Shown here in pieces: positions 1 through 64,000 of a stretch of 64,000 nucleotides of DNA. The notes under the pieces are model-generated. The model ran no database searches. It saw only the letters and a program-made list of their open reading frames with translations, and was not told the origin of the DNA. Within the stretch, counting starts at the first letter, position 1, and every line of letters begins with the position of its first letter. The position numbers and the translations under genes are program-made. The DNA lies in assembly GCF_016863255.1 (NCBI RefSeq), contig NZ_BOON01000028.1, forward strand, positions 1-64,000, read 5' to 3'. Source of the DNA: Planosporangium mesophilum. Lineage in GTDB: Bacteria; Actinomycetota; Actinomycetes; Mycobacteriales; Micromonosporaceae.

Positions 1-126
1 GCACACCAGAAACCGTGCCACAGGCGTACGACAAGACACTCACGCACCCGCACGTCCCGACACCTATCCGCCTTGGCGGCGGATCGACTTTCCCCATCCC
101 GCTACGCCGGACAGCCCGCTTCACCC

Positions 127-142
127 CCGGCCTGAAGGCCGG
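127..142. repeat. short GC hairpin, possible transposon-end relic
   Basis: Arms CCGGCC (127-132) and GGCCGG (137-142) close on a TGAA loop, in the text CCCCCGGCCTGAAGGCCGGAG. From memory, similar CCGGCCTGAAGGCCGG hairpins occur near the right end of actinobacterial IS200/IS605-type elements. No tnpA or tnpB coding sequence is seen in the first 177 bases, so this is at most a relic. Bases 1-177 otherwise hold no gene I can support. Confidence 0.25.
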
Positions 143-177
143 AGCACTACCGACGATCCCGGTAGCCGCCCCCGGCA

Positions 178-624
178 TCACCGGGCCGTCGGATCGCCGG
201 GGTCACGTCCGGTGGTGAGCGGCCCGGTCGTCGGTGCCCGGTACTCGCCGATCCACTGGTCCTTCCAGGACCGCTGGTAGTGCTGCTCGTTGCAGCCCGG
301 GTGGTAGACCGCGCCGAGCTCGTGGACGATCTGCTCCCGGTGCGAGCGCAGGCCGCCGGGCACCTCGTACGTGCAGATGTACAGCCGCCACCGGTTGCCC
401 GACCGCCGGATCCAGCACTGTGCGCGCGGGTGGTTGAACGGGAACCGTTCTCTCGACAGGTCGTCGGCGTGGCCGACATAGATCACCGCGTACGTCTCGG
501 CCCTGGCCTCGGGATCCAGCTTGTACAGGATCGCGTAGACCGCAGGCTTCGCCGGCGGCGTCCAGCCGCCGAGCAGTCGGGGCCCCTCGAAGGGGTACCC
601 GGCCAGCGAACCCAACCTGATCAT
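178..624 (-). CDS. GIY-YIG-like hypothetical protein
   Basis: This is a 148-aa soluble protein of unknown function. Two beta-strand-like stretches, AVYAILYKL and YAVIYVGHADDL (about residues 29-55), match the GIY...YIG pattern of GIY-YIG endonuclease folds. A later HREQIVHELGAVYHPGCNEQ segment could supply the Glu and Asn seen in such folds. The ATG overlaps the stop of the upstream 34-aa ORF (ATGA), which indicates translational coupling and membership of the moxR/VWA gene run. Nuclease activity is inference from weak motif likeness. The C-terminal 25 residues are low complexity. Confidence 0.55.
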   Translation of the reverse strand: MIRLGSLAGYPFEGPRLLGGWTPPAKPAVYAILYKLDPEARAETYAVIYVGHADDLSRERFPFNHPRAQCWIRRSGNRWRLYICTYEVPGGLRSHREQIVHELGAVYHPGCNEQHYQRSWKDQWIGEYRAPTTGPLTTGRDPGDPTAR

Positions 625-725
625 TCCGGGTAGTCCAGTTCGTCTTCGGCTTCGCTGACGGCGCCGACCTCCGCGTTACTGACCACGCGGTCACCCTCGG
701 CCACGAGAGACACGCTCCATTTCAC
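621..725 (-). CDS. 34-aa acidic small protein
   Basis: The GTG at 725 is preceded by AGGAGCTG about 5 nt upstream, and the ORF stops in an ATGA overlap with the next gene. It therefore has its own ribosome-binding site and is tightly packed between the VWA gene (stop at 735) and the GIY-YIG-like gene. The product begins VKWSVSLVAEGDRVVSNAEV and ends in an acidic run, EAEDELDYPE. I do not recognise a family with certainty. The N-terminus looks like the start of a longer actinobacterial small-protein family, so it could be a truncated copy or a genuine small partner of its neighbours. Confidence 0.5.
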   Translation of the reverse strand: MKWSVSLVAEGDRVVSNAEVGAVSEAEDELDYPE

Positions 726-734
726 GGCCAGCTC

Positions 735-1895
735 CTAACTCAGCTCGGGCAGCAGCGCCGCGAACTCTTCGAGGCTGTGCAGGTTGTGCCCGGACAGCAA
801 CGTGTCGACGTACGGCGCCACGACCATCATCCCCAGCGTGCTGGGCTGGAAGGTCCGGTTGCCGCCCTTGTGCGGGTTGAGCCAGACCACCCGGTGGCTC
901 AGCCGCGCCAGCCGCTCCGTCGCCGTGGCCAGCATCTGCGGGTCGCCCCGGTCGAGCCCGTCGGAGCAGATCACGACGATCCCGCCGCGGCACACGCCGC
1001 GCCGGCCCCAGTCCCGTACGAACTCGTCCAGCGAGGCACCGATCCTGGTCCCGCCCTCCCAGTCGAAGACGGCCCTGGCGGCCTGCGCAAGCGCATCGTC
1101 GACCCGGCGGCGTTCCAACGCCCTGGTGATGCGGGTGAGCCGGGTACCGAAGCAGAACGCCTCGACCCGTGCGGTGGCGCGCCGGGCCGAGTAGGCGAAC
1201 TGGAGCAGGCTGCGGGAGTAGTCGGCCATCGAGCCGGAGACGTCCACGATCAGGATCAGCGGTCGTTGCCGCAGCCGACGCCGACGCCAGTGCAGTGTCG
1301 AGAGTTCGCCGTGGTCGCGCATCATCGCGCGTACGGTGCGGCGCGGGTCGGGCGTACGGCCGTCGCGGGCGGCGGCCGTACGCCGGGTCCGCCGGCGGGG
1401 TGGGGCCAGCCGCAGGCGCGCGACGATGCGTCGCAGCCCGGCCAGCTCCTCGGGGGTACACGCCGCGAAGGCCTTGTGCCGCAGCACTTCCGCGTCCGAG
1501 CCGACCAGGCCGAGCTGCGCCTGTTGCTCGTTGCGGTCTTCGGTACCGGGCTCGGTCGCGGGTACCTGCAGCACCGACCGGGTCTCGGCACCGGCGCGCA
1601 GGGCGAGCCTCACCGGCTCCGGCAGCGCCTCCCCCTCGTCCAGGAAGAACTGCCGGAACACCCGGTCGTAGACCGGGAGCTGGTCGTGGCGGGTCACCAT
1701 GGTGGTGCGCCCGGCCCAGTACAGGTCCAGCAGGTCGGTCGGGTCGAGGGGCGCCAGGGCCGCGCAGTAGGTGAGCACGTCGCCGGAGCCGATGGCCAGG
1801 CCCGCCCGGCGCAGGTGAGCGGCGAAGTCGACCAGGACACCGACCAGCGGCGCGTCGTCAGCCACCCGAGGCTCAGTCACCCGAGACTCAGCCAC
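735..1895 (-). CDS. VWA domain protein, CoxE-like
   Basis: A von Willebrand factor A protein of the CoxE/MadC type that works with MoxR AAA+ ATPases, probably as an adaptor for metallo-enzyme or complex maturation. The MIDAS motif DVSGSM starts at D218, counted from the GTG at 1895. A basic Arg-rich linker precedes it, and a TRIGASLDEF segment follows, as in this family. The start is uncertain: ATG 1922 and GTGs at 1895, 1880 and 1865 are all in frame, the three GTGs created by a 15-bp tandem repeat at the moxR stop. I take 1895 because it keeps a short overlap with the MoxR stop. Cytoplasmic. Confidence 0.85.
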   Translation of the reverse strand: MAESRVTEPRVADDAPLVGVLVDFAAHLRRAGLAIGSGDVLTYCAALAPLDPTDLLDLYWAGRTTMVTRHDQLPVYDRVFRQFFLDEGEALPEPVRLALRAGAETRSVLQVPATEPGTEDRNEQQAQLGLVGSDAEVLRHKAFAACTPEELAGLRRIVARLRLAPPRRRTRRTAAARDGRTPDPRRTVRAMMRDHGELSTLHWRRRRLRQRPLILIVDVSGSMADYSRSLLQFAYSARRATARVEAFCFGTRLTRITRALERRRVDDALAQAARAVFDWEGGTRIGASLDEFVRDWGRRGVCRGGIVVICSDGLDRGDPQMLATATERLARLSHRVVWLNPHKGGNRTFQPSTLGMMVVAPYVDTLLSGHNLHSLEEFAALLPELS

Positions 1896-1901
1896 CCGAG
1901 G
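1857..1901. repeat. 15-bp tandem repeat x3 at the moxR/VWA junction
   Basis: Units lie at 1857-1871, 1872-1886 and 1887-1901 with 13-14 of 15 matches. On the minus strand each unit carries GTGnCTGA. The unit nearest moxR provides its TGA stop, and every unit supplies an in-frame GTG for the VWA gene. It looks like a local triplication of an original stop-start junction. Confidence 0.8.
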
Positions 1902-2763
1902 CGATCCCGTCCAGGTTGGCACGTACCAGCTCCAGGTCGTCGCGCTCCTTCACGACCGCGCCCAGCGTGTCGTCGATCGTCGCGGCGTCCAGCTCGGTGG
2001 CTCCGAGCACGTCGAGGGTGCGTACCCAGTCGATCGTCTCCGCGACGCCCGGCGGCTTGGCCAGCTCGAGGCCGCGCAGCCGGTTGACCGCGGCCACCAC
2101 CGTGCGCGTCAGTGCCTCGGACACCCCCGGCTCGCGTACCAGGACGATCTCGACCTCGCGCTCGGCGCTCGGGTACCCCACCCAGGCGTACAGGCAGCGC
2201 CGCTTCAGCGCGTCGTGCAGCTCACGGGTACGGTTCGAGGTCAGCACGACCAGCGGCGGCGTCTCGGCCCTGATCGTGCCCACCTCGGGAACGGTGATCT
2301 GGAAGTCGGCGAGGACCTCCAGCAGGAACGCCTCGAACTCGTCGTCGGCCCGGTCGACCTCGTCGATGAGCAGGACCGCCCGGTCGCCGGCGCGCACGGC
2401 CTCCAGCAGCGGCCGTTCGAGGAGGAACTTCGGGCCGAACAGCTTGTCGACCGCCTCGTCGCTGTCCAGTTCACGGACGGACAGGGCGCGGATGGCCAGC
2501 ATCTGGCGGGCGTAGTCCCACTCGTACAGTGCCTGATTGGTGTCGATGCCCTCGTAGCACTGCAAGCGGATCAGGCGCCGGCCGAAGACCGCCGCGAGCA
2601 CCTTCGCGACCTCGGTCTTGCCGACGCCGACCTCTCCCTCGATCAGGATCGGACGCCCGAGCGACAACGCGACGAACAGCGCGGTCGACAGCCCCCGGTC
2701 GGCCAGGTAGCCACCGTCGCGCAGGAGCTGGGTCAGCTGGGGTACGGTCTCCGGACGGTCCAT
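1888..2763 (-). CDS. MoxR-family AAA+ ATPase, CoxD-like
   Basis: A 291-aa AAA+ ATPase of the MoxR group, a chaperone-like machine that pairs with VWA proteins such as the product of the next gene. Walker A GEVGVGKTEVAK and Walker B VLLIDEVDRAD are clear, as is the sensor-1-like VLTSNRTREL. I chose the ATG at 2763 (MDRPETVPQL) because MoxR proteins start close to the AAA core; GAGGA lies about 13 nt upstream. An open frame continues upstream but overlaps the 86-aa gene and has no protein-like character. CoxD of CO dehydrogenase clusters is the closest named role, but no coxMSL genes are present in the window. Confidence 0.9.
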   Translation of the reverse strand: MDRPETVPQLTQLLRDGGYLADRGLSTALFVALSLGRPILIEGEVGVGKTEVAKVLAAVFGRRLIRLQCYEGIDTNQALYEWDYARQMLAIRALSVRELDSDEAVDKLFGPKFLLERPLLEAVRAGDRAVLLIDEVDRADDEFEAFLLEVLADFQITVPEVGTIRAETPPLVVLTSNRTRELHDALKRRCLYAWVGYPSAEREVEIVLVREPGVSEALTRTVVAAVNRLRGLELAKPPGVAETIDWVRTLDVLGATELDAATIDDTLGAVVKERDDLELVRANLDGIASGG

Positions 2764-2771
2764 CCGATCGG

Positions 2772-3032
2772 TCAGGATTCCTCGGCGGGACCGAGCACCA
2801 GGTCGCGGATGCTGCCGCCCGACGAGTGGAGCTTGCCCTCGCTTCGGAGCCGTTCGCGCCAGGCCTCGCGGAGGTCGCTGCCGGGCTCGGCCATCCCGTC
2901 GAAGCTGACGTCCTTCATGTTTCGGCAGGGCTTCGTCGCGCCGGTCGCCTCGTCCAGGTCCTCGGACCGCTGCCCGCCGGCGGCCCACACCGCGCGCAGC
3001 ACGCCGACCGCGTCATCCGGCTGGTGAGTCAT
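2772..3032 (-). CDS. 86-aa hypothetical protein in the moxR set
   Basis: A small soluble protein with no family I recognise. GAGAGGA precedes the ATG at 3032. The body contains TGATKPCRNMKDVSFDGMAE and ends RDLVLGPAEES. It ends 9 nt before the MoxR start, so it is probably the first gene of the MoxR-VWA-34aa-GIY-YIG transcript. One Cys is not enough to suggest a metal site. The longer open frame upstream (to 3128) lacks a better ribosome-binding site. Confidence 0.6.
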   Translation of the reverse strand: MTHQPDDAVGVLRAVWAAGGQRSEDLDEATGATKPCRNMKDVSFDGMAEPGSDLREAWRERLRSEGKLHSSGGSIRDLVLGPAEES

Positions 3033-3109
3033 GGCCAACCGTCCTCTCCGGCCACTGTCGACCTCAGGTATCGACCGTAGGCGGCACGGGCCGCTGGCGC
3101 GACAGCAGA

Positions 3110-3125
3110 TTAAGACTTCGCTTAA
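3110..3125. promoter_or_regulatory. TTAAG-N6-CTTAA inverted repeat
   Basis: A perfect 5-bp arm palindrome in an AT-poor genome, about 80 bp upstream of the 86-aa gene start on the minus strand. It lies in the 160-bp gap between xdhC and the moxR operon and could be a regulator site for that operon. No cognate regulator is seen nearby. Confidence 0.35.
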
Positions 3126-3191
3126 CACGTGGTCGCGGCGAAAACGAACACCCCACGCCCGCCGGCCGGTCGGGGAGCCGGCCGGAGCCGG

Positions 3192-4136
3192 TCAGTGAAT
3201 CGTCCCGGACTTCTCGCGCAACGAGCCCGCGGAGGCCTTCGAACCCACCGCCAACGCCTCGGCGAGAATCGATACGGCGATCTCCGGCGGCGTGTTGGCA
3301 CCGATGTCCAGACCCGCCGGTCCGTGAACGCGCTCCAGGTCGGTGATTCCGCGGTACGCGAGCCAGTCCGCCCGGGACCGCTGGGTCCGGCGCGAGCCGA
3401 GGGCCCCGATGTAGCCCACCTCGCCGGCCAGCGCCGCGGCCAACGCGGGGCCGGCGAGCTCGACGTCGTGGCTGGTGACCACCACCTTGTCCAGTGCGGC
3501 GAGCCCGGCGATGACCCCGGTTGCGCTGCTGACCTGCGTGATCACCTGGGTGTGCCAACCGAGGAGGTCGGCCGCGCTCCGCAGGGCGTCGGCGACCGCA
3601 CCGGCTCCGATGATGACCAGCTGCGGTACCGGTCGGAAGACCGACACCACCGTGTCCGGCGCGACGGACGAACCGCTGACGCCCCGGCCGAACAACCGCG
3701 CCGCGTCCTCCCCCGCATCGGCGATCGTCTCCGGGCCGTACATCACGATGTCCAGCACCCGATCGCCGTCGAGGCGGGTCACCAGGCCGACCGGGTCACG
3801 CCGGCGCAGCCGCTCCCACAGTCCGGCGGGCAGGTCGGCTGCCGGTACGAGCAGGCAGCGCGCGTCGCCGCCGCAGGCCAATCCTGCCAACTCGGCGTCC
3901 AGGTCCCCGACGCGCAGGTCGACGATGCGACCGCCTGAGCCCTGTTCGGACAGGTCCACGAGCTGGTCGTTGAGCGAGCCCGCCAGGACGGCGCCGACCC
4001 GGCCGCCGCCCGGTGTGATCGCCAGCGCCTCACCCAGGTCCCGGGCGCCCAGTCCCCTGGCCTCGACCACCCACGCGACGTCCACCCGGGTACCCGCGCG
4101 CAGGCACGCCGCAACGCTCAGCGCGATCTCGTACAT
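3192..4136 (-). CDS. xdhC: XdhC/CoxI family molybdenum-cofactor insertion protein
   Basis: A 314-aa XdhC/CoxI protein, which in this family binds and protects (sulfurates) the Mo cofactor for xanthine dehydrogenase or CO dehydrogenase type enzymes. An N-terminal XdhC domain is followed by a Rossmann domain with VIIGAGAVADAL at about 190 and the family signature YIGALGSRRTQ at about 255. ATG 4136 is preceded by TAGGCT and exactly 6 nt, so the mRNA is probably leaderless. It lies upstream of the MoxR/VWA set on the same strand, separated by 160 nt. No molybdenum hydroxylase structural genes are in the window, so the client enzyme must be encoded elsewhere. Confidence 0.88.
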   Translation of the reverse strand: MYEIALSVAACLRAGTRVDVAWVVEARGLGARDLGEALAITPGGGRVGAVLAGSLNDQLVDLSEQGSGGRIVDLRVGDLDAELAGLACGGDARCLLVPAADLPAGLWERLRRRDPVGLVTRLDGDRVLDIVMYGPETIADAGEDAARLFGRGVSGSSVAPDTVVSVFRPVPQLVIIGAGAVADALRSAADLLGWHTQVITQVSSATGVIAGLAALDKVVVTSHDVELAGPALAAALAGEVGYIGALGSRRTQRSRADWLAYRGITDLERVHGPAGLDIGANTPPEIAVSILAEALAVGSKASAGSLREKSGTIH

Positions 4137-4142
4137 CTGGCC

Positions 4143-4148
4143 AGCCTA
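4143..4148 (-). promoter_or_regulatory. -10 TAGGCT, leaderless xdhC promoter
   Basis: TAGGCT on the minus strand is followed by 6 nt and the xdhC ATG, so predicted +1 is the A of ATG. The -35 region is weak. Confidence 0.5.
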
Positions 4149-4317
4149 AACCCGAAAAGAATCGATGAGAATCGGTCGTTTCCGGTGTGGCCTCTCCTGA
4201 TGCCGTCGTGTTCGCAATGGAGTGCCAGCTGCGGGAAGCGCAGTATGACCCGGCGGGCTCCCGTACCGTTTCGAAGTCCTGATCCAGGCCTGCCGCCCGG
4301 CTGCCACAATGATCGGC

Positions 4318-4905
4318 ATGTCAGCTGATCAGCAGTCCGCGCTTCGCCCCGTCTATCCGGTCCGGACCAGCCGGCTGTTGCTGCGCCCGTTGACCGTCGG
4401 CGACGTCGACGCGCTGCTCGCCTACCGCAGTAGGCCCGACGTCTGCCGCTACGTACCCTTCGAGCCGATGACCCGCGAGGTCATCAACGAGCGGCTCGCC
4501 TCGCTGTGGGCGAACACCGAGCTCACCGATGAGGGCCAGGCGCTGACCCTCGGCGTCGAGCTGGCCGGGACCGGTGAACTGGTCGGTGACGTGGTGCTGT
4601 TCTGGCACAGCCGACTGCATCGTGGCGGGGAGATCGGATGGGTCGTGAACCCCGACTTCGGCGGCCAGGGGTACGCCACCGAGGCGGCGCACGCGCTGCT
4701 GGGCCTGGGCTTCGACGGGCTCGGCCTGCACCGCGTCATCGCGCGGATCGACGAGCGCAACGGGCCCTCGGCGAAGTTGGCGCAGCGGCTGGGGATGCGG
4801 CAGGAAGCCCGCCTGGTGCACAACGAGTTCTTCAAGGGCGAGTGGAGCACCGAACTGGACTTCGCGATGCTCGCCGAGGAGTGGCCGGCGTACCGCGGGG
4901 CGTGA
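4318..4905 (+). CDS. GNAT-family N-acetyltransferase (RimJ/RimL-like)
   Basis: A 195-aa acyl-CoA N-acetyltransferase of the RimJ/RimL subgroup; the substrate is unknown. It opens with TSRLLLRPLTVGDVDALLAY, carries EIGWVVNPDFGGQGYATEAA (the acetyl-CoA pyrophosphate loop) at about 105-125, and ends with the typical LGLHRVIARIDERN and GMRQEARL. The start at 4318 is preferred over ATG 4309: CACAAT lies 7 nt before 4318 and no ribosome-binding site is present, so a leaderless mRNA is likely. It converges on lysG and is not obviously part of an operon. Confidence 0.87.
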   Translation: MSADQQSALRPVYPVRTSRLLLRPLTVGDVDALLAYRSRPDVCRYVPFEPMTREVINERLASLWANTELTDEGQALTLGVELAGTGELVGDVVLFWHSRLHRGGEIGWVVNPDFGGQGYATEAAHALLGLGFDGLGLHRVIARIDERNGPSAKLAQRLGMRQEARLVHNEFFKGEWSTELDFAMLAEEWPAYRGA

Positions 4906-4983
4906 TCGACGGGTAGACCTGGTCGCCCTGGCCCGGTCCGGTGATCCGCACCGCGCGACGGTGATGGACGGATACTTCGAGGT

Positions 4984-5934
4984 TCACGGGGTGGCGATCG
5001 GGCGGTGTCCAATGAGGACCGGTCCCGGCACCGGCCGTTGGTCGAGGCGCTCCCGGGCGGCGGCCAGGATCGCCTCCGTCAGCCGGTCCAGCGACGGCGA
5101 GCGGAGCTTCCACTGCTGCCAGTACAGGACGACGTCGACGTGCCCGCGCGGATCGAGCTCCACCAGCTCCCCCGCCCGCACGTGCCGCTCGGACTGCAGG
5201 TCGGGCAGCATCCCCCAGCCCATCCCGAGCAGCACCGCGGTGAGGTAGTCCGCCGACGACGGCACGTGGTGCGCCGGCGGTTCGAGCCGGGCGCCTCGTC
5301 GCGCGCGGCTGCGCAGGTACCCGTACTGAAGGTCATCGGCGCGGTCGAAGACGACGACCGGGGCTGTGGCCAGGGCGGTCGCGGTGGCCCCGTCGGGGAA
5401 CCAGCGCTCGACCACGGCGGGCGCGGCCATCGGCCGGTACCGCATCGCACCCAGCCGGGTCGAACTGCAGCCGGGTACCGGCTCGGCGTCCGCGGTGACC
5501 GCGGCGACGACGGTACCGTCGCGCAGCAGGGCACTGGTACGGGTCTGGTCCTCGCGGTACAGGTCCAGGCAGAGGCTGTCGGCCAGCGGTGCCACGGCCG
5601 GCAGCACCCAGGTGGTCAGGGAGTCGGCGTTCACCGCGACCGGCAGGGTGGGAGGCCGGCTGTCGGCGGCACCATCGGTACCGCCGAGCTCCCGGGCGGT
5701 ATCGGCGAGCAGGACGTCGACCTGCCGGGCCAGGCGCAGCACGGCTTCACCGGGGGGCGTGACCCGTACCGGCTTGCTGCGCACGAGCAGCACCTGGCCG
5801 GCGGCCGCCTCCAGGGCGCGCAGCCGCTGGCTGACCGCTGACGGGGTGAGGTTCAGCGCCCGCGCCGCGGCCTCGAGGGTGCCCTCGGAGACGGTGGCAC
5901 TGAGCGCCCGGAGCTGGTCGAGGTTGAACTGCAT
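4984..5934 (-). CDS. lysG: LysR-family regulator, LysG/ArgP type
   Basis: A 316-aa LysR-type activator of the ArgP/LysG subgroup, which senses basic amino acids and switches on the exporter encoded divergently. The N-terminal winged helix-turn-helix is typical (LNLTPSAVSQRLRALEAAAG, about residues 28-47), followed by a two-lobed effector domain. It is divergent from lysE with a 72-bp gap containing an inverted repeat. The LysG-LysE arrangement in Corynebacterium and Mycobacterium supports the role in lysine/arginine export. Confidence 0.92.
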   Translation of the reverse strand: MQFNLDQLRALSATVSEGTLEAAARALNLTPSAVSQRLRALEAAAGQVLLVRSKPVRVTPPGEAVLRLARQVDVLLADTARELGGTDGAADSRPPTLPVAVNADSLTTWVLPAVAPLADSLCLDLYREDQTRTSALLRDGTVVAAVTADAEPVPGCSSTRLGAMRYRPMAAPAVVERWFPDGATATALATAPVVVFDRADDLQYGYLRSRARRGARLEPPAHHVPSSADYLTAVLLGMGWGMLPDLQSERHVRAGELVELDPRGHVDVVLYWQQWKLRSPSLDRLTEAILAAARERLDQRPVPGPVLIGHRPIATP

Positions 5935-5944
5935 AGTAAGAAAC

Positions 5945-5970
5945 GCTAACGCAACTGAAGAATCATTAGC
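5945..5970. promoter_or_regulatory. putative LysG operator, GCTAA-N16-TTAGC
   Basis: A perfect 5-bp inverted repeat in the lysG-lysE intergenic space, centred about 50 bp upstream of lysE. Position and symmetry suit a LysR-type activator binding site. Confidence 0.5.
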
Positions 5971-5994
5971 TGGAGTACGGGTACATTACTGCCC

Positions 5995-6000
5995 TACCGT
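5995..6000 (+). promoter_or_regulatory. -10 TACCGT, leaderless lysE promoter
   Basis: TACCGT followed by 6 nt and the GTG of lysE. No ribosome-binding site is present before the GTG, which supports a leaderless transcript. Confidence 0.45.
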
Positions 6001-6006
6001 CACCGT

Positions 6007-6645
6007 GTGACTTCTCCCGCTCTGCTCGCGACCCTGTCCGGACTCGGACTCGGACTGTCCCTCATCGTGGCGATCGGCGCGCAGAATGCGTTCGTCCTGC
6101 GGCAGGGCCTGCGGGGCGAGCACGTCCTGACGGTGGTGACGGTATGCGCGCTCTCCGACATCGTCCTCATCGCGGCGGGTGTGGCCGGCGCCGGTGCCGC
6201 CCTGAAGGCTGCCCCGTGGACGGTGACCGCGGTGCGGGTCGTCGGAGGCCTGTTCCTGCTCGGGTACGCCGCCCTCGCCGCCCGGCGGGCGCTGCGACCC
6301 GCCGGGGACACGGCCCTCGTACCCACTGAACAGTCCGGGCGGGCGTTCCCGGCCGTGGGCCTGGCCGCCATCCTCGCCACCACGCTGGCGCTGACCTGGC
6401 TGAACCCGCACGTCTACCTCGACACCGTCGTCCTGCTCGGGTCGATCGCCGGCAGCCACGGCGCCGAGCGCTGGTGGTTCGCCGTGGGCGCAGCCATCGC
6501 CAGCACCGTGTGGTTCGGCGCGCTCGGTTTCGGCGCGGCCCTGCTCCGCCCGGTCTTCGCGCGCCCCCGGGCCTGGCGCGTCCTCGACAGCGTCATCGCC
6601 GCCGTGATGACGGTACTCGCGGTGTCGATGCTGGCCGGCGCCTGA
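6007..6645 (+). CDS. lysE: LysE/ArgO family basic amino acid exporter
   Basis: A 212-aa membrane exporter of the LysE superfamily with about six membrane segments. The family N-terminus is obvious: LIVAIGAQNAFVLRQGLRGEH at about 22-42, and the central LTWLNPHVYLDTVVLLGS is the LysE/ArgO hallmark. The GTG start follows a -10 element by 6 nt. Divergently paired with lysG, it should remove excess L-lysine or L-arginine across the cytoplasmic membrane. Confidence 0.94.
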   Translation: MTSPALLATLSGLGLGLSLIVAIGAQNAFVLRQGLRGEHVLTVVTVCALSDIVLIAAGVAGAGAALKAAPWTVTAVRVVGGLFLLGYAALAARRALRPAGDTALVPTEQSGRAFPAVGLAAILATTLALTWLNPHVYLDTVVLLGSIAGSHGAERWWFAVGAAIASTVWFGALGFGAALLRPVFARPRAWRVLDSVIAAVMTVLAVSMLAGA

Positions 6646-6678
6646 CCCCATCGAGGTCTCGGTACCCCGCACCCGCGG

Positions 6679-7197
6679 TTAGCCGGGGGTCACCGGGACC
6701 GGTTGCCCTTGCCGTACTTCAAGGACGGCCCGCTGGCCCAGCGGCCGAGCCAGGTTCAGAGCGGCCATCCGCGTGTAGCCCACGAGGAGGCACGTCTCGG
6801 CGTAGGAGTGGGGCTGCGCGATGACGATGACCACGACCGCGTTGGCCGACTCGACCGGCTCGGCGTGGTAGTCGGCGCCGCAGGACTGGGTTGCCGGCCC
6901 TCGAGCACCGGTGAAGGTGACGGTCAACTGGGTGCCGGACCTGGACCCGGCTGCCGATTCGATGGCGATGCCCGGCGGGGAGCCCCATGGCCGCGGTGAC
7001 CCGCTGACCGGGCCCCAACCAGCAGCGGCGATGACGGCCTGGTCGTAACGGTCCAGGGCTTCGTGCGCCTGCTGGCGCAGCTCACCCAGGCTCTCCCCGT
7101 TAGGCAGCACGCCCTGATCCGCGGGAGTCGGGCCGGCGGTGCAGCCGCCCAGCACCGCCACGCCCGCAAGCCAGAGCATCCAGCGCGGTCGGACCAT
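6679..7197 (-). CDS. small secreted lipoprotein, function unknown
   Basis: A 172-aa protein with a lipoprotein signal peptide: MVRPRWMLWLAG then the lipobox VLGGC (Cys about 19). The mature part has no domain I recognise. Two other Cys residues (SCGADY and ETCLLVGY) could form a disulfide. ATG 7197 is preceded by GGGAGGTGG about 7 nt upstream, and TATGAT at 7283-7288 (minus) is a candidate -10. A much longer open frame through this region on the same strand is a coincidence of composition. It is last in a minus-strand run with the epimerase, APC permease and GPP34 genes, but 128 bp separates it from them. Confidence 0.8.
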   Translation of the reverse strand: MVRPRWMLWLAGVAVLGGCTAGPTPADQGVLPNGESLGELRQQAHEALDRYDQAVIAAAGWGPVSGSPRPWGSPPGIAIESAAGSRSGTQLTVTFTGARGPATQSCGADYHAEPVESANAVVVIVIAQPHSYAETCLLVGYTRMAALNLARPLGQRAVLEVRQGQPVPVTPG

Positions 7198-7325
7198 GGC
7201 AGACCACCTCCCGCAGCTCATCTCATGGTCATTCGCCCAGGCGCGATGACACCGGCCACCGGCTGACACCGTGGGGACGAAGATCATAAATATTATCGAT
7301 GGCGGGCGGACGCCGGAACCACCCC

Positions 7326-8228
7326 TCACGCACCAGCTGAGACGGTACGTGTGGCCAGCCAGTACCGGCGCAGCCCGTCGGGCAGGCTGATGCGGGGGTG
7401 GTGGCCGAGCAGGAAGTACGCGTTGAACAGGTCGACGGTCACGTCGACGCTCTCCGGCTGCGGACCGGCGACCGTGAAGGGGACACTCAGGCCGGTGACG
7501 TCGTGGACCACGTCGAGCAGTTCGTCGAGCGTGACGGTGTGGCGGCCGGCGACGTTGAACACCGCCTCGCGGACGTTCACCGTCGCGGCGGCGAGCGCGG
7601 CGCGGACGGCGTCGGTCACGTACAGCGGTTGACGGTGGCCGGCCTGCCCGGACAGGTCGACCGGCGTCCGGGTACGGGCGGCGCGCACGATCCGCGGGAT
7701 CAGCGCCGCGGGCTGCTGGCGAGGGCCGTACACCTCGCCGTAGCGCAGCGCGACCACGGACATCGCGGCTTCGGCGGGGATGGCCCGGCACAGGCAGAGC
7801 TGCTCGGCGACCTGCTTGGCCAGGCCGTACCCGGTGGTCGGCTGCACCGGGTCGGTCTCCCGGTTGGGGCCGGGCCGGCCGTAGACGCCGGCGCAGGAGG
7901 CGAACACCAGCCGGCGTACAGACGCCTCCTCGCAGGCGTCCAGCAGCCGGCTGGTGGCCATCATGTGCTCGGTGAACAGGTTGGCCTGCCGAACCGGCGG
8001 GGCGGCGAAGTGGAACACCGTGTCGCAGCCGGTCACCGCCTCCCCCAGCTCGTCCTCGCCGAGATCGGCGCGCACGTACGTGAACTGTCGGTAGTGCCGG
8101 GCACCGTCGAGGTTGGCCGCGACCGGGTCCCGGTCGAGGCCGACCACCTCGAAACCGTGGATGAGCAGCGCGTCGACCAGGTGCGAGCCGAGAAATCCGG
8201 CCGCGCCGGTGACCAGCATCCTGCTCAC
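7326..8228 (-). CDS. NAD-dependent epimerase/dehydratase (extended SDR)
   Basis: A 300-aa extended short-chain dehydrogenase. The NAD-binding VTGAAGFLGSH is at the N-terminus, GLDRDP follows the second strand, and the catalytic Tyr-Lys is TTGYGLAKQ (about 160-170). Such proteins usually act on nucleotide sugars; the substrate cannot be read from sequence. GTG 8228 has AGGAGG 10 nt upstream, which lies over the stop of the APC permease gene, so the two are co-transcribed. Confidence 0.88.
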   Translation of the reverse strand: MSRMLVTGAAGFLGSHLVDALLIHGFEVVGLDRDPVAANLDGARHYRQFTYVRADLGEDELGEAVTGCDTVFHFAAPPVRQANLFTEHMMATSRLLDACEEASVRRLVFASCAGVYGRPGPNRETDPVQPTTGYGLAKQVAEQLCLCRAIPAEAAMSVVALRYGEVYGPRQQPAALIPRIVRAARTRTPVDLSGQAGHRQPLYVTDAVRAALAAATVNVREAVFNVAGRHTVTLDELLDVVHDVTGLSVPFTVAGPQPESVDVTVDLFNAYFLLGHHPRISLPDGLRRYWLATRTVSAGA

Positions 8229-8240
8229 GGGTCGTCCCTC

Positions 8241-9674
8241 CTAGACAGTGGCGAGGTGCGCGGCCGGAGTGGGCGCGCCGAGGCCGATCGCGGCGTACAC
8301 GTGCGGGCGGGCGCGGCGTAGGTACAGCGCCCAGCCGACGCCGGTCAGGGCGAGCACGGCGTAGCTCGCGGGGAACGCCCAGCACAGCGGCGAGCCGGCG
8401 GGCACGCCCAGCAGTTGGTCACAATGAGCCAGGATCAGGTACGCGATGACCGCGAGCCCGGCCGAGGCCAGCGACGGCGCGACGATCCGCTGCCAGCGGC
8501 TCTCCCCCGCCGGGTGCGCACCGAGAAACCCGACGACCGACACCGACGTGGCCGCCACAAGCAGCAGGACGCCGAACGCCCCGGAGATACTCAGCCAGTA
8601 GAACAGCCGGACGAGCGGGTCGGCGCCGCTGGCGGCGTAGCCGGCGATGACGGCCAGGCCGATGGCGCTCTGCGCGAGCGAGGCGTACTTCGGCGTGCCG
8701 GTGCGGGCGCTGGTGCGGCCCAGCCAGGCGGGCAGGACGCGTTCCCGGCCGAGCGCGAAGGCGTACCTGGCGACGGTGTTGTGGTACGACAGCGCCGCGG
8801 CGATCAGGGAGCTAACGAACAACGTCTGTCCAATGTCGACAATCAAGCCGCCGCCGACATGACCCGCCACGAACGGCAGGTCGGTACCGTGCCGTCGGGC
8901 GGCGGCGTGCAGGTTGGCCGGCCCGATCGCCACCGACATCGCCCACGCCGACCCCGCGTACAGAACGGTCATCAACGGCAGCGCCAGGTACGTCGCGGCC
9001 GGGACGCTGCGCCGGTGGGTCTCCTCACTGAAGACCGGGGCGCCCTCGAAGCCGATGAACGCGGTCGCCACGATCGCGAACGCGACCCCCATGCCGGCGC
9101 CGGTGAGGCTCTGCGGGGTCAGCGTGGCGACGCTGAGCTGCCCGCCGTACGGGTGCGTCAGGTCGACGCCGACCAGGACGACCAGCAGCACGATCTCCGC
9201 GACGAGGAACCCGGCCAGGATCCGGCCGTTGAGGTCGATGCGCAGCACGCCCATCGTGGCGACGAACGCCCAGGCGGCCAGCGAGCACAGCCACCACGGC
9301 AGGGGTACACCGAGCGTGTCGCGCAGCAGGCCGGCGGTGGCCGGGCCGATCGCACCGTACGTGCACACCTGTATCGCGCCGTACGCGGCGAGCGCCACCA
9401 GCGCGGCGCCGACGCCGACCGGCCGGCCCACTCCCCTGGCGACGTAGCTGTAGAACACGCCTGCGTTGCGCACCCGCCGCGCCATCGCCACGTAGCCCAC
9501 GCAGAACAGGCCGAGCACGATGGCGACCAGCACGAAGGCGAGGGGCAGGCCGACGATGCCGGTGACCGCCCAGCCGACCGGCACGACACCGGCGACGACC
9601 GCGAGGGGCGCCGCGGCGGTCAGCACGAAGACGATCACATGCGCGGTACCGAGCCGGCCGAGCGCGAGCGTCAT
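8241..9674 (-). CDS. APC-family amino acid permease
   Basis: A 477-aa transporter of the amino acid-polyamine-organocation superfamily with about 12 membrane helices. Family features are GYVAMARRVRNAGVFYSYVARGVG in helix 2-3, FIGFEGAPVFSEE in the helix 6 region, and the long alternating hydrophobic pattern. GGAGACCTC precedes the ATG at 9674. It stands between the GPP34 gene (19-nt gap) and the epimerase (12-nt gap). Substrate unknown. Confidence 0.92.
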   Translation of the reverse strand: MTLALGRLGTAHVIVFVLTAAAPLAVVAGVVPVGWAVTGIVGLPLAFVLVAIVLGLFCVGYVAMARRVRNAGVFYSYVARGVGRPVGVGAALVALAAYGAIQVCTYGAIGPATAGLLRDTLGVPLPWWLCSLAAWAFVATMGVLRIDLNGRILAGFLVAEIVLLVVLVGVDLTHPYGGQLSVATLTPQSLTGAGMGVAFAIVATAFIGFEGAPVFSEETHRRSVPAATYLALPLMTVLYAGSAWAMSVAIGPANLHAAARRHGTDLPFVAGHVGGGLIVDIGQTLFVSSLIAAALSYHNTVARYAFALGRERVLPAWLGRTSARTGTPKYASLAQSAIGLAVIAGYAASGADPLVRLFYWLSISGAFGVLLLVAATSVSVVGFLGAHPAGESRWQRIVAPSLASAGLAVIAYLILAHCDQLLGVPAGSPLCWAFPASYAVLALTGVGWALYLRRARPHVYAAIGLGAPTPAAHLATV

Positions 9675-9693
9675 GAGGTCTCCAGATCCGGGT

Positions 9694-10368
9694 TCAGGTG
9701 CGGGCGCCGAGAACCGCGTCGCCGACGAGCGTCTCGACCGCGATGGCCAGCTCGTACAGTGCCGGTGGATCGGACCGGGGCAGCCACCGCGCGACGTAGG
9801 CGCGCCCGGCCGGGTGGTCGTCGCCCAGCACCTTTGGCAGGAGCCCGGTGGCGTCCGCCAGGCCGGCCAGGAACATGTCGTCCCATGGCGTCCCGCCGTA
9901 GCGGCCGGCCAGGGCGTGCCTGAGGCGGACTGAACGCCAGCACGCCTGGTTGCGGTCGGTTGGGCGGTGCACCACGTTGATCCTTCCCAGGCGGCGCCGC
10001 TGCTGCTCCCGCTGGACCAGACCGGCGCGGACCAGGCGGGTGGTCACCGTTTCCGTCGCGCTCCCGGCGAGGAACTTCAACCACACGGGTACGGGGTGAG
10101 CCCGCGACTTCGTGGCGATCTGCTCCAGGATTCCGTGTGAGGTCGCGTCGGCCGGCGGGGTGTCGTCGGTGACGTGGACGTGCCGGTCGTGGATGGTGAG
10201 GTGGCCGGTTGTCGCCAGTTCCCCCAGCAAGGCGCCGGCCAGGCCGAGGCCGAGGGCGAGCGGGTTGAGCCGGGGGCGGCCGGAGCGGTCGTGGTGGGCG
10301 ATGAGCCAGAAGTCGTCGGCGAGGCGCAGCCGTTCCGGCCGTTCATGCGGGCCCGAGGAACGTGTCAC
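9694..10368 (-). CDS. GPP34/GOLPH3-like protein (copy 1)
   Basis: A 224-aa protein with the GPP34 (Vps74/GOLPH3) fold, known in eukaryotes for PI4P binding; bacterial members are abundant in actinomycetes without assigned function. Signatures are RLRLADDFWLIAHHD at the start, LALGLGLAGALLGELATTGH, then RLVRAGLVQRE and LAGLADATGLL. GTG 10368 is chosen because AGAGGAAA lies 7-8 nt upstream and the family begins right there; the open frame to 10695 adds a non-protein-like extension. It is first in a likely operon with the APC permease. A second copy lies at 51479-52147. Confidence 0.85.
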   Translation of the reverse strand: MTRSSGPHERPERLRLADDFWLIAHHDRSGRPRLNPLALGLGLAGALLGELATTGHLTIHDRHVHVTDDTPPADATSHGILEQIATKSRAHPVPVWLKFLAGSATETVTTRLVRAGLVQREQQRRRLGRINVVHRPTDRNQACWRSVRLRHALAGRYGGTPWDDMFLAGLADATGLLPKVLGDDHPAGRAYVARWLPRSDPPALYELAIAVETLVGDAVLGART

Positions 10369-10822
10369 CTCGTTTCCTCTAACCGCTACCGGATCGACTG
10401 CCCGGACAGCACGGCTACCCCGCCGGTCGGCCCCCACTAACGGCATTGCCGCCTGCCGCCTCATCCCTGCGCACCTCCATAGCTTGACTTCCATCGCGCA
10501 ATCAGGCGGTAGCTGCGACCGATCCCTGTTTGAACCGGTGCGCATAAACCACAGCTGGAGCGGTACCGCCCGGAAAGTTCGGGGCACCGGGGCGACGCAC
10601 TGCCAGGCGACCTGGGGGTCTTCCCGAGCAGACTCCCGGCCGTCCCGGTGCCTGATTTCAGCCAACCGCGATGACGCAGTGCATCGACAGGCCACGAAAG
10701 CGTCAGCAGGGGGTGCACGAAAGGTGCACCCTGCCCCGTCCGCGTCCGCTAAGGACTACGCTGCTCGGTAATCGCCGTTACGCTTGCCCGCTTCGACGCC
10801 ATGATCATCCGGGAGTACCGGT
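10369..10822. other. 454-bp intergenic region
   Basis: This lies between the divergent GPP34 and NsdA-like genes. It holds promoters for both by implication, but no clear -35/-10 pair. The only striking structure is a hairpin, GGGTGCAC (10711-10718) with GTGCACCC (10724-10731). I see no gene. Confidence 0.5.
10711..10731. other. hairpin GGGTGCAC/GTGCACCC
   Basis: An 8-bp perfect stem with a GAAAG loop, about 90 bp upstream of the NsdA-like gene. GCA/TGC can extend the stem after a two-base bulge. No T-run follows, so it could be an operator dyad or an RNA structure in a leader. Confidence 0.4.
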
Positions 10823-12253
10823 ATGCGGTTGTCCAAGGCCGCCGCGAATCCCTGCCTCGCCGCGCTGATTGAGGGAGCAGGTTTCCCTTCACTGGAACGC
10901 TTCGCGCTGTCGGTCAATGACCGGGGCTGGCGCATGCACCATGTGAAGCTCAGCTACGACCACGTCAGCGTCAAACGCTGGCTCCTAGGCCGTACGTGCC
11001 AGTACCCGGATGTGGTCGCCGCCGTCTTGAGCGAGGCCTGGGGTGTCCCCATTCCGGTGCCCGTGATCTGGCCTGAGCTGCGCGAGGGCGCGTGCCAAGT
11101 TCCTGCTCATCTACAAGCGTGGGTCGCCGCTCGTACTCTGGAGGACCTGGGGGTCTTCCTGAGGAGCGACATGCTGACCAGACGCGAGATGCTGGCCGGC
11201 TCGATCAGGGTGGCGACAGGCGCAGCGCTGGCCGACCCGATCGTGCGGTGGCTGAATACGAACACGGCTGGACCGCTGGCGCACGCAGCCGAGGCGACGG
11301 CACGGATCGGGATATCAACAGTCGAGGGCATCGAGCAAGCGACTCGGCAGTTCGCCGCGAGCGATGCCGAGGTTGGGGGCGGCCTCAGCCGCGAGGCCGC
11401 GGTCGGTCAACTGAAGTACGCAGTTGATCTGGCCCGACACGCAAGCTACGGCGAGGCAGTCGGCAAGCGCCTGCTCGCAGCAATCGCGAACCTGTCCGGC
11501 CTGGTGGGCTGGATGTCCTTCGACGCCGACATGGACGGGCCCGCGCAGCGATACTTCCTTTATGGCCTGCAAGCCGCGCACGAGGTAGGCGACGAACGCA
11601 CTGCGCTGCGCGCCTCCGGCATCCTCGCGGACATGGCGCACCAGATGCGCGCCCTAGGCCACCCCGACACCGGGCTGCGACTCATCGAGCTAGCTCTCGA
11701 TCGGGTTCCCTCCGACCGTCGGCGGTTCAACGCGGTACGCGCGATGCTGTGGAGTCTCAAGGCGAACATGCTGTCACCGATGGGGCTAGGGTACCTGGCC
11801 GAGATTCGCGCCGCCGTCAGCCTCTCGTTCGACCTCTACGACAAGGCTCGTGACGACGAGCCCGATCCGGCAGTCGCCGAGTACTGGCCGTACACCAGCG
11901 ACTCCGAGCTGGCGTACGTCGCTGCCGGCACGTTCCGTGACCTGGATGTAGCCGTGGGCAGCCTGGCCAACGACTCGGAGCGGTACGCGCAGTACGCCTT
12001 GGCACACCGTGGGGATGGTTTCGTCCGGTCCAAAGTGTTCGATCAAATCGCGCTCGCACGCGTCCGCTTCCTGATGGCGGAGCCTGATGAAGCCTGCCGT
12101 AACGGCGAGGCCGCTATCGATCTCGCTGCCGCCGTGGCAGCATCCAAGCGGGTGACGACAAGGCTGCGAGAAATGCTTGCCGACTCCCAGCCGTACGTGG
12201 ACCGGCCGAACGTGCGTGAGTTCCGCGAGCGACTTGAACTGGCGGTTTCATAG
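10823..12253 (+). CDS. NsdA-like TPR regulatory protein
   Basis: A 476-aa protein of the streptomycete NsdA/NsdB kind: an N-terminal HTH-like part (SLERFALSVND... VSVKRWLLGRT, about 25-60), a middle LTRREMLAG motif resembling a Tat signal, and then helical repeats to the end that suit TPRs. NsdA itself is a negative regulator of differentiation and antibiotic production; whether this one is has to be tested. ATG 10823 has GGGAG 9 nt upstream. The CYTH gene converges on it with a 27-bp gap. Confidence 0.7.
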   Translation: MRLSKAAANPCLAALIEGAGFPSLERFALSVNDRGWRMHHVKLSYDHVSVKRWLLGRTCQYPDVVAAVLSEAWGVPIPVPVIWPELREGACQVPAHLQAWVAARTLEDLGVFLRSDMLTRREMLAGSIRVATGAALADPIVRWLNTNTAGPLAHAAEATARIGISTVEGIEQATRQFAASDAEVGGGLSREAAVGQLKYAVDLARHASYGEAVGKRLLAAIANLSGLVGWMSFDADMDGPAQRYFLYGLQAAHEVGDERTALRASGILADMAHQMRALGHPDTGLRLIELALDRVPSDRRRFNAVRAMLWSLKANMLSPMGLGYLAEIRAAVSLSFDLYDKARDDEPDPAVAEYWPYTSDSELAYVAAGTFRDLDVAVGSLANDSERYAQYALAHRGDGFVRSKVFDQIALARVRFLMAEPDEACRNGEAAIDLAAAVAASKRVTTRLREMLADSQPYVDRPNVREFRERLELAVS

Positions 12254-12280
12254 GGCCCTCACCAGCGCCGGAGCACTTTT

Positions 12281-12856
12281 CTAGCAGCCGGACGCTGCCA
12301 GCATGGCGGCACGGACCAGGGAGTCATACGTTTCAGTCGTCCGCTCCATCCTCACCCCGAGCGACCGGACCAACAGGTCCAGGCGGTGCTGGACTTCTTC
12401 ACCCGACTCCTCAGCGCCGATCAGCCGTTCGAGCTCAACAAACGCGCCGATGCCGTCCACCGCATCAAGACAGAGCGAGACCTCGCCCCAGCAGGCGGTA
12501 CGGCGGATCTTGGCAATGCGCACTGTGGGAGCAAATCCCATGGCCAGAAGCGCGCTGTGCATCTGCTCGCGATCAGCGACGAAGGTCTCGTGCTCCAGGC
12601 ACGCCAGTTCGTTGTCGACTGGCCGTTTCAGCGTGAACAGGTGCCGGCCATCTTCGGTACGCAGCCGCGCGAACGGCACCCCGATCTTCGACATGCCGTA
12701 GCGCCAGCTTGCCGGCGCATACGCCTGGTCGTCCTGGCGCACAGGTGGTGACAGCGTGATTCCTCGCTGCTCAAGCGCCGTCATGAGCGCCTGCCCGTCG
12801 CTCACGTGGTACTTCACTTCGATCTCGTGGATGGCGGACGCTTCGTCGGTACGCAC
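12281..12856 (-). CDS. CYTH domain protein (class IV adenylate cyclase-like)
   Basis: A 191-aa CYTH-fold protein. The family ExExK signature is EIEVKYHV near the start, and further charged strands (LFTLKRP, FVELERLIG) line the tunnel. Class IV cyclases make cAMP from ATP, while other CYTH members hydrolyse triphosphates such as thiamine triphosphate or tripolyphosphate; sequence alone cannot separate these. GTG 12856 is chosen because the CYTH signature should lie near the start. The upstream open frame (to 13282) overlaps another gene. It converges with the NsdA-like gene. Confidence 0.78.
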   Translation of the reverse strand: MRTDEASAIHEIEVKYHVSDGQALMTALEQRGITLSPPVRQDDQAYAPASWRYGMSKIGVPFARLRTEDGRHLFTLKRPVDNELACLEHETFVADREQMHSALLAMGFAPTVRIAKIRRTACWGEVSLCLDAVDGIGAFVELERLIGAEESGEEVQHRLDLLVRSLGVRMERTTETYDSLVRAAMLAASGC

Positions 12857-13053
12857 GAGCGGGGAGCCTAGCCCGCGCCGGTCGGCAGTGAGCGGCGACT
12901 CGCGCGAACATCGTGGTCGATCATGGTTGGTGCCGCGCCAATACAACAGTGATCGGCGGCGCGAGTTAGAGTGACTGGGCTCGCAACTTGTTCTTTTGCC
13001 CGAGCCCGCACCAGGTTCGGGTACGCCGTGGTGGATCCCATCTCTTGTCTCCC

Positions 13054-13773
13054 CTACCTGGGTCGGCCGAACCGTGGGTAGCCGCCCGGTCGGTAGGGAT
13101 TCACTTCCGACGCATAAGGCGCCTTGCGCTGGGGTTTGTCCGGTTCGTCCGCGAACCACGCGCGGTACTTGTCCAGCAGATCGAGATCGACGAACTGGTA
13201 CGGCGGCGGCAGCCGGTCGGCGTTGCCGGCCCGCAGCATCGCGATGCCCTTGCGAAGCGTCACGTTGTTCAACCAGGGACACCAGGACAAGCTGATCGTG
13301 TCCACGTCCCCGCCCACCAGTCGATACACGCCGATCGACGCCGGGTCGCCGGCGAACTCAAGCGTCCCGCCCGGCATCTGGAGCAGGTCCGTCTCCGTGT
13401 ACGGCCTGCCCACCCGGCGCTTCAACTCTGACTGCGGGTAGAACTCGCCCAGCCGAGCCCCGGTGTACGGGTCCAGTACCTGAAACGACTCGGTGGTCCG
13501 TTCCCAGTGGTACGACTCCCAGAGCCCGAGCGTGATGGCCGCCTTCCAGAACGTTTGCGCGGACTGCCACCGGCCGTACCGGTAGTTGAGGCGCTGCCAC
13601 GGAAAAGCGGCCAGCAGCGACCAGGTGTCGCGAGCGTCTTCGAGCGACTGTTTCTCCTTACGGCCGCCGGTCGCCGCCGCGGCCTCCAACCGGGTCAGCC
13701 GCTCCGCCAGCGCCTCGCGCAGATTCGGGTCGGTCAGCGCCGCGCCCGGCCGGATCGGATCCGTAGGTGTCAT
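13054..13773 (-). CDS. hypothetical protein, 239 aa
   Basis: I do not recognise a family. It is soluble, with an N-terminal coiled-coil-prone part (LREALAERLTRLEAAAATGG), an aromatic middle (FPWQRLNYRYGRWQSAQTFW) and a C-terminus rich in Pro and Tyr ending RPGGYPRFGRPR. No signal peptide or membrane helix is seen. The preceding 97-aa gene ends 18 nt upstream on the same strand, so the two are probably one transcript. Confidence 0.75.
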   Translation of the reverse strand: MTPTDPIRPGAALTDPNLREALAERLTRLEAAAATGGRKEKQSLEDARDTWSLLAAFPWQRLNYRYGRWQSAQTFWKAAITLGLWESYHWERTTESFQVLDPYTGARLGEFYPQSELKRRVGRPYTETDLLQMPGGTLEFAGDPASIGVYRLVGGDVDTISLSWCPWLNNVTLRKGIAMLRAGNADRLPPPYQFVDLDLLDKYRAWFADEPDKPQRKAPYASEVNPYRPGGYPRFGRPR

Positions 13774-13791
13774 CGAAACCTCCGAGGTCGG

Positions 13792-14085
13792 CTATCCGCG
13801 CCGGTTGAGCTGGCTCACGGCCTGATCGATCATGCCCAACGGCTGCTGCAACGTGGACACCGCGCCGGCGATCGCACCGTCGACCCCGGAGTACGCCTGA
13901 TGGACGACCTTGACCACCTCGGTGGTTTCGAGTACCGCCTCGCCGAGCTGCTTCGCGCCGTACTCCCAGCTCTTCTGGAAGTTGCCTTCTCCGCCTTTCA
14001 ACCGTTCCGGGGTCGACTCCGGCCGGACGGGAACTGTATCGCCCCTTGACATATCGAGTCGCATAACTGTATCGCGAGCACCCAT
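13792..14085 (-). CDS. 97-aa helical small protein
   Basis: A small protein of unknown function, predicted mostly helical: GNFQKSWEYGAKQLGEAV then AYSGVDGAIAGAV and a Gln-Leu-rich end. Size and helical hairpin character resemble type VII (ESX) small proteins, but the WXG turn is missing, so I do not assign it there. ATG 14085 has AAGGGGG just upstream; ATG 14052 (MSRGDTV) is an alternative without a ribosome-binding site. Paired with the 239-aa gene. Confidence 0.6.
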   Translation of the reverse strand: MGARDTVMRLDMSRGDTVPVRPESTPERLKGGEGNFQKSWEYGAKQLGEAVLETTEVVKVVHQAYSGVDGAIAGAVSTLQQPLGMIDQAVSQLNRRG

Positions 14086-14152
14086 GGCCCCCTTGACCGC
14101 GGACTCCTACCGTCATCGATACGCCGAGTGGCCGACGCCAAAGGGAGGCACG

Positions 14153-15166
14153 ATGCGGAAACTGATACGTATTTGTGGGGCGGTGCTGGTGGCAATACCA
14201 CTGCTGCTCCTGTCACCAGCGCCGGCGCAGGCGGCCACCGTCTCCGGCTCGCTGCGCGCCTACAACATCTCCCGGGTGTATGTCTCCGGCGTCTCCTCCG
14301 GCGGTTACATGGCGACCCAGCTCCAGGTCGCGTACTCCAGCCGGATCAAGGGAGCGGGCATCTTCAGCGCCGGCCCGTACTACTGCGCGCAGAACAACGC
14401 CGCCCAGGCGGTCAACGGCTGCATGGACAACGTCTACTCGACCAACCTCGGCACCCTCGAGTACGACACGTCGCTGTGGGCGGGCTACGGCTGGATCGAC
14501 CCGACCGGCAACCTCTCCGGCCAGCCGGTGTACGTGTTCCACGGCGGGTCGGACAGCAGCATCAAGAAGAGCGTCACCGACGACCTCGTCCGCTACTACC
14601 AGTACTTCGGCGCCAGCGTGCAGTACGACTCGGGCAGCGCCGCCGGGCACGCCTGGGTGACGCCGTACGGACCGAACTCCTGCACGGTCACCGCGTCGCC
14701 GTACCTGAACAACTGCGGCACGGATCCACAGAACGCGCTCCTGCGCAAGCTGTTCGGGTCGGTCAACGCACGCAACACCGGGTCCCTGACGGGCACGCTG
14801 ATCCGGTTCGACCAGAACGCGCATGCCGTCAACGGGTACGCGCCGGGGCTGAGCATGGACAACAGCGGCTTTGCGTACGTGCCGTCGTCGTGCGCGTCCG
14901 GTGCGAGCTGCCGGCTGATGGTCGCCCTGCATGGCTGCGGCCAGGGCTACAGCGCCGTCGGCACGGCCTTCGTCGACAAGGCCAACCTCAACCAGTACGC
15001 CGACACCAACAACATGATCGTGCTGTACCCGCAGGCCACCGCCAGCGGCGTCAACCCGAACGGCTGCTGGGACTGGTGGGGGTACCTCGGCTACAGCAAC
15101 TACCCGATCCACGGCGGCCTCCAGCTCGAGACCATCATGAACATGGTCAAGGCGCTCGGCGGCTGA
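14153..15166 (+). CDS. secreted PHB depolymerase-like esterase
   Basis: A 337-aa extracellular alpha/beta hydrolase of the poly(3-hydroxybutyrate) depolymerase/feruloyl esterase group. A Sec signal peptide is plain (MRKLIR, hydrophobic core, cut near APAQAA). The nucleophile is Ser48 in GVSSGG; the acid is likely Asp in FHGGSDSS and the base His in AGHAWVTPYG. Paired Cys residues suit export. AAGGGAGGC precedes the ATG at 14153. It probably degrades PHB or oligomers outside the cell; a short-chain ester substrate is possible. It stands alone ahead of the GH92 gene. Confidence 0.85.
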   Translation: MRKLIRICGAVLVAIPLLLLSPAPAQAATVSGSLRAYNISRVYVSGVSSGGYMATQLQVAYSSRIKGAGIFSAGPYYCAQNNAAQAVNGCMDNVYSTNLGTLEYDTSLWAGYGWIDPTGNLSGQPVYVFHGGSDSSIKKSVTDDLVRYYQYFGASVQYDSGSAAGHAWVTPYGPNSCTVTASPYLNNCGTDPQNALLRKLFGSVNARNTGSLTGTLIRFDQNAHAVNGYAPGLSMDNSGFAYVPSSCASGASCRLMVALHGCGQGYSAVGTAFVDKANLNQYADTNNMIVLYPQATASGVNPNGCWDWWGYLGYSNYPIHGGLQLETIMNMVKALGG

Positions 15167-15373
15167 GCCGGTAGGTCGTCAAGGGCCGTCCCGGTTGCCT
15201 CATCCCGAGAAGGATCTTGGCCAGCGCATCGACATTGTTAATAATCCTTAATATGGTCGGCTATCTATATGTGACGACGTTGTCCGTCCCGTTCCTGAGT
15301 GCATGGCTCACCCCGTCCCAGGAGGGGGGCTTGGTCGCCGGGGGATCCACACTCCCAAGACCTGCGAGGAGAT

Positions 15374-18300
15374 ATGGCCCACGACGTCACCACGCGTCCC
15401 GGTCGGGCGCACCGTCCCCCTGAACCGCGCTCGGCCGGCCGCCGAGCACCCCGGTCCGGAGTGCTCGCCACCGCACTGGTCGCCGTACTGGCGGCTGCCG
15501 TCGGTGTGCTGGTCGAACAGCCGGCGCACGCGGCTTCGACGAACCCGACCCAGTACGTCAACCCCTTCGTCGGCACCGACGACAGCAACGCACCCAACCC
15601 GGTCCCCGGCGGCGCGGGCGGCAGCACCTACCCCGGAGCCGTGCTGCCGTTCGGAATGGTGCAGTTCAGCCCGGACACGCCGACCGCCTCGCCGTCCGGT
15701 TACCGCTACTCCGACACCAGCATCGAGGACTTCAGCCTGACCCATTTCGACGGCGCGGGCTGTGCCAACAACGAGGACATCAACATCCTGCCGGTCACAG
15801 GCGCGGTGTCGGCCTCGCCGGGAACAAGCTGGACCAGCTACGCCTCCGGGTACACCAAGGTCAACGAAACCGCGGCACCCGGGTACTACAAGACCCGGCT
15901 GGACAAGTACTCCACCAGCGTGGAACTGACCGCGACCACCCGAACCGGCATGGCCCGGCTGACCTACCCCGGCACCACCAGCGCGCAGGTGCTCGTCAAC
16001 ACCAGCCGCAGCGCCACGGGCAGCCGCAGCGGGTCGGTGTCGGTCAGCGGCTCGACCGTCACCGGTCAGGTGACCGCGGGCGGATTCTGCGGCTCGTCGA
16101 AGACCTACCCGATCTACTTCGCGATGCAGTTCGACCGCGCCCCGACCACGAATGGCACCTGGAGCGGCGGCACGGTCTCGGCCGGTTCGAGTAGTACCAG
16201 CGGGACGAACACCGGCGCGTACCTGACATTCGACACCAGCGCCAACGCGGTGGTCCAGTTCACCATCGCGCTGTCGTACGTCAGCATCGCCAACGCGCAG
16301 CAGAACCTGGCCGCCGAGAACTCGGGCTTCGACTTCACCGGCGTACGCACGAAGGCGGACACCGCCTGGAACACCATGCTCAACCGCATCCAGGTCAGCG
16401 GCGGGGCGACGGCCGACTTGCAGAAGTTCTACACCGCGCTCTACCACGCCTTCTCCAGCCCCAACGTGTCCAGCGACGTCAACGGCCAGTACCGCGGCTT
16501 CGACAACGCGGTACACACGGCGAGCGGGATGACCGTGTACCAGAACTACTCCGGCTGGGACATCTACCGGTCCTGGGCGGCTCTGGTGGCGTTCGTCGCC
16601 CCGGACGTCATGACCGACGTGGTCAAGTCGATGGTCCTCGACGGCCAGCAGGGCGGCCTGCTGCCCAAGTGGTCGCAGCAGACCAACGAGGACTTCGTCA
16701 TGACCGGCGACCCCGGACCGATCATCGTTGACAGCGCATACCAGTTCGGGGTCCGCAACTTCGATACCGCCGCCGCGCTGAGCCTGATGGACAAGTCGTC
16801 CAATGGGGGCACGACCCAGGGCAGCCCGATCCGCGGTCGTGAGAGCGGTTACCTGTCCGCGCACGTCATCACCGCGGACCCGTCGGACTCGCTGGAGTAC
16901 TCCGCCTCCGACTTCGCCATCGCGCAGTTCGCCAGGGCGCTCGGCAACAGCTCCCTCTACTCCACCTACATGCAGCGTGCCCAGTGGTGGCAGAACACCT
17001 GGAACCCCGACGCCTCCTACGTCAGCCCACGAAACAGCGACGGCAGCTGGGCCTGGCCGGTGAACCCGGCCGGCAACTCCGGGTACACCGAGGGCAACCC
17101 GGCCCAGTACACCTGGATGGTCACCTACAACCTCGCCGGGTTGATCAACCTCATGGGTGGCCGGCAGACCGCCATCCAGCGGCTCAACCACCACTTCACG
17201 CAGGTCAACGGCGGCCTCACCACACCGTACTTCTACATCGGCAACGAGCCCGAACACGGAGTTCCCTGGGTCTACAACTTCGCCGGCAACCCGGCCGGTA
17301 CCGCGGACGCAGTGCACAAGGTGATGGCACAGGGCTTCAACACCGGACCCGGCGGTCTACCCGGTAACGACGACCTGGGCGCCACCTCAGCCTGGTACGT
17401 CTGGTCGGCGCTCGGGATGTACCCGGCGACGCCCGGCGCCGACACCCTGGCGTTGCACGGGCCGTCCTTCCCATCGATTCTGATCCAGCGCGCCGCGGGC
17501 AACGTCACCATCACCTCCAGCGGCTCCGGCACGTACGTACAGGCTCTGACCGTCAACGGCGCCGGAACCTCGCACAATTACGTGCGATACCCCGACCTCG
17601 CCGCAGGCGGAAACCTGGCGTACACGATGGGTGGCGCACCGAGCTCCTGGGGAACGGGCGCCTCGGACGTGCCGCCGTCGTTCACCGACGGCGCCGCACC
17701 ACCGCCGGCCGCACCGGCCTTCGGCACCAACCTCGCCCGCGGTCGCCCGACGACCGCATCCGCGGCGTGCGCCAGCACCGAGACCGCCGACAAAGCCGTC
17801 GACGCCGCACTGGCCAACAACAGCAAGTGGTGCACCAGCACAAGCCCCGCCATCTGGCAGGTCGACCTCGGCTCCGCGCAGACCGTGTCCGCCTTCGTCA
17901 TCAAGCACGCGGGACTCGGCGCGGAGAACACCAACTGGAACACCCGCACCTTCACCATCGACACCAGCACCGACGGCTCGGCCTGGAACACGGCGGTGAC
18001 CGTGACCGGGTCCCGCGCCAGCCGGACGGTCAACGCCGTCACCCCCCGCACCGCGCGCTACGTGCGATTGACGGTCACCACGCCGACCAACACCACGGAC
18101 ACGGCCACCCGCATCTATGAAGTTGAGGTGTACGCCGACACCGGCGGCAGCCGCATCGGCCAGATCAGCGGGCTCGCCGGTAAGTGTGTAGACGTCGCCA
18201 ACGGCAACCCGACCGCCGGAACCAAGGTGCAGCTGTGGTCCTGCAACGGCACCGATGCGCAGGTGTGGACCCTCGGTGCGAACGGCAACATCTCCGCGCT

Positions 18301-18535
18301 GGGTCGCTGCCTCGACGTGTCCAACAGCGGTACCGCCAACGGCACGTTGGTACAGCTGTGGGACTGCAACGGCAGCGGTGCCCAGGCCTGGCAGGCCGGT
18401 GCGAATGGCAGCCTGGTCAACCCGCAGTCGGGGCGCTGCCTCGACGTGCCGAACGCCACCAGCGCGGACGGCACACAACTGCAGATCTATGACTGCAACG
18501 GCACCGCGGCACAGCAGTGGGCGTTGCCGGCGTGA
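15374..18535 (+). CDS. secreted GH92 alpha-mannosidase with F5/8C and ricin-B domains
   Basis: A 1053-aa modular exo-mannosidase (usually alpha-1,2-mannosidase) that trims fungal or glycoprotein mannans. Order: signal peptide (cut near QPAHAAS), GH92 N-domain (VNPFVGTDD... LPFGMVQFSPDT), GH92 catalytic barrel (YQNYSGWDIYRSW, GLLPKWSQ, NDDLGATSAWYVWSALG), F5/8 type C domain about 785-925 (NLARGRPTTAS... IYEVEVYA) and a C-terminal ricin-B lectin with QVW, QAW and QQW repeats. GCGAGGAG lies just before ATG 15374; an earlier ATG at 15299 is less likely. The AT-rich upstream patch 15230-15280 probably holds the promoter. Confidence 0.92.
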   Translation: MAHDVTTRPGRAHRPPEPRSAGRRAPRSGVLATALVAVLAAAVGVLVEQPAHAASTNPTQYVNPFVGTDDSNAPNPVPGGAGGSTYPGAVLPFGMVQFSPDTPTASPSGYRYSDTSIEDFSLTHFDGAGCANNEDINILPVTGAVSASPGTSWTSYASGYTKVNETAAPGYYKTRLDKYSTSVELTATTRTGMARLTYPGTTSAQVLVNTSRSATGSRSGSVSVSGSTVTGQVTAGGFCGSSKTYPIYFAMQFDRAPTTNGTWSGGTVSAGSSSTSGTNTGAYLTFDTSANAVVQFTIALSYVSIANAQQNLAAENSGFDFTGVRTKADTAWNTMLNRIQVSGGATADLQKFYTALYHAFSSPNVSSDVNGQYRGFDNAVHTASGMTVYQNYSGWDIYRSWAALVAFVAPDVMTDVVKSMVLDGQQGGLLPKWSQQTNEDFVMTGDPGPIIVDSAYQFGVRNFDTAAALSLMDKSSNGGTTQGSPIRGRESGYLSAHVITADPSDSLEYSASDFAIAQFARALGNSSLYSTYMQRAQWWQNTWNPDASYVSPRNSDGSWAWPVNPAGNSGYTEGNPAQYTWMVTYNLAGLINLMGGRQTAIQRLNHHFTQVNGGLTTPYFYIGNEPEHGVPWVYNFAGNPAGTADAVHKVMAQGFNTGPGGLPGNDDLGATSAWYVWSALGMYPATPGADTLALHGPSFPSILIQRAAGNVTITSSGSGTYVQALTVNGAGTSHNYVRYPDLAAGGNLAYTMGGAPSSWGTGASDVPPSFTDGAAPPPAAPAFGTNLARGRPTTASAACASTETADKAVDAALANNSKWCTSTSPAIWQVDLGSAQTVSAFVIKHAGLGAENTNWNTRTFTIDTSTDGSAWNTAVTVTGSRASRTVNAVTPRTARYVRLTVTTPTNTTDTATRIYEVEVYADTGGSRIGQISGLAGKCVDVANGNPTAGTKVQLWSCNGTDAQVWTLGANGNISALGRCLDVSNSGTANGTLVQLWDCNGSGAQAWQAGANGSLVNPQSGRCLDVPNATSADGTQLQIYDCNGTAAQQWALPA

Positions 18536-18552
18536 GGATGGACGCCGGGGGT

Positions 18553-18572
18553 CGGCTCGGGTGACCGAGCCG
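18553..18572. terminator. hairpin between convergent GH92 and ABC genes
   Basis: CGGCTCGG and CCGAGCCG form an 8-bp stem on a GTGA loop, in the 55-bp gap between two convergent stops. It probably terminates both directions, though no T-run follows. Confidence 0.6.
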
Positions 18573-18590
18573 GCCCGTCAGCCCCGACCA

Positions 18591-20673
<2,083 letters not shown>

Positions 20674-20677
<4 letters not shown>

Positions 20678-21627
20678 CGACGGTTCTTGGGGTCGAGGGC
20701 CTCGCGCATCGCCTCGCCGAGCAGGGTGAAGCCGAGCGCGACGATGATGATGGCGATGGCCGGGTAGTACGCGAGTTCAGGGCGTACCTCGAGGTAGCGG
20801 ACACCGTCGACGCCGAGCATCTGGCCCCACTCCGCCCGGTTGATGTCCGGGTCGCCGAGGCCGAGGAAGGACAGCGCGGCCGCCTCGATGATGGCGGTAC
20901 CGAAGGTCAGCGTGGCCTGCACGATCACCGGTCCGACCGAGTTCGGCAGGATGTGCCGCAGCACGATCGCGCCCTGCCGGACGCCGAGCGCCCGGGCCGC
21001 GAGCACGTGGTCGCTCTCCCGCTGCGCCAGCATGGAGCCGCGCAGCAGCCGGGCGAAAATGGGCACGTTGACCAGGGCAACGGCGACGATGACCGTCCAC
21101 TGGCTCGGCCGGGCCACGACCGCGACCAGGGTGACGGCCAGCAGCAGGCTCGGCAGCGCGAGCATCACGTCCGTCACCCGCATGATGCCCAGGTCCAGCC
21201 ACTTGCCCAGCCGCCCGGGGAACGCGCCGGCCGACGTGCCGAGCGCGATCCCGACGGCGAGGCCGAGGGCGGTCGCGACGACGCCCACGAAGAGGGTCTG
21301 GCGCGACCCGTAGACCAGGCGGGACAGGAAATCCCGGCCGAGCGGGTCGGAGCCGAACGGGAACCCGGCTTGGGCGCCCGGGATGTTGTCCACGGTCAGT
21401 TCGCGGGTCAGCTCCGCGTACCGGGCGACGGGATCGTGCGGCGCGATCACCGGCGCGAGCGCCGCGACCAGGATGAACAGCAGCACGATCACGGCGCCCA
21501 CGATGGCCACCGGGTTGCGCGCCAGCCGGCGGGACGCGTCGCGCAGCAGGCTGACGCCGCCGGGCTCGGCCGTACTGGCGGCGAGCCGCTCCAGCTTCTC
21601 GATCTTGTGCTGGGTCACTGGCTTCAT
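20674..21627 (-). CDS. oligopeptide ABC transporter permease, C subunit
   Basis: A 317-aa DppC/OppC permease. An N-terminal cytoplasmic tail, then a membrane helix (IVGAVIVLLFILVAALAPV), a periplasmic loop with FPFGSDPLGRDFLSRLVYGS (typical of C subunits) and the EAA-like coupling segment ARALGVRQGAIVLRHILPN. The ATG overlaps the B subunit stop (ATGA). Confidence 0.94.
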
Positions 21628-22631
21628 CCGACACGCACCCTCGGGTCGATCAGGGCGTACGACAGGTCGACGATCAGGTTGATCACTACGAAGACGAACG
21701 CCGCGAGCAGGATGAGCGCCTGCAGCACCGGATAGTCCCGACTGCCGGTGATGGAGTCCGAGATCAACGAGCCGAGGCCGCCCCAGTTGTACACCCGCTC
21801 GGTGAGGATGGCACCGCCGAGCAGCGCGCCGGTCTGCAGACCGATCGTCGTGGTGACCGGCAGCAGCGCGTTACGCAGGACGTGCCGGCCGCGGATCGTC
21901 CTGGTACGCAGGCCCTTCGCCTCCGCGGTACGGACGTAGTCCTCGCCCAGCACCTCGAGCACGCTGCCGCGGGTGATCCGGGTGATGACCGCGAGGGGGA
22001 TGGTCGCGAGCGTGACCGCCGGCAGGATGAGATGCCAGAGGGCGTCGGCCGCCGCGTCGAACTCGCGGGTGAGCAGGCCGTCGAGGACGAAGAAGCCGGT
22101 GACGCGGGTGGCGTCGATACCGACCGACTGCCGGCCGGACGGTGGGAACCAGTGCAGGCCCTGAGTGAGCTGATCCTTGAGCAGGTAGCCCAGGAAGAAG
22201 ATCGGGATCGCGATGCCCAGCAACGTGCCGACGACGATGACGTTGTCGAGGATGCGGCCCCGGTGGCGGGCGGCCAGGTAGCCGAGCGGGATACCGATGC
22301 CCACCGCGATGATGAGCGCCGCGACGGACAGTTCGATGGTGGCCGGGAACGCCCGTCCGATCGTGGCGGCGACGCTGTCACCGCTGCGGATCGAGTTGCC
22401 GAAGTTGCCGGTGACGACCCGCTCGAGGAACTTGCCGTACTGCACCCAGATCGGCTGGTCGTACCCCAGCGCCTTGGTCAGCAGCGCGCGGCGCTCGGGG
22501 GTGGCGCGCTCGCCGAGGAGCGCCTCCACCGGGCCGCCGGGAAGACTCCGGAGCCAGACGAAGATCAGCGCCGACAGCGCGATGAGGGTGACCACCATCT
22601 GCAGCAGACGGCGGACCACGACCCGCAACAT
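21624..22631 (-). CDS. oligopeptide ABC transporter permease, B subunit
   Basis: A 335-aa DppB/OppB permease with six membrane helices. It starts MLRVVVRRLLQMVVTLIALS, has the family LPGGPVEALLGE and TPERRALLTKALGYDQPIW, and the coupling loop YVRTAEAKGLRTRTIRGRHVLRNAL. It follows the binding protein after a 78-nt gap that contains a strong hairpin, so permease mRNA may be less abundant than binding-protein mRNA. Confidence 0.94.
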   Translation of the reverse strand: MLRVVVRRLLQMVVTLIALSALIFVWLRSLPGGPVEALLGERATPERRALLTKALGYDQPIWVQYGKFLERVVTGNFGNSIRSGDSVAATIGRAFPATIELSVAALIIAVGIGIPLGYLAARHRGRILDNVIVVGTLLGIAIPIFFLGYLLKDQLTQGLHWFPPSGRQSVGIDATRVTGFFVLDGLLTREFDAAADALWHLILPAVTLATIPLAVITRITRGSVLEVLGEDYVRTAEAKGLRTRTIRGRHVLRNALLPVTTTIGLQTGALLGGAILTERVYNWGGLGSLISDSITGSRDYPVLQALILLAAFVFVVINLIVDLSYALIDPRVRVG

Positions 22632-22654
22632 CTCCGACCACCCATCCTTACGTC

Positions 22655-22698
22655 CGGCCGGCCCGGGGTCGAGGATGTCCTCGACCCCGGGCCGGCCG
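22655..22698. terminator. perfect 21-bp hairpin between binding protein and permease genes
   Basis: Arms 22655-22675 and 22678-22698 are perfectly complementary around TG. It lies downstream of the binding-protein gene, within the operon. No U-tract follows on the minus strand, so partial termination or 3'-end protection of the upstream message is more likely than full termination. Confidence 0.75.
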
Positions 22699-22709
22699 TC
22701 TATCGTCGG

Positions 22710-24377
22710 TTAGCTCTTGGAAACGGTGTTGAAGCGCTCGTCGGTGAGTGGGCTGGCGACCAGACCCTTGATGTTCTTGCCGACCACGATGGACGGCGGC
22801 GAGTGCCAGACCGGGATAGCCGGGAGGAACTTGGCCATGATGTCCTTGTTGGCCTGCTGCCAGGCGGCCTTCTTCTTGGCCTGGTCGGGCTCGGCGTCGG
22901 CCTTGGCGAGGACGTCGAACATCTCGGTCATCGACTCGTCACCGAACTCCGCCTTGCCCCGGCCGAAGAACGTGCCCGCGAAGTTGCCCGGGTCGTTGTA
23001 GTCGCCGGTCCAGCCGAGGATGTGCACGTCGTGCTTGCCGAGCTTCTGCACGTCGTCCTTGTAGCCGCCGTTCCACGGCCGCGGCACACCGTTGACCTTG
23101 ATGCCGACCGCCTGCAGGTCGTTGGAGATAACCGTGAAGATCTCCTGCGGGTTGGGCATGTACGGCCGGGTGACGTCCGGCGGGTAGTAGAAGTTGAGCG
23201 TCAGGTTGGTCGCGCCGGCCTCGGCGAGCAGGCTCTTGGCCTTCGCCGGGTCGTACTTGTACTCCTGGACGTCGTCGGCGTACCCGAGGACTGTCTTCGG
23301 CATGAACTCCTTGGCCACCTCGGCGCCCTTGGGGGCCTTGGTCTGCACCAACTGCTCGCGGTTGATGGCGTACGCCAGCGCCTGGCGTACCCGCAGGTCC
23401 TTCAGCGCCGGATTGTTCTTCTGGTTGATGCCCAGGTAGAGGATGTTGAACGCGGGCCGCGGCAGCACGTTGAAGCCCTCGCCCTGCATCGCCTTCGCGT
23501 CGGCGGGCGCCGGGAAGTCGATGCCGTCGACGGTACCGGCGCGCAGCTCCTGCTTGCGGGCCGTCTCGTCCTTGATGATCTTGATGACGAGCTTGTCGAC
23601 CTTGGCCTTCTCGCCCCAGTAGTCGGGGTTCCGGTTCAGCGTGATCGTGTTGTTGGCCTTGTCCCAGCCGCCGAAGGTGAACGCGCCGGTGCCGGTCGGG
23701 TGGGCGTTGGCGTACTCGTTGTACTCGAACGAGTCACCCTGCTGCTTCACCTGGTCGGCGTTGTACTGCTGGAGCGCCTTGGGGCTGGACATGGAGAACG
23801 AGGTCAGCGCGAACGCGCCCGGGAACGCGCCCTTGTACTTCTTGAGCGTGACGACCGCCGTGCCGTCGTCCTTCGCCTCGCACTTGTCGTAGATCGGCTC
23901 GCCGGTGGTGTCGCCCTCATTCTTGGCGAAGCCGCCGAATACGTCGCCGTAGTAGATCATCTGGCTCTGGGCGGCGGCGCCCTTCATGTTGAACCAGCGG
24001 TCGAAGTTGAAGCAGACGGCGGCGGCGTTGAAGTCGGTACCGTCGTGGAACTTGACTCCCTTACGCAGGTTGAACGTCCACACCTTGCCGGTCGGGTCGC
24101 TCTCCCACTTCTCAGCCAGGGCCGGTGCCAGCTCGGCGGTGCCCGCCTTGTGCTGGATGAGCGTGTCGTACATCTGGCGGGCCGGTCGGAAGGATTCGCC
24201 GTCGTCGTTGAAGATCGGGTCGAAGTTCTTCGGGTCGCCGGCGCCGGCGAAGACGAACGTGCCGCCGGTCTTGCCCGAGTTCGAACCGCGCTCGCTCTTG
24301 CTGCAGCCGGCTGCGCCGACCAGAAGAGCGCCGACGGCGGCGACGACGACCGTCGCTCTCAGCCTTCGTGCCTGCAT
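22710..24377 (-). CDS. peptide ABC transporter substrate-binding lipoprotein
   Basis: A 555-aa SBP_bac_5 family (cluster C) lipoprotein. Signal peptide with lipobox VGAAGC (Cys about 25), then GGTFVFAGAGDPKNFDPIF at the start of the mature protein and WTFNLRKGVKFHDGTDFNA, both characteristic. It captures oligopeptides or related solutes at the outer face for the B/C/D/F importer. ATG 24377 has GGTGAGGA upstream. TTGACG (24413-24418) and TATGAG (24388-24393) on the minus strand could be -35 and -10, with a long 19-nt spacer. Confidence 0.94.
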   Translation of the reverse strand: MQARRLRATVVVAAVGALLVGAAGCSKSERGSNSGKTGGTFVFAGAGDPKNFDPIFNDDGESFRPARQMYDTLIQHKAGTAELAPALAEKWESDPTGKVWTFNLRKGVKFHDGTDFNAAAVCFNFDRWFNMKGAAAQSQMIYYGDVFGGFAKNEGDTTGEPIYDKCEAKDDGTAVVTLKKYKGAFPGAFALTSFSMSSPKALQQYNADQVKQQGDSFEYNEYANAHPTGTGAFTFGGWDKANNTITLNRNPDYWGEKAKVDKLVIKIIKDETARKQELRAGTVDGIDFPAPADAKAMQGEGFNVLPRPAFNILYLGINQKNNPALKDLRVRQALAYAINREQLVQTKAPKGAEVAKEFMPKTVLGYADDVQEYKYDPAKAKSLLAEAGATNLTLNFYYPPDVTRPYMPNPQEIFTVISNDLQAVGIKVNGVPRPWNGGYKDDVQKLGKHDVHILGWTGDYNDPGNFAGTFFGRGKAEFGDESMTEMFDVLAKADAEPDQAKKKAAWQQANKDIMAKFLPAIPVWHSPPSIVVGKNIKGLVASPLTDERFNTVSKS

Positions 24378-24773
24378 TCCTCACCCCTCATACGCGACCC
24401 CGTCCAGGGCGCCGTCAAGTAGCGGCCATTTAATCCCGCCTGACGCATCGAGGGGAACGACTGACAAGGCTTTGGGTCCAATCCGTGACAATCATTGCCT
24501 TCCGGAGGGCCACCGGTGTCACAAAGTCAGACACCCAGGCCGATAGGTCCCACGGGAGCACCGCCGGTACCGCGGTGGCCGCCGTCGCGACCGGCAACAG
24601 TCCGTACGGAATCGCCGTCATGGGGCCAGAAGTACACCAGCGGAAGGGGACGGCATCCAGGAACGATAGGTTTTGCCCCTTTTTTGACGAAGATCCCGAT
24701 TCAAAACTGAGAAACTGCTGTCAGTCTGCTGTTGTATTGGACGACAGGCCATCCGGGCGGCCAAGATGACCCG
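24378..24773. other. 396-bp divergent intergenic region
   Basis: Between the ABC binding-protein gene (minus) and the PBP gene (plus). It contains the promoters of both. A few AT-rich patches (24675-24720, with a run of six T) stand out from the background. No ORF or RNA gene can be supported. Confidence 0.5.
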
Positions 24774-26849
24774 GTGCGTCTCAGACCCATAGCGTTGCTG
24801 CTCATCATGTGTGGTCTGGTGGGCGGGCTGCTGGTCACAGCGGTGTTACCGAGCACCACCCTGGTCGGGTTGGCCGGCGGCTGGCTGGTCTCCCTGCCCC
24901 GAAGTCTGCAGGCACCCCCGAGCCAGCAGGCGTCGTACGTCTACGCCAACGACGGCAAGACGCTGATCACCACCTTCTACGACCAGAATCGCCGCAATGT
25001 CGGCCTGGCGGACATCGCCCCCGTGATGCAACAGGCCATCGTCGCGGCCGAGGACACGCGGTTCTACCAACACCACGGCGTCGACGTCAAAGGCATGGCG
25101 CGGGCGCTGGTCTCCAACGTCCGCACCGGCCAGGCCGGGCAGGGCGGCTCGACGCTGACGATGCAGTACGTGCGCAACGTGCTCAAGAACGACCCCGCGC
25201 TGACCCCGCAGCAGCGCCAGGCCGCCACCGCCGGCACGCCGCTGCGCAAGGTACAGGAGATGCGGTACGCGACGGCGCTGGAGAGGAAGCTGTCCAAACA
25301 GGATATTCTCGACCGGTACCTCAACATCGCCTACTTCGGCCACGGCGCGTACGGCATCGACGCGGCGAGCCACACGTACTTCGGCAAGCCGCCCAGCCAA
25401 CTCGGCCTCGGCGAATCCGCGCTGCTCGCCGGCCTGGTCCAGTCGCCGGATGCGTACGACCCGATCAGCGGGGACCGCGCCGGGGCGCTCGCCCGCCGCT
25501 CGTACGTCCTCGACGCGATGGCGAAGATGAAGGACGTCTCCACGGGCGAGGCCGCGACGGCCAAGGCCGAACCGTTGGCGCTGCACCCGCAACAGCAGCC
25601 CAACAACTGCACCGCGGTGCCCGCCGCGCACAACGACTGGGGCTTCTTCTGCGACTACTTCCACCAATGGTGGAAGGCCCAGCCCCAGTTCGGTGCCACC
25701 GTGGCCGACCGGGAGCGGGCGCTCAACGCGGGCGGATACACCATCGTCACGTCGCTGGACCCGAGCATCCAGGCCACGGCCCAGGAGCAGTCCCTGTCCG
25801 TCTACGGATACGACAGTCCGCGCGTACTGCCGATGGCCGTCGTCCAGCCCGGCACCGGCCGGGTGACGGCGATGGCGGTCAACCGGCACTACAGCCTCGA
25901 TGCCAATCCGAACGGGCAGAGCTATCCGAACACCGTCAACCAACTGGTGGCGGGCGGTGGCGGGGTGAACGGCTACCAGGCGGGCTCCACGTTCAAGCTG
26001 TTCACGATGCTGGCCGCGCTCTCGTCCGGCACTCCGTTGAACACCACCTTCGACGCGCAGTCCCCGTTCGTGACGAAGTGGCCGGCCAGCGGGGACGGCA
26101 GTTGCGACGGGTACTGGTGCCCGGTCGACGCCAACCCGGCCTGGATGGACGGCCAGCGGACCATGTGGGGCGGGTACGGGCGCTCGGTCAACACGTACTT
26201 CGTGTGGCTGGAGCAGCAGGTCGGCCCGCAGAACGCGGTGGCCATGGCGCAGCGCCTGGGCATCACCTTCCGGTCGCCGAGCGACGCGGCGCTCGCGGCG
26301 AATCCGGACTCGTGGGGCGCGTTCACGCTCGGCGTCTCGGACACGACGCCGCTCGACCTGGCCAACGCGTACGCGACGGTCGCCGCGGGCGGCACGTACT
26401 GCGCGCCGCTGCCGGTCGCGTCGATCACCGACGCGTCCGGGCACCGGGTGGCGGCGGCCGATCCCACCTGCCGCCGGGCGGTCAGTGCCGACGTGGCCGC
26501 CGCGGCCGCCGACGCGGCCCGGTGCCCGGTCGGCCAGGAGTCCGCATACAACAGATGCGACGGTGGTACCGCGCCGGAGGTCTCCGCGATCCTCGGCGGC
26601 CGGCCGGTCGCCGGCAAGACCGGGAGTTCGGACGGCAGCGCGACAGAGACGTTCGTCGGGTTCACCCCGCAGCTCGCGGCGGCCGGGATCGCCACCAACC
26701 CGGAGAATCCGCAAGACCACGTCGGCGGCAGCGTCTCGGCCCGGGTCAACAGGGCGGTGGCGACGACGCTGGCCACGGCCTTGAACGGGCAGCCGTACCA
26801 GGATTTCCCCGTGCCGAGCAACGAGATCGCTTTCGGCGGGCGCGGGTAG
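24774..26849 (+). CDS. class A penicillin-binding protein
   Basis: A 691-aa bifunctional peptidoglycan synthase (GT51 glycosyltransferase plus transpeptidase), membrane-anchored by one N-terminal helix (IALLLIMCGLVGGLLVTAV). GT51 motifs: EDTRFYQHHGVD, GGSTLTMQYVRN, ALERKLSKQDILDRYLN. Transpeptidase motifs: STFK, SVNTYF and GKTGSSD. I prefer GTG 24774 over TTG 24732, though neither has a strong ribosome-binding site. No PASTA domain. It polymerises and cross-links glycan at the outer membrane face. Confidence 0.94.
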   Translation: MRLRPIALLLIMCGLVGGLLVTAVLPSTTLVGLAGGWLVSLPRSLQAPPSQQASYVYANDGKTLITTFYDQNRRNVGLADIAPVMQQAIVAAEDTRFYQHHGVDVKGMARALVSNVRTGQAGQGGSTLTMQYVRNVLKNDPALTPQQRQAATAGTPLRKVQEMRYATALERKLSKQDILDRYLNIAYFGHGAYGIDAASHTYFGKPPSQLGLGESALLAGLVQSPDAYDPISGDRAGALARRSYVLDAMAKMKDVSTGEAATAKAEPLALHPQQQPNNCTAVPAAHNDWGFFCDYFHQWWKAQPQFGATVADRERALNAGGYTIVTSLDPSIQATAQEQSLSVYGYDSPRVLPMAVVQPGTGRVTAMAVNRHYSLDANPNGQSYPNTVNQLVAGGGGVNGYQAGSTFKLFTMLAALSSGTPLNTTFDAQSPFVTKWPASGDGSCDGYWCPVDANPAWMDGQRTMWGGYGRSVNTYFVWLEQQVGPQNAVAMAQRLGITFRSPSDAALAANPDSWGAFTLGVSDTTPLDLANAYATVAAGGTYCAPLPVASITDASGHRVAAADPTCRRAVSADVAAAAADAARCPVGQESAYNRCDGGTAPEVSAILGGRPVAGKTGSSDGSATETFVGFTPQLAAAGIATNPENPQDHVGGSVSARVNRAVATTLATALNGQPYQDFPVPSNEIAFGGRG

Positions 26850-26865
26850 GGTCCGCTCTTCTCCG

Positions 26866-26901
26866 GAGAGCCGGTGTCGGCGAGAGCCGACACCGGCTCT
26901 C
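26866..26901 (+). terminator. PBP gene terminator
   Basis: A perfect 16-bp stem (26866-26881 with 26886-26901) on a GAGA tetraloop, 17 nt after the PBP stop. A short CCTT follows rather than a U-run, as is common for actinomycete terminators. Confidence 0.75.
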
Positions 26902-26958
26902 GCCTTGAAACCGACACCGATGGTGGCTAAAGCAACAGTAACAAAGCAGCATCTCTGT

Positions 26959-26988
26959 TTGTTCGAGCATGTGAACGTGCCATATCCT
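26959..26988 (+). promoter_or_regulatory. GH12 gene promoter
   Basis: TTGTTC at 26959-26964 and TATCCT at 26983-26988 with an 18-bp spacer. Transcription would begin near 26995, so the CebR-type palindrome lies at the start site, a classic repressor position. Confidence 0.5.
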
Positions 26989-26995
26989 CTATTTC

Positions 26996-27007
26996 GGGAG
27001 CGCTCCC
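26996..27007. promoter_or_regulatory. CebR box GGGAGCGCTCCC
   Basis: A perfect 12-bp palindrome matching the core of the actinomycete CebR/CelR operator (consensus TGGGAGCGCTCCCA). It sits 34 bp before the endoglucanase ATG. CebR is a LacI-family repressor released by cello-oligosaccharides, so it predicts induction of the downstream cellulase by cellobiose/cellotriose. Confidence 0.85.
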
Positions 27008-27040
27008 TTTTTGCTCAACCCCCCGCACCAAGGGAGCACA

Positions 27041-28105
27041 ATGTCACGTCCATTCCGCGGCCTTGGGGCTGCCGGCCTGCTACTCGCAAGCACGGCCGTC
27101 GCCGTCGTCGCCACCGCCGGTCCGGCGAGCGCCGACACCCAGGTCTGCGACAAGTACGGCACGACCACCGTGGACCGTTACGTGGCCATGAACAACGTCT
27201 GGGGTGCCGACACCCCGCAGTGCTTCACCACGACGAACAGCGGATTCACGATCACGAAGGCGGACAACAAGAAGGCCACCAACGGTGCGCCGCTGTCGTA
27301 CACGGCCATCTACCTCGGCTGCCACTACGGCAACTGCTCCCCCGGCACCAACCTCCCCATGCAGGTCAGTCAGATCAGCAGTGCGACGAGCAGCGCCAGC
27401 TTCTCCTACCCCACCAGTGGCGTCTACAACGCCGCGTACGACATCTGGCTCGACCCGTCGTCCAGAAAGGACGGCGAGAACAAGCTGGAGCTGATGATCT
27501 GGTTCAACCGGCAGGGCCCCATCTCCCCGGCCGGCACACCGGCAGGCACCGCGACCGTCGCCGGCCGCAGCTGGGAGGTCTGGGCCGGCGACGGCCCCAA
27601 CCGCAGGGTCGTCACCTACGCCGCGCGGTCACCCATGACCAGCTGGAACTTCAACGTCATGGACTTCATCAACGACGTCAAGACCCACAGCAACCTCACC
27701 GACTCGTGGTACCTGACCAGCATCCAGACGGGTTTCGAGCCGTGGGTGGGCGGCACGGGCCTCGCCGTCAACTCGTTCACCGCCGACGTCAACGGCGGCG
27801 GTGCGGCGCAGCGGAACCGGCCGGAACAGCCCCCGGCGCCCGCGCCGACGTCGGCGGCAGCCACGCCGGTAACGCCCGCCACCCCCTCGGCGCCGGTGAC
27901 GCCGACCCGCCAGCCGGCGCCGCAGCCCTCTCCCACCAGGGGCGACGGCCACACGTACGTGGTGCAGCCCGGCGACACACTGTCGGGCATCGCCGCGCGC
28001 GAACACGTCACGGGCGGTTGGCGGAGGCTGTACTGGCTCAACCGCCACGTCGTCGGCGCCGACCCGGACCTGATCGTGCCCGGCCAGCGGCTCACTCTCC
28101 GATAA
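27041..28105 (+). CDS. secreted GH12 endoglucanase with C-terminal LysM
   Basis: A 354-aa exported beta-1,4-endoglucanase. Signal peptide (cut near GPASADT), GH12 domain about 30-260 with catalytic Glu150 in ELMIWF and Glu233 in GFEPW, then a Pro/Thr/Ala linker (about 265-305) and a LysM domain from about 308 (HTYVVQPGDTLSGIAAREH... DPDLIVPGQRLTL). GH12 enzymes of actinomycetes usually end in a cellulose-binding module; LysM binds GlcNAc polymers such as peptidoglycan or chitin, suggesting cell-wall display. AAGGGAGCACA precedes the ATG. A CebR box and promoter lie upstream. Confidence 0.9.
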   Translation: MSRPFRGLGAAGLLLASTAVAVVATAGPASADTQVCDKYGTTTVDRYVAMNNVWGADTPQCFTTTNSGFTITKADNKKATNGAPLSYTAIYLGCHYGNCSPGTNLPMQVSQISSATSSASFSYPTSGVYNAAYDIWLDPSSRKDGENKLELMIWFNRQGPISPAGTPAGTATVAGRSWEVWAGDGPNRRVVTYAARSPMTSWNFNVMDFINDVKTHSNLTDSWYLTSIQTGFEPWVGGTGLAVNSFTADVNGGGAAQRNRPEQPPAPAPTSAAATPVTPATPSAPVTPTRQPAPQPSPTRGDGHTYVVQPGDTLSGIAAREHVTGGWRRLYWLNRHVVGADPDLIVPGQRLTLR

Positions 28106-28111
28106 CCGACA

Positions 28112-28142
28112 GGGGTGTCCACCGAGCCACGGTGGACACCCC
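28112..28142 (+). terminator. GH12 gene terminator
   Basis: A 13-bp stem, GGGGTGTCCACCG with CGGTGGACACCCC, around AGCCA, six nt after the stop. Outer bases can extend the stem with small bulges. Confidence 0.8.
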
Positions 28143-28193
28143 CTGTTCGGCACGCACCGGCTCTACATCGACGAGTCCTCGACCTCGCCGTTA

Positions 28194-28216
28194 TTTCCTA
28201 TTAACCAGATAGGAAA
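28194..28216. promoter_or_regulatory. perfect palindrome TTTCCTAT-N7-ATAGGAAA
   Basis: Eight-base arms with a 7-nt centre, conspicuously AT-rich. It lies 59-81 bp upstream of the cysteine leader ORF and its proposed start site. It looks like the operator of a dimeric regulator of the sulfonate operon; the regulator is not identifiable from the window. Confidence 0.6.
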
Positions 28217-28262
28217 AGATGACATGGCTCACAGGGTCCTGTCGCCCCCGGCTTCCAGGCCG

Positions 28263-28268
28263 TACATT
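28263..28268 (+). promoter_or_regulatory. -10 TACATT of the sulfur operon leader
   Basis: TACATT is followed by 6 nt and the leader ATG at 28275, placing +1 on the A of ATG. There is no good -35 match at 17 nt, consistent with activator control. Confidence 0.5.
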
Positions 28269-28274
28269 GATGCC

Positions 28275-28346
28275 ATGGCTAGAAGTCAGCGCCTCATCCA
28301 GCGCCGCTTCGTCGACTACCAGCGGGTGTGCAGCAGCACCTGTTGA
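28275..28346 (+). CDS. cysteine-rich leader peptide (attenuator ORF)
   Basis: A 23-residue ORF starting MARSQRLIQRRF and ending VDYQRVCSSTC, then TGA. It matches the pattern RRxVDxxRVxSxxC of short actinobacterial leader peptides found upstream of sulfur-assimilation operons. Leaderless cysteine-rich ORFs of this kind act as cysteine-responsive attenuators in mycobacteria: when Cys-tRNA is short, ribosomes stall at the terminal Cys codons (here TGC and TGT). It has no ribosome-binding site and begins 6 nt after a -10 element. Confidence 0.8.
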   Translation: MARSQRLIQRRFVDYQRVCSSTC

Positions 28347-28431
28347 TGCCGCGCGGACCCGGGGCGACTCCCGCCCGGCCGCCCGAAGCCAGCGCCGATC
28401 TTCACCGTTGATTCGCCGACGCTGAGCACTC

Positions 28432-28458
28432 GCCGGATTCGCGTCCGGCTTCTCTCTC
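28432..28458 (+). terminator. candidate attenuator hairpin
   Basis: GCCGGA (28432-28437) pairs with TCCGGC (28444-28449) around TTCGCG, followed by TTCTCTCTC. It lies between the leader peptide and the binding-protein gene, where a stall-controlled terminator would be expected. Confidence 0.45.
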
Positions 28459-28573
28459 ATCGACCCCGTCCATGGTCGTCTCTTCACGCAGGCGCACGCG
28501 CATCCGCGTACCCACGATCCGCTGGCGCCCGCGGATCCCGCATGCCCGCGGCTCTACCCCACAGGAGATCTCT

Positions 28574-29635
28574 GTGCCGTTACCGCTCTCGTCCACTCCG
28601 GTCCTGGGCCGGCGCGCGTTCCTCGGCGCGCTGTCCGGCGCCGCCGTCGCCGCCGGACTGGCCGCCTGCGCCCGTGACGAACCATCGACGCACCTGGCCG
28701 CCGCCGCTCCCCTGCCCACCTCCGTCGACCCTCAGACGGCCCTGTCCATATCCATCCACACCAGCCAGAAGCAGTTCGAAGGCGCGGGGCTGCTGGACAA
28801 GTTGCCGTTCCGGGTCAAAGACTGGCCGAACCTGTCCGCCGGTCCCGACATCATCCAGGGCTTCCGGGCCCGCTCCATCGACCTGGCCAGCAACGCCGGG
28901 GTACCGCCGATTCAGGCCCGAGCGATCCAGTACGACGCGAAGATCGTCGCAGTGCAGACGGTGCCGGTGCCCATCTACAGGTTCGCCACCGCGCCCGGCT
29001 CGTCGATCTCCTCGCGGCCCGACCTCAAGGGCAAGAAGATCGCCTTCTCCCAGGGGCAGGCGCAGGGCGTCGTGGTGCTGCGCACGCTCAAGGAGCTCGG
29101 CCTCGACAAGCGCGACGTGACGCTGGTCGCCCTGACCAGCAACCAGTTCTACACCGCGCTGCAGAGCCGGCAGGTCGACGTCGCGCCGCTCGCGGAGCCG
29201 AGCCTCACCAAGTACCTCAACCAGTTCAGCGGCGACGGCGCCAAGGCGATCGACATGCACGCGGTGGACTACCTGACCGTCCTCTGGTCACCGGCCGAGG
29301 TGCTGCACGACCCGGCCAAGGCGGCGGCGGTACGGGCGTTCATCCCGTACTGGGTGCGCGGCACCGTGTGGGCCTGGGAGAACCGGGAGGCCTGGGCCGA
29401 CCTGTACTACGTCAAGGACCAGCAGCTGAGCCCGGCCGACGCGCAGCGGGCCGCGGCAAGCACGCCCCGGCCCACCTACCCGCGTCGCTGGGACAGGGCC
29501 ATCGCCTGGGAGCAGGAGACCGCCGACCTGCTCACCGCCGGGGGCTTCATCCCGAAGGTCAAGGCGGCCGATCTGTTCGACCGTCGCTTCGAGACGGTGG
29601 CGGCCGACGCCGCCCCCGCGAGCTATCAGGAGTAG
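28574..29635 (+). CDS. sulfonate-type ABC transporter substrate-binding protein
   Basis: A 353-aa SsuA/NMT1-like binding lipoprotein. Its N-terminus has twin Arg (GRRAFLGALSG) and a lipobox GLAAC, so Tat export as a lipoprotein is likely. The mature domain has the DLKGKKIAFSQGQAQG and NQFYTALQSRQVDVAPLAEP strands of aliphatic sulfonate binders. GTG 28574 has AGGAG 9 nt upstream; the open frame to 28472 is leader sequence. First structural gene of the organosulfur operon, three nt before the permease. Confidence 0.9.
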   Translation: MPLPLSSTPVLGRRAFLGALSGAAVAAGLAACARDEPSTHLAAAAPLPTSVDPQTALSISIHTSQKQFEGAGLLDKLPFRVKDWPNLSAGPDIIQGFRARSIDLASNAGVPPIQARAIQYDAKIVAVQTVPVPIYRFATAPGSSISSRPDLKGKKIAFSQGQAQGVVVLRTLKELGLDKRDVTLVALTSNQFYTALQSRQVDVAPLAEPSLTKYLNQFSGDGAKAIDMHAVDYLTVLWSPAEVLHDPAKAAAVRAFIPYWVRGTVWAWENREAWADLYYVKDQQLSPADAQRAAASTPRPTYPRRWDRAIAWEQETADLLTAGGFIPKVKAADLFDRRFETVAADAAPASYQE

Positions 29636-29638
29636 GCC

Positions 29639-30490
29639 ATGACCGACGTCCTTGCACCCCCTCAGGCGGCTTTACAGGCGGCTTTGCAGGCGCCTGTCAC
29701 CGTCGCGCCGCGCCGGCGCCGCCTCGGCCTCGGCCGCCCCATCCCGTACGGGCGGGTGCTCGGCCCGCTGCTGATCCTCGGTGTATGGCTCGCCGCCTCG
29801 GCGGCCGGCCTCCTCGATCCGCGCGTACTGCCGGCTCCCTGGACCGTGGCGGACACCGTCAGCCGGCTCGTCGAGGCCGGCACCCTGCAGGACAGCCTCG
29901 CCGTGTCACTGGGCCGCGCGGCGCTCGGCTTCACGTTCGGCGCGCTGGCCGGAGTCTCCCTCGCGCTCGCCGCGGGCCTGAGCCGCCTGGGCGAGGCCCT
30001 CGTGGACGGCTGGCTGCAGGTCCAGCGCGCCGTGCCGACGCTCGGCCTGATCCCGCTGATGATCCTGTGGCTCGGCATCGGCGAGGCGTTCAAGGTCGTC
30101 ATCATCGCGCTCGTCGTCGCGGTCACGCTCTACGTCCAGACGTACGCCGGCCTGACCTCCATCGACAGCCGGTACGTGGAGCTGGCCGAGACCGTCGGCC
30201 TGAGCCGGTCACGCTTCATCCGCGCGGTGGTGCTGCCCGGTGCGCTACCGGGCCTGTTCGTCGGCCTGCGGCTCGCGGTCACCAGTTCCTGGATCTCGCT
30301 GGTGGTCCTCGAGCAGATCAACGCCACCAGCGGCATCGGCTACCTGATGTTCCAGGCCCAGAACTACGCCCAGACCGACGTGATCGTCGTCGGCCTCATC
30401 GTGTACGGCCTCTTCGGCTTCATCTCCGACGCGGCCCTGCGCTTCGTGGAGAGGAGGGTCCTGTCGTGGCGACGGACACTCAGCAGCTGA
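29639..30490 (+). CDS. sulfonate-type ABC transporter permease
   Basis: A 283-aa SsuC-like permease with about six membrane segments. It carries the family LQVQRAVPTLGLIPLMILWLGIGE and the coupling loop ELAETVGLSRSRFIRAVVLPGALPG. It lies between the binding protein and the ATPase, and its last 25 nt overlap the ATPase gene. Confidence 0.93.
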   Translation: MTDVLAPPQAALQAALQAPVTVAPRRRRLGLGRPIPYGRVLGPLLILGVWLAASAAGLLDPRVLPAPWTVADTVSRLVEAGTLQDSLAVSLGRAALGFTFGALAGVSLALAAGLSRLGEALVDGWLQVQRAVPTLGLIPLMILWLGIGEAFKVVIIALVVAVTLYVQTYAGLTSIDSRYVELAETVGLSRSRFIRAVVLPGALPGLFVGLRLAVTSSWISLVVLEQINATSGIGYLMFQAQNYAQTDVIVVGLIVYGLFGFISDAALRFVERRVLSWRRTLSS

Positions 30491-31203
30491 CCCGCCCAGC
30501 GGTACGGGTGTCCGGGCTGGTGCGCCGCTTCGGCGACCGTACCGTCCTGGACAGTCTCGACCTCGACATCGCGCCCGGGCAGTTCGTGGCGCTGCTGGGG
30601 CGCAGCGGCTCCGGCAAGAGCACCCTGCTGCGAGCCCTCGCGGGGCTCGACTACGACGTCGCCGGGTCCGGCTCGATCGAGGTACCCGGCCGGGTGTCGG
30701 TGGTGTTCCAGGACTCCCGCCTGCTGCCATGGCAGCGCGTACTCGACAACGTGCTGCTCGGACTCGGCGGCCGCGACGCCGCCGACCGGGGCCGCGCCGC
30801 GCTGGCCGAGGTCGGCCTCGCCGGTCGGGAACGGGCCTGGCCCGTCGAGCTGTCCGGTGGCGAGCAGCAGCGGGCCGCGCTGGCCCGGTCCCTGGTACGC
30901 GAGCCGGAACTCCTGCTCGCCGACGAGCCCTTCGGCGCGCTCGACGCTCTCACCCGCATCCGCATGCACGGCCTGCTCCGCGAGCTGTGCCAGCGTCACG
31001 GGCCGGCCGTGCTGCTGGTGACGCACGACGTCGACGAGGCGATCGTCCTCGCCGACCGGGTGCTGGTCCTCGTGGACGGCCGGATCGCCGTGGACCAGCC
31101 CATCGACCTGCCGCAGCCGCGGTCCCACCGGGATCCGCGGTTCCTGGAGTACCGCTACCAACTGCTGACCGCCCTCGGGGTGGAGGAGGAGATCACCGTA
31201 TGA
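30466..31203 (+). CDS. sulfonate-type ABC transporter ATPase
   Basis: A 245-aa SsuB-like ATPase: Walker A LLGRSGSGKSTLL, Q-loop VVFQDSRLLPW, signature LSGGEQQRAALARSL, Walker B LLLADEPFGALD, His switch VTHDVDEA. GTG 30466 is preceded by GAGGAGGG. Its stop overlaps the monooxygenase ATG (ATGA). Confidence 0.94.
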   Translation: MATDTQQLTRPAVRVSGLVRRFGDRTVLDSLDLDIAPGQFVALLGRSGSGKSTLLRALAGLDYDVAGSGSIEVPGRVSVVFQDSRLLPWQRVLDNVLLGLGGRDAADRGRAALAEVGLAGRERAWPVELSGGEQQRAALARSLVREPELLLADEPFGALDALTRIRMHGLLRELCQRHGPAVLLVTHDVDEAIVLADRVLVLVDGRIAVDQPIDLPQPRSHRDPRFLEYRYQLLTALGVEEEITV

Positions 31204-32531
31204 GCCGGACACTGCACCTCAACGCGTTCCTGATGGAGGCCGGCCACCACGAGGCCGCCTGGCGGCTGCCGGAGAGCGACCCGTACGCCGCCACCAGCGT
31301 CGCGCACTTCCAGCACCTCGCCCGCGTCGCCGAGCGCGGCAAGCTCGACTCGCTGTTCCTCGCCGACTCCCCCGTGCTGTGGCACGGCCGGATCGGGCGC
31401 CGTCCGGCGGCCACCCTCGAGCCGACCGTACTGCTCACCGCGCTCGCCGGGGTCACCAACCACATCGGACTGATCGCCACCGCGTCGACCACGTACAACG
31501 AGCCGTACAACCTGGCCCGCCGGTTCGGCTCGCTGGACCACATCAGCGGGGGCCGGGCCGGCTGGAACATCGTCACCACCGCCGGTCTCGACGCCGCCCG
31601 CAACTTCAACCTCGACGACCTGCCGGCGCACCGGCAGCGGTACGCGCGCGCCGCCGAGTTCGTGGACGTGGCGATCAAGCTGTGGGACAGCTGGGACGAC
31701 GACGCGATCCTCGCCGACAAGGAGTCCGGCGCGTGGGGCGACGACGACCGCATCCATCCCGCCGCCCACGTCGGTGAGTTCTACCGGGTCGCCGGCGCGC
31801 TCGACGTGTCCCGGTCACCGCAGGGCCGGCCGCTGCTGGTACAGGCGGGGTCCAGCGAGGACGGCAAGGACTTCGCCGCCCGCTACGCCGAGGCCGTCTT
31901 CACCGCCCAGCAGACCCTGGCCGACGCGCAGGCGTTCTACGCCGACCTGAAGGCGCGGGCCGCAGCCACGGGCCGGGACCCGGGCACCATCAAGATCCTG
32001 CCCGGGATCGTGCCGGCAATCGGGGCCACCGAAGCCGAGGCGCTGGCGCTGGAGGAGGAGCTGGACCGGCTGATCCGGCCGGAGTACGCCAAGCGTCAGC
32101 TCGCGGAGACGCTGCGGCTGTCCCCCGACGACCTTCACCTCGACCGTGAGCTACCGGCCGACCTGCCCGACGAGGACGAGATCGAGGGCGCGAAGAGTCG
32201 GTACACCCTCATCGTGACGCTCGCCCGCCGGGAACGACTCACGGTCCGGCAGCTCATCGGGCGCCTCGGTGGCGGGCGCGGGCACCGCACCTTCGCCGGT
32301 ACGCCGGAGCAGGTGGCCGACGCCATCGAGCACTGGTTCAACGCCGGCGCCGCCGACGGTTTCAACATCATGCCGCCGGTCCTGCCGCGCGGCCTGGAGG
32401 ACTTCGTCGACCACGTGGTGCCGATCCTGCAGCGGCGCGGGCTGTTCCGCACCGAGTACACCGGCCGCACCCTGCGCGAGCACTACGGCCTGGCCCGGCC
32501 GGCCGGCCAGCTTGTGGGAGCGTACCGATGA
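31200..32531 (+). CDS. LLM-class flavin monooxygenase (NtaA/SnaA/DszA family)
   Basis: A 443-aa FMN-dependent class C monooxygenase of the NtaA/SnaA/SoxA/DszA branch, using reduced flavin from a partner reductase. Typical parts: HLNAFLMEAGHHEAAWR at the start, GKLDSLFLADSPVLW, GVTNHIGLIATASTTYNEPYNLARRF, DHISGGRAGWNIVTT, LLVQAGSSEDGKDFAARYAE. In this operon its likely job is cleaving C-S (or related) bonds of an imported organosulfur compound to free sulfite. GGAGGAGGAG precedes the ATG. Confidence 0.92.
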   Translation: MSRTLHLNAFLMEAGHHEAAWRLPESDPYAATSVAHFQHLARVAERGKLDSLFLADSPVLWHGRIGRRPAATLEPTVLLTALAGVTNHIGLIATASTTYNEPYNLARRFGSLDHISGGRAGWNIVTTAGLDAARNFNLDDLPAHRQRYARAAEFVDVAIKLWDSWDDDAILADKESGAWGDDDRIHPAAHVGEFYRVAGALDVSRSPQGRPLLVQAGSSEDGKDFAARYAEAVFTAQQTLADAQAFYADLKARAAATGRDPGTIKILPGIVPAIGATEAEALALEEELDRLIRPEYAKRQLAETLRLSPDDLHLDRELPADLPDEDEIEGAKSRYTLIVTLARRERLTVRQLIGRLGGGRGHRTFAGTPEQVADAIEHWFNAGAADGFNIMPPVLPRGLEDFVDHVVPILQRRGLFRTEYTGRTLREHYGLARPAGQLVGAYR

Positions 32532-33022
32532 CCGTGGCGATCCAGCCCGACCTGTTCCGATCCCTGCTGCGCCGGCACGCGGCCGGCGTCGTCGTGATCA
32601 CCGCGGCGGGAGACTCCCCTGTCGGCTTCACCGCCACCTCGTTCACGTCGGTGTCGCTGCAACCGCCCCTGGTCTCGTTCTGCCTGAACCGCACCTCGTC
32701 GAGCTGGCCCACGGTGTCGGTCGCCGGCCACGTCGCGGTGCACGTACTCGCCGACGGCCAGGAGCAGCTGGCCCGTACGTTCGCGGCCAGAGGCATCGAC
32801 CGGTTCGCCGGGCCGACGCGCTGGCGCACCGGCCGGTACGGCCTGCCGGTCCTCGACGGTGCGCTCGCCGTCCTGGTCTGCCGCGTCGTCGAGCGCATCG
32901 AGGCCGGTGACCACGCCATCGTGCTCGCGGAGCTGGTCGACGGCGAACACCTCGCCGACGACGTGGCGCCGCTGCTCTACCACATGGGCCGGTACCTGCG
33001 GGTCCGGGAAGGGAATCGATGA
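32528..33022 (+). CDS. flavin reductase (FMN-binding split barrel)
   Basis: A 164-aa flavin reductase-like protein: FRSLLRRHAAGVVVITAAG at the N-terminus, GFTATSFTSVSLQPPLVSFCLN (flavin-binding loop) and HAIVLAELVDGE near the end. It should supply reduced FMN to the monooxygenase, whose stop it overlaps (ATGA). It also overlaps the next gene by 4 nt. Confidence 0.92.
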   Translation: MTVAIQPDLFRSLLRRHAAGVVVITAAGDSPVGFTATSFTSVSLQPPLVSFCLNRTSSSWPTVSVAGHVAVHVLADGQEQLARTFAARGIDRFAGPTRWRTGRYGLPVLDGALAVLVCRVVERIEAGDHAIVLAELVDGEHLADDVAPLLYHMGRYLRVREGNR

Positions 33023-33582
33023 TGACCACACCCACGGTCTCGGTCGTCGAGCTGATCGGCAATCCGCGCGCCGGCTCGCGTACCCGGGCACTCGCCGACG
33101 CGGTCGTCGCCGAGTTGAGCGGCCGCCCCCGGATGGCCGACACGCCGTTGGGGCGGCCCAGGGTCCTGGAGCTGGCCGAGCTGGTCGGGGTGACCTTCGG
33201 GCCCCGGCCGGCCCGGGCGGTCGCACCGCTGGACGACCCGTTCGCACCGGTGAGCGCCGCCGGGCTGCTGGTCGTCGCGACACCGACGTACAAGGGCACC
33301 TACACCGGCCTGCTGAAGATCTTCCTGGACCAGTTCCGGCAGGGCGACCTGTCCGGCGTGGTCGCCCTACCGGTCACGGTCGCCGCGTCCGCGGACCACC
33401 TGGCTTCGGTGACGGCGGCCCTGCGCGACCTGCTGGCCGAGCTGGGGGCCGACGTGCCGAGCCGACCACCGGCCGTACTCGAGTCGAGGCTGGCGGCGCC
33501 GGCCGAGGTGGCCGCGGAGTGGGCCGCCTGGCACGCGGGCGAGGTGGCCGACCTGCTGTCGCGGGTCAGTGCGGCACGGTGA
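33019..33582 (+). CDS. NAD(P)H-dependent FMN reductase (SsuE/MsuE-like)
   Basis: A 187-aa flavodoxin-fold reductase: ELIGNPRAGSRTRALADAVV (phosphate-binding loop), LLVVATPTYKGTYTGLLKIFLDQF and the LPVTVAAS strand are those of SsuE/MsuE-type enzymes. Having a second, structurally unrelated flavin reductase in the same operon is common in organosulfur operons with more than one monooxygenase. It overlaps the convergent sortase gene by 17 nt, so no terminator separates them. Confidence 0.9.
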   Translation: MMTTPTVSVVELIGNPRAGSRTRALADAVVAELSGRPRMADTPLGRPRVLELAELVGVTFGPRPARAVAPLDDPFAPVSAAGLLVVATPTYKGTYTGLLKIFLDQFRQGDLSGVVALPVTVAASADHLASVTAALRDLLAELGADVPSRPPAVLESRLAAPAEVAAEWAAWHAGEVADLLSRVSAAR

Positions 33583-34036
33583 GAGCGGCGAAGACGATGA
33601 TGTTGTCGGTGTAGTTGCCCGACCGTCGGTCGAAGTTGCCGCCGCAGGTGATCAGGCGTAGCTCCGGTCGGCTGGTGGCGGCGTAGACCTGGTCGGTGGG
33701 GAAGTCGGTCTTGTCCACCTGTGCGGTGCGGTAGACGGCGAACCGGGCGGTACCGCCGTCCTGCCGGGTGATGAGGACCTGGTCGCCGCGCTTGAGTTGG
33801 TACAGCTGGTAGAAGATGCCCGGCTCGTGGTAGCCGTCGACGTGCCCGACGATCACCGCAACGCCGGTCTCGCCCGGGGTCGGGCCCAGGGAGTACCAGC
33901 CGGCCTGCATAGGGTCCTCGACCGGTGGCACCTCGAGGGTCTGGTCGGCGGTCAGCCCCAACGGCACCAACGACGACGCCACGTCGAGCGCCGGGATCGA
34001 CATCCGCACCGGCACCGATCGGGACAACGGCTTCAC
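33566..34036 (-). CDS. class F sortase lacking its membrane anchor
   Basis: A 156-aa class F sortase catalytic domain: His65 in GHVDG, Cys131 in LITCGG, and the Arg region DRRSGNYTDN. Such enzymes normally start with a signal/anchor helix. Here the reading frame upstream of the GTG is blocked by a TAG about 45 nt away, and none of the three frames in the next 200 bases encodes a hydrophobic helix. The in-frame lead-in PLLPPTPPVKPLSRS looks like the usual linker after an anchor. So it is probably a 5'-truncated gene, or is expressed as a soluble cytoplasmic protein. Confidence 0.8.
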   Translation of the reverse strand: MKPLSRSVPVRMSIPALDVASSLVPLGLTADQTLEVPPVEDPMQAGWYSLGPTPGETGVAVIVGHVDGYHEPGIFYQLYQLKRGDQVLITRQDGGTARFAVYRTAQVDKTDFPTDQVYAATSRPELRLITCGGNFDRRSGNYTDNIIVFAALTVPH

Positions 34037-34275
34037 CGGGGGCGTCGGTGGTAGCAGCGGTACCCGTGACGCGGCGAGCTATCCATCCGGACCGGGATGA
34101 GTTCGCGATTCCGGCGGCGGAAGCCCGGCGCGCGACGAAAGCGGCTGGAAGACGTCGGGATCGTCTGCTGAACGTGTATCCGGGCTGTGCCGGGTAGGAA
34201 ACGGAGCTCGCCGGGGGCGGGTTGATACGTACGTCCCACAACAGCGGCGGCGAGGCGCGCCGGAAGGGGATCCCG

Positions 34276-34980
34276 ATGAGCAGTGTGGCTGCCCGGTACG
34301 GGATCGACATCACTGCGGCACGAAGAGGCGTTGCGAGTCGCGTAGCGGTGGCCGGGCGGAAGTACGTCATCGAGGCGATCGGAACGTTCTTCCTCGTCTT
34401 CACGGTGGGCGCCACCGCGTACATCGGAACCCCGCTCGCACCGCTGGCGGTCGGCTCGATCCTGATGGTCATGGTCTACGCCGGTGGGCACATCTCCGGC
34501 GGGCACTACAACCCCGCCGTGACCCTGGCAGCGCTGGTCCGCCGCCGGATCGATCTGGGTGACGCCATCGGGTACTGGGTGGCGCAGCTGGTGGCCGGCG
34601 TGGTCGCCGCGCTGGTCGTACGCGTTGTCATCCCGGCACACGCCACGCCTCGGCCACTGTCCGGTCGCGCGCTCGGAGCGGTGTTCGTCGTGGAGCTTCT
34701 GTTCACCTTCGCGCTCTGCTTCGTCGTGCTCAACGTGGCCACGAGCAGGGACAACCCGAACAACTCCTTCTACGGCCTGGCGGTCGGCTTCACCCTCATG
34801 GTGGCCGCCATCACCATCGGCGGCCTCTCCGGCGCCGCGATCAACCCGGCGGTCACTCTCGCCGCCGTCGTCCTGGGCATCTTCGCCTGGTCGACGATCT
34901 GGGTCTACCTGCTGGCCCAGGTGGTCGCCGGCGTCCTGGCGGGATTCGCCTTCCGCGCGCTGAACCCCGACGACAAATGA
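34276..34980 (+). CDS. aquaporin family channel (MIP)
   Basis: A 234-aa MIP channel with six membrane helices and both NPA loops: GHYNPAVTLA (about 77) and GAAINPAVTLA (about 193). It begins the membrane part with EAIGTFFLVFTVGATA, as AqpZ-type channels do. Water or small neutral solutes such as glycerol are likely cargo; the selectivity residues do not decide. ATG 34276 follows AAGGGGA; the open frame back to 34222 is less likely. Confidence 0.93.
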   Translation: MSSVAARYGIDITAARRGVASRVAVAGRKYVIEAIGTFFLVFTVGATAYIGTPLAPLAVGSILMVMVYAGGHISGGHYNPAVTLAALVRRRIDLGDAIGYWVAQLVAGVVAALVVRVVIPAHATPRPLSGRALGAVFVVELLFTFALCFVVLNVATSRDNPNNSFYGLAVGFTLMVAAITIGGLSGAAINPAVTLAAVVLGIFAWSTIWVYLLAQVVAGVLAGFAFRALNPDDK

Positions 34981-35026
34981 TCCTCATTGCACAGGAACCA
35001 GGGGTAACTCGACGGGAGGAGCGCAG

Positions 35027-35674
35027 ATGCCCGCCAACGGACAGACCGCCGCCGGGGTGACCGTCCCCGACACCAAGCTGGCACGCGAAGCCACCAAGCT
35101 GGTCCGCGCTTCCACCACAGACCTGGTGTACCACCATTCCCGCCGGGTCTTCTGGTTCGGCAGCCTGCAGGGCCTCAACCGCGGGCTCAGCTGGGATCCT
35201 GAACTGCTGTACCTCGGGGCGATGTTCCACGATCTCGGCCTGAACGAGCGGTTTCGCGGTAGCGGCCGGCGCTTCGAGGTCGACAGCGCCGACGAAGCGC
35301 GCCGCTTCCTGCAGGGCCACGGCGTACCCGAGGACAGCATCCGCCGTGTGTGGACAGCCATCGCGTTGCACACCACGCCCGGCATCCCGGAGTTCATGGA
35401 GCCCGAGGTCGCGCTGGTCACCGCCGGTGTGGAGTACGACGTGCTCGGCATCGGGTATCACGACGTCAGCGACGCCGAGCGGGCCGAGATCGTCGCTCTG
35501 CACCCCCGCCCGAACTTCAAGCGCAACATCCTCCAGGCGTTCACCGAAGGCATCGCGCCCCGACCGGAGACCACGTTCGGAAACGTCAAGGCGGACGTGC
35601 TCGAACGATTCATCCCCGGCTACGAGCGAACCAACTTCGTGGACATCATCGAGAACTCGGACTGGCGGGAGTAG
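35027..35674 (+). CDS. HD-domain hydrolase, cyanamide hydratase-like
   Basis: A 215-aa HD-fold metal enzyme. Metal ligands are in HHSRRVF (first His about 42), FHDLGL (the HD pair about 68-69) and ALHTTPGIPE. The architecture resembles small fungal/bacterial cyanamide hydratase-type proteins; the actual substrate is unknown. GGGAGGAGC precedes the ATG. It follows the aquaporin by 46 nt and precedes YoaK after an inverted repeat. Confidence 0.82.
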   Translation: MPANGQTAAGVTVPDTKLAREATKLVRASTTDLVYHHSRRVFWFGSLQGLNRGLSWDPELLYLGAMFHDLGLNERFRGSGRRFEVDSADEARRFLQGHGVPEDSIRRVWTAIALHTTPGIPEFMEPEVALVTAGVEYDVLGIGYHDVSDAERAEIVALHPRPNFKRNILQAFTEGIAPRPETTFGNVKADVLERFIPGYERTNFVDIIENSDWRE

Positions 35675-35688
35675 ACCCCCTTCCCGTA

Positions 35689-35732
35689 ATCACCGAGAGT
35701 TTGGGGTGCCACAGCGCCTCGCTCTCGGTGAT
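35689..35732. repeat. inverted repeat ATCACCGAGAG/CTCTCGGTGAT
   Basis: Perfect 11-bp arms at 35689-35699 and 35722-35732 with a 22-nt loop, 15-59 bp before the yoaK-like ATG. It may terminate the HD gene, act as an operator, or fold close to the yoaK ribosome-binding site. Confidence 0.6.
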
Positions 35733-35747
35733 CATGTAGGGGGAACC

Positions 35748-36434
35748 ATGGCCCACGCGGTCCTGCCCGAGCGGCTGGTCGTACGCCTCCTTGCGGTCCT
35801 CGCCGCGGCCGCGGGCTGCCTGGACGCGGTGTGCGTGTCGCGGCTCGGCGGCCCGTTCGCCAGCGTCATCACCGGCAACCTGGTGCAACTGGGTCGTGGC
35901 ATCGCGACCCCGGATGGCCGGTTGGCGATCAGTGCCACGACGGCCGTCGCCGGCTACATTCTCGGCGTCGCCGCAGGCAGCGCCGGGCTGGGTCACGGCA
36001 GGGTGGGTTGGCACCGGCGAACCAGTCTGATCGCGGCGATCGAGTTGGCGCTGCTGGCCGGCGTGACGGCCGGATGGCTGGCCACCGACGGCAGGCCCGG
36101 AGGAGGCACTGCCTGGCTGCTGCTCGCGGTGGCGTCGATGGCGATGGGGGTGCAGAGTGTGGTCACGGTCAGCTCCGGGATACGGGGCGCCTCCACCACC
36201 TATCTGACCGGCACGCTGACCAGCATTGTCCGCACCCTCACCAGCGAGCCGTACCGGTTCGCCACCACCGCGGGCGGCGCGGCCCGGTTGGCGGCGCTGC
36301 TGTGCGGCGCCACGGTCGGCGCCCTGATGCTGCGGATCGCGCCGCTCTGGGCGCCGGCCCTGCCGGCGGTGCTGGTCGCCGCTGCCGTCGTGTTCGCCGC
36401 GCTGTCGGCCCGCCGCCGGATGGAGGACCCATGA
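35748..36434 (+). CDS. YoaK/DUF1275 family membrane protein
   Basis: A 228-aa integral membrane protein of the DUF1275 family, about six helices, function unknown in general. Signatures: GCLDAVCVSRLGGPFASVITGNLVQLG at the front and ASMAMGVQSVVTVSSGIRGASTTYLTGTLTSIV in the middle. AGGGGGAACC precedes the ATG. Its stop overlaps the ATG of the dehydrogenase relic. Confidence 0.9.
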   Translation: MAHAVLPERLVVRLLAVLAAAAGCLDAVCVSRLGGPFASVITGNLVQLGRGIATPDGRLAISATTAVAGYILGVAAGSAGLGHGRVGWHRRTSLIAAIELALLAGVTAGWLATDGRPGGGTAWLLLAVASMAMGVQSVVTVSSGIRGASTTYLTGTLTSIVRTLTSEPYRFATTAGGAARLAALLCGATVGALMLRIAPLWAPALPAVLVAAAVVFAALSARRRMEDP

Positions 36435-36590
36435 AAGCCGTTGTCTACGAAGACGTCCGCACCGTCGGGGTGCACGAGGTGGCCCGCCACCCTCGTCACC
36501 CACCACGCCGCCCTCGACGACGCACCCCAGCTGTACCGGCAATTCGACAACCGCGAAAACGGCGTCATCAAAGCCGTCCTGCACCCCTGA
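36431..36590 (+). pseudogene. relic of a zinc alcohol/formaldehyde dehydrogenase
   Basis: The first 17 codons (MKAVVYEDVRTVGVHEV) are the N-terminus of a glutathione-independent formaldehyde dehydrogenase-like zinc enzyme. After a junction near 36485 a second frame reads TLVTHHAALDDAPQLYRQFD and ends VIKAVLHP, the C-terminus of the same family. Roughly 330 codons between them are missing. The start overlaps the yoaK stop (ATGA), so the intact gene was once translationally coupled to it. Confidence 0.85.
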
Positions 36591-36601
36591 CCCGTTCCGC
36601 G

Positions 36602-38161
36602 CTACGGCGCGGCGATCCGGACCTCGGGCAGGACGATGCCGTTCGCGCCGTCGCCGGCCGGCGCTCCGGCGGCGCCCCGGCACGGCAGTCGCACCGTGAA
36701 CGCGCTCCGGCCCGGGCTGCTGGTCACCGCGACGCGGCCGTGGTGGGCCTCCACGACGGCGGCCACGATCGCCAGGCCCAGGCCGGTACTCCCGGCCGCG
36801 CGGGAGCGGGAGGTGTCGCCCCGGGCGAACCGGTCGAACACCTCGGGCAGCAGGTCGGCGGGGACGCCGGGGCCGTCGTCGACGACGGCGAGCGCCACCT
36901 CGTCGCCGTTCAGGGTCAGGCTGGTGACGACGGTGGTACCCGGAGGGGTGTGCGTGCGGGCGTTGGCGAGCAGGTTGGCCAGGACCTGGTGCAGCCGGGC
37001 GGGGTCGCCGGTGACGGTGACAGGCTCGTCGGGCAGGTCCAACCGCCAGGTGTGGTCGGGGGCGGCGATATGCGCGTCGCTGACCGCGTCGATCACGAGG
37101 CGGGTCAGGTCGACGGGTTTGCGGTCCAGGGGCCGGCCGGAGTCGAGCCGGGCCAGCAGCAGCAGGTCTTCGACGAGGGTCGTCATCCGGGCCGTCTCGG
37201 AGTGCACCCGGCGCATGGCGTGCGCGACGTCGGGCGGTACGGAGTCGCGGTACCGGCCGGTGAGCTCGGCGTAGCCGCGGATCGCCGCGAGCGGGGTGCG
37301 CAGCTCGTGACTGGCGTCGGCGACGAAGTGACGCACCCTGGTCTCGCTGGCCTGCCGGGCCGTGAGCGCGGCGGCGACGTGGCCGAGCATGCGGTTGAGC
37401 GCGGCGCCGACCTGGCCGACCTCTGTGCGCGGGTCGGCGTCCGGCACCCGTACCGACAGCGCGACCTCGCCGCGGTCCAGCGGCAGCTCGGACACGCGCG
37501 CCGCGGTGGCGGCGACCCGGTGCAGCGGGCGCAGCGTGCGACGCACGATCAGCGTGCCCAGCAGGGCAGCGAGCAGCGCGGCGCCGAGCCCGACGCCGGT
37601 CTCCACCACGATGAGCCAGTACCGGGTCGCTTTGACGTCGGTCAGCGACAGTCCGGTGACCAGCACCTCGCCGTCGGCGGTCCGGGAGGCGATGAGCCGG
37701 TAGTCCCCGAAGTCGCCCAGGCTGCGGGTGTAGGGCCGGCCGTTCACCGGCAGGCCGGTGAGCACCGGGTACTGGTCGGCGGACAGCTCCTGACGGGCAC
37801 CGTCGGACCGGTCCAGCCGGCCCGCCTGTTCGACCTGGCCGTCGACGAGGCGTGCGGCGAGGGTACCGGCCCCCAGGCCGGGCGCCCCGGTCAGCGGGCC
37901 GAGCGGCGGAGGGGCGCCCGGCAGCCGGTCCGGTGGGTGTGCACCGAACGTTCTCGTCCGTCTGGCCGCCTCGCCCAGCCGGGAGTCGAGCTGGCCGACC
38001 TGGAAGTGGTACACCGCCTGGGTCGTCACCACGCCGATGCTCGCGCAGACGGCGGCCACGAGCGCCACCAGCGCCACGATCAGCTGGGCGCGCAGCGACC
38101 AGGGACCGAGGCGCCACCGCCCCCGCGTACGCGCGACGTCAGGCAGCGGGCTTGAGGACAT
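36602..38161 (-). CDS. two-component sensor histidine kinase
   Basis: A 519-aa membrane kinase. Order: short cytoplasmic head, helix 1 (LIVALVALVAAVCASIGVV), extracellular sensor about 55-185, helix 2 (VVETGVGLGAALLAALLGTLIV), HAMP, HisKA with FVADASHELRTPLAAIRGYAEL, and HATPase with NLLANARTHTP, VDDGPGVP and GLGLAIV. It phosphorylates the response regulator encoded just upstream (23-nt overlap). The signal is unknown. GGGGAG precedes the ATG. Confidence 0.94.
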   Translation of the reverse strand: MSSSPLPDVARTRGRWRLGPWSLRAQLIVALVALVAAVCASIGVVTTQAVYHFQVGQLDSRLGEAARRTRTFGAHPPDRLPGAPPPLGPLTGAPGLGAGTLAARLVDGQVEQAGRLDRSDGARQELSADQYPVLTGLPVNGRPYTRSLGDFGDYRLIASRTADGEVLVTGLSLTDVKATRYWLIVVETGVGLGAALLAALLGTLIVRRTLRPLHRVAATAARVSELPLDRGEVALSVRVPDADPRTEVGQVGAALNRMLGHVAAALTARQASETRVRHFVADASHELRTPLAAIRGYAELTGRYRDSVPPDVAHAMRRVHSETARMTTLVEDLLLLARLDSGRPLDRKPVDLTRLVIDAVSDAHIAAPDHTWRLDLPDEPVTVTGDPARLHQVLANLLANARTHTPPGTTVVTSLTLNGDEVALAVVDDGPGVPADLLPEVFDRFARGDTSRSRAAGSTGLGLAIVAAVVEAHHGRVAVTSSPGRSAFTVRLPCRGAAGAPAGDGANGIVLPEVRIAAP

Positions 38162-38885
38162 AGCCCGCTCCCCGCATCGTGTGGATCATCGGTTCGCGGC
38201 CGGCGTCGATCTTCTTGCGCAGGTACGAGATGTACAGCTCCACCACGTTGGCCTGGCCGCCGAAGTCGTAGTTCCAGACCCGGTCGAGGATCTGGGCCTT
38301 GCTGAGCACCCGCTTCGGATTGCGCATGAGAAAACGCAGCAGCTCGTACTCCGTGGCGGTCAGCGCGATGGGCTCGCCGGCGCGGCGCACCTCGTGGCTG
38401 TCCTCGTCGAGGGTGAGGTCCCCGACGGTGAGCTGCGTACCGTCGGCCTTCGCGGTCACACTGGTACGCCGGAGCAGGCCACGCAGCCGGGCCACCACCT
38501 CCTCCAGACTGAAGGGCTTGGTGACGTAGTCGTCGCCGCCGGCGGTCAGGCCCGCGATCCGGTCCTCCACCGCGTCCTTGGCGGTCAGGAAGAGTACGGG
38601 AATCTCGGGCGTGTGGGCGCGCAGCCGGCGCAGGACCTCCAGACCGGTCATGTCGGGCAGCATCATGTCCAGCACCACCGCGTCGGGTGAGAACCCGCTG
38701 AAGGTCTGCACCGCGCTGAACCCGTCACCGGCGGTGCGGATCTCCCAGCCCTCCAGCCGCAGCGCCATCGACAGCAGCTCGGCCAGGGTCGACTCGTCGT
38801 CGACCACCAGGACCCGGACCGGCCGGCCGTCGGCGCGGCGCAGCTCGGGCCTGGGCTGCGTGCCGTCACCCGGCGTGATGCTCAT
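38139..38885 (-). CDS. OmpR/PhoB-family response regulator
   Basis: A 248-aa regulator: receiver with VLVVDDE, phospho-Asp in VVLDMMLPDMTG, Lys in FLTAKD, then a winged helix with ATEYELLRFLMRNPKRVLSK and VVELYISYLRKKID. I take ATG 38885 (11 nt from GGAG); ATG 38894 is two codons away. Its gene lies between apbE and the kinase in one minus-strand run. Confidence 0.94.
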   Translation of the reverse strand: MSITPGDGTQPRPELRRADGRPVRVLVVDDESTLAELLSMALRLEGWEIRTAGDGFSAVQTFSGFSPDAVVLDMMLPDMTGLEVLRRLRAHTPEIPVLFLTAKDAVEDRIAGLTAGGDDYVTKPFSLEEVVARLRGLLRRTSVTAKADGTQLTVGDLTLDEDSHEVRRAGEPIALTATEYELLRFLMRNPKRVLSKAQILDRVWNYDFGGQANVVELYISYLRKKIDAGREPMIHTMRGAGYVLKPAA

Positions 38886-38901
38886 GAGCGCCATGGCTCC
38901 A

Positions 38902-39840
38902 TCATCGTGGTGCCGCCTGTGCCGTACGTGGGGGATTCCTGTGAACCGGCTGTGCGACCGCCGGCCAGCCACCCAGGGTGATGACCTGCCCGTCGACGCT
39001 GACCAGTCGCGCCGGCGCGCCCAGCCCGGCCAGCCAGGGGTGCGCGTCCACTCCGCGCACCATCGCGGCGGTCGTCAGGGTGCTGGCCTGGACGGAGGTG
39101 TCGCCGGTGACCGACACGGTGCGCCACGTCTCGGGCGCCGGTCGGCCGGTACGCGGGTCGAGGATGCGGTGTGACCGGCCGGTGGTGCCGGAGGTCGCCA
39201 GCGCCGCGCCGGCCGGCAGCGTGACCGTACCGGCCGGGTCGCCGGGTACCCGAACCCGCCAACCGCCCTCCGGTGCCGGCCCGGCGGTGGCGATGTCACC
39301 GCCGAGGCCGATCAGGACACCCGTACCGCACTCCGTGGCGACCGCTCGGGCGCACCGGTCGACGGCGTGCGCCTTCGCGGTCGCGCCGAGGTCGAGCAGC
39401 ACACCGACCGGTACGGTCAGCGCACGCCCGTCCAGGTGTACCCGGCGCCAGCCGGGAGTGGGGCGTTCGGGTACCCGCCAGCCCCCGCAGGTGGGGAGGC
39501 GCGACAGGTCGCGATGGTGGTCGAGCCGTACCATCGCGGCGCCGACCGTGGGGTCGACGTCGCCGTCGGTGACCTCGGCCGCGTGCAGCGCGACCGCGAC
39601 GAACTCGGCCAACAGCCCGCTGACCCGGACCGTACGGCCGGCGGCGCGCTGCACCCGGTGGATCTCGGAATCGCCGCGCAACCGGCTGCACGCCTCGTCC
39701 ACCTCGGCCAGGTACCGGCGGGCCAGCCTGCCCGCAGTCGGCAGCTGCGCGGGGTCGGTGACGACGAGGTGCGCGGTGGTACCCCAGACCGCCCACCGGG
39801 TGGTGTCCGGTCCGACGGGCAGGGCTTCGACCACGGGCAT
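38902..39840 (-). CDS. apbE: FAD:protein FMN transferase (ApbE family)
   Basis: A 312-aa flavin transferase, which attaches FMN to Thr/Ser of target proteins using FAD and Mg2+. Recognisable parts: AVWGTTAHLVVTD, YLAEVDEACSRLRGDSEIHRVQ, VLLDLGATAKAHAVDRCA, and IGLGGDIATAG followed by LATSGTTGRSHRILDPRTG, the metal/FAD-binding stretch. No signal peptide is seen. GAGAGGGG precedes the ATG. No obvious flavinylated target lies in the window; the GT39 and GT2 genes are upstream in the same run. Confidence 0.92.
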   Translation of the reverse strand: MPVVEALPVGPDTTRWAVWGTTAHLVVTDPAQLPTAGRLARRYLAEVDEACSRLRGDSEIHRVQRAAGRTVRVSGLLAEFVAVALHAAEVTDGDVDPTVGAAMVRLDHHRDLSRLPTCGGWRVPERPTPGWRRVHLDGRALTVPVGVLLDLGATAKAHAVDRCARAVATECGTGVLIGLGGDIATAGPAPEGGWRVRVPGDPAGTVTLPAGAALATSGTTGRSHRILDPRTGRPAPETWRTVSVTGDTSVQASTLTTAAMVRGVDAHPWLAGLGAPARLVSVDGQVITLGGWPAVAQPVHRNPPRTAQAAPR

Positions 39841-39896
39841 GACTGTCCCCTCTCGATCGGGCTTCGAGCCTCTGTTGTGGACGGTGGACGGTCCGG

Positions 39897-42065
39897 TCAG
39901 TTCGACGAGGCCGGCTCGGTGAGGTCGTACACGGTCTGGCCGCCGACGGTCGTGGCCGTGAAGTGCGACTGGACCCAGGACGTGATCCCGCCGCCACCAC
40001 CCGCGCGGCCCCCCATGCCGCCGGCCGCGACGAAGTACCGGACGCTGCCATCGGCGACGTACCGCTGGAACTGGGCGAGGGTCGGCGCCGGGTCACCGCC
40101 GCTGAATCCGCCGATAGACATCACGGCCCTGCCGCTGGACAGTTGCAGCGTCGCCGCCGACTGCGAACCCACGGTCGCGGCGGCCCAGCGGTTGGTGGTG
40201 GCCTTCAGCAGCGAGATCATCGCGGGGTCGGCGGCGCGGTCGCCGCCGGGGCCACCGAGGCCAGCGGGCCCACCGGGACCGGCGGTGTTACCGGGACCGT
40301 CCGGTGCGTTACCGGGGCCGCCCGGTGCGTTACCGGGGCCGTCCGGTGCGTTACCGGGACCGCCCGGGGCGTTACCGGGGCCGCCCGCCATGCGTTGGCC
40401 GCGGCCGGCCGGGGCGTTACCGGGCGCGCCGCCGGGCCGGCCCGGCATGTCCCGCCCGCGACCATCCACGCCGCTGACAAGGCCTCCGAATCCGGCCCTG
40501 CCGGCCGGGCCGGCGGCGGGGATGGCGCCGCGGTGCGGGGTGGCGACGGTTTCGAGCGCGTACGCCGCCGGTGCGGTGATCCCGGCGAGGACCGCCACCA
40601 CGGCGCACCCGACGGCGATCCGCCGGTTCAGCCGCGCCCCCGCGATCAGGCCGATCGCCGCCACGACGGCGACGAGGACGACGGCGTAGCGCAGCCACGG
40701 GTACCAGGTCGGTGTGCGACCCAGCAGCAGGAAGCTCCAGGCCGCCGTGACGACGACCATCGCGGCGAGGGTGGCCCGGCAGAGCACGTTCTCGCGCCGT
40801 CGCCACAGTTCCCGGCCGCCGATCGCGACCAGCGCGGTGATCGCCGGGGCGAGGGCGACGCCGTAGTACGGGTGGATGATGCCCTGCATGTAGCTGAACA
40901 CCAGCCCGGTGACCAGCAGCCAGCCGCCCCACAGCAGCAGGGCGGCGCGGGTACGGTCGGTGCGCGGTGCCCGGCGGGTCAGCCACAACCCCGCGACGAG
41001 CGCGATCAGCGCGGCGGGCAGCAGCCAGGAGATCTCGGTACCGAACGACGGGCCGAACAGCCGGGTGATCCCGGTGCCGCCGCCGAAGCCGCCGCCGGGC
41101 ATGGCACCGCCGCCGGGCATGGCACCGCCGGCGGGTATCGCCCCGCCGGGCATGGCGCCTGCGAAGTCACCGCGCATGCCGCCGCCCGGCCGCCTGCCCT
41201 CGCCGCCGAAGATGCGGCCCAGGCCGTTGTAGCCGAGGGCGAGCTCCAGCACGCTGTTGGTGGTCGACCCGCCGATGTACGGGCGCGCCGAGGCGGGCCA
41301 CAGCTCGACGGTGGCGACCCACCAGCCGGCGGAGACCACCATGGCCGCGCCGGCGGCGAGCAGCTGCAACAGGCGCCGGCCCAGACCCGTGGGCGCGGCG
41401 ACCAGGTACACCAGCGCGAACGCCGGGAGTACCAGGAACGCCTGGAGCATCTTGGTGAGGAAGCCGAACCCGACGCAGGCCCCGGCGAACAGCAGCCAGC
41501 GGGTACCGGCCCGCTCAGTCGCCCGGACCACCCCGTACGCGCCGGCGACCAGCAGCAGGACCAGCAGGGCGTCGGGGTTGTTGAACCGGAACATCAGCGC
41601 GGCGACCGGGGTGAGCGCCAGCGCGGCACCGGCCAGCAGCCCCGCCACCGGTCCCGACCAGCGCCGGACGGTGGCGTACAGCAGCGCGACCGCGGCGACG
41701 CCTTCGAGCGCCTGCGGGGCGAGCATGCTCCAGCTGGAGAAGCCGAAGATCCGTCCCGACAGCGCCATCACCCACATCGCGGCCGGGGGCTTGTCAACCG
41801 TGATGAAGTTGGACGGGTCGAGCGAACCGAAGAACATCGCCTTCCAGCTCATCGTGCCGGCCTGAGCCGCCGCGGCGTAGAAGCTGTTGGCGTTGCCGGA
41901 GGCGCCCAGGCCCCACAGGTACAGCAGTGCGGTGCCGGCGAGCAGGACGAGCAGCGCCGGGCGTACCCAGGCGGCCGGGCGGGTACCGACTGCCGGTCGA
42001 GGCGGGTCCGTCGGCGCGTCGGCCGGAGCGGGCAGGGTCGCGGTGGTCACAGGAGATCTCCTCAT
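39897..42065 (-). CDS. GT39/ArnT-like membrane glycosyltransferase
   Basis: A 722-aa polytopic membrane protein of the ArnT/PMT (YkcB-like) clan, which moves a sugar from a polyprenyl phosphate carrier to an extracellular acceptor. FFGSLDPSNFITVDKPPAAMWVMAL holds the catalytic-site loop; about 12 helices follow. Two low-complexity outside loops stand out: a Gly/Met-rich one (about 285-325) and a PGNAP repeat. A C-terminal globular domain (LKATTNRWAAATVGSQ... YFVAAGG) is typical of this group. It starts at 42065, sharing one base with the upstream stop (TGATG). Confidence 0.88.
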   Translation of the reverse strand: MRRSPVTTATLPAPADAPTDPPRPAVGTRPAAWVRPALLVLLAGTALLYLWGLGASGNANSFYAAAAQAGTMSWKAMFFGSLDPSNFITVDKPPAAMWVMALSGRIFGFSSWSMLAPQALEGVAAVALLYATVRRWSGPVAGLLAGAALALTPVAALMFRFNNPDALLVLLLVAGAYGVVRATERAGTRWLLFAGACVGFGFLTKMLQAFLVLPAFALVYLVAAPTGLGRRLLQLLAAGAAMVVSAGWWVATVELWPASARPYIGGSTTNSVLELALGYNGLGRIFGGEGRRPGGGMRGDFAGAMPGGAIPAGGAMPGGGAMPGGGFGGGTGITRLFGPSFGTEISWLLPAALIALVAGLWLTRRAPRTDRTRAALLLWGGWLLVTGLVFSYMQGIIHPYYGVALAPAITALVAIGGRELWRRRENVLCRATLAAMVVVTAAWSFLLLGRTPTWYPWLRYAVVLVAVVAAIGLIAGARLNRRIAVGCAVVAVLAGITAPAAYALETVATPHRGAIPAAGPAGRAGFGGLVSGVDGRGRDMPGRPGGAPGNAPAGRGQRMAGGPGNAPGGPGNAPDGPGNAPGGPGNAPDGPGNTAGPGGPAGLGGPGGDRAADPAMISLLKATTNRWAAATVGSQSAATLQLSSGRAVMSIGGFSGGDPAPTLAQFQRYVADGSVRYFVAAGGMGGRAGGGGGITSWVQSHFTATTVGGQTVYDLTEPASSN
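40287..40391. repeat. 21-bp tandem repeat x5
   Basis: Five units starting GTTACCGGG at 40287, 40308, 40329, 40350 and 40371 encode GGPGNAP/DGPGNAP heptads in the glycosyltransferase. They differ mainly at two positions; copy number could vary between strains. Confidence 0.85.
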
Positions 42066-43321
42066 CAACGGGCGGTACGGCCGGCGCGGAACACCCACCC
42101 GCGCAGCAGCAGGAAACGCAGGACGGTGGCGGCGAGGTTGGCCAGTACCAGCACGCCGATCTCGAGTAGGCGGGCGGGCGCGGCGGTAACGGCATGCAGG
42201 ACGGCGAGGCCGCCGCTGGTCAGGGCCAGCCCCAGCGTGAAGACAACGAGGCCCTGTGCCTGGTGGCGGCCCACGCCGTCGCGGCCGGTCACTCCGAAGG
42301 TGAGCCGCCGGTTGGCTGCGGTGTTGGCCACCGCCGTCGCGAGCAGGGCGATCAGGTTCGCCGGCTGCGCACCGACGGCGCCCCGCAGGACGGCGAAGAG
42401 CAGGACGTACGCCAGCGTGCTGGCGACCCCGATGACGGCGAAGCGGGCCAGCTGGCGCGGCAGCCCCACCGGTACACCCGGGGTGAGGGGTTCCAGCGCC
42501 CGGCGTCCGAGCTGTCGCCGCAGGTCCGCGACGGGCAGCGCGCCGGTCAGCAGCGCCCGGCCCAGCCGGGCGATCCCCTTGAGGTCCGCGACGGCCGTCG
42601 CGACGATGTCGACGCGGCTGTCCGGGTCGTCGACCCAGTCGACGGGTACCTCGTGGATGCGCAGGCCGCTGCGCTCGGCGAGGACCAGCAGCTCGGTGTC
42701 GAAGAACCAGCCGGTGTCCTCGACCAGCGGCAGCAGCCGCCCGGCCACCTCGGCCCGGATCGCCTTGAACCCGCACTGGGCGTCGGAGAACCGGGCGGCG
42801 AGGGTGCCGCGCAGGAGCAGGTTGTAGCCGACCGAGATGAGCTGCCGCTTGGTACCGCGCACCACCCGGGAGCCGCGCGACAGTCGGGTACCGATGGCCA
42901 GATCGGAATGGCCGGAGATCAGGGGCGCGACCAAGGGCAGCAGCGCGGCGAGGTCGGTGGACAGGTCGACGTCCATGTACGCCAGTACCGGTGCCGACGA
43001 CGCCGACCACACCGCCCGCAGCGCCCGGCCGCGGCCCTTCTGGGGCAGGTGGACCGAGGACACCTCGGCCAGCTCGGCGTCGAGTCGTCGGGCTGTCTCG
43101 AGCGTGCCGTCGGTGCTGGCGTTGTCGGCGATCGTGATGTGGAACGGGTACGGGAAGTGCGTCGCGAGATAGGTGTGGAGCCGGCGTACGCACGGCTCCA
43201 GGTCGGTCTGCTCGTTGTGGACGGGGATCACCACGTCGAGCACCGGGCGCGCTCGGTGGTCCGGAACGGTTACGGCGAGGGGTTGGTCACCGGCGCCCGG
43301 TCGAAGCGTCGAAGTGGTCAC
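42065..43321 (-). CDS. bifunctional GT2 glycosyltransferase-GtrA protein
   Basis: A 418-aa fusion. The GT2 domain (about 28-255) resembles dolichyl/polyprenyl-phosphate sugar synthases: LDVVIPVHNEQTDLEPCVRRL, ITIADNASTDGT, the metal-binding YMDVDLSTD and QCGFKAIRAEV. The C-terminal GtrA domain has four membrane helices (RFAVIGVASTLAYVLLFAVL). It should make and flip the polyprenyl-phosphate sugar used by the GT39 protein downstream. GTG 43321 (VTTSTLRPG) is my choice; the ribosome-binding site is weak. Confidence 0.87.
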   Translation of the reverse strand: MTTSTLRPGAGDQPLAVTVPDHRARPVLDVVIPVHNEQTDLEPCVRRLHTYLATHFPYPFHITIADNASTDGTLETARRLDAELAEVSSVHLPQKGRGRALRAVWSASSAPVLAYMDVDLSTDLAALLPLVAPLISGHSDLAIGTRLSRGSRVVRGTKRQLISVGYNLLLRGTLAARFSDAQCGFKAIRAEVAGRLLPLVEDTGWFFDTELLVLAERSGLRIHEVPVDWVDDPDSRVDIVATAVADLKGIARLGRALLTGALPVADLRRQLGRRALEPLTPGVPVGLPRQLARFAVIGVASTLAYVLLFAVLRGAVGAQPANLIALLATAVANTAANRRLTFGVTGRDGVGRHQAQGLVVFTLGLALTSGGLAVLHAVTAAPARLLEIGVLVLANLAATVLRFLLLRGWVFRAGRTAR

Positions 43322-43435
43322 GCACGAAACCGTGTCGTGCGGAGCTGTCCCCGTCGTGTGGCCGAGCTGTGCGGGACCTGTGAAACGAAAGGGGTACCGG
43401 TTCCGCTGACAACAGTGAATGTCGTACCCGGTGGC

Positions 43436-43441
43436 TAGGCT
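43436..43441 (+). promoter_or_regulatory. -10 TAGGCT, leaderless clamp promoter
   Basis: TAGGCT with 7 nt to GTG 43449 and no ribosome-binding site between them. Confidence 0.5.
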
Positions 43442-43448
43442 CGCTGAC

Positions 43449-44585
43449 GTGACCCGCATTGTCGACGTGACCGCCCCGACCGAACCGTTGGCAGAGGCGG
43501 CTGCCCGGATGTCGCGGCTGCTGCCCGTACGGTCAGCACGGCCGACGCATGCGGGGGTGCTGCTGCGCGCCGACGACAACGGACTGCTGCTCGTCTCCTC
43601 CGACGGCGAGTTGACCGTTCGGCTGCGGGTGGTGGCGACGACGCACGAGCCGGGCGAGATCGTGGTCTCGCGGCGGGGTCTGACCGACACCATGGCGGCC
43701 CTGGACGCGCCGGAGGTGCGGCTGACAGCGGAGGGCCCTCGCCTGGCCGTACGGATGCCCGGAGCACGGTTCGCGCTGCCGCGCGTGGGCGATGCCTATC
43801 CGGCACCGACCAGGCTACCGACGGCGGTGGGAGCCATCTCCGGGGCGGAGCTCCGTGCGGCGGCGGTGCCGGTGGCGGGTGCGGCCTCGCGCGAACACGC
43901 CCTGCCCATCTTCACCGGTGTCCGGCTACGGTCCCACGACGGCCACGTGTCGCTGTTGGCCACCGGCCGGTACCGGTTGGCGTCGGCGTCGGTGTGCTGG
44001 CAACCGGCCGGTACCGGTGCCGTGGACGCTCTGGTGCCGGCGACGGTCTTCGCCGAGGCCGCCAAGCAGGCGGGACGGGCCGACATGGTCGTGGTGCACG
44101 CCGACGGCGACCTCTTCGGGCTGGCCTGGGACGGTGGCAGCGTCGTCACCTCCACGCTCGGCGCTCCGTTCCCGGATGCTCAGCTGGACCGACTGCTCGA
44201 TGTGGTTCCCGAGTGCGCCATCGACGTCGGAGCGGATGTCCTCGCGGGCGCCGTCGACCGGGCGTCGCGGTACGCGGGTGCGCCCGGTCGGGTGGAAGTC
44301 GAGGCCATCGACGGCGCGCTGCGGGTCCGGGCCAGTGACGTGCTCAGCGGCGAATCGGAGGAGACGGTGAAGGCGGCCGTTCGAGGCGATCACGTCACCC
44401 GCTTCTACCAGCCGCGACTCCTGTCAGACGCGCTGCGGGCCTTTTCCGGGCACACCGTCCAGCTGCGAGTCCAGGCCGGCATGCGCGCGACGGAGTTCAC
44501 CGCCGGGGCCGGCGCGGCGCCGGCCGTCCACCTCCGGTACCTCGTCGTCCCCATGCGACCCGCGAGCTCCTCCGACGAGGGGTAG
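43449..44585 (+). CDS. DnaN-like sliding-clamp paralogue
   Basis: A 378-aa protein with the three-domain layout and length of a bacterial beta clamp. Landmarks are GVLLRADDNGLLLVSSDGE (domain 1), PIFTGVRLRSHDGHVSLLATGRYRLA (domain 2, compare the TDRYRLA of DnaN) and a C-terminal YLVVPMRP like the YLLMPMR end of DnaN. It is clearly diverged, and there are no replication genes around it, so it is a paralogue rather than the essential clamp. GTG 43449 gives the usual clamp length and suits a leaderless mRNA; ATG 43419 is the alternative. Confidence 0.72.
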   Translation: MTRIVDVTAPTEPLAEAAARMSRLLPVRSARPTHAGVLLRADDNGLLLVSSDGELTVRLRVVATTHEPGEIVVSRRGLTDTMAALDAPEVRLTAEGPRLAVRMPGARFALPRVGDAYPAPTRLPTAVGAISGAELRAAAVPVAGAASREHALPIFTGVRLRSHDGHVSLLATGRYRLASASVCWQPAGTGAVDALVPATVFAEAAKQAGRADMVVVHADGDLFGLAWDGGSVVTSTLGAPFPDAQLDRLLDVVPECAIDVGADVLAGAVDRASRYAGAPGRVEVEAIDGALRVRASDVLSGESEETVKAAVRGDHVTRFYQPRLLSDALRAFSGHTVQLRVQAGMRATEFTAGAGAAPAVHLRYLVVPMRPASSSDEG

Positions 44586-44678
44586 CCGGTCCTACCGCGA
44601 ACTCCGGCTGAAATGGCGGCCGGAGGCGGCGAAGGAACTGGGGCGACCGGGACTGCCTCTGATGAACGAGGACACCGG

Positions 44679-45082
44679 TCACACCACCGGCGTCTCCGGA
44701 GCGAATGTCGCAACCAGGAAGACGACCCGCCTATTCTCCTCCCGCTCGCTCTCGCTTGCGGGAACGACGTGCTTCAGGTCCGCGGCGCCGGCCGCGACTG
44801 TCAGGATCGCACCGTTCTGCATCGACGCGAGATCGACCGGGGAGTTGCCACCCGCAGCTTGGACAAGGTCGAAGAGCTCCGCGAAGAGAAAGGCCTGCGT
44901 GCTCTCCGCGCGAAGCTGGCTGACGGACAGCTCGTCCGCCCTGCGCTGCTCCGATGTCAGGCCCGGGGTATCGACCCGATCCGAATGTCCGATGACCGAA
45001 ACAACGCAGAATTTACCGGCCTCCGGCACCATCTCCGCGTCGGCCAGGGGCGCGATCACCTCGGTCTGCACCAGATCTTGCA
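44679..45082 (-). pseudogene. OmpA/MotB C-terminal domain gene, 5' end lost to IS
   Basis: About 134 codons remain, from LQDLVQTEVIAPLADAEM to VFLVATFAPETPVV. VVSVIGHSDRVD, LSVSQLRAESTQAFL and ENRRVVFLV are the three peptidoglycan-binding landmarks of an OmpA-like domain. The frame runs straight into the IS element, whose end supplies an artificial ATG at 45125. The membrane-spanning N-terminus such proteins need is absent, and nothing beyond the other IS end continues it. Confidence 0.7.
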
Positions 45083-46004
45083 GTGAGCCTTTTCCATCGT
45101 GGTTAGCGGTTCGCCTCGATGTCATGCAGGACGAGGATGGCCTGCACGATCACGGTGGCGCGGCGGGGGCAGCAACGCAGTTTGGTCAGGATCTTCCAGC
45201 CCTTGAGGGTGGCCACGGCGCGTTCGCCGAGCGCGCGCGGCCTGGCGTGGGAACGGCTGGCCGCCTTCTGCCTGTGGGACAGTCGCGGCCGTGGATGGTG
45301 GCGCTTGAACGGGGTCCGGATCGTGGCACCGGCCCCCTGATAGCCCTTGTCCGCCAGCGTCATCACCCCGCAGTCGGTCAGGGCGCCGATCAGGCCGTGA
45401 ACACGGGCGGCGGTCAGGTCGTGTACGGCGCCGGGCAGGGCTGGCGACGCCCAGACCAGCCGGCCGGCGGGATCGGATAAGACCTGGACATTGACGCCGT
45501 GGCGCTTGTGTTTGCCGGAGTAGTAGGGCCGCTGGTCGGCGACCCGGTCGATCGGGATCAGCGTGCCGTCGAGGATCGCGTACGCCAGCCGCTGTGTGTG
45601 GGTGGCCGCGGCGTGCAGGTCCGGGGCGAGCGCGGCGAGCAGGTCGACGACCTCGCGCACGTAGCGCCAGGCGGTGGCCGTGCCGATGGCGAAGCCGGCG
45701 GCGAGCAGGGTGTAGGTGTCGCCGTTGCGCAGGTGCGCGAGGGCGAGCAGGGCTTGCCGGCCAGGCGACAGGCGCCGCCAGCGGGATCGGCGTTCGCGGC
45801 GGTGGCTACTGATGATGTCGGCTAGCTGGGTCAGGGTGCGGCTGGACAGCGGAATCGCGGCAGGGTAGGACAGCAACGAGGCTCCCGGTTGGGGCATCAG
45901 GTCTTGGTCGACCGCTGTCTTACCGGGAGCCTCCCCTCACGTCGATCACTTGCCTGCGCCACCACAACCATGACCAGCATCATTACGACAAAAGAGGCTG
46001 ACCG
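45081..46004 (-). mobile_element. IS5-family insertion sequence
   Basis: About 924 bp with one transposase. Imperfect terminal repeats: CAGTGAGCCTTTT at the left, and CGGTCAGCCTCTTTT as the reverse complement of the right end. No convincing target duplication flanks it, which suggests a deletion beside the element after insertion. Confidence 0.7.
45103..45897 (-). CDS. IS5-family transposase (DDE_Tnp_4 type)
   Basis: A 264-aa transposase with an N-terminal HTH (LSPGRQALLALAHLRNGDTY... FAIGTATAWRYVREV) and DDE core: Asp in AILDGTLIPID, Asp in LADKGYQG, Glu in ALGERAVATLKGWKIL. It looks intact, so the element may still move. It starts about 107 bp inside one end and stops about 20 bp from the other. 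Confidence 0.9.
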   Translation of the reverse strand: MPQPGASLLSYPAAIPLSSRTLTQLADIISSHRRERRSRWRRLSPGRQALLALAHLRNGDTYTLLAAGFAIGTATAWRYVREVVDLLAALAPDLHAAATHTQRLAYAILDGTLIPIDRVADQRPYYSGKHKRHGVNVQVLSDPAGRLVWASPALPGAVHDLTAARVHGLIGALTDCGVMTLADKGYQGAGATIRTPFKRHHPRPRLSHRQKAASRSHARPRALGERAVATLKGWKILTKLRCCPRRATVIVQAILVLHDIEANR

Positions 46005-46038
46005 TCTCAATTGCTTTGACCCAGGGCCGTAGCGTCGC

Positions 46039-46332
46039 TCAGTTCGCTGGGCGGGTGGCCTTGCCGTCGAGCCAGAGGGTCTGGGAGTCGTCGCGGTGGC
46101 TACCGCTGGATCCCACGTGCTTGTCGCTTATGGTGGGACCGTTCCTCAGCACATGCCAGAACGCCATCGCGTGGCCGCGCCCGAGCCCGTAGTCCTCCTT
46201 AAGCCAGGCCACGACCTCGGCTGCCTTGATGTTCGGCGCGTCAAACCCCTTGCCGCGGGCAAGCTCGAGTAACTGGCGCGGCGTCTGTCCGGTTTTACCC
46301 TCGATTGTGTCGAGGTATGCCTGGAACGACAT
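46039..46332 (-). CDS. DUF4287 domain protein
   Basis: A 97-aa protein starting SFQAYLDTIEGKTGQTPRQL, with VVAWLKEDYGLGRGHAMAFWHVL, both hallmarks of DUF4287. Function unknown. The C-terminal 25 residues are unusual for the family. It is divergent from the TetR gene, with two shared operator-like palindromes between them, so it may be the TetR target. Confidence 0.85.
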   Translation of the reverse strand: MSFQAYLDTIEGKTGQTPRQLLELARGKGFDAPNIKAAEVVAWLKEDYGLGRGHAMAFWHVLRNGPTISDKHVGSSGSHRDDSQTLWLDGKATRPAN

Positions 46333-46366
46333 GTGACATTCCTTCTCGCAATTAGCGGTGCCTAAT

Positions 46367-46381
46367 GCAACCTACTGTTGC
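46367..46381. promoter_or_regulatory. TetR operator 1, GCAAC-N5-GTTGC
   Basis: A perfect 5-bp arm palindrome with a 5-bp centre, nested in a wider ATTAGCG (46351-46357)/CGCTAAT (46381-46387) inverted repeat. It lies 35 bp upstream of the DUF4287 start. Confidence 0.65.
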
Positions 46382-46410
46382 GCTAATGTTGACACCAGCT
46401 CACCGCTATT

Positions 46411-46425
46411 GCAACTACCTGTTGC
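46411..46425. promoter_or_regulatory. TetR operator 2, GCAAC-N5-GTTGC
   Basis: The same palindrome 44 bp (about four helical turns) from operator 1. TTGACA at 46389-46394 places its -10 region over this site, so binding would block transcription of the TetR gene. Confidence 0.65.
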
Positions 46426-46463
46426 CTTTGCTGCCTCTGCATGCGAGGCGAAGGGGACCATCG

Positions 46464-47084
46464 ATGATCGACGATGCCACTCAGCGGCCAGGCGGGCGCA
46501 CCGCCCGCGTCCGCGCCGCCGTGCTCACGGCCACCCTGCAGGAACTGGCACAGCGCGGGTACGCCGGAATGAGCGTCGAGAGCGTCGCCCAGCGGGCCGG
46601 TGTCCACAAGACCACCGTCTACCGACGGTGGGCCACCAAACCGAACCTACTGATGGATGCCATCGCCACTCTCGCCGAGACCAAGATCTCGGTTCCGGAC
46701 ACCGGCGACCTTGCCGAAGACCTGCGTTCGTTCGCCCGCACCATCGCCACCACCATCACCGGCCACGACGGCGGTGCGGTGGTACGGGGGCTGTTCAGCG
46801 GCGCCACCGAGTCCTCGGAAGTACGGGACTTCCTCCACGGCTTCTGGGCCGGACGGTTTGCCCAGGTCCGTCCGATGGTCGAGCGTGCGATCGGACGCGG
46901 CGAGCTACCGACCGACACCGATGCCGACGAGGTCATCAAGCACGTGGGGGCACCGCTCTACTACCGCCTCCTGGTCACAGCCGAGGCGGTGACGAGCGAG
47001 GCGGCTGAACTCGCAGCCGACTCAGCCGTTGCGGCCGCGCGGGCCGGAGTCTTCCGCCGTCGTCGCCCTTCGAGTGGCGACTGA
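46464..47084 (+). CDS. TetR-family regulator
   Basis: A 206-aa TetR repressor with the HTH GYAGMSVESVAQRAGVHKTTVYRRWATKP (about 32-60) and a C-terminal TetR_C-like domain (FARTIATTITGHDGGAVVRGLFS). AAGGGG lies 8 nt before ATG 46464. Divergent from DUF4287 with two operator-like sites between; it probably controls itself and that gene. Confidence 0.9.
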   Translation: MIDDATQRPGGRTARVRAAVLTATLQELAQRGYAGMSVESVAQRAGVHKTTVYRRWATKPNLLMDAIATLAETKISVPDTGDLAEDLRSFARTIATTITGHDGGAVVRGLFSGATESSEVRDFLHGFWAGRFAQVRPMVERAIGRGELPTDTDADEVIKHVGAPLYYRLLVTAEAVTSEAAELAADSAVAAARAGVFRRRRPSSGD

Positions 47085-47527
47085 ACATGCCACCGCCGTG
47101 ACGGCGCGGCGCACCCCTTGTCACTCCGAGACACGCTTCACCGACATACCGCGGAAAGCCACCGCGCTCACCCGGGCCATCCTCGTACTCCAGCGTCTCG
47201 AAGGCGCCCGCCACCGAGGTTGGAAATGGCTCAGTCCCTGACTCTGGCGCTTCAGTAGCGCTGGAAAATCAATATCATGTGAGACGTATCCCGAGACCGG
47301 TATCTCGACTAGTTCACGCACAGCGGGTCTCCCTTGCCACCGATGTCTCCTGGTCGACTTTCTCCAGCGCCGAATGCATTTCGCGCATTCAACCTACGAC
47401 TGAAGGTTTAGCGAACACGGCTCCTGTCGGGGATCGGCCACTCTTCCCGTGGCCGTCGCACATACAGATCTTGAAAGGCCAGGTTGAATGGTGTTCGCCC
47501 GGTGGGGCGTTCGGTACGGTCGTGGCC
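47085..47527. other. 443-bp region without an intact gene
   Basis: A frame overlapping and running past the TetR stop reads ...ALTRAILVLQRLEGARHRGWKW before TGA at 47239. It looks like the tail of some protein, but I cannot name a family. The rest up to the VOC relic contains AT-richer patches (47260-47300, 47390-47420) and no supported feature. Together with the neighbouring broken genes it suggests past rearrangement. Confidence 0.4.
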
Positions 47528-47725
47528 ATGAGTGACGAGGCTCCGGTGCGGGTCGGACTGCGGGCCAAGGACGTGAGCGCGGCTGCGGCGTTGTACGAGA
47601 GCTTCGGTTTCGTCCGGTCGGAACGGTGCCCGGACCGGACGGCCAGGTGGTGATGGCGATCCTTCGTCGGGGTCCGTTACAGCTGTCGGTCGACGCGTTG
47701 GTGGGCATCCAGGCCGGACCGCGTC
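47528..47725 (+). pseudogene. frameshifted VOC/glyoxalase-family gene
   Basis: The first frame reads MSDEAPVRVGLRAKDVSAAA to LYESFGFVRSE, the start of a VOC protein, then ends at TGA 47653. Next-frame translation from 47624 gives VPGPDGQVVMAILRRGPLQL and SVDALVGIQAGPR, the logical continuation. One lost base near 47622 explains this. The normal remaining half (about 60-70 residues) is missing where the convergent gene begins. Confidence 0.75.
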
Positions 47726-47728
47726 AGA

Positions 47729-49074
47729 TCAGCGGCCGAGGAGCTGGTCGACCGGTGCGTAGTCGTCGGTGAGCGGCCTGGCCCCGGCGGCGACCACCGC
47801 GACGTGCCCGAACACGGACCTGAGGGTGGCCGCCTCGGCCCGTACGAACCCGCCGCGGGGAGCATCGATCACGTTCAGCGCGTACACCCCACCGGGGCGC
47901 AGCACCCGGCGTACCTGCGTCACGAACTCGCGGGTCGTCAGGTGCCACGGCACCGCCAGGTCGACGAACGCGTCGCCCACCACCACCGACCAGGCGCCGG
48001 CCGGCTCGGCGCCCACCCCGAGCCGGGCGTCGCCGGTCCAGGTCTCGAGGTCCGCCGGTACGGGTAGCGTGGCGCGGTCCAGCGCCAGCAGCCGCCCGTC
48101 GATCTCGAGGACGCGCGAGCGTGAATCGGGGCGGGTGGCGGCGAGGTAACCCGGTAGCGTCAGTCCACCCGCGCCGAGGTGCAGGGTGTCGACCGGCGTA
48201 CCGGCCGGTGCCACGACGTCGAGCAGCGAACCGATGGTCTGGACGTACTCGAACTTCAGGTACGTCGGGTCGTTGATGTCCACATAGGAATGCTCGGCCG
48301 CGTTCAGCCAGAGGGTACGGCCGCCCTCGCGCGCCGGATCGGCGGCGATCCGGGCACAGTGGTACGCCGTCTCCACGTCGCACGCCGCGGGCGCGACCGC
48401 GGTCAGACCGGCGCCCGCCACGCCGAGCATGGCCGCACAGCCGCCGAGCCGGCCCAGGGTGGCCCTACCCGCGCCGAGGTAGACGGCCATCCCGATCCCT
48501 GCGGCCGCCAGCAACCCGGCCAGGCCGAGCACGATCACGGTGTTGGGCAGCGCGGCGACGAACACGAAACCCGTCGCGAGGGTCGCGGTGATCCCGCCGA
48601 CCGTGCCGACGCCCGACAGCCGGCCGACGACCGTACCGGTCCGGCTCAGGTCGGACAGCTGCAGCTTGATCACCAGGGGCGTCACCGCCGCCAGCAGCGC
48701 CGCCGGTACGAACAGCGCCAGCATCGCCAGCAGCAGGACGCCGGACGCCGCGGCGCCCCGCAGGAACTCCCCCGCCCACCGCACCACGGGCAGCGTGAGC
48801 GCCGTCGCGCCCGCGGCCAGCAGCAGCGCCGGTACCAGCAACCGGGACGCGTCCAGGCGGTCGGCCAGGAACCCGCCGCACCATGCCCCGTACGCGATGG
48901 CCGCGAGCGCCACCCCGATGACCGCGCTGGAGGTCTGCAGCGTCACGCCGACGTGCCGACGTACGGCGCGACCAGCCGCAGCCCCACGATCTCGAGGACC
49001 AGGACCGCACCGCTGGTCAGGAACACCAACGCCCCGGCGAGCCGGTCCGGGAGCACACTTCGCCCAGCCAACAT
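47729..49074 (-). pseudogene. MFS-spermidine synthase fusion gene, frameshifted
   Basis: Encodes a fused membrane/spermidine-synthase-like protein: N-terminal helices (ALVFLTSGAVLVLEIVGLRL), further helices, and a C-terminal SAM-dependent aminopropyltransferase-like fold (EYVQTIGSLLDVV, LHLGAGGLTLPGYLAA, GDAFVDLAVPWHLTTREFV). The N-terminal 43 codons from ATG 49074 end at TGA 48943 because GCCGACGT is duplicated at 48947-48962. Removing one copy joins LVAPYVG to VTLQTSSAVIG, exactly as expected for the family. Probably inactive unless the duplication is a sequencing error or reversible. Confidence 0.82.
48947..48962. repeat. 8-bp tandem duplication GCCGACGT x2
   Basis: Direct repeat causing a +8 frameshift in the MFS-spermidine synthase gene. 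Slippage could restore the frame. Confidence 0.9.
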
Positions 49075-49199
49075 CCCCGCATGCTAAGCGGCCCGCTCCA
49101 GCCGCCTCGCGCAGCGCCGCCATGGTCCCGGTGATCGCGCTGGGCCGGAACTGGGGTCCCCCTCCCCCGCCGGCAAGGGCCGTCCGGCGAGGGTCCCGG

Positions 49200-50789
49200 T
49201 CACTCCGAGAGGTCGCGGCGCGACAGGCGAAGCTCTTCGGCGTCGAGTTGGTCCTGGATCTGACGCAGGACGGTGTCGTCGATGCGGTGCTCGTCGCGCA
49301 GCTTGACGACGGCGTCGCGCTTGCGGCCGATCAGCGCCAGGCGCAGCTTGCGGAAGTCCTGCTCGGCGCGGCGTCCGGGGTTGTCGTCGTCCTCGTGCCG
49401 GTGCGCCCGGAGTACCGCCAGGTGCTTTTCGTACTCCCGCCGCATCCGGTCGACCACGCTGCGGTCGACACCGAGGTCGGAGCCGCTCCCGTCCATCCGG
49501 GCGAGGGCGTCTTCGGTCGCGGCGACTTCGGCCGCCCGCAGCTCTTCGTCGATCTCGGTCTCCTCGGGGAGCCGCGCCCAGCGGACGACCAGCGGCAGCG
49601 CCAGCCCCTGGACCACGAGCGTGAACACGATGACGCCGGCGGTGACGAACACGATCGTGCGCCGGCCCGGGAACTCGGCGCCTGAGGCCAGCCGCTCGGG
49701 CACGGCGAGCGCGGCGGCCATCGAGACCGCGCCACGGAACCCGGCGGCGGCGATGACCATGCGCGGCCGCAACCCGATCGAGTCGAACCGACGGCCGCTG
49801 CACCAGCCGCACAGCCGGGTCAGGTACGGCACGCTGTACAGCCAGGCGAACCGGATAACGATCAGCAGTACCGGTACGACCACGACGGCGGCGTACGCGG
49901 TCGGCCGGATGAACGGCATCAGGGTCCGCGCAGTGACCTGCAACTGCAGGCCGACCAGGACGAACAGCGCGGCGTTGAGCGCGAACGTCGACAGCCGCCA
50001 GAACGCGAACGACTGCTGGCGGGTGTCGGCGCGGATGGCCCGCGGCCCGAGCTGGCTCAGGACGAGCCCGCAGACGACGACGGCGAGGACCCCGGAGGCG
50101 TGCACCAGCTCGGCGATCAGGAACGCGGAGAACGGGGTCAGCAGGCTGACGGTGTTCTCCAGCAGCGGGGCGTCGAGCAGCCGGCGGACCCGCAGGGTGG
50201 CCCAGGCGGTCAGCAGCCCGGCGGCAACCCCGCCGGCGTAGGCGAGCACGAACCGCCAGGCGACTTCGAACGGCCCGACCCGCGACTGGTGGACCGTGAT
50301 ACTGACGGCGAGGGAGTAGATGACCAGGGCGGTACCGTCGTTGACCAGACTCTCCGCGCGGATCACGGTCACCAGTCGCCGGGGTAACCTGCGGGCCAGC
50401 GCCGACACGGCGGTGGCGTCCGTCGGGGCGACCGCCGCGCCGAGCACCCAGGCCGGCCCCCAGGGTAGGCCGAGGGCGTGCGTCACCGTGGCCACGGTCC
50501 CGGCGGTGACGATGACCAGCACGGTGGACAGCGGCACGATCGTGCGCAGGTTGGCCCGGATCTCCCGTACCGAGGTGTTCAGGCTCTCCCAGTACAGCAA
50601 CGCCGGCAGGAACAGCAGCAGCATCACCTCGGGTGGCAACCCCACGTCGCGCAGGGACGGCGCGAATCCCAGCAGCACGCCACAGGCCAGCAGCAGCACC
50701 GGAAGGGCGAGCCCCGACCATTGCGAGAGCGCTCCGCACACCAGCACGGCCAAGCCCAACACGATCAGCAGTTTCAAGCCGGGCATCAT
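49200..50789 (-). CDS. CPA1 Na+/H+ antiporter
   Basis: A 529-aa cation:proton antiporter of the NhaP/CPA1 group. About 12 helices, with FLPALLYWESLNTSVREIRAN and the ion-site helix LGAAVAPTDATAVSALARRLP plus ESLVNDGTALVIYSLAV. The C-terminal 110 residues are a charged cytoplasmic tail (EEELRA-type, REYEKHLAVLRAHRHEDDD) that suits pH or ion regulation. GAGGAGG precedes the tandem ATGs 50789/50786. It exchanges Na+ or K+ for protons at the cell membrane. Confidence 0.92.
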   Translation of the reverse strand: MMPGLKLLIVLGLAVLVCGALSQWSGLALPVLLLACGVLLGFAPSLRDVGLPPEVMLLLFLPALLYWESLNTSVREIRANLRTIVPLSTVLVIVTAGTVATVTHALGLPWGPAWVLGAAVAPTDATAVSALARRLPRRLVTVIRAESLVNDGTALVIYSLAVSITVHQSRVGPFEVAWRFVLAYAGGVAAGLLTAWATLRVRRLLDAPLLENTVSLLTPFSAFLIAELVHASGVLAVVVCGLVLSQLGPRAIRADTRQQSFAFWRLSTFALNAALFVLVGLQLQVTARTLMPFIRPTAYAAVVVVPVLLIVIRFAWLYSVPYLTRLCGWCSGRRFDSIGLRPRMVIAAAGFRGAVSMAAALAVPERLASGAEFPGRRTIVFVTAGVIVFTLVVQGLALPLVVRWARLPEETEIDEELRAAEVAATEDALARMDGSGSDLGVDRSVVDRMRREYEKHLAVLRAHRHEDDDNPGRRAEQDFRKLRLALIGRKRDAVVKLRDEHRIDDTVLRQIQDQLDAEELRLSRRDLSE

Positions 50790-51478
50790 GTCCTCCTCGC
50801 GACGAGCGACGAGCAGCCCTTGTGTACCGACTCCGCCGGCGCGGGAGACCGGATCCGAGCGGAAACCGACGTGACCGCCGGCCGTCCGGGACTCCCGCAC
50901 CGGCGCCCGCACCCACCAACCGGTGACGACCCGACGACGACCTGCGTGCCCGGGTCGGACCACGGCGTCCCAGCTACGGATTCGCTCCGGGTCCCTCGGA
51001 CCGTTCGCCGCCGCGGGACGCGGCTCGGCCTACGGCGCGGCATCGCTGCGTGCTGTCGTGATCGGTCCGCGCGAGCCGGCCCTGGCCGGGAAGGTCAACG
51101 CCCTCCTCCGTGGCCGCCGACGCCGGACCGGGGCATCGCCACCGAGGTCCGGCGCGGTGTCGGGTACCGCGCCGAGACGGCTTCCGCAGTCAGCTCAGTC
51201 CTGATCGTCTGCGAGCAGCCCGGTCTCGGTGGCTCATGAACGCCGGTCGTCGGCCGGGGCAGGGATCGGTCATAGCGGCGCTCCCGTCGGGGTCACTCTG
51301 CGGCTACCCGTGCGGCCATCCGGATAACGCCTCACGACGAGGAGACTCCGTCACTTGTCCAGGCTCCCGCCGTCGGCCTGGCCGTCCCGTCAACCGGCCG
51401 ATGACAGCCTGCCGGTGGCGGCCGGACGCGAATTCACCACGGCCGGCCGGGAGTGCGAGGGCCGGTTACCGTGGCCTG
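50790..51478. other. 689-bp intergenic region
   Basis: Divergent space between the antiporter and the second GPP34 gene, unusually long for this window. Open frames on both strands look like composition shadows. Nothing resembles a known RNA or protein family; the right end holds the GPP34 promoter. It may carry an older degraded gene. Confidence 0.45.
51467..51472 (+). promoter_or_regulatory. -10 TACCGT, leaderless GPP34 promoter
   Basis: TACCGT, 6 nt, then ATG 51479; no ribosome-binding site. Confidence 0.5.
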
Positions 51479-52147
51479 ATGACAGTCACCCTCGCCGATG
51501 AACTGCTCCTGTTGGCTTACGACGACGCCGGTTCGGCCGTGATCGATACGTCGTCCCTCGACCTCGGCCTGGCCGGGGCGCTGCTCGTCGAGCTGGCGCT
51601 CGCCGGTCGGGTGGGCGTGGTGGACAAGCGAGTGGTCGTCACCGATCCGTTGCCGACCGGAGAGCCGATCGCCGACGCCGCGCTCGCGACGATCGCCGCC
51701 GACGCCAAGCGCCGCAAACCTGAGGACTGGGTGAACCGTCTCGACGGCGGGCTGCGGCAGCAGCTGCTCGGCCGCCTGGTCGACGCGGGTGTCCTGCGCC
51801 GGGACGAGGACAAGGTGCTCTGGGTCTTCCCGCGTACCCGCTACCCGTCCACCACCGGCGGCGAGCCGGCCGTCGAGGCCGACGCACGGCACCGGGTGGA
51901 AGCGGCCCTGGCCGGCACCGGCCCGGTCGACGCGCGTACCGCCGCCCTGTGCGCGCTCATCAAGGCGGTCGGTCTGGAGCGCGCCTTCCCCGACCGGCCC
52001 GCCAAGGAGGTACGCAAGCGTCTCGGCGTGATCGCCGAGGGCGACTGGGCGAGCACGGCGGTGCGCAAGGCGATCGGGGAGATGCAGGCGGCCGTCGCGG
52101 TTGTCATCACCTCCGCGGCAATCGCCACGACCGCGACCAACACCTGA
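51479..52147 (+). CDS. GPP34/GOLPH3-like protein (copy 2)
   Basis: A 222-aa GPP34 protein: TLADELLLLAYDDAGS, LDLGLAGALLVELALAGRVGV, RLVDAGVLRRDEDKVLWVFP and an amphipathic C-terminal helix rich in Ala/Val (MQAAVAVVITSAAIATTATN). It is more canonical than copy 1 and transcribed alone. The bacterial role is unknown; a membrane-binding adaptor role is inferred from the eukaryotic family. Confidence 0.9.
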   Translation: MTVTLADELLLLAYDDAGSAVIDTSSLDLGLAGALLVELALAGRVGVVDKRVVVTDPLPTGEPIADAALATIAADAKRRKPEDWVNRLDGGLRQQLLGRLVDAGVLRRDEDKVLWVFPRTRYPSTTGGEPAVEADARHRVEAALAGTGPVDARTAALCALIKAVGLERAFPDRPAKEVRKRLGVIAEGDWASTAVRKAIGEMQAAVAVVITSAAIATTATNT

Positions 52148-52227
52148 CGACGGGCGAGTCGTCGATCGGGAACGTCGTACGCTCACTGACGAAGACGGGA
52201 ACGCCGCTCGGCCGGCCCTAGCCGTGG

Positions 52228-53172
52228 TCAGTTCACGCCGGCCCAGGAGCGCAGCAGCCAGCCACCGATGGAGTCGACGGGACCCGATCCCGGACCGGCG
52301 GTGATGCGGTCGAGGATCTCGGCCCGGGTGAACCAGCGCGCCTCCTGCAGTTCCGTGCCGTCGGCGTCGATCCGCTCGTCGAGGGCGCGGGCGACGAACC
52401 CCACCATGAGGCCGGCCGGGAAGGGCCACCCCTGCGACCCCCGGTAGGTCACCTTTCCCACCGCGACCCCCGCCTCCTCGGCAAGCTCTCGCCGTACCGC
52501 GCCCTCCAGGCTCTCCCCGATCTCGACGAAGCCCGCCAGCAGCGAGAACCCGTCCGGACCGGCACCGCGATGGCGGGCGAGCAGACAGCGGGGCTCGGCA
52601 GCGGGGCTCTCCACCAGGACGATGACCGCCGGCTCGATACGGGGAAACAGCTCCCGGCCGCAGTCCGGGTTGACGCACAGCCGTACGTGGCCGGCGTCGA
52701 CGCTGTCGGTGGGCCCGCCGCACGAACCGCAGAACCGGGCATGCCGGTTCCAGTAGAGCAGGCCCCGCGCGTACGCCAGGGTCGCGGCGACCGGAGCCGG
52801 CAGCGCGGCAGTCAGGGTACGCAGGTCGGCGGCGCCGGTCGCGTCGCAGAGCCGCAGGGCCTCGGCCTCGTCGGGATGGTCCAGGTCGGCGGCGAAGACG
52901 GCGGTCGGACCGTCCATGCCCAGCAGGGCGACCTGTACCGCCGCCGTCGATGCGGCCTTCCCCACCGGACCGGTGAGCGTCACCGGTCCCCCGCCCGACG
53001 CCAGCAGGCAGCGGTCACGCCACAGTGGAATCACCCGCGAGTCGGGGCGGACCAGCTGGTCGGCGACCCACCCCGGATCACCGCGGCGGCCGGGCATCCG
53101 GTCGTGCGGTGTCGCGCTGTACGCCAAGCCCTCAAGAGCCGAGCCCTCAAGAGCCATGCCGTCGAACGTCAT
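52228..53172 (-). CDS. nudC: NAD+ diphosphatase / RNA decapping hydrolase NudC
   Basis: A 314-aa Nudix enzyme that splits NAD(H) to NMN and AMP and removes NAD caps from RNA. Zn ribbon FCGSCGG and CVNPDCG (about 147-170), Nudix box GFVEIGESLEGAVRRELAEE (about 217-236), and the NudC signature SQGWPFPAGLM; the third position is Gly where SQPWPFP is usual. The first 25 residues include a tandem ALEG repeat, so a later start is possible. It ends near the GPP34 stop (convergent). Confidence 0.93.
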   Translation of the reverse strand: MTFDGMALEGSALEGLAYSATPHDRMPGRRGDPGWVADQLVRPDSRVIPLWRDRCLLASGGGPVTLTGPVGKAASTAAVQVALLGMDGPTAVFAADLDHPDEAEALRLCDATGAADLRTLTAALPAPVAATLAYARGLLYWNRHARFCGSCGGPTDSVDAGHVRLCVNPDCGRELFPRIEPAVIVLVESPAAEPRCLLARHRGAGPDGFSLLAGFVEIGESLEGAVRRELAEEAGVAVGKVTYRGSQGWPFPAGLMVGFVARALDERIDADGTELQEARWFTRAEILDRITAGPGSGPVDSIGGWLLRSWAGVN

Positions 53173-53200
53173 GCCGCAGATCCTGCCCCACCCGCCGCCC

Positions 53201-53593
53201 CTATCGCTCCCCCGCTACGGCAGCGTCGGGGCCTTCCACGTTGACCGTGGGTGTCCCGGTGCCCGCGCGGGCGATGACCGCGGTGGCGACCTGCTGCGTC
53301 GGGTTCGACTCGCGGTGCACGACACCCGCCGGTACGTGGATGAAATCGCCCGGTCCGGCGTCGACCACCTCCTGGCCGCCCGTTCCGAACTCGAGTCGCA
53401 TCGCCCCGGACACGACGTACAGGCTGGTCTCGTGGTCGCCGTGGTGATGCCAGCCCGAGGTGGCGCCGGGCTCGGTGTGGACGAGCCCGGACCACAGCCC
53501 GGTCACGTCGATGGCGCGTTGGCGGCGCATCCCGGGGGTGGGATCGGCGTCGGCAAGCTCGCCTGCGGCAATGACCCGGACCGGCTCTGACAT
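53201..53593 (-). CDS. cupin domain protein
   Basis: A 130-aa single-domain cupin. Motif 1 is GWHHHGDHETSLYVVSG (His residues and Glu as metal ligands) and motif 2 is DFIHVPAGVVHRE. Activity is unknown; small cupins like this can be isomerases or dioxygenases. I chose ATG 53593 (MSEPVRVIAA); ATG 53617 is upstream in frame. It ends 28 nt before the nudC start, so they may be co-transcribed. Confidence 0.88.
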   Translation of the reverse strand: MSEPVRVIAAGELADADPTPGMRRQRAIDVTGLWSGLVHTEPGATSGWHHHGDHETSLYVVSGAMRLEFGTGGQEVVDAGPGDFIHVPAGVVHRESNPTQQVATAVIARAGTGTPTVNVEGPDAAVAGER

Positions 53594-53755
53594 GTCCCGA
53601 ATCTTCCCGGACGGCACTCATCGCGGCAAGTGACGTGTCGCGGTCGTTCGATCACCGGAAATCGATCTCGCGTTTCTCCGTCGCAGCTTGGTAACATGCC
53701 GCCGACCATGGCCGGAGTCCTCGCCGGGGGGAGCCCGAACCTACGGAGGCCTTTC

Positions 53756-54517
53756 GTGACCGACAACCAGATGAAGGGTCGCGCCAAAGTGGTGCTCAAC
53801 GGACTCACGACTCCCGAACTCGCAGCCGCCGAGGACCCTCTGGGTGCCCCGCCGACGAACCAGGCTCTGCACGTGCTGACCATGGCCCAGCGCACGGCCG
53901 AGGAGCATGTCCGCATCGCGCACCAGCAGGCGGACAAGATCCGCGCGGATGCGCTGGCGGCCGCGGAGCAGATCGCCCGGGACGCCGACACGCACGCGCA
54001 GAACGTCCGGCGCGAGGCGGAGACGGCGCTCGCCGAGGCCCGTGCCGCGGCCGAGCGGGCGATCCGGGAGGCCCAGACGCGGGTCGAGGAGGCGCAGCGG
54101 AACGCCGAAGGCATCACGGCGCAGGCGCGGGCCCAGGCGGAGGCTATCGCGGTCAACGCCGAGCAGAACGCCGAGGAGCTGCAGCAGCAGGCCCGGCGAC
54201 GCTACGACGACGTCGTGGGCAGCCTCGCCACCAGGCGCGAGGGGCTCCAGCAGCAGATCGAGGCCCTGGAGCGGTTCGACCGCGAGTACCGGGCGCGGCT
54301 GACCTCGTTCATGCAGAACCAGTTGCGGGCGCTCTGGGTCGACCAGCCGCAGGTGACCGGCGAGCTCGACGAACCTGACGCCGAACTGCCGGCCGAGCCG
54401 GTACCGGCGGAGCAGCCGGAGCCCGGGACGCCGAGCGGGTTCGTACCGGCACCGCGGCGGCGTCGGGCGGAACACTCAGCCGAGCCCGAACATGAGCCGG
54501 TGCCGGCCGACGCCTGA
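53756..54517 (+). CDS. DivIVA-like coiled-coil protein
   Basis: A 253-aa cytoplasmic protein dominated by a long coiled coil (about 45-190: heptads of Ala, Glu, Arg and Gln such as RREAETALAEARAAAERAIR), then LATRREGLQQQIEALERFDREYRARL and an acidic Pro-rich tail. Such proteins in actinomycetes belong to the DivIVA/FilP/Scy world of polar growth and division scaffolds. The DivIVA N-terminal membrane motif is not evident. GTG 53756 is set by ACGGAGG 6-8 nt upstream; the earlier open frame is ignored. Confidence 0.75.
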   Translation: MTDNQMKGRAKVVLNGLTTPELAAAEDPLGAPPTNQALHVLTMAQRTAEEHVRIAHQQADKIRADALAAAEQIARDADTHAQNVRREAETALAEARAAAERAIREAQTRVEEAQRNAEGITAQARAQAEAIAVNAEQNAEELQQQARRRYDDVVGSLATRREGLQQQIEALERFDREYRARLTSFMQNQLRALWVDQPQVTGELDEPDAELPAEPVPAEQPEPGTPSGFVPAPRRRRAEHSAEPEHEPVPADA

Positions 54518-54561
54518 GCGGATGGAGCGATCGTCCTCGGTGGGCGCCCGCCTCGTCGGCT

Positions 54562-54586
54562 GGGCCGGCCTGACCGGAGCCGGCCC
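54562..54586. terminator. hairpin between convergent genes
   Basis: GGGCCGGC and GCCGGCCC form an 8-bp stem with a 9-nt loop, between the coiled-coil gene and the S15 peptidase gene; its last base touches the peptidase stop codon. Confidence 0.6.
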
Positions 54587-56439
54587 TAACCGGCGAGCGG
54601 CAACACGACGTTACTGAGGCCGAGCTCGGTCGTGACCGTCGTGCCGGCCCGGTACCGCAGCGTGAAGTCGCGGTCGGTGGAGACGAGCACCAGCCCGAGC
54701 CGGTGACCCGGCGCGAACACATGGTCCTGCGGCTGCAGTTGCCAGCTGAACGTGTACGCGCGTCCCGGCTCGATCGGCTCGGTGCGGTCGGCGGAGTGCC
54801 GGTTCCGCACGTCGAGCCATCCCCGGCTGACGATCTGGTACGGGGTCTGCGCCGTGACGTACTCCCGACGCGCGAAGCATCCCGGGTCCTCCGGCACCCC
54901 CGGCGCCACACAGTCCACATCGGTCAGTCGGCGCAGCCCGGTGAACCGCATGCCCGGGCCGTAGTCGATCAGCAGCGCGGTCAGGTACGGCGAGGCGCCG
55001 TCCAGCGACGCCCGGACGGTGACCCGGGGCGTACCGGAGAGGCGTACGGTCCGGTCGAGCGGCGCGGTGAGGTACGCCAACCGGTTGGGGTCGGCGGCCA
55101 GTTCGTTGTCGGTCAGCTGCTCCGCGGTCTGGGCCGGGTCGTCGGTGAAGGTCTGCCTGCCGCCGCCGAGCGCGGGCCACTGAGTCAGCGTGCCGGGGCG
55201 CTGGTCGGCCGCCGGCCCGAAGAACATCGGCACCGGTCGGGTACCCGGCACCGGCCAGGACCGGTGGGTGCTCCACTGACCCGGCGCGGTCTCCACGTCG
55301 GCCATCGGCTCCTGCATGATCCCGTTATCGATGCGGTACAGCCAGTGGTCGAACCACTTGTGCAGGGTCTCCAGCCAGACGGTCCGCCGTACGTTGAACG
55401 GGTCCGTGTGGTCGGCCTGGTGCAGCCAGATCTTGCGCGGCACGCCGCGCGCGGCGAGGGCGTCCCACCACTGGCCGAACTGCCGGGTCTTGACGTTCCA
55501 GTCGTTGAGCCCGTGCACGACCAGGACGCTGGCCCGTACCTTGTCGACGTCGCGCAGGTAGTCGCGGTCCCGCCAGAACCGGCTGTAGTCACCGGTCTCC
55601 CGGTCCTGGTCGCGCTCGAGTGACGCCATGACATCGGCGCACGCCTCCGGGCTGCGCCGGGTCAGCACCGCCTTGGCGAGCACGTCGGTGTCCTCGCCCT
55701 GAAACGTCCCGGGTGCGACCACACCCCCGTCGGAGCGGTAGTAGTCATACCAACTGGAGATCGACGCGATGGGCACGATGGTCTCCAGGCCCTTCACGCC
55801 GGTGCTCGCCACGGCGTTGGCGAGGGTGCCGTTGTACGAGACGCCGATCATCCCGACCCGCCCGGTCGACCACTGCGCCCGCGCCGGCTGGCCGGCCGGG
55901 TCGAAGCCGGCCGCCCGCCCGTTGAGCCAGTCGACGACGGCCTTCATCCCCTGCGTCTCGTTCGGGGCGCCGGAGGTGGGGCAGCCGTCCGAACCGCCGG
56001 TGCCGAGGCTGTCGGCGAAGACGACGGCGTACCCGAGGGGCACGAAGTAGTTGTCGAGGTACCCGGCGAAGACGAGGCTCGGGTCGATCCGGGATCCCGG
56101 TGGTGCGGCCGCGCTGCGCACCGCCGCGCCCCGGTCGATGTCGTCATGGTTGGGCACGTCGTTGAGTCCGGCGTAGTACGGGCTCGGCTGGAAGATCACG
56201 GGCACCTTCAGCCCCTGCGCCGTCGCGCGCGGGCGGATGACGCGCACCTCCACGCGGTCGCGGCGGCCGTCACGGTCACTGTCCACCGTGGTCTCCACCA
56301 GGACCCGTTCGCGGATGGCGGCGCCGTAGTCATGGACGGGTTCCGTGCCCGTGGGCGCCGTGGGAGCGGCCGCAGCCGGCAACGGCGTGGCCAGCGTCCC
56401 GACGAGTGCCACCAGGAAGACCATTCGGTTCACTCGCAT
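54586..56439 (-). CDS. secreted X-Pro dipeptidyl-peptidase (S15/CocE family)
   Basis: A 617-aa exported serine hydrolase. Signal peptide (MVFLVALVGTLATPLPAAAA), alpha/beta hydrolase domain with nucleophile Ser in IGVSYNGTLA, acid Asp in VHGLNDWNVK and His in QADHTDPFN, then the C-terminal galactose-binding-like domain of the S15/CocE group (LSGTPRVTVRASLDG... LGLVLVSTDRDF). It removes X-Pro dipeptides from peptides outside the cell, possibly feeding peptide importers such as the ABC system at 18.6-24.4 kb. ATG 56439 follows GGGGAGG. Confidence 0.92.
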   Translation of the reverse strand: MRVNRMVFLVALVGTLATPLPAAAAPTAPTGTEPVHDYGAAIRERVLVETTVDSDRDGRRDRVEVRVIRPRATAQGLKVPVIFQPSPYYAGLNDVPNHDDIDRGAAVRSAAAPPGSRIDPSLVFAGYLDNYFVPLGYAVVFADSLGTGGSDGCPTSGAPNETQGMKAVVDWLNGRAAGFDPAGQPARAQWSTGRVGMIGVSYNGTLANAVASTGVKGLETIVPIASISSWYDYYRSDGGVVAPGTFQGEDTDVLAKAVLTRRSPEACADVMASLERDQDRETGDYSRFWRDRDYLRDVDKVRASVLVVHGLNDWNVKTRQFGQWWDALAARGVPRKIWLHQADHTDPFNVRRTVWLETLHKWFDHWLYRIDNGIMQEPMADVETAPGQWSTHRSWPVPGTRPVPMFFGPAADQRPGTLTQWPALGGGRQTFTDDPAQTAEQLTDNELAADPNRLAYLTAPLDRTVRLSGTPRVTVRASLDGASPYLTALLIDYGPGMRFTGLRRLTDVDCVAPGVPEDPGCFARREYVTAQTPYQIVSRGWLDVRNRHSADRTEPIEPGRAYTFSWQLQPQDHVFAPGHRLGLVLVSTDRDFTLRYRAGTTVTTELGLSNVVLPLAG

Positions 56440-56619
56440 GCCAGCGCCTCCCCGTGCCGTATGTCGCGCCAGTCTAGGCGCTGCGGCACCCCGGTGACCG
56501 TCCCCAGTCGACATCGAGGGCGGCCGATAGGGCGGGGACGCCATCGGTCACGATTCAGGCATACTGTCACGGCGCCGGCGCACGGCAGTACCGTTTGACG
56601 AGAGGTCCCGCCACCGACG

Positions 56620-57252
56620 ATGACCACACCTACCCAACCGGAGCCGCGCGCCGCTCCCGCCCCGGCCGGCCGGGTGACCAGGCTGGCCCGCGCGATCACG
56701 GAGGTCTTCGCACCCGCGGTGCTGGCCACGGCCATGCCGGTGATCCTCGGGGTCGCCACGGTCGGCTCGGTCCTCGCGGGCCTCGGCTGGGCGCTGCTCG
56801 CCGTCGTGTTCTCCGCCGCGATCCCGTACGGGATCATCCGGCTGATGATGCGCCGGGGGGCGGTGCACGGTGACCACCACATCGGCGACCGCACCCAGCG
56901 GAAGGTGCCGCTGCTGCTGAGCCTCGTCTCGGTGGTGCTCGGCCTGGCGCTGTTGAGCGTCCTCGGCGCCCCGCGCCCCGTGGTCGCCATGGTGGTCGTC
57001 ATGCTCGCCGTGCTCGCCGTCGTGACGGTCGCGAACCTGTACTGGAAGCTGTCGGCGCACGCCGCCGTGGCGGGTGCGTCCGTTGCCGTCCTCACGGTCG
57101 TGTTCGGTTCCTGGCTCCTGGTCGGCGCGGTGCTGGTCGCCGCGATCGGCTGGTCGCGGGTACGGCTACGGGACCACACCTGGCCCCAGGTCTGCGCGGG
57201 CGCGTTGGCGGGTACGGTCGTCGGCGCGGCGGTCTACCTCGCGGTCCAGTAG
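56620..57252 (+). CDS. PAP2-like membrane protein
   Basis: A 210-aa integral membrane protein with about five helices. KLSAHAAVAGASVAVL and GWSRVRLRDHTWPQVCAGALAG follow the order of PAP2 phosphatase motifs 2 and 3 (S-x-H... SRxxxxxH), though motif 1 is weak. Lipid phosphate phosphatase activity is therefore possible but unproven. GAGAGG lies about 13 nt before the ATG. Confidence 0.75.
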   Translation: MTTPTQPEPRAAPAPAGRVTRLARAITEVFAPAVLATAMPVILGVATVGSVLAGLGWALLAVVFSAAIPYGIIRLMMRRGAVHGDHHIGDRTQRKVPLLLSLVSVVLGLALLSVLGAPRPVVAMVVVMLAVLAVVTVANLYWKLSAHAAVAGASVAVLTVVFGSWLLVGAVLVAAIGWSRVRLRDHTWPQVCAGALAGTVVGAAVYLAVQ

Positions 57253-57260
57253 CGCCCGTC

Positions 57261-57266
57261 TATGCT
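57261..57266 (+). promoter_or_regulatory. -10 TATGCT for the nitrile hydratase set
   Basis: TATGCT with 7 nt to GTG 57274, suggesting a leaderless transcript of the three-gene set. Confidence 0.45.
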
Positions 57267-57273
57267 GCTGGTC

Positions 57274-57534
57274 GTGAGCCGAGTCAATGACGTCGGCGGG
57301 CAGACGGGATTCGGCGACTTCACGGTCGAACCCGACGAGCCGCCGTTCCACGCGGACTGGGAGGCCCGGGTCTACGCCCTCAACGCGGCTATGCTGCGCC
57401 GCGGGGTGTACAACCTCGACCAGTTCCGCGACGCCATCGAGCGGATGCCGCCGGCGGACTACCTCGCCGCCGGCTACTACGAGCGGTGGCTGACCGCGAT
57501 CGAGACCCTGACCAGCGGGCATGACGATGGCTGA
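57274..57534 (+). CDS. nitrile hydratase beta chain, N-terminal-domain subunit
   Basis: An 86-aa protein corresponding to only the N-terminal half of a nitrile hydratase beta subunit: VNDVGGQTGFGDF, then PPFHADWEARVYALNAAM and FRDAIERMPPADYLAAGYYERW. In usual nitrile hydratases this is fused to a C-terminal barrel; here that part is the next gene, overlapping by 14 nt. Thiocyanate hydrolase has the same split (scnB-scnA) followed by the metal subunit. GTG 57274 gives the normal VSRVNDVGG start. Confidence 0.87.
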   Translation: MSRVNDVGGQTGFGDFTVEPDEPPFHADWEARVYALNAAMLRRGVYNLDQFRDAIERMPPADYLAAGYYERWLTAIETLTSGHDDG

Positions 57535-57835
57535 CCCGGCCACGCGGTTCGCGGCGGGTGACCGGGTACGCGCCCTCAGCGTCGACCCGTCGCACCACAC
57601 CCGCCTGCCCCGGTACGTTCGCGGCCAGGTCGGTGAGGTCCTTGACGTGCAGGGCGTCTGGCCGCTCGCGGACGACCGCGCCCAGGGCCGGCCCGACCCG
57701 AGGTCGGAGCCGGTGTACACGGTTCGCTTCGCCGCCCACGACCTGTGGGGCGAGGGCTCCCACTGGGTGACCGTGGCGCTGTGGCAGTCGTACCTGGAAC
57801 CCGTCGGCACACAGGAGCGCCCGGAGGAGCAATGA
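57521..57835 (+). CDS. nitrile hydratase beta chain, C-terminal-domain subunit
   Basis: A 104-aa SH3-like barrel domain: RFAAGDRVRALSVDPSHHTR, LPRYVRGQVGEV, VYTVRFAAHDLWGEGSHWVTV and LWQSYLEPV, as in the C-terminal half of nitrile hydratase beta subunits (thiocyanate hydrolase alpha chain). It starts within the previous gene and its stop overlaps the alpha-subunit ATG (ATGA), so all three are translationally coupled. Confidence 0.88.
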   Translation: MTMADPATRFAAGDRVRALSVDPSHHTRLPRYVRGQVGEVLDVQGVWPLADDRAQGRPDPRSEPVYTVRFAAHDLWGEGSHWVTVALWQSYLEPVGTQERPEEQ

Positions 57836-58422
57836 CCGCACATCACCCCACCTCGCACACCGCGGCGCGGGTACGCCGACTCGAGGAACGGCTGATCGCG
57901 GCCGGGCTGACCGACGACGCCGAACTCGACGGCATCATCACCCGGTTCCTCGCCGGGGCGAGCCCACTCAACGGCGCCCGGATCGTGGCGCGCGCCTGGG
58001 TCGACGACGACTTCCGGGCCCGGCTGCTGACCGACGCCAACTCGGCCATCGCCGACGTGGGCCTGTCGATGCGCAGCGGCCTGCAGGAGCAGCGGCTGAC
58101 CGTGGTGGCGAACACCGAGACGACGCACAACGTCGTGGTCTGCACGCTGTGCTCCTGCTACCCGATCGGCCTGCTCGGCCCGTCGCCGTCCTGGTACAAG
58201 AGCGAGGCGTACCGGTCCCGGGTGGTCCGCGACCCCCGCGGGGTGCTCGCCGAGTTCGGCCTGCACCTGCCGGAGGAGACCACGATCGTGGTCCACGACG
58301 CGAGCGCGGAGAGCCGGTACATGGTTCTCCCCCGCCGGCCGGCCGGCACCGACGGGCGCACCGAGGACGAGTTGGCCGCCCTGGTCAGCCGGGAGGGTCT
58401 CATCGGCACCGCCCTCGTCTGA
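57832..58422 (+). CDS. nitrile hydratase alpha / thiocyanate hydrolase gamma-type subunit
   Basis: A 196-aa metal-binding subunit. The claw motif VCTLCSCYP supplies Cys104, Cys107 and Cys109; Thr in CTLC marks the cobalt type (iron enzymes have Ser). SPSWYKSEAYRSRVVRDPRGVLAEFG follows as in the family. It hydrates nitriles to amides, or hydrolyses thiocyanate if the set is an SCNase. No separate activator (P47K/NhlE-type) gene is next to it, and no amidase is seen, so the physiological substrate is open. Confidence 0.9.
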   Translation: MTAHHPTSHTAARVRRLEERLIAAGLTDDAELDGIITRFLAGASPLNGARIVARAWVDDDFRARLLTDANSAIADVGLSMRSGLQEQRLTVVANTETTHNVVVCTLCSCYPIGLLGPSPSWYKSEAYRSRVVRDPRGVLAEFGLHLPEETTIVVHDASAESRYMVLPRRPAGTDGRTEDELAALVSREGLIGTALV

Positions 58423-58451
58423 GTCAACGGCCGGGAGCCTGGGCGCTGCGG

Positions 58452-59162
58452 TCAGGCGCCGAGCTGGCCTGCGAGGTCGCCGAGGTCGGTGGCGACCACG
58501 TCGACCGGCCGCGCCGGACGCAGGTCGGTGGTCTGGCCGGCGCCGTGCTCTGTCGGGCGGGGCACGAAGGCCGTCCGCAGCCCACACGCGGCGGCCGCGA
58601 CCAGATCGACGTTGTGCGCCGCGACCATCATGACCTGCGACGGGACCAGGCCGAGCGCCTCGACGCCCCGCAGGTACACCTCGGGCTGCGGCTTGTAGGC
58701 GCGTGCGAGCTCCGCGCCGAGGATCGCGTCCCAGCGCAGGCCGGCCCGCTTCGACAGGTTCACCATCAGCGCGATGTGCCCGTTGGAGTTCGGCGCGACG
58801 ACGAAGCGCTGCCCGAGCCGGTGCAGCCCCGCGACCGTGTCCGGCCAGGGGTCCAGCCGATGCCAGGCGAGCGTGAAGTCGGCCCGGTCGGACTCGGGTA
58901 CGCCTTGGAGCCCGGCGTCGGCGAGCACGCGGTCGAGCGCCTCGCGGTGCAGGACGTCGAGGGTCACCCAGGGCCGGGCGCCACTGCGGACGGTCTCCAT
59001 CTGCGGCTGGTACAGCGCCCGCCAGGCGTCCGCCACGGCGGCCCAGTCGACCGTACCGAGGCCCAGGCGGCGTCCGAGCGCCTCGCCTTCCCGGATGATG
59101 CTGGACCGCCAGTCGACGCAGGTACCGAACACGTCGAACAGCAGCGCGCGCGGTGGCTCCAT
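58452..59162 (-). CDS. haloacid dehalogenase, type II
   Basis: A 236-aa HAD-superfamily L-2-haloacid dehalogenase-like protein. Nucleophile Asp in LLFDVFGTCVDWR; Ser/Asn site VVAPNSNGHIALMV; Lys in LARAYKPQPEVYLRG; and MMVAAHNVDLVAAAACG as the acidic-metal loop counterpart, where type II enzymes have such a sequence. It converts 2-haloacids to hydroxyacids or acts on another small acid. It follows the 58-aa ORF by nine nt and converges on the nitrile hydratase set. Confidence 0.88.
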   Translation of the reverse strand: MEPPRALLFDVFGTCVDWRSSIIREGEALGRRLGLGTVDWAAVADAWRALYQPQMETVRSGARPWVTLDVLHREALDRVLADAGLQGVPESDRADFTLAWHRLDPWPDTVAGLHRLGQRFVVAPNSNGHIALMVNLSKRAGLRWDAILGAELARAYKPQPEVYLRGVEALGLVPSQVMMVAAHNVDLVAAAACGLRTAFVPRPTEHGAGQTTDLRPARPVDVVATDLGDLAGQLGA

Positions 59163-59171
59163 GGCTCTCGG

Positions 59172-59348
59172 CTAGGCCGGACGCCCGGCCACGGAGCGCT
59201 CGAAGGTGGGTGCAGGGTCGCCCGGCTTGAAGGCCCGCGCCATGATCACGGTTGGCCGGATGACCAGGACGACCCGCACGTCGGGTGGTACCGTCGCCTG
59301 CTCGTCCACGATCGCCCTCCGGTTGGGTAGGGATCCGTCGACTGACAT
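59172..59348 (-). CDS. 58-aa small protein
   Basis: A small ORF starting MSVDGSLPNRRAIVDEQATV with a VVLVIRPTVIMARAF core, ending nine nt before the dehalogenase start. AGGGGGCAAG precedes the ATG. No family is recognised. Coupling with the dehalogenase gene and a plausible ribosome-binding site support it, but homologues would be needed for certainty. Confidence 0.4.
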   Translation of the reverse strand: MSVDGSLPNRRAIVDEQATVPPDVRVVLVIRPTVIMARAFKPGDPAPTFERSVAGRPA

Positions 59349-59375
59349 CTTGCCCCCTGCCCCGCGTCCGGAACG

Positions 59376-59999
59376 TCAGCCGCGCGGGCCGAGCAGGGCG
59401 ATCGACGCCTGGACTGCGACCTCGGTGACGTCGCTGATCTGTCCGCCGTCCTCGACGGTGGTCGCGATCAGCTCCCGCAGCCCACCCAGCAGCAGGACCG
59501 TGAGCTGCCGGGACACCGGGCCGGCGCCGGCGGCGCGCCACTCCTCGGTGTCGCACAGCGTCTGGATCATGACGATGAACGCCTCCATCATGTCGCGCTG
59601 CAGCCGGCGCGCCGGTGCGCCGAGGGCCGGCACGTCACGGATCCAGCTCAACGTGATGGCCGGCGCGGACTCCGCGCTGGCGATCCAGGCCTCGACCGCC
59701 TGCCGCACCTGGCTCGCCCAGGGTGCGCCGGGATCGACGGCGGCGGAGATCTGACGCACCGTCTCGGCGTTGGAGTCGGTGAGCAGCGTGACGAAGCACG
59801 CCTCCTTGTCGGAGAAGTGCTCGTAGAAGGTCCGCCGTGAGGTACGTGCGCGGCGCACGATCTCGGCGACCGTGGTGTTGCGGTAGCCGACCTCCACGAT
59901 CGACCCGGCCAGACCGTCGAGCAGCCGCTGGCGGAACGCGCCGACATCGTCAGAGGTGCCCGCCGCGAGGCGGGTTCGTGCGCTCGCCACCGTGGTCAC
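59376..59999 (-). CDS. TetR-family regulator of the P450 operon
   Basis: A 207-aa TetR repressor: HTH VGYRNTTVAEIVRRARTSRRTFYEHFSDKEACF and a helical effector domain. GTG 59999 is preceded by AGGAAGAAAGG. It is divergent from the P450 operon with two perfect palindromes between the starts, so it almost certainly represses that operon and itself, with release by a hydrophobic substrate (an inference from the target enzymes). Confidence 0.92.
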   Translation of the reverse strand: MTTVASARTRLAAGTSDDVGAFRQRLLDGLAGSIVEVGYRNTTVAEIVRRARTSRRTFYEHFSDKEACFVTLLTDSNAETVRQISAAVDPGAPWASQVRQAVEAWIASAESAPAITLSWIRDVPALGAPARRLQRDMMEAFIVMIQTLCDTEEWRAAGAGPVSRQLTVLLLGGLRELIATTVEDGGQISDVTEVAVQASIALLGPRG

Positions 60000-60036
60000 G
60001 CTATACCTTTCTTCCTCCAGTGAAGCCCTTGAATGG

Positions 60037-60058
60037 CACGGTACGCCAGCGTACCGTG
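60037..60058. promoter_or_regulatory. TetR operator A, 22-bp perfect palindrome
   Basis: CACGGTACGC, CA, GCGTACCGTG. Shares the core GGTACG-N4-CGTACC with operator B; centres are 23 bp apart, about two helical turns. Confidence 0.8.
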
Positions 60059-60060
60059 CG

Positions 60061-60080
60061 GTGGTACGTTCACGTACCAC
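60061..60080. promoter_or_regulatory. TetR operator B, 20-bp perfect palindrome
   Basis: GTGGTACGT, TC, ACGTACCAC, ending 20 bp before the P450 ATG. Two adjacent sites suggest cooperative binding of two dimers. Confidence 0.8.
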
Positions 60081-60100
60081 ACCGGGAAGGTGCTGGATCA

Positions 60101-61447
60101 ATGACGACTGCGACGCTTCCACCGGGCCCGTCGGCCCCACGCTTCGTACAGGCCATGCAGGCGCTGACCCAGCCGCTGCGCGGGATGCCCCGGCTGCGCG
60201 ACCGCTACGGTGACGCCTTCACCACGTACATGCCGGTCTTCGGCCGCGTCGTGGTCATCAGCGACCCCGCCGAGATCAAGCAACTGTTCCAGACCCGTCC
60301 CGACGTCGCCGACACCCCCGACCGCAATCTCGGACGGGTCCTCGGCCCCGGCTCGTTCTTCGCCCTTACCGGGGAGGAACACCGCAGGCAGCGCAAGCTG
60401 CTCGTGCCACCGTTCCACGGTCGCCGGCTCGCCGCGTACGAGACCATCGTCGAGGAGGAGGCCGAGCGCGAACTGGCCACGTGGCCGGACGGTCAGGTCT
60501 TCGCGACGCTGCCGTCGTGGAACCGCATCACCCTCAACGTCATCCTGCGGGCCGTGTTCGGCGCCGAGGGTACCGAGTTCGTCCAGCTCCGCGAGGTGCT
60601 TCCGGCGCTGGTCACGCTCGGGTCCAAACTGGCCGTGATACCCGTTCCGACGGTCGACTGGGGACGCTGGAGCCCATGGGGCCGGTTCCGGGCGATCCGC
60701 CGCGAGTACGACGCCGTCGTCGAACGCCTGATCGCCAAGGCGCAGCAGGAGGGCAACCTCGACCAGCGCGACGACATCCTCGCGATGATGTTGCAGAGCC
60801 GCTACGACGACGGCTCGTCGATGAGCCACAGCGAGATCGCCGACCAACTGCTCACCCTGCTCGCCGCCGGGCACGAGACGACGGCCACCACGCTGGCCTG
60901 GGCGGTCGAGCGGATCCGCCGCCACCCCGCGGTCCTACGAGACCTGGTCGCGGAGGTGGACGCGGGCGGCACGGCGCTCCGCGACGCGACGATCGTCGAG
61001 GTGCAGCGCACCCGGCCGGTCATCGACATGGTGGGGCGCCAGGTGCGGACCGACGGCTTCCAGCTCGGCCGGTGGGCGATCCCCAAGGGGTACGGGGTGA
61101 TCGTCAGCATCGCCCTGATCCACGACGACGAGAAGATCTTCCCGAACGCGCGGGTGTTCAACCCGTCCCGCTTCCTCGACGCCAAGCCGGACCTGTACCA
61201 GTGGATCCCGTTCGGCGGCGGCACCCGGCGCTGCCTCGGCGCGGCGTTTGCGAACATGGAGATGAGCGTCGTGCTGCGCACGCTGCTGCGCGACTTCACT
61301 CTGGAACCGACCGACGAGCCCGACGAGCCCTGGCACTCCCGCGGGATCGCCAACGCTCCGGGGAAGGGCGGCCAGGCGATCGTGCGGCGCCGTACCGACC
61401 GGGCGAGCGCGGCCACGACCGGCGCGCACAGCGAGGTGGTCCGGTGA
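60101..61447 (+). CDS. cytochrome P450
   Basis: A 448-aa P450 monooxygenase. I-helix oxygen motif LLAAGHETTATT, ExxR equivalent EVQRTRP, and heme-binding FGGGTRRCLG with ligand Cys378. PLPPGPSAP at the start and the GGMPRLRDRYGD-like region fit class I bacterial fatty-acid/terpenoid-type P450s, but the substrate is not predictable. First gene of the operon; no ferredoxin gene follows within the window. AAGGTG precedes ATG 60101. Confidence 0.93.
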   Translation: MTTATLPPGPSAPRFVQAMQALTQPLRGMPRLRDRYGDAFTTYMPVFGRVVVISDPAEIKQLFQTRPDVADTPDRNLGRVLGPGSFFALTGEEHRRQRKLLVPPFHGRRLAAYETIVEEEAERELATWPDGQVFATLPSWNRITLNVILRAVFGAEGTEFVQLREVLPALVTLGSKLAVIPVPTVDWGRWSPWGRFRAIRREYDAVVERLIAKAQQEGNLDQRDDILAMMLQSRYDDGSSMSHSEIADQLLTLLAAGHETTATTLAWAVERIRRHPAVLRDLVAEVDAGGTALRDATIVEVQRTRPVIDMVGRQVRTDGFQLGRWAIPKGYGVIVSIALIHDDEKIFPNARVFNPSRFLDAKPDLYQWIPFGGGTRRCLGAAFANMEMSVVLRTLLRDFTLEPTDEPDEPWHSRGIANAPGKGGQAIVRRRTDRASAATTGAHSEVVR

Positions 61448-62388
61448 CCGAGCAACTGGTCGACGTCGGGCGCGGCATCACGCTGGCGTACGAGGAGCTC
61501 GGCGACGCCGGTGCCGAGCCGCTCGTCCTGGTCGCCGGGCTGGGTCAGCAGCTGCACAGCTGGCCCACCGCGTTCTGCGGACAGCTCGCCGCACGGGGGT
61601 ACCGGGTCATCCGCTTCGACAACCGCGACGCCGGCGCGTCGACCCACGCGCGGTTCCGGCCGCCCGGTATGGCCGCGATCATGCGGCGGCGCTGGCCGGC
61701 GGAGCAGTACGACCTCGCCGACCTCGCCACCGACACCGCGGGCCTGCTCGACGCGCTCGGGTACGACGACGCCCACCTGGTGGGCGTCTCGATGGGCGGC
61801 ATGATCGCCCAGACCGTCGCGGCCCTGTACCCGCAGCGCGTACGTACCCTCACCTCGATCATGTCCACCACCGGGGCCCGCCGCATCGGCCGGCCCGCGC
61901 TGTCCACGTGGCTGCGCATGGCGGCCCGCCCGCCGCGGACCCGGGAAGCGGCGGCCGAGCGGGCCGTGCAGATGTTCCGGCACATCGGCTCGCACGGCTT
62001 CCCGTTCGACGAGGCGTGGGTACGGGAACGCGCCGGCGTGGCCTGGGACCGTGACCCCTCGCCCGCGGGTACGGGTCGGCAGCTCGCCGCCATCTTCCGC
62101 TCCGGTGACCGGACCGCGCAGCTACGGGCGATCACCGCCCCGACCCTGGTCATCCACGGCGACCGCGACCGGATGGTCCATCCGACCGGCGGCGAGGCCA
62201 CGGCGCGGGCGATCACCGGAGCCCGGCTGGAGACCATCGCCGGCATGGGTCACGACCTGCCGGCGGGCGCGTGGCCGGCCCTGCTCGACCTCATCGACGC
62301 CCATGCCCGCAGCGGGCAGGACGACCCAGCCCGCTGCCGCGAGGGGCACGCACCGACAAGGAGTTCCGATGCCTCGACCAGCTCCTAA
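61444..62388 (+). CDS. alpha/beta hydrolase
   Basis: A 314-aa alpha/beta hydrolase: oxyanion region VLVAGLGQQLHSW, nucleophile Ser in LVGVSMGGMIAQT, acid Asp in VIHGDRDRMV, His in GMGHDLPAG. Esterase or lipase-like action on an oxygenated product is the simplest idea. GTG 61444 overlaps the P450 stop (GTGA), and its end overlaps the SDR gene by 20 nt. Confidence 0.92.
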   Translation: MTEQLVDVGRGITLAYEELGDAGAEPLVLVAGLGQQLHSWPTAFCGQLAARGYRVIRFDNRDAGASTHARFRPPGMAAIMRRRWPAEQYDLADLATDTAGLLDALGYDDAHLVGVSMGGMIAQTVAALYPQRVRTLTSIMSTTGARRIGRPALSTWLRMAARPPRTREAAAERAVQMFRHIGSHGFPFDEAWVRERAGVAWDRDPSPAGTGRQLAAIFRSGDRTAQLRAITAPTLVIHGDRDRMVHPTGGEATARAITGARLETIAGMGHDLPAGAWPALLDLIDAHARSGQDDPARCREGHAPTRSSDASTSS

Positions 62389-63223
62389 GATCGCCGGCCG
62401 CCCGGTGGTCATCACCGGCGCGGCGTCCGGCATCGGCCGCAGCCTCGCCCAGCGACTGTCCGCACTGGGTTCACCGGTGGCGATCGCCGACGTGGACTCC
62501 GCCGGCCTGAAGCAGACCGCGGAGTCGCTGCGCGGGACCGTGCTCAGCCGGGCCCTCGACGTCCGCGACGCGGCCGACCAGCTCCGGTTCGCCGACGAGG
62601 TACGCGAATGGCTGCCGGCCCCGCTGGGCGCGGTGTTCAACAACGCCGGGGTCGCGGTCTCCTCGTCCGTCCTGGACGCGGTACCCGAGGACGACGACTG
62701 GCTGCACGACATCAACTTCCACGGCGTGGTCAACGGGACCCGGGCGTTCCTGCCGATCCTCGTCGCGCAGGACTCCGGCGTCATCGTGAACACCTCCAGC
62801 GTGTACGGGTTGCTGGGGGTGCCGTACCAGAGCGCGTACTGCGCCGCGAAGTTCGCCGTCCGCGGCTTCACCGAGGCGCTGCGCCAGGAGCTGCGCGGCA
62901 CGGGGGTACGGGCGGTCACCGTGCACCCGGGCGGCATCACCACTAACATCGCCCGCAACGCACGGATCCGCAAGGACCCCGAAGGGCTGGGCCGGACCCA
63001 CGAGCAGATGGCGGCGCAGTTCGAGGCCATGACGATGACATCGCCGGACAAGGCGGCGGCGATCATCCACCGCGGGGTGGAGCGCGGCAAGGCGCGCATC
63101 CTCGTCGGCCCGGACGCGTACCTGTTCGACGCGCTCGCCCGGATCACACCGACCCACTACTACGGCGTGATCTCGCGCGTGATGTCGGCGGCGGGCGGAC
63201 GACAGAAGGAGCCGGCGCGATGA
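62369..63223 (+). CDS. short-chain dehydrogenase/reductase
   Basis: A 284-aa classical SDR: cofactor loop VITGAASGIGRSLA, NNAG, catalytic Ser in VNTSSVYG and YCAAK (Tyr-Lys). The Asp in VAIADVD suggests NAD(H) preference. Like SadH of the mycobacterial mymA operon it has an extended C-terminal part (ALARITPTHYYGVISRVMS). AAGGAG precedes ATG 62369. Confidence 0.92.
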   Translation: MPRPAPKIAGRPVVITGAASGIGRSLAQRLSALGSPVAIADVDSAGLKQTAESLRGTVLSRALDVRDAADQLRFADEVREWLPAPLGAVFNNAGVAVSSSVLDAVPEDDDWLHDINFHGVVNGTRAFLPILVAQDSGVIVNTSSVYGLLGVPYQSAYCAAKFAVRGFTEALRQELRGTGVRAVTVHPGGITTNIARNARIRKDPEGLGRTHEQMAAQFEAMTMTSPDKAAAIIHRGVERGKARILVGPDAYLFDALARITPTHYYGVISRVMSAAGGRQKEPAR

Positions 63224-64000
63224 GCACGACCGAGCACGTCGACGTACTGATCGTCGGTGCCGGGCTGTCCGGCATCGGCGCCGCGCACCACCTCCAGTCG
63301 GCCTTCCCCGACCGGAGCTACACGATCCTGGAGGCGCGGGACGCCATCGGCGGCACGTGGGACCTGTTCCGGTACCCCGGCGTGCGGTCGGACTCGGACA
63401 TGCACACCCTCGGGTACCGGTTCCGGCCCTGGACGCAGGCCAAGGCCATCGCGGACGGGCCGTCGATCCTGGCCTACATCCGTGACACCGCCGCCGAGGC
63501 CGGCATCGACCGGCACATCCGGTTCGGGCACCGGGCGGTACGCGCAGAGTGGTCCACTGAGGACTCGCGCTGGACGGTGGAAGCGGAGCACGACGGCGAA
63601 CCGGTCCGGCTGACCACGAACTTCCTGTACGTGTGCAGCGGCTACTACCGCTACGACGCCGGCCACACCCCGGAATTCCCCGGCATCGACCGGTTCGGCG
63701 GCAGGGTCGTCCACCCGCAGCACTGGCCGGCCGACCTCGACTACACCGGCAAGAAGGTCGTCGTCATCGGCAGCGGTGCGACGGCCGTGACGCTCGTGCC
63801 GGCCCTGACCGATCGGGCCGCGCACGTGACGATGCTCCAGCGCTCCCCCACGTACATCATGTCGCTGCCGGGCGAGGACCCGATCGCGAACCGGCTGCGG
63901 CACCTGCTCGGCGCCCGACGCGCGTACCCGATCGCGCGGTGGAAGAACGTCGCGCTGGGCACGCTGATCTACCAGCTCAGCCGGCGGCGCCCGCACGTGG
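63220..64000 (+). CDS. Baeyer-Villiger-type flavin monooxygenase (partial)
   Basis: The first 260 residues of a class B flavoprotein monooxygenase; the window ends within the gene. FAD site VGAGLSGIGAA, ATG motif region IGGTWDLFRYPGVRSDSDMH, Baeyer-Villiger fingerprint FGGRVVHPQHWP (F-x-G-x-x-x-H-x-x-x-W-P), and NADPH site VIGSGATAV. It starts in an ATGA overlap with the SDR. It matches MymA-type enzymes more than cyclohexanone-type by context. Oxidises a ketone or an aldehyde using NADPH and O2. Confidence 0.92.
   Translation, partial: MSTTEHVDVLIVGAGLSGIGAAHHLQSAFPDRSYTILEARDAIGGTWDLFRYPGVRSDSDMHTLGYRFRPWTQAKAIADGPSILAYIRDTAAEAGIDRHIRFGHRAVRAEWSTEDSRWTVEAEHDGEPVRLTTNFLYVCSGYYRYDAGHTPEFPGIDRFGGRVVHPQHWPADLDYTGKKVVVIGSGATAVTLVPALTDRAAHVTMLQRSPTYIMSLPGEDPIANRLRHLLGARRAYPIARWKNVALGTLIYQLSRRRPHV

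Follow-up and report, generated by a model that had tools for sequence, protein, structure and literature searches.

A probable three-subunit, activator-free cobalt nitrile hydratase of the ScNHase kind with a split beta chain in Planosporangium mesophilum

The window, the whole stretch of DNA analysed here, comprises 64,000 nucleotides of Planosporangium mesophilum (contig NZ_BOON01000028.1, positions 1 to 64,000). At 57,274-58,422 on its + strand there are three separate, overlapping ORFs in the order beta N-half, beta C-half, alpha. The N-half gene (57274..57534, +; AnhD-type chain) runs from GTG 57274 to TGA 57534 and encodes 86 aa (9.70 kDa; PF21006, E 1.8e-28), with ATG 57262 as another possible start that would give 90 aa. 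The C-half gene (57527..57835, +; AnhE-type chain) begins within it, so that the N-half stop and ATG 57527 overlap by 8 nt; it ends at TGA 57835 and encodes 102 aa (11.50 kDa; PF02211, E 9.7e-26), with ATG 57521 as another possible start. The alpha gene (57832..58422, +; AnhA-type chain) overlaps the C-half gene by 4 nt (ATGA) and runs from ATG 57832 to TGA 58422, encoding 196 aa (21.24 kDa; PF02979, E 2e-75) with the Co-type motif CTLCSCYP followed by I112. A -10-like hexamer of a probable leaderless promoter, TATGCT (57261..57266, +), stands 7 nt before GTG 57274. The initial annotation had described a beta chain encoded as two separate halves, followed by a Co-type CTLCSC alpha subunit, in overlapping genes; this description holds in every part.

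Is the split peculiar to this strain? A genome collection was scanned with an alignment of the alpha chains of the window and of the locus L029, and the best 80 of 236 relatives were kept. Among these 80, the N-half, C-half and alpha chains are encoded as three ORFs in this order in 47; the other 33 comprise 28 with a fused beta chain (L097 and L105 being called fused by their ORF ends), 3 split in the order alpha-N-C and 2 that are incomplete. The alpha chains of all 47 split N-C-alpha loci are 59-69% identical to that of the window, and those of the other 33 at most 55.3%. The 8-nt overlap between the two halves recurs in 40 of 48 split loci (the 47 and L029), with starts picked automatically. 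A sequencing frameshift in this strain only, which the initial annotation had considered together with an alpha chain lying deep inside the fused-beta enzymes, is ruled out because the same split is found clade-wide, in 47 relatives. The distribution within the family is sparse: among 300 family genomes searched, the window's genome is the only one with a nitrile hydratase (NHase) cassette of this kind, and G065 and G094 carry split genes of the thiocyanate hydrolase (SCNase) type. A plasmid search with the alpha chain gave 178 records, one at 60-80% identity and 177 below 60%.

How is the cassette expressed? In 38 of the 47 split loci, the sequence TANNNT precedes the start by 5-7 nt, against a background of 102 of 10,851 ATGs (0.9%) in the same loci, true starts included. 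These 38 cases are not independent events, because the loci are related. The signal is absent from L046-L050, L052, L064, L084 and L089, several of which carry AGGAGG- or GGAGG-like sequences ahead of the start. The leaderless promoter suspected in the initial annotation is thereby supported at the level of sequence, and the gene overlaps suggest that translation would be coupled, probably on a leaderless mRNA.

To which class of enzymes does the cassette belong? For the phylogenetic trees, 12 of 125 loci were omitted as duplicates or incomplete, leaving 117 rows including the window and three PDB stretches. The alpha tree kept 13 of 34 Streptomyces-type rows and thus held 96 rows, and the alpha+beta tree, from which the three PDB rows were also dropped, held 93. 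The window falls in a clade with the Streptomyces canus V4I20 locus L079 in both trees, with support of 98/100 on alpha (28 rows, all split N-C-alpha; the bootstrap had not settled) and 99/94 on alpha+beta. The identities to this locus are 63% for alpha, 59% for the N-half and 52% for the C-half. The strain V4I20 is a proxy, the published ScNHase strain being CGMCC 13662; its locus differs from the published anhD/anhE primers at 0/23, 2/25, 0/20 and 2/18 positions, the best fit of 8 loci compared out of the 47. The model TIGR01323 (nitrile_alph) gives 242.7 bits for the alpha chain of the window, slightly below the cut-off of 249.85; the Modestobacter locus L046 is also below it (236.6) and the S. 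canus locus passes (267.8).

For ScNHase, the available part of the original report (PMC7329996) gives the gene order anhD-anhE-anhA, subunits of 10.41 (AnhD), 11.35 (AnhE) and 21.33 kDa (AnhA), and a quaternary structure inferred as D2E2A2. The same part states that no activator gene was found in the genome, that cobalt is inserted without an activator while AnhD serves as chaperone, and that acetamiprid, thiacloprid and BN (read as benzonitrile) are hydrated. On this comparison we are confident that the three genes form a single operon whose product is a cobalt nitrile hydratase of the ScNHase (AnhD-AnhE-AnhA) kind, with three subunits and no activator. The initial annotation had left the choice between SCNase, NHase and an intermediate enzyme; the shared clade with the S. 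canus locus, the chain sizes, the primers, the lack of the SCNase arginine and an SCNase model score far under its cut-off narrow this to NHase. The enzyme probably turns nitriles into amides, both activity and substrate being predicted. This kind of enzyme has already been described in Streptomyces, and the window adds another member.

The residues expected of an NHase are retained in both halves. Among the 28 of 49 clade members aligned, R52, E56, Y68 and Y69 of the N-half do not vary, and the same is true of R26 and R32 of the C-half among the 27 of 49 aligned. By alignment offset, R52 of the N-half would correspond to beta Arg52, and R26 of the C-half to beta Arg157, of the Pseudonocardia enzyme. 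A contribution to binding and catalysis is reported for AnhD-Glu56 and AnhE-His21 in the part of PMC13243292 available; by counting, these correspond to the invariant E56 and to H24 of the window, the latter conserved in 90% or more. The residue after CTLCSCYP divides the groups. It is I, L or V in 49/49 members of the window's clade, and R in 6/6 SCNases and in 8/8 of the f18 group described below. Of 51 fused-group rows, 49 have W, and in the other two the motif was not found. The stretch from YYE to RxPxY is 44 residues in the window and 48 in the S. canus locus, with a median of 49 over all 35 split rows read (including the f18 and alpha-N-C groups), while the median in fused rows is 83 (42 of 49 read by pattern). 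Structure models were made as monomers of the two halves only. The best PDB matches of the N-half model (pLDDT 83) are NHase beta chains, with the corresponding SCNase chain lower; those of the C-half model (pLDDT 88) are also NHase beta chains, with SCNase alpha close behind.

Does the genome encode an activator? Ordinary NHases are described as having an activator gene in almost all clusters, in the part of the review available (PMC7193024). No activator was found in the window's genome (98.55% complete, 103 contigs), where PF21006 and TIGR03889 at E up to 1 match the N-half alone. As the initial annotation had observed, neither activator nor amidase adjoins the cassette, the nearest genes being PAP2-like (upstream) and of HAD type (downstream); the search it proposed elsewhere in the genome found no activator, and for amidases it yielded eight amidase-family genes, all on other contigs and none shown as a partner. 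The search also covered 26 whole genomes with the cassette (25 reached through 25 of the 47 loci, and G427), and 23 of them have a single match to the beta N-terminal domain (PF21006). The remaining three (L050, L057 and L085) also carry a fused NHase, with an activator-type match in L050 and L057. Any beta-N match occurs in only 6 of the 300 family genomes; as a control, the 5 besides the window's all have a second, weaker match close by, which was interpreted as the activator. A local tblastn search for activators was silent in the 47 split loci, and this silence counts little because a second N-type match appeared in only part of the fused loci.

Could the cassette instead be a thiocyanate hydrolase, or function as one? 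It shares with SCNase the split beta chain and the N-C-alpha order, and its C-half resembles SCNase alpha both in sequence (2dd4_A, E 7e-7) and in the model (TM 0.76, against 0.77 to the top NHase match). The alpha+beta tree also puts the clade on the side of SCNase and its sister group (94/92), and with alpha alone the test does not reject uniting the three groups in a single clade (p-AU 0.38, the groups in this and the other p-AU tests having been named after the trees were seen). However, the alpha chain is closer to NHase (198 bits) than to SCNase gamma (143), the N-half reaches E 0.23 against SCNase beta, and TIGR03887 (gamma subunit) gives 173.4 bits where the cut-off is 291.45. That cut-off is passed by 5/5 SCNase-type loci (L008 361, L009 322, L036 364, L038 356, L040 363), two of which (L008 and L009) belong to the same bacterial family as the window. 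Joining the window's clade to SCNase while leaving f18 outside is rejected (p-AU 0.0003; 5 SCNase rows, 2dd4 not included), and on the alpha+beta tree the window's clade falls outside SCNase and f18 (100/99). The aliphatic residue after CTLCSCYP also stands where the SCNases examined have an arginine, which we presume to have a functional role there. By the TIGR03887 score, the chain scores, this residue and the rejected SCNase-only clade, membership in SCNase is not supported, and it is very improbable that the cassette works as one. It is scarcely credible, too, that we are dealing with a broken or inactive NHase in which a degraded beta gene was cut by a frameshift. The solitary occurrence of the NHase cassette among the 300 family genomes would fit such decay, but the same split is retained in 47 relatives, residues are conserved in both halves among the members aligned, and an active enzyme with this layout exists in S. 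canus, as given in the part of PMC7329996 available.

The assignment to the three-subunit NHases leaves a further question of interest, what is the enzyme used for? The initial annotation had imagined a role in sulfur release, with a sulfur operon 17 kb away. Sulfur-type genes were recognised among 10 ORFs scanned, at 28.5-33.6 kb, and end about 23.7 kb from the cassette; with this distance, and with no conserved neighbour in the flanks compared (8 kb upstream and 6.2 kb downstream), the proposed role was dropped. The genes themselves, at 28472-33579, encode an NMT1-like binding protein, an ABC permease, a luciferase-like monooxygenase and an FMN reductase, and form a probable sulfonate-type cluster. 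The upstream flank of the cassette holds an X-Pro dipeptidyl-peptidase-type gene besides the PAP2-like one, and the downstream flank holds the HAD-type gene and then TetR, P450 and alpha/beta hydrolase genes. None of the ORFs of at least 100 aa in these window flanks, the cassette aside, has homologues at more than one of the 47 split loci. A comparison of the window with 12 loci beyond the main Streptomyces set likewise gave no recognisable neighbour in common, nearly all matching ORFs being the cassette or overlapping it; the one clear exception is an ORF of Modestobacter, which lies 5.6 kb from the cassette and has homologues in 23 loci. In most Streptomyces loci the cassette occupies a conserved place near a gene that we take, partly from general knowledge, to be HPPD-like, and that scores 26.5 against the Pfam HPPD N-terminal domain, just under the cut-off of 27. 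The gene is present in the fetched DNA of 35 of the 47 loci, namely L086 and 34 whose titles name Streptomyces. At L029 (281-1426) and 35 of the loci L051-L093, the cassette lies near the HPPD-like dioxygenase and a TPR-type gene. This neighbourhood may tie the enzyme to tyrosine breakdown, or may be mere synteny.

A functional three-subunit NHase might also have a biosynthetic job, acting on a nitrile natural product, and not a catabolic one. Toyocamycin nitrile hydratase (TNHase) provides the precedent of a three-subunit NHase in a biosynthetic cluster, acting on toyocamycin, as described in the part of PMC12648386 available. In the window no amidase adjoins the cassette, and genes for a cytochrome P450 (214 bits), a TetR regulator and an alpha/beta hydrolase are found at 59.4-62.4 kb, beyond the oppositely oriented HAD gene; the conserved site near the HPPD-like gene in most Streptomyces loci points the same way. 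But outside Streptomyces no conserved neighbour was recognised. Catabolism is also possible without a neighbouring amidase, because the eight amidase-family genes lie elsewhere in the genome. On balance, we consider the biosynthetic role rather unlikely. A single NicO nickel/cobalt transporter gene is present on another contig.

Then why does an NHase of the ScNHase kind look so much like SCNase? The likeness may be due to shared ancestry. As a tentative possibility, SCNase, the f18 group with its SCNase-like Arg and the ScNHase clade come from one split-beta ancestor, or the split is even the older state. If so, the SCNase-like gene order of the window would be a homologous trait and not a coincidence, and the change from W to R or to I/L/V after CTLCSCYP would mark branches specialising on thiocyanate or on bulky nitriles. 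On the alpha tree the window's clade lies among fused NHases, and it is on this tree that one N-C-alpha clade with SCNase gave the p-AU of 0.38. On the alpha+beta tree the fused NHases and the alpha-N-C split group are on one side of the 94/92 branch (not starred), and the tests do not reject a union of the window's clade with either of two fused groups (p-AU 0.29 and 0.31).

Several other groups touch on the history of the split. The f18 group (L030, L032, L033, L041-L045) is actinobacterial, with a split beta chain in the order N-C-alpha and Arg after CTLCSCYP, and is sister to SCNase in both trees; of its eight alpha chains, seven score above the nitrile_alph cut-off, the exception being the truncated L033, and none above that of SCNase gamma. 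It is possibly an uncharacterised enzyme class between NHase and SCNase. L036, L038 and L040, from another family in the window's taxonomic order, have an SCNase-type alpha above the TIGR03887 cut-off and carry beta N and C in one ORF, so SCNase relatives with a fused beta chain exist; because of them, a single fission would require a re-fusion. In L091, L094 and L096 (about 8001-9270), which are NHases of proteobacteria, the beta chain is divided between two ORFs in the order alpha-N-C and Trp is kept. They group with the P. putida Co-type NHase on the alpha tree (99/98), so their split looks separate. The contig of L091 is titled Klebsiella pneumoniae (MAG) and its NHase groups with environmental proteobacteria; the label may be wrong.

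How would an enzyme of the ScNHase kind work here? The alpha chain would carry the Co(III) site at CTLCSC, and the N-half and C-half together would replace the beta chain, the former supplying Arg52, Glu56 and Tyr68/69 and the latter the HTRxPRY arginines; the complex would hydrate R-CN to R-CONH2. In ordinary NHases a linker connects the two halves; here most of it is absent, and this absence, with the aliphatic residue in place of Trp by the metal motif, could give a more open pocket that accepts bulky nitriles. By analogy with ScNHase, we expect an (N)2(C)2(alpha)2 hexamer, in which cobalt would enter alpha without a dedicated activator and the N-half would also act as a metal and self-subunit-swapping chaperone.

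The analysis moves a candidate thiocyanate hydrolase to a described, little studied class of nitrile hydratases. It also shows that the ScNHase class is a distinct actinobacterial clade (47 loci among the best 80 of 236), and not one or two odd Streptomyces enzymes. The traits of this clade are the lack of an activator in most genomes searched, a shortened beta linker, an aliphatic residue next to the metal motif and a leaderless-type start (38 of 47 loci); we make no claim that such clade-wide traits are new to print. Sequences from the clade could serve to express, without an activator, NHases that act on bulky nitriles, neonicotinoids among them, and the clade gives a concrete test of how SCNase arose.

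Compared with known systems, the cassette shares with the SCNase of Thiobacillus thioparus (PDB 2dd4) a beta chain in two chains, the Co-type CTLCSC and, as we take it, the gene order N-C-alpha, while the window lies in a separate clade with I/L/V in place of R after CTLCSCYP and the N-half chain of the SCNase is longer (157 aa). The review (PMC7193024), in the part available, names the SCNase order as alpha-beta-gamma-activator, so that an activator gene then follows. The ordinary two-subunit Co-type NHases (1ire, 1v29, 3qxe) have the alpha family, the motif and the beta active-site residues in common with the window; unlike it, they have a fused beta chain, in which the stretch from YYE to RxPxY is about 35 residues longer, and W where the window has I after CTLCSCYP. 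ToyJKL of Streptomyces rimosus, compared by mass only, consists of three subunits whose masses (21.2, 10 and 11.4 kDa in the part of PMC8574189 available) come close to those of the window's chains, and unlike the window it lies in a nucleoside antibiotic cluster, according to the part of PMC12648386 available. As told in the available part of PMC7329996, AnhA alone is inactive, the alpha chain of TNHase alone was reported active, and TNHase maturation is said to differ from that of ScNHase. The closest counterpart is ScNHase of S. canus CGMCC 13662, which has the same order of N-half, C-half and alpha, similar chain masses, the Co-type motif and, likewise, no activator gene found in its genome. 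The two differ in their surroundings, PAP2-like and HAD-type genes in the window and the HPPD-like gene in Streptomyces, and the N-half of the window starts with GTG, its function being predicted from sequence.
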